From the NCBI GenBank assembly GCA_946887105.1, contig CAMPKJ010000142.1, positions 1 through 12,617 of the forward strand: a stretch of DNA of 12,617 nucleotides. Direction: 5' to 3'. Origin of the DNA: an uncultured Acidobacteriota bacterium (lineage in GTDB: Bacteria; Acidobacteriota; Thermoanaerobaculia; Gp7-AA8). A program made the translations under genes and the position numbers. Of the stretch, positions 1-12,617 are shown in pieces. The notes beneath the pieces were generated by a model. The model was not told the DNA's origin, searched no databases, and was given only the letters and a program-made list of their open reading frames with translations. Every line of letters begins with the position of its first letter. The stretch's first letter is position 1.

Positions 1-11
1 ACCGCCATCCA

Positions 12-434
12 ATGATCGACTTCAGAGGCAAATGGCGCGATGGCTGGTTCGTGGTGCCATATCACGTGCTGTTCGGGGACATCGACGCGTATGGGCACGT
101 GAACAACGCCGTCTACTTCACCTACTACGAGTGGGGGCGCACGCAGCTGTGGTTCGAGTTGACGCAGTGGGGCGGCGCACTCGACATCGGCTTCATCGTC
201 GCGCACGCATCGTGCGACTTCAAGAAGCAGCTGGTGATGGAGCCGATCGAGATCTGCACGCGCGTCGGCGAGATGCGCAGCAGCTCGATGGAGTTCCTCA
301 GCGAGATCCGCAAGGGCGATGGCGAAGTCGCGGCCACGGGACGCGTGGTGGTGGTGCTGTACGACTGGGAACGGCAGGCCAGGAAGGCGATCGGCGAGGA
401 TCTGCGGACGCGGGTCGCGGCGCTGCAGGCGTGA
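12..434 (+). CDS. Acyl-CoA thioesterase, 4HBT/hotdog fold (YbgC/FadM-like)
   Basis: A 140-residue protein of the usual single-hotdog length. Residues 21-36 carry the family signature around the catalytic acid: FGDIDAYGHVNNAVYF, with Asp25 in the position of the 4-hydroxybenzoyl-CoA thioesterase nucleophile/base. It is followed by a YYEWGR segment that matches the usual Y-x-E-x-x-R helix start. These enzymes hydrolyse acyl-CoA thioesters in the cytoplasm, usually as tetramers; the substrate cannot be told from sequence. The ATG at 12 gives the expected short lead-in before the first strand, but the frame is open to the window edge, so an upstream start is possible. There is no signal peptide. 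The next gene starts 31 bases downstream on the same strand, with no clear functional link. Confidence 0.9.
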   Translation: MIDFRGKWRDGWFVVPYHVLFGDIDAYGHVNNAVYFTYYEWGRTQLWFELTQWGGALDIGFIVAHASCDFKKQLVMEPIEICTRVGEMRSSSMEFLSEIRKGDGEVAATGRVVVVLYDWERQARKAIGEDLRTRVAALQA

Positions 435-465
435 GCGAGTCGTCTGTTAACATTCGAGCTCTCAC

Positions 466-1188
466 GTGATTACCGGCTTCAATACCGACATCAAGCACAA
501 CGAGAAGGTCTACCACGTCCAGACCGAGGACAAGGGTGTGGCCAACCCGTACATCGAGACGCTCGTGTATGTCGGCGGCGAGATCCTGGCGTCGAAGAAG
601 ACGTCGTACGCGGAGCAGTTGAAGACCGGCGTCGACGACAAATGGATCGGCGGTCTGATGGAGCAGCAGCATCGCACCATGATCGCGGCCATCAAGCGCG
701 GACGCTTCGATCAGCCGGCCGATGCGACGCGAACGGGCCCGCGCGAGGCGCTGCCGACGCTCGCGCAACCGGCGGACACAGGCGGCGTGGTGTTCGACGA
801 AAACGGGCCGTCCGCGACGCTCAGCGAAGAGAAGACGCTCGACCAGGTGATCATCGATTACCTGGCTTCCGAGGCGGAGAGCGAACACCTCGAGCTGGCG
901 CTGCTGAACCAGATCGACTTCTTCGCCGGCTCGCCGATCGAGATGCGCGTGGCAGCCAGAAAGAGCCTCTCGCAGGCGCCGATCCCGGCGGCAGCGATCG
1001 AGGTGAAAGTGATCTCGACCGTCGAGCCGCCGCGCGTGATCTTCCGCGGTAAGACGGCCGCGGATGGGACGACGATCATCCGCTGCAACATCCCGGCGTT
1101 CCGCGACGGAACGGCCGCGGTGATCATCTCCGCGCAAAGCCCCATCGGCAGCGACGAGGTCAAGCAACTCGTCAAACGTAAGAAGTAG
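466..1188 (+). CDS. Conserved-looking protein of unknown function (ITGFNTD N-terminus)
   Basis: A 240-residue protein starting at GTG. The first residues (ITGFNTDIKHNEKVYHVQTE) form a compact strand-rich module that resembles the start of orphan proteins I recall from Acidobacteria; I know no function for them. Three parts can be seen: residues 1-60, an N-terminal beta-rich module; about 60-125, a polar, Pro/Thr-rich linker; about 125-240, a helix (LDQVIIDYLASEAES) followed by strands that look like an Ig-like or carboxypeptidase-regulatory-like domain (VEPPRVIFRGKTAADGTT), ending in a Lys/Arg tail. There is no signal peptide or membrane segment. A weak -10-like TAACAT lies at 448-453, only 12 bases before the start, and no strong ribosome binding site is visible. 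The gene ends 6 bases before the large palindrome at 1195. Coding is well supported; function is not. Confidence 0.75.
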   Translation: MITGFNTDIKHNEKVYHVQTEDKGVANPYIETLVYVGGEILASKKTSYAEQLKTGVDDKWIGGLMEQQHRTMIAAIKRGRFDQPADATRTGPREALPTLAQPADTGGVVFDENGPSATLSEEKTLDQVIIDYLASEAESEHLELALLNQIDFFAGSPIEMRVAARKSLSQAPIPAAAIEVKVISTVEPPRVIFRGKTAADGTTIIRCNIPAFRDGTAAVIISAQSPIGSDEVKQLVKRKK

Positions 1189-1194
1189 CTAGAA

Positions 1195-1360
1195 GGGACG
1201 ACGAGAGGCCTCCGGCGGCCGGGCCACGGGCCCGGACCCGCTGGTTGGCCCAGCCTCCACGACACGGTGTGGTTCATGGGAGAGCAGTGTCGTGGAGGCT
1301 AGGCCAACCAACGGGGTCTGGGGCCGATGGCCCCAGCCGCCGGAGGCCTTACGTCGTCCC
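1195..1360. repeat. 166-bp imperfect palindrome (long hairpin)
   Basis: Two arms of about 71-74 bases (1195-1265 and 1287-1360) are inverted copies around a 21-base loop (1266-1286). Perfectly paired blocks, from outside in, are 1195-1203/1352-1360 (9 bp), 1206-1219/1336-1349 (14 bp), 1242-1250/1302-1310 (9 bp) and 1252-1265/1287-1300 (14 bp). Between them are small mismatches and indels. It fills nearly all the space between the stop at 1188 and the GTG start at 1393. It is too long and lacks the U-tract of a simple terminator, so it is more likely a palindromic intergenic element, though it may still stop or stabilise transcripts. Confidence 0.8.
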
Positions 1361-1392
1361 CTTTGGCAGCCTTCTTTCATAGGACGACCGCC

Positions 1393-3807
1393 GTGTTCCG
1401 TTCGAAGTTTGTTCGCGCCGTCGCCATCCTCGCCGGGATGGCCGCGGTCATGTACCTCCTGGTCAGCCTCTTTCTCCCCTCCTCGCGCCAGCTGATCTTC
1501 GGTGTCGACAAAAACAGCGGCAAGGTGCGCATGGTCCAGAACCGCGTCACCTACCTTCCGCCGCACCAGTTCTACCGCCTGCGGTTCGAGAAGCGGCAGG
1601 GATCGGCGCAGCGCGACGGCTTCGTGCGCATCCTCTCGAAAGAGCGCGTGCCGGTCACCATCAGCTACCGCCTCCGGTTCAGCATCCCCGAAGAGCGCAT
1701 CCCTGACGCGCGGCGCCTCGTGCGCGAAGGATGGAGCGCGTGGATCCGCGCGCGCGTCGCCGAAGCGGTCTCGGCGATGACCGAGCAGGTTGCGATCGAG
1801 GAACTGCTCTCGCCGACCTCGGCCTTCGCGGCGCGGCGGAATGACCTGCGGCAGAACGTCGCGCGCCATCTGGCCCGCAGCGGTCTGCGCGTGACCGCGT
1901 TCGAGATCGCGCGCATCGAGCCCGACCGCAAGGCGCTGCTCGCGTACAAACGCCAGGAGCTCCGCCGCGAAGCGCGCGGCGTGGCCGGACGCGTGGCCAT
2001 CTTCGCCATCGATGGCGCGGACTGGGAACTGATCTCCGAGCTCTCCGCCGACGGCCGCATCCCGAACCTCCGAGCGCTGACCCTCGGCGGCACGAGCGCC
2101 ACGCTGCAAACCATCCAGCCGACCGTCTCGCCGCTGGTCTGGACCAGCGTCGCCACAGGCCTGCCTCCCGATCGGCATGGCGTGGTCGACTTCATCGACG
2201 CGCGCACCAAGCGTCCCGTCGACTCGCGGACGCGGCGCACGCCGGCGGTGTGGGACATCGCGGAGGCGTTCGGCCGCCATGCCGTGATCGTGAACTGGTG
2301 GACGGGATGGCCGGCGCGCCCGGAGAGCGCCACGATCTTCGACGCGCCCGTGACCTTGCAACGCGGTGCGGTCCATCCGGCGCAGTACGGCCAGCGCGTG
2401 GCGCAGCTCGAGGTGCCGGCGGCGACGGTCGGCTCGCCGCAGGTGCGCCGCTTCCTCAACATCAGCGACGCCGAGTTCAACACTGCGGTCACGAGCGGCG
2501 GTCCGATGGATCCGATCCACGTCTTCCGCGACGTGCTCGCGAAGACCTGGAGCGATCACCGCGTCGCGCTCAGTCTCTATCAACAGCAGGAGCCGTTGCT
2601 GCTGATGGTGAACTATGAGGGCACCGACGCGGTCAATCATCTCTTCGCGCCGTATCACCCTCCGTATCGCGAGGGGATCAGCCAGTCCAGCTTCCGCAAG
2701 TTCTGGCCGGCGGTGGCGAACTACTACTCCGAAGTCGACCGGCTGATCGGCGAATGGATGAAGGTGCTCAGCGACGACACGACCGTGATCATCGTGTCGG
2801 CGCATGGATTCCGCTGGGGAAAAAACCGGCCGCGCGTGCAGCCGGTGGGCCGCGCCGCGCTTTCCGATCACCGCAATCCGGGCCTGTTCATCGCGTACGG
2901 CAACCACGTCGCACCGTCGCGCGGCAGCCGTACGATCTCGCTCTACGACATCGTCCCGACCGTGCTGGCGGTGATGGGATTGCCGCCGTCGACGGAGATG
3001 CCGGGACGGCACGCGGGCTGGGTGTTCCGCGACATCGAACCGGTGTCCTCGGTGCGCGTGATCAGCTACGACGAATTCTTCCCGCTGAACACGCTCGCCA
3101 GCGGGCTTGCGGTCAATCAACAGCAGTACACGCAGAAGCTGCAGTCGATCGGCCACCTCGTCGATCCATCGCGCATGCAGCCGGTGTTCGAGAACGAGCA
3201 GCCGCAGGTGGCGAATGCCACGCCGCTCGCGCCCGCGCAATGGGGCGCGTACGCGTACTACAACAATCTCGGCATCGAGTTGCGCAAGCAGGACAAACTC
3301 GAGGAGGCGGTGAACGCGTTCCAGGCGGCCATCAATCGCAATCCCTCGCGTCCCGTGCCGTATCTGAACCTGGCCATGACCCTGTTCGACCGGCAGCAGT
3401 ACACCGCCGCGGACGACGTGTTCATCATGGCCGTTCAGCGCGGACTGCCGAACGCGGAGCAGTGGTTCGTCGACTACGCCGCGCTCTATCGCTCGCGCAA
3501 CATGACCTCGCGCGCGATCACGCTCCTGTACAAGGCGAAGCAGATCTTCCCGCAGTCGTACCTGATCGCGGCGAACCTCGGATCGGCGCTGGCGCAGTCG
3601 GAGCGCTACACGGAGGGGATCGCGGAACTGGAGCGTGCGCTCACGCTGCAGCCGTCGTCGACGCTGGTGCTGAACAACATCGGCAACTACCTGGCGCGAA
3701 AGAACGACTACGCCCGGGCGCTCGATTTCTGGAACCGCTCGCTGAGCATCGATCCGCGCCAGCCGGAGATCCGGCAGGCAGCGGACGCCGCGCAGACGCA
3801 TCTGTAG
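1393..3807 (+). CDS. Membrane-anchored SPFH-like / type I phosphodiesterase / TPR fusion protein
   Basis: An 804-residue protein. Residues 7-28 form one membrane helix. About 30-190 resemble an SPFH/prohibitin-type domain: strands, then a helical ERIPDARRLV...RVAEAVSAMT section with FEIARIEPDRK. About 200-560 are an alkaline-phosphatase-superfamily phosphodiesterase: FAIDGAD with Asp207, a likely Ser/Thr nucleophile in TVSPLVWTSVATG (244-256), GTDAVNH with Asp412 and His416, and SDHRNPG with His493. About 640-800 are tetratricopeptide repeats (NNLGIELRKQDKLEEAVNAF and later copies). The usual Asp-His motif reads SAHGF (Ala470, His471), so one expected metal ligand is missing. The GTG at 1393 is chosen because AGGA (1381-1384) sits 8 bases upstream; the ATG at 1327 lies inside the palindrome arm. 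The catalytic domain probably faces the periplasm. The substrate is unknown. Confidence 0.8.
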   Translation: MFRSKFVRAVAILAGMAAVMYLLVSLFLPSSRQLIFGVDKNSGKVRMVQNRVTYLPPHQFYRLRFEKRQGSAQRDGFVRILSKERVPVTISYRLRFSIPEERIPDARRLVREGWSAWIRARVAEAVSAMTEQVAIEELLSPTSAFAARRNDLRQNVARHLARSGLRVTAFEIARIEPDRKALLAYKRQELRREARGVAGRVAIFAIDGADWELISELSADGRIPNLRALTLGGTSATLQTIQPTVSPLVWTSVATGLPPDRHGVVDFIDARTKRPVDSRTRRTPAVWDIAEAFGRHAVIVNWWTGWPARPESATIFDAPVTLQRGAVHPAQYGQRVAQLEVPAATVGSPQVRRFLNISDAEFNTAVTSGGPMDPIHVFRDVLAKTWSDHRVALSLYQQQEPLLLMVNYEGTDAVNHLFAPYHPPYREGISQSSFRKFWPAVANYYSEVDRLIGEWMKVLSDDTTVIIVSAHGFRWGKNRPRVQPVGRAALSDHRNPGLFIAYGNHVAPSRGSRTISLYDIVPTVLAVMGLPPSTEMPGRHAGWVFRDIEPVSSVRVISYDEFFPLNTLASGLAVNQQQYTQKLQSIGHLVDPSRMQPVFENEQPQVANATPLAPAQWGAYAYYNNLGIELRKQDKLEEAVNAFQAAINRNPSRPVPYLNLAMTLFDRQQYTAADDVFIMAVQRGLPNAEQWFVDYAALYRSRNMTSRAITLLYKAKQIFPQSYLIAANLGSALAQSERYTEGIAELERALTLQPSSTLVLNNIGNYLARKNDYARALDFWNRSLSIDPRQPEIRQAADAAQTHL

Positions 3808-3812
3808 CCGGG

Positions 3813-3887
3813 TTCCTCGGTTCCTCGGAGTTCCTCGGGTTCCTCGGAGTGGTCCGGCCCCCTCTCTCCCGAGGAACTCCGAGGAAC
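3813..3887. repeat. Octamer repeat cluster TTCCTCGG with inverted copies
   Basis: Four direct copies of TTCCTCGG start at 3813, 3821, 3831 and 3840; two inverted copies (CCGAGGAA) start at 3869 and 3879. Segments 3820-3839 and 3868-3887 form a perfect 20-bp inverted repeat with a 28-base loop. The cluster begins 5 bases after the stop at 3807 and ends just before the promoter at 3898. It could act as a terminator-like hairpin for the phosphodiesterase gene, but there is no U-tract. The irregular 8-10-base spacing of the direct copies suggests slippage or a repeat family rather than a designed operator. Confidence 0.85.
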
Positions 3888-3897
3888 TCAGTGACGC

Positions 3898-3926
3898 TTG
3901 ACACACTCGACTGAGACCACTACGCT
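3898..3926 (+). promoter_or_regulatory. Sigma-70-type promoter of the fur-FTR1 operon
   Basis: A perfect -35 hexamer TTGACA (3898-3903) is followed by a 17-bp spacer and a weak -10, TACGCT (3921-3926; 3 of 6 matches). Transcription would start near 3933, leaving a leader of about 34 bases. The spacer holds an ACTGAGAC half-site (3910-3917), identical to the left end of the palindrome downstream. Confidence 0.6.
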
Positions 3927-3937
3927 AAATCCGCTAC

Positions 3938-3952
3938 TGAGACTCAGTCTCA
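3938..3952. promoter_or_regulatory. Predicted Fur box (7-1-7 palindrome)
   Basis: TGAGACTCAGTCTCA is a perfect 7-1-7 inverted repeat. It matches the known Fur consensus layout TGATAATnATTATCA, with G/C substitutions at two positions per half. It lies just downstream of the predicted transcription start and 14 bases before the fur ATG, a typical position for repression. A second copy of its left part, ACTGAGAC, lies at 3910-3917 within the promoter spacer, 26 bases upstream. Autoregulation by the Fur-family product is the simplest reading. Confidence 0.7.
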
Positions 3953-3966
3953 AATAGCGCCCGCAG

Positions 3967-4467
3967 ATGGCTCACGTCGACCGCGAGATCTCACGCTTCC
4001 AGGAGTTCCTGCAACAGCAGGGTCAGAAGCTCACCTCCGAGCGCACCGCGCTCGTGCGGGAGATCTTCGCCATCCACTATCACTTCGAGGCCGACGAGCT
4101 TCTCTTCAAGATGAAGGAGAAGAACGTCAAGATCTCACGCGCCACGGTCTACCGCACGCTGGAGCTGCTGGTGAAGTCGGGCATGGTCCGCCGCGTCCAC
4201 CTCGGCGAAGACCACTACCACTACGAGCACGTCAGCGGGAACTCGCACCACGACCATCTGATCTGCACCGTCTGCGGCGGCGTGATCGAGTTCCACGACG
4301 AGGCGCTCGAGCAGCGCCAGCGCGATATCTGCGAAAAGAAGAAGTTCACTCCCACGTTCCACAACCTTCAGATCCTCGGCGTCTGCGATCCGTGCAGGCG
4401 CAAAGGACAGACCCCGGAGTCGCCGGATCGCGTGCGCATGATCCAGGCGACCAAGCTGAGGAAATAG
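3967..4467 (+). CDS. fur: Fur-family metal-responsive transcriptional repressor
   Basis: A 166-residue cytoplasmic regulator, slightly longer than typical Fur because of a basic C-terminal tail. Residues 1-85 form the winged helix, with recognition helix SRATVYRTLELLVK at 57-70. The dimerisation and metal domain follows: HHDHLICTVCG (His94-95, Asp96, His97, Cys100, Cys103), His132, and GVCDPCR (Cys140, Cys143), the two CxxC pairs of a structural zinc site. These residues fit Fur better than a distant paralogue, but Zur or PerR cannot be excluded from sequence alone. Iron sensing is favoured because a Fur-type palindrome precedes the gene and an iron permease starts 3 bases after its stop. The ATG has only a weak ribosome binding site (GCAG). 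It is the first gene of a six-gene operon running to 8372. Confidence 0.9.
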   Translation: MAHVDREISRFQEFLQQQGQKLTSERTALVREIFAIHYHFEADELLFKMKEKNVKISRATVYRTLELLVKSGMVRRVHLGEDHYHYEHVSGNSHHDHLICTVCGGVIEFHDEALEQRQRDICEKKKFTPTFHNLQILGVCDPCRRKGQTPESPDRVRMIQATKLRK

Positions 4468-4470
4468 CCG

Positions 4471-5238
4471 ATGCTCCAGGCCCTGATCATCGTGTTTCGC
4501 GAAGGATTCGAGTCGTTTCTCACCGTGGCCATCATCTTCGCGTACCTCCGGAAGACCGGCCGCGACTGGCTCCGTCCCGCCGTCTGGTGGGGAATCGGCG
4601 TCGCGGTGATCGTCAGCGCGATCCTCGGCTACTGGCTCAAGAACGTGAGCAATCAGCCGTTGTGGGAAGGAATCCTGGCGCTGGTGGCCGCTGTGCTCGT
4701 GGCCACGTTCGTCATTCACATCTGGCGCGTCGCGCCGACGATGAAGCGCGAGATGGAAGCGAAGCTCGAGGCGCGCGCGTCCATCGAATCGGCGCCGTGG
4801 GCGTGGGTGGGCATCTTCTTCTTCACGGTGCTGATGATCGCGCGCGAAGGGATGGAGACGGTGCTGCTCCTGATCCAGGTACGCCAGGGCAACTTCTGGC
4901 TCGGCTGCGCGATGGGTCTCGCACTGGCCGCCGCGATGGCCTGGGTCTGGGGTCATTACGGCCATCGCGTGAACCTGAAACGCTTCTTCCAGGTCACCGG
5001 CCTGTTCCTGCTGCTGTTCACCGTACAGATCCTCTTCTACGCGATCCATGAATTTTCGGAAGCGGAGCTGCTTCCGAACAGCGAGGCCATCCACATGGCC
5101 ACCGAGCCGTACTCCGCCGACGGCCGTTACGGCCTGTGGATCATGTTCGGGATGGTGGCGATCTGCGCGCTCTGGCTGGCCGGAGTGACGGCGCTCGATC
5201 GCATCCGTGCGAACGGCCGAGGTCCGATCGAAGCATGA
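4471..5238 (+). CDS. FTR1/EfeU-family high-affinity iron permease
   Basis: A 255-residue inner-membrane protein with about seven hydrophobic segments. Two REGxE motifs, the iron-binding signatures of the FTR1 family, lie in helices 1 and 4: REGFE (10-14) and REGME (125-129). An acidic/His patch HEFSEAE is at 193-199. In yeast Ftr1p and bacterial EfeU, the REGxE glutamates coordinate iron during transport. Length fits EfeU (about 275 residues) without extra periplasmic domains. The gene starts 3 bases after fur, and its TGA overlaps the next ATG (ATGA at 5235-5238), so it is almost certainly co-transcribed. The usual periplasmic partners EfeO and EfeB are absent from the window; flavin-handling genes occupy the downstream positions. 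Confidence 0.92.
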   Translation: MLQALIIVFREGFESFLTVAIIFAYLRKTGRDWLRPAVWWGIGVAVIVSAILGYWLKNVSNQPLWEGILALVAAVLVATFVIHIWRVAPTMKREMEAKLEARASIESAPWAWVGIFFFTVLMIAREGMETVLLLIQVRQGNFWLGCAMGLALAAAMAWVWGHYGHRVNLKRFFQVTGLFLLLFTVQILFYAIHEFSEAELLPNSEAIHMATEPYSADGRYGLWIMFGMVAICALWLAGVTALDRIRANGRGPIEA

Positions 5239-6107
5239 CCAACGCGGCGTTCATCGTCGCGCTTGCACTGGCTCCCCTCATTCACGCGCGGTACGCGATG
5301 GGGACCGTGTGCGAAGTCGCGGCGCACGATCCGGCAGCGATCGAGGCCGCATTCGCGGAAGCGGCGCGCATCGAATCGATGCTGAGCACGTGGAGCGACG
5401 ACAGCGAGCTCGCGCGGGTGAATCGCGGCGAGGCAACGCCGTCGCGCGAGCTGCAGGCGCTGCTCGAGCAGACGCTCGACTGGTCGCGAAAAACGCAGCG
5501 CGCCTTCGACCCGCGCGTGAAAGCGCTGGTCGAGGTCTGGAGAACGCGTCAGGACGGGACACTGCCGTCGTCCGATTCGATCGCGAACGCGTTGCAGCAG
5601 CCGCAGATCGAAGAAGGCGCGTTCGGCAAGGGCTACGCGATCGATCGCATGCTCGCGTCGCAGCCCGCGGTCACGATGATCAACTTCGGCGGACAGATCG
5701 CCGTGCGCGGTCCGCTCGAAGTGAGCGTTGCCGATCCTGCCGATCGCGCGAAGCCCGTCCTGGCCTTCGAGCTGCGCGATGCGTCGATCTCCACGAGCTC
5801 CGGCTCGGAGAAGACGTTCGCCGTCGATGGGCGGCGCTTCTCCCACATCCTCGACCCGCGCACCGGCGAGGCGCTGCCGCCGCGCGGTTCGGTTTCGGTG
5901 ATCGCGCCCGAGGCGCTCACCGCCGACATCCTGTCCACTGCTCTCTACGTGATGGGCGAAGACGACGGTCTTCGCTGGGCCGATGCCAACGGTGTCGCGG
6001 CCATCTTCATCACGCCACACCGGCAAATCCGATTGTCGGCAGCGGCCCGTGAACACGTGCGCGGACTGCGGCTGCTCGATCGAAATTTCAGATTGAAGGA
6101 TCGATGA
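5235..6107 (+). CDS. apbE: FAD:protein FMN transferase (ApbE family)
   Basis: A 290-residue exported enzyme that transfers FMN from FAD to a Ser/Thr of target proteins by a phosphoester bond. A signal peptide is visible (hydrophobic residues 4-16, Ala-type cleavage near 18) with no lipobox, so it is probably periplasmic rather than a lipoprotein. Family blocks in order: YAMGT (20-24), STWSDDSELARVN (51-63), FDPRV (91-95), FGKGYAIDR (130-138), NFGGQ (150-154), ISTSSGSEK (185-193), HILDPRTGE (204-212) and TADILSTAL (229-237), covering the FAD and Mg sites. The ATG at 5235 is chosen because it overlaps the permease stop and gives a clean signal peptide; the frame is open upstream. The likely substrate, an FMN_bind protein, is two genes downstream. 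Confidence 0.92.
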   Translation: MTNAAFIVALALAPLIHARYAMGTVCEVAAHDPAAIEAAFAEAARIESMLSTWSDDSELARVNRGEATPSRELQALLEQTLDWSRKTQRAFDPRVKALVEVWRTRQDGTLPSSDSIANALQQPQIEEGAFGKGYAIDRMLASQPAVTMINFGGQIAVRGPLEVSVADPADRAKPVLAFELRDASISTSSGSEKTFAVDGRRFSHILDPRTGEALPPRGSVSVIAPEALTADILSTALYVMGEDDGLRWADANGVAAIFITPHRQIRLSAAAREHVRGLRLLDRNFRLKDR

Positions 6108-7441
6108 TGTTCAAACGTATCGCGGGCTTCGTGCTCGCCATTCTCACCACCACCTCCCTCTTTGCGCAGGAAGCCGCCGATCTGGAGCGCCGTCTGCGCG
6201 ACCTCGAACAGAAGATCGCCGCCATGCAACAGACCCCCGATCTCGCGGAGATCCGCCGCCAGATCGAAATCCTCGGGCAGGAAATCGAGGCGCTGAAGAC
6301 GCGCCAGACGGAGAAAGCGGTCGTGGCCGACACGGAGCAGTACGGACTCGGCGCGGCGGCCTCGAAGGTCTACAGCGTCGAGTCGGGCATGTCGTTCGGC
6401 GGCTACGGCGAAATGCTCTACGAGAACTACGCCGCCAGGACCGACGCCGAAGTGCGCACCACGAACAAGGACAAGTTCGACATGCTGCGGGGCGTCCTCT
6501 ACGCCGGCTACAAATACAACGACCGGGTGCTGTTCAACTCCGAGATCGAGTTCGAGCACGGCAACACGGCTCTCGGCGGGGAAGCCTCGGTCGAGTTCGC
6601 GTACCTCGACTTCATGGCTACAAAGAATGTCGGCGTGCGCACCGGACTGCTTCTCGTGCCGATGGGCCTGGTCAACGAGAAACACGAGCCGACGACGTAC
6701 CTCACCGCGCGACGCTCCTTCACGGAGAACGCCATCATCCCCACGACGTGGCGCGAGATGGGCGCGGGCGTCTTCGGCGAGCACGGCCCTCTCTCGTGGC
6801 GCGCATACGCGGTGAACAGCATCCGCGGCGACCGCTTCAGCGCCGGCGGTGTTCGCGGCGGCCGCCAGAAGGGAGCCAACGCGCAGATCGAGGACATCGC
6901 CCTGACCGGCCGCCTCGACTACACGCCGATCGAAGGGACCACCATCGGCGGCTCGTTCTTCTCCGGCAACACCGGCCAGGGGAACAGCGTCGCGGGCGAA
7001 GTCGTGGAAGGCAAGCTCACGATCGTCGACCTGCACGGCGAGGCGCAGTTTCGCGGCGCGACCGTACGCGCGCTCTGGGCGCAGGCCACGCTCGATGACG
7101 TCGCGCAGCTCAACGCGATCCAGAACCTGACCGGCAACCGCTCGATCGGTGAAGAGATGGGCGGCTGGTATGTCGAGGCGGGCTATGACCTGTCGTCGCT
7201 CCTGCCGCGCTTCGGCGAAGCGTCGCTGACGCCGTACGTGCGTTACGAGCAACTCGACACGCAGCGCAGCGTGCCCGCCGGCTTCGCCCGCAATCCGGCC
7301 TCCGAGTTGACGGTCTTCACGTACGGTCTCCAGTTCCGCCCGATGCCGCAGACGGTCATCAAGTGGGACTACCAGAACACCGACAACGAAGCGGGCACGG
7401 GGCTCGACCAGTGGAACATCGGCGTCGGCTACATCTTCTAG
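6104..7441 (+). CDS. Outer-membrane porin-like beta-barrel protein with N-terminal coiled coil
   Basis: A 445-residue protein. Residues 1-22 form a signal peptide (basic MMFKR, hydrophobic core, cleavage after SLFAQ). About 24-68 are a heptad-rich coiled coil (LERRLRDLEQKIAAM, IRRQIEILGQEIEALKTR). From about 90 to the end, alternating aromatic/polar strands with Gly-rich turns match an outer-membrane barrel, ending in GVGYIF with the C-terminal Phe typical of BamA substrates. This layout resembles OprO/OprP-type or carbohydrate porins with N-terminal coiled coils, but I cannot assign a substrate. Two ATGs occur (6104 and 6107); 6104 overlaps the apbE stop as ATGATG. The operon context suggests passage of iron or an iron chelate. 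That role is inferred, since no TonB box or plug domain is visible. Confidence 0.85.
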   Translation: MMFKRIAGFVLAILTTTSLFAQEAADLERRLRDLEQKIAAMQQTPDLAEIRRQIEILGQEIEALKTRQTEKAVVADTEQYGLGAAASKVYSVESGMSFGGYGEMLYENYAARTDAEVRTTNKDKFDMLRGVLYAGYKYNDRVLFNSEIEFEHGNTALGGEASVEFAYLDFMATKNVGVRTGLLLVPMGLVNEKHEPTTYLTARRSFTENAIIPTTWREMGAGVFGEHGPLSWRAYAVNSIRGDRFSAGGVRGGRQKGANAQIEDIALTGRLDYTPIEGTTIGGSFFSGNTGQGNSVAGEVVEGKLTIVDLHGEAQFRGATVRALWAQATLDDVAQLNAIQNLTGNRSIGEEMGGWYVEAGYDLSSLLPRFGEASLTPYVRYEQLDTQRSVPAGFARNPASELTVFTYGLQFRPMPQTVIKWDYQNTDNEAGTGLDQWNIGVGYIF

Positions 7442-7962
7442 TTGCGTGTGCGGCCATCGCGCTCGCGGCGCATGCGCGCGTCTTCATGACGCAGCAGCAG
7501 GCGCTCGCGAGCGCGTTTCCCGCGGGGACGAAGGTCACGCGCCAGGCGCTGTTCCTCACGCCCGAGCAACGCGCCATGGCGCTGAAAGAGAGCGGGATCG
7601 AGTTCGACGATCGCATGATCGTCCGCTATGTTGGTCGGGTGGCGGGGGGCACGGCGGCCGATCGCGTGATCGGCTACGCGTACTTCGATACGCATCGCGT
7701 GCGCACGCTGCCCGAGACGATCATGATCGTGGTCACGCCGGACGCGAAGGTGCAGAAGATCGAGATCCTGTCGTTCGACGAGCCGCCCGAGTATCAGCCG
7801 AAGCCGCGCTGGATCGATCAGTTCCGCGGACGCAAGCTCGATGACGACCTCTCGCTCAAGCGCGCCATCCGGCCGATCACCGGCGCGAGTCTGAGCGGCC
7901 GCGCGATCGTGAACGCATCGCGAAAAGTGCTGGCGCTGCATCGCGCCATCGGAAATCCATGA
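7363..7962 (+). CDS. FMN_bind-domain protein, predicted covalently flavinylated and exported
   Basis: An open frame of 199 residues. Residues 20-38 look like a signal peptide (RRR, then LHLLVACAAIALA, AHA cleavage site). About 85-190 match the FMN_bind domain (DRVIGYAYFDTHRVR, then ETIMIVVTPDAKVQKIEIL). It ends in PITGASLSGRAIV, where Thr173 fits the [S/T]GA[T/S] flavinylation motif recognised by ApbE. The start is uncertain. The only ATG upstream of the signal-like segment is at 7363, which overlaps the porin gene by 79 bases; the next in-frame ATG, at 7486, would lose the export signal. No GTG or TTG lies in frame between them. The stop overlaps the next ATG (ATGA at 7959-7962). It probably carries electrons in the periplasm between the membrane cytochrome and an acceptor. 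Confidence 0.82.
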   Translation: MGLPEHRQRSGHGARPVEHRRRLHLLVACAAIALAAHARVFMTQQQALASAFPAGTKVTRQALFLTPEQRAMALKESGIEFDDRMIVRYVGRVAGGTAADRVIGYAYFDTHRVRTLPETIMIVVTPDAKVQKIEILSFDEPPEYQPKPRWIDQFRGRKLDDDLSLKRAIRPITGASLSGRAIVNASRKVLALHRAIGNP

Positions 7963-8372
7963 GTAGGCTTCAACTCCTGTGGCTGCACGTTTCGGTCGCG
8001 CTGACGGCGGCCACAGGAGTCGTGTTCGCGGTGATGAAGTACTTTCTCGAGAGCACCGACGAGTTCGCGGTGGCCAACCATCCGCTGCAACCGCACATGC
8101 TGGCCGCGCACGTCGTGATCGCGCCGGTTGCGCTGTTCGTGCTCGGCTGGACGTTTTCGAATCACATGCTGCCGAAGTACCGCTTCAGCGACGAGCATCG
8201 CAAGAGCGGCGTCTCGTCGATGCTGTTGCTGGTGCCGATGACGCTGTCCGGATATCTGCTGCAGATCGCGACGAACGAAACACTGCGCGAGGCCATGGCC
8301 GTGACGCACTGGATCTCATCGGGATTGTTCGTGCTCGGCTACGCCGTGCACTTAGTGGAGTGTAAACGGTGA
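7959..8372 (+). CDS. Four-helix cytochrome-b-like membrane protein (DUF4405-like)
   Basis: A 137-residue integral membrane protein with four hydrophobic helices at about 5-27, 46-66, 84-104 and 113-133. Histidines sit in or beside helices 1, 2 and 4 (His10, His46, His51, His117, His131), the arrangement expected for b-type heme ligation in small cytochrome-b or DUF4405-type proteins. Such proteins are known to pair with FMN_bind proteins in extracytosolic electron transfer, passing electrons from quinol to the flavin. The ATG overlaps the FMN_bind stop, and no other start is near. The last six codons (VECKR and stop) lie inside the large palindrome at 8352-8518, so the C-terminus may have been rewritten by that element. 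The heme and quinone roles are inferred from family, not seen directly. Confidence 0.75.
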   Translation: MSRLQLLWLHVSVALTAATGVVFAVMKYFLESTDEFAVANHPLQPHMLAAHVVIAPVALFVLGWTFSNHMLPKYRFSDEHRKSGVSSMLLLVPMTLSGYLLQIATNETLREAMAVTHWISSGLFVLGYAVHLVECKR

Positions 8373-8518
8373 ATCGGTACCACCTGGCTTGGTCTCGACG
8401 CCGTGAGCTTCGTTGCGCCTTCTCGACATAGTCACCGCTATGCCTGCGTCGGCGCGCCTCGCTCACGACGCCGATCCCGGCGCCATCTGGTCCCGATTCA
8501 CCGTTTACACTCCACTAG
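8352..8518. repeat. 167-bp imperfect palindrome between convergent genes
   Basis: Arms 8352-8419 and 8451-8518 (68 bases each) are inverted copies. The outer 25 bp (8353-8377/8493-8517) pair perfectly; inner pairing includes 8402-8408/8461-8467. The 31-base apical part holds its own small stem, CATAG (8427-8431) with CTATG (8438-8442). The left arm contains the last codons and stop of the 7959-8372 gene; the right arm ends exactly on the gltX stop codon (8515-8517). It probably serves as a bidirectional transcript end, and its size and stem suggest an inserted palindromic element. No U-tract is present. Confidence 0.85.
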
Positions 8519-9939
8519 TTCTGGGGCGTCAGAAGTCGATCGATTAGGCGCTGCAACCGGCGCAGCGTTCGTTCCTTCCCCAACACCACGGCGACGTCGA
8601 AGATCGGCGGCGATGCTCCGCGGCCGGTGAGCGCGAGCCGCAGCGGGTGGATGAGCTTCCCGGCCGATACCCCGCGCGATTCTGCGAGCGTGCGCAGTGC
8701 CTGTTCCGTGTTCGTGACGTCGAACGGCTCCGTCTTCGCGAGCGCATCATGCAGCTCGTTCATGCGGCTGGCGAGATCGTCGCCTTTGATGTGCTTCTTC
8801 ACCGCGTCCGCCTCGTACTCGATGGCCTCGTCGTCCTCGAAGAACGGGGTCATCAGCTCGGCGAGCTCGCGCAGCGTGCGTGCGCGCGTTTTGTTCAACT
8901 CGATGACGGGATGCAGCTCCTCGAGCGTCCGCGCCTGCTCGCCGAGAAATGGCACGAGGTGCGGGTAGATCTCGCCGGCCGGCATGCGCATCAGGTACTG
9001 GCCGTTCATCCACAGCAGCTTCTCGGAGTCGAACACCGCCGGCGCTTTGTTGACGTCGGCGAGATCGAAGAGCTGCTGTGCTTCGGAGGCCGTGATCAGC
9101 TCGCGATCGCCGCCCGGGTTCCATCCGAGGAGCGTGAGGAAGTTGAACAGCGCAGCCGGGACGATGCCGAGGTCGCGATACTCCTCGGCGGACGTCGCGC
9201 CGGTGCGCTTCGAAAGCCGTTTGCGGTCGCTGCCGAGAATCAGCGGCAGGTGCGCGAACACAGGGACGTCCGCGTCGAATGCGCGGAAGAGCACGATGTG
9301 CTTCGGCGTGTTCGAGAGGTGATCGTCGCCGCGCGCGACGTGCGTGATCTCCATGTCGACGTCGTCGACCACGACCGAGAGGTGATAGGTCGGGTTGCCA
9401 TCGGAGCGGATCAAGACGAAGTCGTCGATCAGCTCACCCTCGAACTGCACGTCGCCGCGAATGAGATCGTGAAACTCGATCGGGCCGGGCGAGACCTTGC
9501 AGCGGATCACGTGCGGTGCGTCATCGGGTTGCGGCGCGCCTTCCTCCGCGCGCCTGCGGCAACGGCCCGAGTAGCGATAGGCGTTGCCGCCCTCTTCCGA
9601 CGCGGCGCGCTCCGACTCGAGCTCCTCGACCGTGCAATAGCAGCGGTATGCCTTGCCGCTCGCGACCAGCTCCTCGGCACGCTCGCGATAGCGCGCCAGG
9701 CGATCGCTCTGGTAGACCGGACCTTCGTCCCAATCGATGCCCAGCCATTGCAGCGAGCTGACGATCTGCTCCGCGTGGTGCTGCTTGGAGCGCTCCACGT
9801 CCGTGTCCTCGATGCGCAGCAGCATGCGTCCGCCGAACCGCCGCGCGTGCAGCAGATTGAAGATGGCCGTGCGCGCACCGCCGACGTGCAGGAAACCGGT
9901 GGGCGAAGGAGCGAACCGCAACTTCATCGGACGGGGCAT
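8515..9939 (-). CDS. gltX: Glutamate--tRNA ligase
   Basis: A 474-residue cytoplasmic class I aminoacyl-tRNA synthetase that charges tRNA-Glu (possibly also tRNA-Gln, if the organism uses the amidotransferase route). The HIGH-type motif is in PSPTGFLHVGGAR (HVGG at 18-21), the KMSKS-type motif is KRLSK at 240-244, and the zinc-like insertion has Cys100, Cys102 and Cys127. LRIEDTD (41-47) is also a family hallmark. A full C-terminal anticodon-binding helical domain follows and ends at TPQN. Length is normal for bacterial GltX. The ATG at 9939 is used; a second in-frame ATG four codons later (MKLRFAPSPTG) is equally plausible and closer to family norm. It is transcribed towards the cytochrome operon and divergently from the pseudopilin genes, with only 37 bases between starts. 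Confidence 0.97.
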   Translation of the reverse strand: MPRPMKLRFAPSPTGFLHVGGARTAIFNLLHARRFGGRMLLRIEDTDVERSKQHHAEQIVSSLQWLGIDWDEGPVYQSDRLARYRERAEELVASGKAYRCYCTVEELESERAASEEGGNAYRYSGRCRRRAEEGAPQPDDAPHVIRCKVSPGPIEFHDLIRGDVQFEGELIDDFVLIRSDGNPTYHLSVVVDDVDMEITHVARGDDHLSNTPKHIVLFRAFDADVPVFAHLPLILGSDRKRLSKRTGATSAEEYRDLGIVPAALFNFLTLLGWNPGGDRELITASEAQQLFDLADVNKAPAVFDSEKLLWMNGQYLMRMPAGEIYPHLVPFLGEQARTLEELHPVIELNKTRARTLRELAELMTPFFEDDEAIEYEADAVKKHIKGDDLASRMNELHDALAKTEPFDVTNTEQALRTLAESRGVSAGKLIHPLRLALTGRGASPPIFDVAVVLGKERTLRRLQRLIDRLLTPQN

Positions 9940-9962
9940 CGGGGGCGGAGTCTAGCAAAGCC

Positions 9963-9968
9963 TACAAT
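9963..9968 (+). promoter_or_regulatory. Possible -10 element for a near-leaderless pseudopilin transcript
   Basis: TACAAT (5 of 6 to the -10 consensus) ends 8 bases before the ATG at 9977, so transcription would start at or within a few bases of the start codon. No convincing -35 lies 16-18 bases upstream, and there is no proper ribosome binding site before the ATG. This spacing is what leaderless genes show. On the other strand, TAGACT (9949-9954 complement) could serve gltX, but its -35 is also unclear. Confidence 0.4.
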
Positions 9969-9976
9969 GTCAGGCC

Positions 9977-10378
9977 ATGCGCGACGAACGCGGATTTTCG
10001 CTGGTCGAAATCATGGCCGCGTTTCTGATCCTGACGTTCGTCATCACCACGTCGCTGTGGGCGTTTCTGGAGCGCAACAAACGGCTGCAGCAAGCCAGCG
10101 AGATCATCCTCGCGTACCAGGCGCTCGCGAATGAGGCGGAGTTCCGGCGGCGGGTGCCCTACCAACAACTGGAAACGGCATCCGACCTGTTCAACGAGAC
10201 CAATCTCGAGTTGCTGGCGCCGCTCGCGCCGTTCAAGGCACGGGTCAAGGTGGAGCTCGTGAAGACCGGCGTCAGGCACGTGACCATGACCGTGCTCTGG
10301 AAGAACGACGAGCGGGAGGCGCGACTGGCGATCATCCGCGTCGACACGGGTGAGCCGCTCGGGAGGACGTTTTTTTGA
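9977..10378 (+). CDS. Type IV pilin-like pseudopilin (PilV/GspI-like)
   Basis: A 133-residue prepilin. The short basic leader MRDERG is followed by FSLVEIMAAFLILTFVITTS: prepilin peptidase would cut after Gly6, Phe7 becomes the methylated first residue, and Glu5 of the mature protein is present. The hydrophobic helix spans about 7-30, then a polar helix and a small strand-rich head. Length and order point to a minor pseudopilin of a type II secretion or type IV pilus system, closest in style to PilV/GspI. It acts in the inner membrane and periplasm as part of a pilus tip or pseudopilus. Its stop overlaps the start of the next gene (TTGA at 10375-10378). No ATPase, secretin or major pilin gene is in the window. 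Confidence 0.85.
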   Translation: MRDERGFSLVEIMAAFLILTFVITTSLWAFLERNKRLQQASEIILAYQALANEAEFRRRVPYQQLETASDLFNETNLELLAPLAPFKARVKVELVKTGVRHVTMTVLWKNDEREARLAIIRVDTGEPLGRTFF

Positions 10379-10896
10379 GGCGCAGCCGCGGATTCACGCT
10401 GCTGGAAGTGGTCATCGCCATGGCCATCTTCGGAGTCTTTCTCATCGTTGCGTTCTCCCTCACCTCGGACATGCGCAAGTGGGAGAAGCGGCAGCCGGTC
10501 AACTTCCTGCGCAATCCGAACGTCATCTCCACGATCGCGCGCATGCGGCGGGACGTGCTCGACATCCGCGTGAACGGCAACGAGCCGGTTTACCTGCTCA
10601 CCCATGATGGCTACGAAATGGGACCGAAGACCCTGATCCTGCAGACCATCCTGGACAACGGGCAGCACGTCATCATCTGGGATCTCTCCGAGCCGGGCGT
10701 GGCACGCCGCCTCGACTACAAAGCCGGTGAAAAGTCCGAGTGGGTTGCGCGCGGATTACCGCCCGATTTCACGGCCGGCGTCGACATCGACGCGGTCGAA
10801 TTCCCGGATCGCGTTTACGGCGTACGCGTCAAAGCGAAGGACAGCAATGGACAACTGGTCATCGATCAGATACTGCAGCCGCGCGCGCACCAGTGA
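10375..10896 (+). CDS. Type IV pilin-like pseudopilin (GspJ/PilW-like)
   Basis: A 173-residue prepilin starting at TTG. The start is supported by GGGAGGA (10361-10367), 7 bases upstream, and by the TTGA overlap with the previous stop. Leader MRRSRG is followed by FTLLEVVIAMAIFGVFLIVA, a textbook prepilin N-terminus with cleavage after Gly6 and Glu at mature position 5. The remaining 140 residues are a strand-rich globular head (THDGYEMGPKTLILQTILD, VIIWDLSEPG, AVEFPDRVYGVRVKAKD). Its larger size and second place in the cluster fit GspJ or PilW, the minor pseudopilins that pair with GspI/GspK or PilV/PilX at the tip. Its 3' end overlaps the next gene by about 50 bases. Confidence 0.85.
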   Translation: MRRSRGFTLLEVVIAMAIFGVFLIVAFSLTSDMRKWEKRQPVNFLRNPNVISTIARMRRDVLDIRVNGNEPVYLLTHDGYEMGPKTLILQTILDNGQHVIIWDLSEPGVARRLDYKAGEKSEWVARGLPPDFTAGVDIDAVEFPDRVYGVRVKAKDSNGQLVIDQILQPRAHQ

Positions 10897-11272
10897 GCGG
10901 GGCTTCGCGCTGGCGATGGCGTTGATCATCGCCACGCTTTACTTCGGCCTGATCGGGCTGATGATGGTCGACGCCTCGCGCGAGCTGGCCGAGGCGCGGC
11001 GGTTTCGCGCGCGCATCGTGGCGTTGACGCTCGCCGAAAACGGCGCGGAGCGCGCGGCGCACATGATGGTGGGCGGAAGTCCGATCCTGACCATCGACGA
11101 AAAGGATTGGCAGGGAACGATCGTCGGGAGGCGCGAGCAGAAGGGCGCCACTTTCAGGATCTTCGCAACCGCCACGGCGACCGGCGTCGTGGAAGCGAAG
11201 GCGGGCGTGGAAGTGGACGGCGTGATCGTCGGGAACACCGTGCGCATCGACTACACGCGCCACACGCAGTGA
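10847..11272 (+). CDS. Pseudopilin-associated PilX/GspK-like protein
   Basis: A 141-residue protein with a basic leader of about 19 residues (MDNWSSIRYCSRARTSERG), then FALAMALIIATLYFGLIGLM, a prepilin-like hydrophobic helix. Mature position 5 is Met rather than Glu; loss of that Glu is known in GspK and PilX-type tip subunits. After the helix come an ARRFRARIVALTLAENGAER helix and a strand-rich domain of about 80 residues, short for GspK, so PilX-like is preferred. ATG 10847 is the only nearby start in frame and overlaps the previous gene by 50 bases. The frame is open further upstream, but that part would be inside the second pseudopilin. The gene is followed 6 bases later by a strong hairpin, which closes the three-gene operon. 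Confidence 0.75.
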   Translation: MDNWSSIRYCSRARTSERGFALAMALIIATLYFGLIGLMMVDASRELAEARRFRARIVALTLAENGAERAAHMMVGGSPILTIDEKDWQGTIVGRREQKGATFRIFATATATGVVEAKAGVEVDGVIVGNTVRIDYTRHTQ

Positions 11273-11278
11273 AGTCAG

Positions 11279-11304
11279 AAGCGGCGGACCGGAGTCCGCC
11301 GCTT
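11279..11304. terminator. Hairpin between convergent genes, probable bidirectional terminator
   Basis: A perfect 11-bp stem (AAGCGGCGGAC, 11279-11289, with 11294-11304) encloses a 4-base loop CGGA. It starts 6 bases after the pseudopilin stop and ends 12 bases before the stop of the minus-strand gene at 11317, so it can serve both. The stem ends in AA/TT but has only a weak T-run downstream (GCGTTT), so intrinsic termination may be partial. Confidence 0.8.
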
Positions 11305-11316
11305 GCGTTTCCGATG

Positions 11317-11586
11317 CTACCTCCGTCCGCGCATCAACCCGGCGCCGATGGCCAGGGCCGCGAGGCCGCCGAGCACCAGGCCGCCGTTGTTGCGTGCGAG
11401 GTTGCGGGCTTTCGACAGATTGATGTTCTTCATCGAGTTGCCGAGCGATCCCATCTTGCTGCGATCGATGCCGAGGCCGCTCAGAATGCCGCCGAGTCCG
11501 CCCGTCTTCTGCCGTTCTGCCACGGGAACTGCATTCTCCGGCTGATACGGATGGAACTGACTGGTAGGATTCACGTTGTCCACCAT
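11317..11586 (-). CDS. Small protein of unknown function with C-terminal membrane helix
   Basis: An 89-residue protein. The ATG at 11586 is chosen over an in-frame TTG just before it, because a strong ribosome binding site AAGGAGG (11595-11601 complement) sits 8 bases upstream. Residues 1-25 are polar and disordered-looking (Asn/Pro/Gln-rich), 28-40 are Gly/Leu-rich (GGLGGILSGLGI), 41-67 are basic and polar, and 69-85 (LVLGGLAALAIGAGLM) form one Gly/Ala-rich membrane helix ending in RGRR. With a positive C-terminus, the tail is most likely cytoplasmic. I do not recognise the family. The helix resembles glycine-zipper segments. It is divergent from the small gene at 11669 and convergent with the pseudopilins. 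Confidence 0.65.
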   Translation of the reverse strand: MVDNVNPTSQFHPYQPENAVPVAERQKTGGLGGILSGLGIDRSKMGSLGNSMKNINLSKARNLARNNGGLVLGGLAALAIGAGLMRGRR

Positions 11587-11604
11587 CAAGGAGTCCTCCT
11601 TAGT

Positions 11605-11633
11605 GTTATCTGTAGTTGCTAAGAGGGTGCCAA
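11605..11633 (-). promoter_or_regulatory. Candidate promoter for the 89-residue membrane protein gene
   Basis: On the minus strand, TTGGCA (11628-11633) is 17 bases from GATAAC (11605-11610), giving 5 of 6 and 4 of 6 consensus matches with ideal spacing. The expected start, near 11598, would fall inside the ribosome binding site, which weakens the call. Confidence 0.3.
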
Positions 11634-11668
11634 GTGGAACGAAATCAAGCGGTTAGGTGAGGTGAGTG

Positions 11669-11857
11669 ATGGCTGGTACTCCACGGGAACACATCAAGGA
11701 CAAAGGCTTCTGGGACGGCGGCTCGGCCAGTCACGGCAAGAGCGGCGAGACCGCAGGCCGCACCAGCGGGTTTCCCGGCGTGCGCAAGCCGACGCGCGTG
11801 GGCATCCGCACCGATCTCGAGTTCCCCGAAGAAACGAAGGTTCCGAAGACGAAGTAA
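11669..11857 (+). CDS. Small hydrophilic protein of unknown function
   Basis: A 62-residue soluble protein from ATG 11669, with GAGGT seven to eight bases upstream; a GTG three bases earlier is in frame but less likely. The composition is Gly/Lys/Thr-rich and charged, with no signal peptide, membrane helix or Cys pair: MAGTPREHIKDKGFWDGG, then SASHGKSGETAGRTSGFPG, then a Val/Arg-rich section and an acidic LEFPEETK before a Lys-rich end. It looks largely disordered. I do not recognise the family. It lies 48 bases before the ECF sigma gene on the same strand and could share its transcript, and it starts 82 bases from the divergent small membrane gene. The good ribosome binding site is the main sign that it is real. 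Confidence 0.55.
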   Translation: MAGTPREHIKDKGFWDGGSASHGKSGETAGRTSGFPGVRKPTRVGIRTDLEFPEETKVPKTK

Positions 11858-11905
11858 ATCCGACTCGCGAATTGCGTCGTACACTCTACGCATCGCCGAA
11901 AGTCG

Positions 11906-12472
11906 ATGAGCTCGAGCGCAACTTCAGCAGCGCTGCTTCCTGCGGTGGCACAGGGAAACGTCTCCGCCTTCGAGGAGCTGTATGACCGCTATGCATCGAC
12001 GGTCTACGGGCTCCTGCTGCGCATTCTCGCCAATCCCGACGATGCGCAGGAAGTGCTGCAGGAGACGTTCGTCAAGGCGTGGACGAGCGCGGGGATGTTC
12101 GACGCGGTGCGCGGCACCGAAGTGGCGTGGCTGATCTCCATCGCGCGCAGCCGCGGCATCGACCGCCTCCGCTCGCGCCGCACGCGCGCCGATCGCGAAG
12201 ATGAAGCGGGACGGGAGATGTCGGTGTTCTCGTCGTTCGTCGAGAGCGCGAAAGGCGCCGACGAAGCCATCCAGTCGGAAGAACGCCGCGCCGTCCGCGG
12301 CGCACTCTCCGAGCTTCCCGAAGCGCAGCGCATCGCGTTGGAGCTCGCCTACTTCGAAGGACTCTCCCAGACCGAGATCGCCGCGCGCCTCAGCCAGCCG
12401 CTGGGAACGATCAAAACGCGCATGCAGCTCGGGATGAAGAAGATGCGGGAGCGGTTGAGCGCGTACGCGTGA
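11906..12472 (+). CDS. ECF-family RNA polymerase sigma factor (SigK/RpoE-like)
   Basis: A 188-residue sigma-70 family protein of group IV. Region 2 spans about residues 20-92: AFEELYDRYASTVYGLLLRI, the core-binding DAQEVLQETFVKAW, then AWLISIARSRGIDRLRSRR, which reads the -10 element. After a linker, region 4 (about 132-185) has the helix-turn-helix LSQTEIAARLSQPLGTIKTRM that reads the -35. There is no region 1.1 or 3, and no C-terminal extension. Such factors direct stress or envelope regulons and are usually held by an anti-sigma factor encoded next door. Here no anti-sigma gene follows in the 145 bases left in the window, where a tandem repeat lies instead. The ATG at 11906 has only a weak binding site (GAAAG). 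No matching autoregulated promoter is clear upstream. Confidence 0.92.
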   Translation: MSSSATSAALLPAVAQGNVSAFEELYDRYASTVYGLLLRILANPDDAQEVLQETFVKAWTSAGMFDAVRGTEVAWLISIARSRGIDRLRSRRTRADREDEAGREMSVFSSFVESAKGADEAIQSEERRAVRGALSELPEAQRIALELAYFEGLSQTEIAARLSQPLGTIKTRMQLGMKKMRERLSAYA

Positions 12473-12494
12473 GGAGTGTCAAAGTCCCGAGAGC

Positions 12495-12526
12495 AGTCTT
12501 AGAGTCTTAGAGTCGTAGAGTCTTAG
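12495..12526. repeat. 8-bp tandem repeat (4 copies)
   Basis: Four contiguous copies of AGTCTTAG (12495-12502, 12503-12510, 12511-12518, 12519-12526); the third reads AGTCGTAG. It begins 23 bases after the sigma-factor stop. Flanking AGAGC (12490-12494) and GCTCT (12531-12535) form a short inverted repeat around the array. The rest of the segment to 12617 holds no supported gene or RNA. Confidence 0.9.
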
Positions 12527-12617
12527 GGAAGCTCTGATCAACCTGTGAAACGGATCAACTTCAACAACTTCGTCTAGCGGTGCGGCGCAGCGACGCGATG
12601 TTTTGCGTTGGTTTGCT

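Follow-up and report, generated by a model that had tools for sequence, protein, structure and literature searches.

A Fur-type operator heads an operon linking an FTR1 iron permease to a candidate flavin-based ferric reductase cassette

Our analysis suggests that a six-gene operon from an uncultured Acidobacteriota bacterium is probably an iron-starvation-induced, flavin-based ferric reductase cassette behind an FTR1 importer. The operon lies in a 12,617-nucleotide stretch of DNA (the window) and comprises genes for Fur, an FTR1 permease, ApbE, a porin, an FMN_bind protein and a four-helix membrane protein, all on the same strand and either 3 bases apart or overlapping. The reading frames and junctions claimed in the initial annotation (3898..8372) were reproduced, with a correction to the FMN_bind start. 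Base composition gave no signal of transfer (GC 0.62-0.68 across the window), and neither RNA families nor tRNAs were found within the window.

The first gene encodes a 166-residue Fur-family metalloregulator (3967..4467, + strand; PF01475 (FUR), E 9e-32), which NCBIfam Fur equivalogs match, all under their cut-offs. Fourteen bases before its start codon lies the 7-1-7 palindrome TGAGACTCAGTCTCA (3938..3952), the only Fur-type box in the window when up to 3 mismatches are allowed, and itself an exact match (chance expectation 0.34). An identical box precedes fur in loci L001 and L002, and another is found in each of three cassette-less loci (L125, L131 and L132). The exact palindrome at the promoter, kept in L001 and L002, supports the earlier proposal that the operon is under Fur control.

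Three bases downstream of fur, the second gene encodes an FTR1/EfeU-type iron permease of 255 residues (4471..5238, + strand), which passes the curated PF03239 cut-off with 105.1 bits against 25.3 (E 5e-30) and is matched by the EfeU model NF041756 at 7e-39, under that model's cut-off. The permease carries two copies of REGxE (FREGFES and AREGMET), a motif important in FTR1/EfeU-type permeases. Neither EfeO nor EfeB was found beside it among the genes in and flanking the operon (phosphodiesterase/TPR, Fur, ApbE, porin, FMN_bind, cytochrome and GltX; Pfam scan of the window), and the 15 window genes scanned include no P19 (FetP) domain and no ferroxidase gene.

Overlapping the FTR1 gene by 4 bases, apbE (5235..6107, + strand) encodes a 290-residue FAD:protein FMN transferase that passes PF02424 with 176.2 bits against a cut-off of 25.6 (E 1.2e-51), matches solved ApbE structures from E 4e-28 and has a hydrophobic N-terminus read by eye as a signal sequence. 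The RnfG-like FMN_bind protein, predicted to be secreted, passes PF04205 (E 5.9e-5; 24.1 bits, cut-off 22), and its family profile matches RnfG in the PDB (9eri_G, E 4e-5). Its longest reading frame is open from GTG 7363; GTG 7411 is the more likely start because it yields a clean signal peptide, as judged by eye, which places the gene at 7411..7962 (+ strand) and makes its overlap with the porin gene 31 bases.

The predicted flavinylation site of this protein is ITGAS. Across 81 ungapped rows of the family, a Ser/Thr acceptor always follows G-A (Thr in 72, Ser in 9) and the Ser/Thr preceding G-A is kept in 65, while the opening Asp of D-x-x-[S/T]-G-A-[S/T] is replaced by Arg in the window and by Arg, His or Lys in 71 rows, Asp standing in 2. 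According to a review, a D-to-A change at the motif has minor effects. The window protein may be read as a carrier of covalent FMN. In the related genomes G001 and G002, the orthologue of the operon ApbE is the only ApbE found, and 13 of 13 FTR1-bearing, cytochrome-lacking relatives searched have no member of this FMN_bind family and 9 of the 13 no ApbE; here as elsewhere, absences are upper bounds because most of the genomes are draft MAGs whose completeness is not stated. These observations suggest an ApbE dedicated to the cassette.

No Pfam family matches the 445-residue protein encoded next (6104..7441, + strand; 4-base overlap with apbE), Porin_O_P matches 7 of 50 aligned relatives, and its sequence profile gave only chance-level matches to solved structures. 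Its AlphaFold2 model (pLDDT 89) consists of an N-terminal helical part and a 16-strand barrel, for which Foldseek finds general porins of the OmpF/OmpU/OmpM1 type (E 6e-13 to Omp-Pst1); the model predicts an outer-membrane porin with the 16-strand general-porin fold. Acidic residues are invariant in the cassette porin.

The last gene (7959..8372, + strand; 4-base overlap with the FMN_bind gene) encodes the four-helix membrane protein, a cytochrome b candidate. AlphaFold2 predicts four transmembrane helices (pLDDT 95); H51, H69, H117 and H131 are invariant in the four-helix family, and an NHPxQP loop is conserved between helices 1 and 2. PF01292 (Ni_hydr_CYTB, prokaryotic cytochrome b561) matches at E 3.4e-5 with 24.1 bits, under its cut-off of 30.1, and reaches E ≤0.01 in 12 of 50 aligned relatives. 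Foldseek gave no match for the model at E 0.001, and the sequence profile matched no solved structure. DUF4405 (PF14358) does not match the window protein and matches 2 of 50 relatives weakly (best E 0.0026), and the domains of MsrQ, NapH, PepSY and DsbD carriers (PF01794, PF12801, PF03929/PF16357, PF02683) were found in none of the operon proteins at E ≤0.1. The four histidines could pair as H51/H117 and H69/H131, so that each of two b hemes would have bis-histidine ligation.

Synteny across genomes shows that, judged by sequence, apbE-porin-FMN_bind-cytochrome is a conserved cassette, recurring in 85 loci from six named phyla. This set comprises the window and 84 loci, all found through the cytochrome, after removal of short views (L051-L080, flanks ≤1.5 kb; 19 of their genomes were retaken and the others were already in L001-L050) and of duplicates (L082, L084, L087, L090 and L100, of L033, L027, L043, L042 and L036, respectively). 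At 50 cytochrome-found loci on genome contigs, phmmer with the window proteins detected FMN_bind in 48, the porin in 45 and ApbE in 40, counts that may miss distant relatives and include contigs ending mid-cluster. Cytochrome and ApbE are fused in one polypeptide in L005 and L007.

From these components we propose the following mechanism. Fur would repress the operon at sufficient iron; when iron is short, the porin would let ferric iron or small ferric chelates into the periplasm. The four-helix protein would draw electrons from quinol and release them on the periplasmic side, at its NHPxQP face, and the FMN_bind protein, with FMN attached to its Ser/Thr by ApbE, would deliver them to Fe(III). 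The Fe(II) so formed would enter via FTR1, possibly by direct hand-over, whereas in related bacteria the cassette would work with FeoB or with an FTR1/ABC Fet-type system. On this best reading, any importer that happens to be present would receive Fe(II) from the cassette, by way of quinol, a diheme b, bound FMN and Fe(III).

The original idea that the flavin/heme module is tied to iron import is backed by the promoters, the neighbouring genes, the cytochrome-ApbE fusion and the phylogenetic profile, but not in a form specific to FTR1. Of the 85 loci, 5 have FTR1 near the cassette, 13 have FeoB and 20 have Fur, and genome-wide, within the same class, there is no positive association between FTR1 and the cassette, because FTR1 occurs in 6 of 51 genomes with the cytochrome gene and in 19 of 97 without it. 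This comes near the lack of co-occurrence named beforehand as counting against the proposal, and the two sets of counts rule out an FTR1-specific partnership as a general rule. The missing association would also be expected if FTR1 and the cassette shared a Fur promoter and acted separately, the cassette feeding FeoB elsewhere or serving another iron-starvation task. That account, which we regard as unlikely, further fits nine relatives that have fur-FTR1-gltX and no cassette at the window's syntenic site, and the genomes G001 and G002, in which FeoB is encoded separately from the operon. Strong FeoB is absent only from G092 of ten genomes searched, and its presence elsewhere in G001 and G002 rules out that FTR1 replaces FeoB in the window's relatives.

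Against separate action stand several separate FTR1 linkages. In a tree of porin, FMN_bind and cytochrome, built from the 71 of 85 loci with all three, the cassette is linked to FTR1 at three separate points (the window clade, L088, L091) and to FeoB at five, placements that suggest independent recruitment of the cassette to both. A further linkage is seen in L137/L138, which fall outside the 85 because the cytochrome is absent there; their FTR1 gene is divergent from fur-apbE-porin-FMN_bind. In L088, an FTR1-FtrD fusion, two FtsX-type permeases and an ABC ATPase precede the cassette; a DtxR match at this locus comes from an Fe_dep_repr_C domain carried by the ABC ATPase, and not from a separate regulator. 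Another DtxR match, 10 kb off in L032, was left out of the 85-locus neighbour counts.

The four cassette genes are present or absent jointly at the syntenic site: no remnants were detected in 11 FTR1-to-next-gene gaps of empty sites, where the four cassette proteins gave only chance-level matches (best E 0.14). A tree of the flanks, covering 12 of a set of 20 loci together with L001, L002 and the window, splits the latter three apart (3 changes; L120 and L125 had few columns), whereas the cassette tree groups them together. Although neither tree is rooted, this disagreement suggests that the four genes may have been lost repeatedly as one unit.

The wider neighbourhood of the cassette bears on whether it serves iron assimilation at all. 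Of the 66 loci (window counted) in which three or more upstream genes can be seen, 22 have Fur, FTR1, FeoA, FeoB or DtxR no further off than 5 genes upstream or 3 genes downstream. These families, of which Fur and FTR1 were set beforehand and FeoA, FeoB and DtxR added once observed, occupy 47 of 533 near slots but 1 of the 335 far ones. If the cassette were instead a general outlet for electrons beyond the cytosol, or a protection against superoxide or quinones, with no assimilatory role, this would account for the 44 of 66 loci without nearby genes of the five families; related flavinylated chains serve respiration (PMC8238504, available passages), and the cytochrome model resembles superoxide oxidase and hydrogenase cytochrome b, within the chance range. 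We hold such a role to be improbable, as the cassette adjoins Fur, DtxR, FeoA, FeoB and FTR1, and as its promoters carry Fur-type boxes in 19 of 76 cases versus 2 of 332 other operon-first promoters from the same loci (Fisher p 3e-13, rows being related). The 76 are those of 84 loci with enough upstream sequence, L015, which has no called cytochrome gene, being excluded from the promoter and iron-neighbour counts. In place of these 19, dinucleotide shuffles gave 0.15 on average (maximum 2), and nine of the 19 boxed promoters belong to loci without an iron gene detected nearby. It is very unlikely that electrons flow in the opposite direction, leaving Fe(II) and reaching quinone by way of FMN and heme, with Fe(III) passed to FTR1 as by the ferroxidases of yeast Ftr1p: the cassette lies near FeoB in 13 of 85 loci, which favours reduction since FeoB imports Fe(II), and low-potential covalent FMN accepts electrons from Fe(II) poorly.

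Returning to assimilatory reduction, we lean slightly towards the view that the cassette represents an undescribed, multi-phylum class of ferric reductase. Such a class would be an exchangeable cassette made up of a small NHPxQP-family cytochrome with four helices and two hemes, an RnfG-like FMN carrier in which a basic residue mostly takes the place of Asp, an ApbE of its own and a dedicated porin whose acidic residues are invariant. It would be Fur-controlled and stand beside FeoAB, FTR1 or Fet-type importers, and its FTR1 form would be the bacterial equivalent of the reductive iron assimilation of fungi. The literature searched yielded neither the four-helix cytochrome class nor the porin nor the Asp-less flavinylation site; the full gene set was likewise not found in open-access titles, abstract starts and passages among the matches listed, and it may stand unnamed in supplements of flavinylation surveys. 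Many members of the Acidobacteriota, Planctomycetota and Gemmatimonadota have yet to be cultured, and to our knowledge little is known of their ferric reduction for uptake. If our reading is correct, the cassette would give these phyla a widespread route for it, flavinylation-based electron transfer would gain one more transmembrane carrier, and FTR1 and FeoB would share one kind of reductant. It also predicts that ApbE acts on a flavinylation site with Arg, His or Lys for the opening aspartate in most members.

Comparable systems include P19-associated FTR1 clusters, the bfeUO-sifABCDE locus of the Gram-positive Bifidobacterium breve, Campylobacter FetMP-FetABCDEF, whose FetM we take to be an FTR1-type protein, and fungal Fre-Fet3-Ftr1, in which Fre contains heme and flavin. 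The first two already provide published cases of FTR1 next to an FMN-binding protein (PMC8238504 and PMC5449479, in the passages available), and the premise that FTR1 does not normally have flavin partners is out of date. The accessible text of Meheust et al. 2021 (PMC8238504) reports an FMN-binding gene in 260 P19 clusters, proposes an assimilatory iron redox role for the FTR1 clusters, and describes P19 clusters as mostly Gram-positive and without a core transmembrane carrier, whereas the window has no P19 and holds ApbE, porin and four-helix cytochrome in the same operon. In bfeUO-sifABCDE, the FTR1-type permease adjoins an FMN-binding protein described as possibly a ferric reductase, and mutants, including one in apbE, are chelator-sensitive; unlike the window, the locus has BfeO, apbE lies elsewhere, and the available part of the source describes no cytochrome b gene or porin (PMC5449479). 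L088 compares with this locus in the genes ahead of its cassette, which encode FTR1, a pair of FtsX-type permeases and an ABC ATPase. MsrQ-like/PepSY-like systems with VIT1, proposed as assimilatory iron reductases in the same passages of PMC8238504, share with the window a transmembrane carrier, a flavinylated protein and an iron transporter, but use other carriers (PF01794, PF03929/PF16357) and a different transporter. The DUF4405/FezC cytochromes are likewise flavinylation-associated membrane proteins with conserved histidines; FezC is tied to iron storage, and DUF4405 is described with six transmembrane helices against four in the window protein (PMC11334425, in part). FetMP-FetABCDEF resembles L088 in joining an iron permease to ABC permeases and periplasmic redox partners, but these partners are thioredoxin-like rather than flavin-based, and no ApbE/FMN_bind/cytochrome/porin cassette is described in the available text (PMC10783030). 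Fungal Fre-Fet3-Ftr1 uses other protein families, and includes a ferroxidase where the 15 window genes scanned have none, but in the accounts available, as in our proposal, a ferric reductase works with an Ftr1 permease.

Searching genome contigs with the cytochrome family returned 50 loci, which according to their record titles belong to 27 Acidobacteriota, 8 Planctomycetota, 6 Gemmatimonadota, 3 Verrucomicrobiota, 2 Myxococcota, 1 Latescibacterota and 3 unassigned genomes. The cytochrome gene (cytb) lies with FMN_bind in 48/50, the porin in 45/50, ApbE in 40/50, Fur in 10/50 and FTR1 in 2/50 of them. The genes apbE, porin, FMN_bind and cytb recur as a set (hereafter the cassette), most frequently in the order apbE-porin-FMN_bind-cytb in an enlarged set of 85 loci that counts the window. 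Within the class of a relative of the window (G002), the cytochrome is present in 51 of 148 genomes, always as a single copy.

Variants of this arrangement occur. Cytochrome and ApbE form a single open frame, as called, of 464 residues in L005 (10058-11452) and 483 residues in L007 (7573-9024), joined by an additional hydrophobic segment that would put ApbE in the periplasm, while L034 has apbE and the porin in one 751-residue frame, possibly an assembly artefact. One tree clade of 17 rows has neither an in-cluster apbE nor a detectable Fur-type box, and ApbE is encoded elsewhere in all 10 of its searched genomes. A second, divergent ApbE-family gene lies convergent with the cassette in L016 (3424-4374, E 1.5e-27), and L027 and L036 have genes from the same sequence cluster.

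FTR1 is not the regular partner that had been supposed: it lies near the cassette in only 5/85 loci (the window, L001, L002, L088 and L091), and of the 25 FTR1-bearing genomes among the 148, 6 are among the 51 with the cytochrome and 19 among the 97 lacking it. In the same neighbour search, Fur was found in 20/85 loci, five of them without FTR1 or FeoB, FeoB in 13/85 (the L050 copy being only a 70-residue fragment) and DtxR as the lone iron gene in L038; Pfam verified FeoA, FeoB and DtxR domains in representative neighbours. Under strict linkage (an iron gene at most five genes upstream or three downstream, in loci with at least three visible upstream genes), 22/66 loci are linked, and 44/66 have no neighbour from the five iron families, of which Fur and FTR1 were chosen beforehand and FeoA, FeoB and DtxR added once observed. 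Iron genes fill 47/533 near slots versus 1/335 slots farther from the cassette. On a 71-row tree of porin, FMN_bind and cytochrome (a quick search, with weak support on 12/68 inner branches), linkage to FTR1 occurs at three distinct positions and linkage to FeoB at five, with at least nine linked/unlinked changes.

Among 20 retrieved FTR1 surroundings, nine loci run from fur-FTR1 to gltX with the cassette absent (L121, L122, L123, L124, L127, L128, L129, L131 and L132), one opposite-strand frame separating FTR1 and gltX in L131. Seven of the nine also carry the gene that relatives keep upstream of fur, encoding in the window (1327-3807) a protein of 826 residues in which Pfam marks type I phosphodiesterase, weak Band_7 and TPR regions. 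These nine loci are the window's own site minus its four genes, and no cassette remnants were found in 11 gaps searched. The window's FMN_bind family is absent from all 13 searched of the 19 FTR1-bearing, cytochrome-lacking genomes, and ApbE of any kind from nine of those 13; in the relatives G001 and G002, the operon's ApbE is the sole one found. From these empty sites and absences, the four genes seem to be gained or lost jointly, moving as a unit apart from fur-FTR1, and FTR1 is an exchangeable partner of the cassette. The window, L001 and L002 stand apart in a flank tree and together in the cassette tree; repeated cassette loss would be the simpler reading, though both trees are unrooted.

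Around this site, a 36-base inverted repeat (8353-8388 and 8482-8517, 92% complementary, spacing 93 bases) includes the cytochrome stop codon and extends to the 3' end of gltX, and is possibly a mobile repeat or a terminator. After gltX, 9977-11272 holds two pilin-like genes with N-methylation motifs, whose synteny is conserved; a third frame there matches no Pfam family.

Other FTR1 loci differ in composition. In L137 and L138, FTR1 is divergent from fur-apbE-porin-FMN_bind. The usual cytochrome position after FMN_bind is occupied there by a membrane protein (179-190 residues; L137:5329-5868, L138:1796-2368) that matches neither the cytochrome model nor Pfam, which suggests replacement by another electron carrier. 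In L088, FTR1 fused to an FtrD-like domain precedes two FtsX/MacB-type genes (one by Pfam, the other assigned from its sequence), an ABC ATPase and then the cassette, an arrangement resembling a Fet-type system. The ATPase (4939-6003) is fused to an iron-dependent repressor metal-binding domain (Fe_dep_repr_C) and looks like a metal-sensing ATPase of such a system; L135 and L136 also have DtxR-query matches close to FTR1, perhaps fusions of the same type.

The Fur-type pattern TGANANTNANTNTCA, with at least 8/10 fixed bases and 6/7 palindromic pairs, lies upstream of 19/76 cassette operons versus 2/332 other operon-first genes of the same loci (Fisher p 3e-13, a guide only as the rows are related). 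Twenty rounds of dinucleotide shuffling gave a mean of 0.15 regions with the pattern (maximum 2), and the best of 60 permuted half-site patterns, which had most letters in common with the real one, gave 9. Nine of the 19 boxed loci (L004, L007, L008, L017, L039, L042, L043, L044 and L045, some on short contigs) have no detected iron gene, implying iron control of the cassette even without a visible adjoining importer. The window, L001 and L002 share an exact box (3938-3952 in the window), which belongs to fur-FTR1, since 11/12 cassette-less FTR1 loci (L120-L132 minus L126) have a comparable one. Between the phosphodiesterase/TPR gene and this box, 3811-3887 carries repeated GTTCCTCGG-type units together with an inverted repeat whose 20-base arms, at 3820-3839 and 3868-3887, pair perfectly.

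In the cytochrome, four histidines are invariant in ungapped rows (H51 85/85, H69 84/84, H117 83/83, H131 82/82) and H41 almost so (82/83). The structural model places H51 and H69 on helix 2 and H117 and H131 on the last helix, where H51-H117 and H69-H131 pairs would form two stacked b hemes. The FMN_bind acceptor is Thr in 72/81 and Ser in 9/81, and the position preceding G-A is Thr/Ser in 65/81. The review PMC12052999 describes an aspartate opening the ApbE flavinylation motif; at that position FMN_bind has R 47, H 21, K 3 and D 2 of 81. As the review also reports that changing D to A did little, flavinylation is still likely despite the altered motif. Acidic porin residues E147, E149, E164 and E195, among the invariant columns, are compatible with cation passage.

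The best-supported account, which we consider reasonably probable, is that the cassette is a Fur-controlled periplasmic ferric reductase supplying an importer. Electrons would pass from quinol through diheme b and covalent FMN to Fe(III), and the iron would then, in the window, be taken in via FTR1; linkage to FeoB favours the reductive direction. The account is limited by the 44/66 loci with no iron-family neighbour and by the 17-row clade described above. Our confidence is lowered by the window box, which goes with fur-FTR1 whether or not the cassette is present, and co-regulation alone, with FTR1 and the cassette not directly coupled, is a possible alternative.

The initial annotation held that FTR1 is usually paired with oxidising or cupredoxin-type partners; FTR1 beside FMN-binding proteins, and flavinylation-iron clusters, are already described in PMC8238504 and PMC5449479. 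DUF4405/FezC cytochromes add to the flavinylation carriers in PMC11334425. Among the matches listed from open-licence literature, none was found for the class of four-helix cytochromes, for its porin or for the altered flavinylation site. The window system is classed here as a variant within flavinylation-based iron redox systems.
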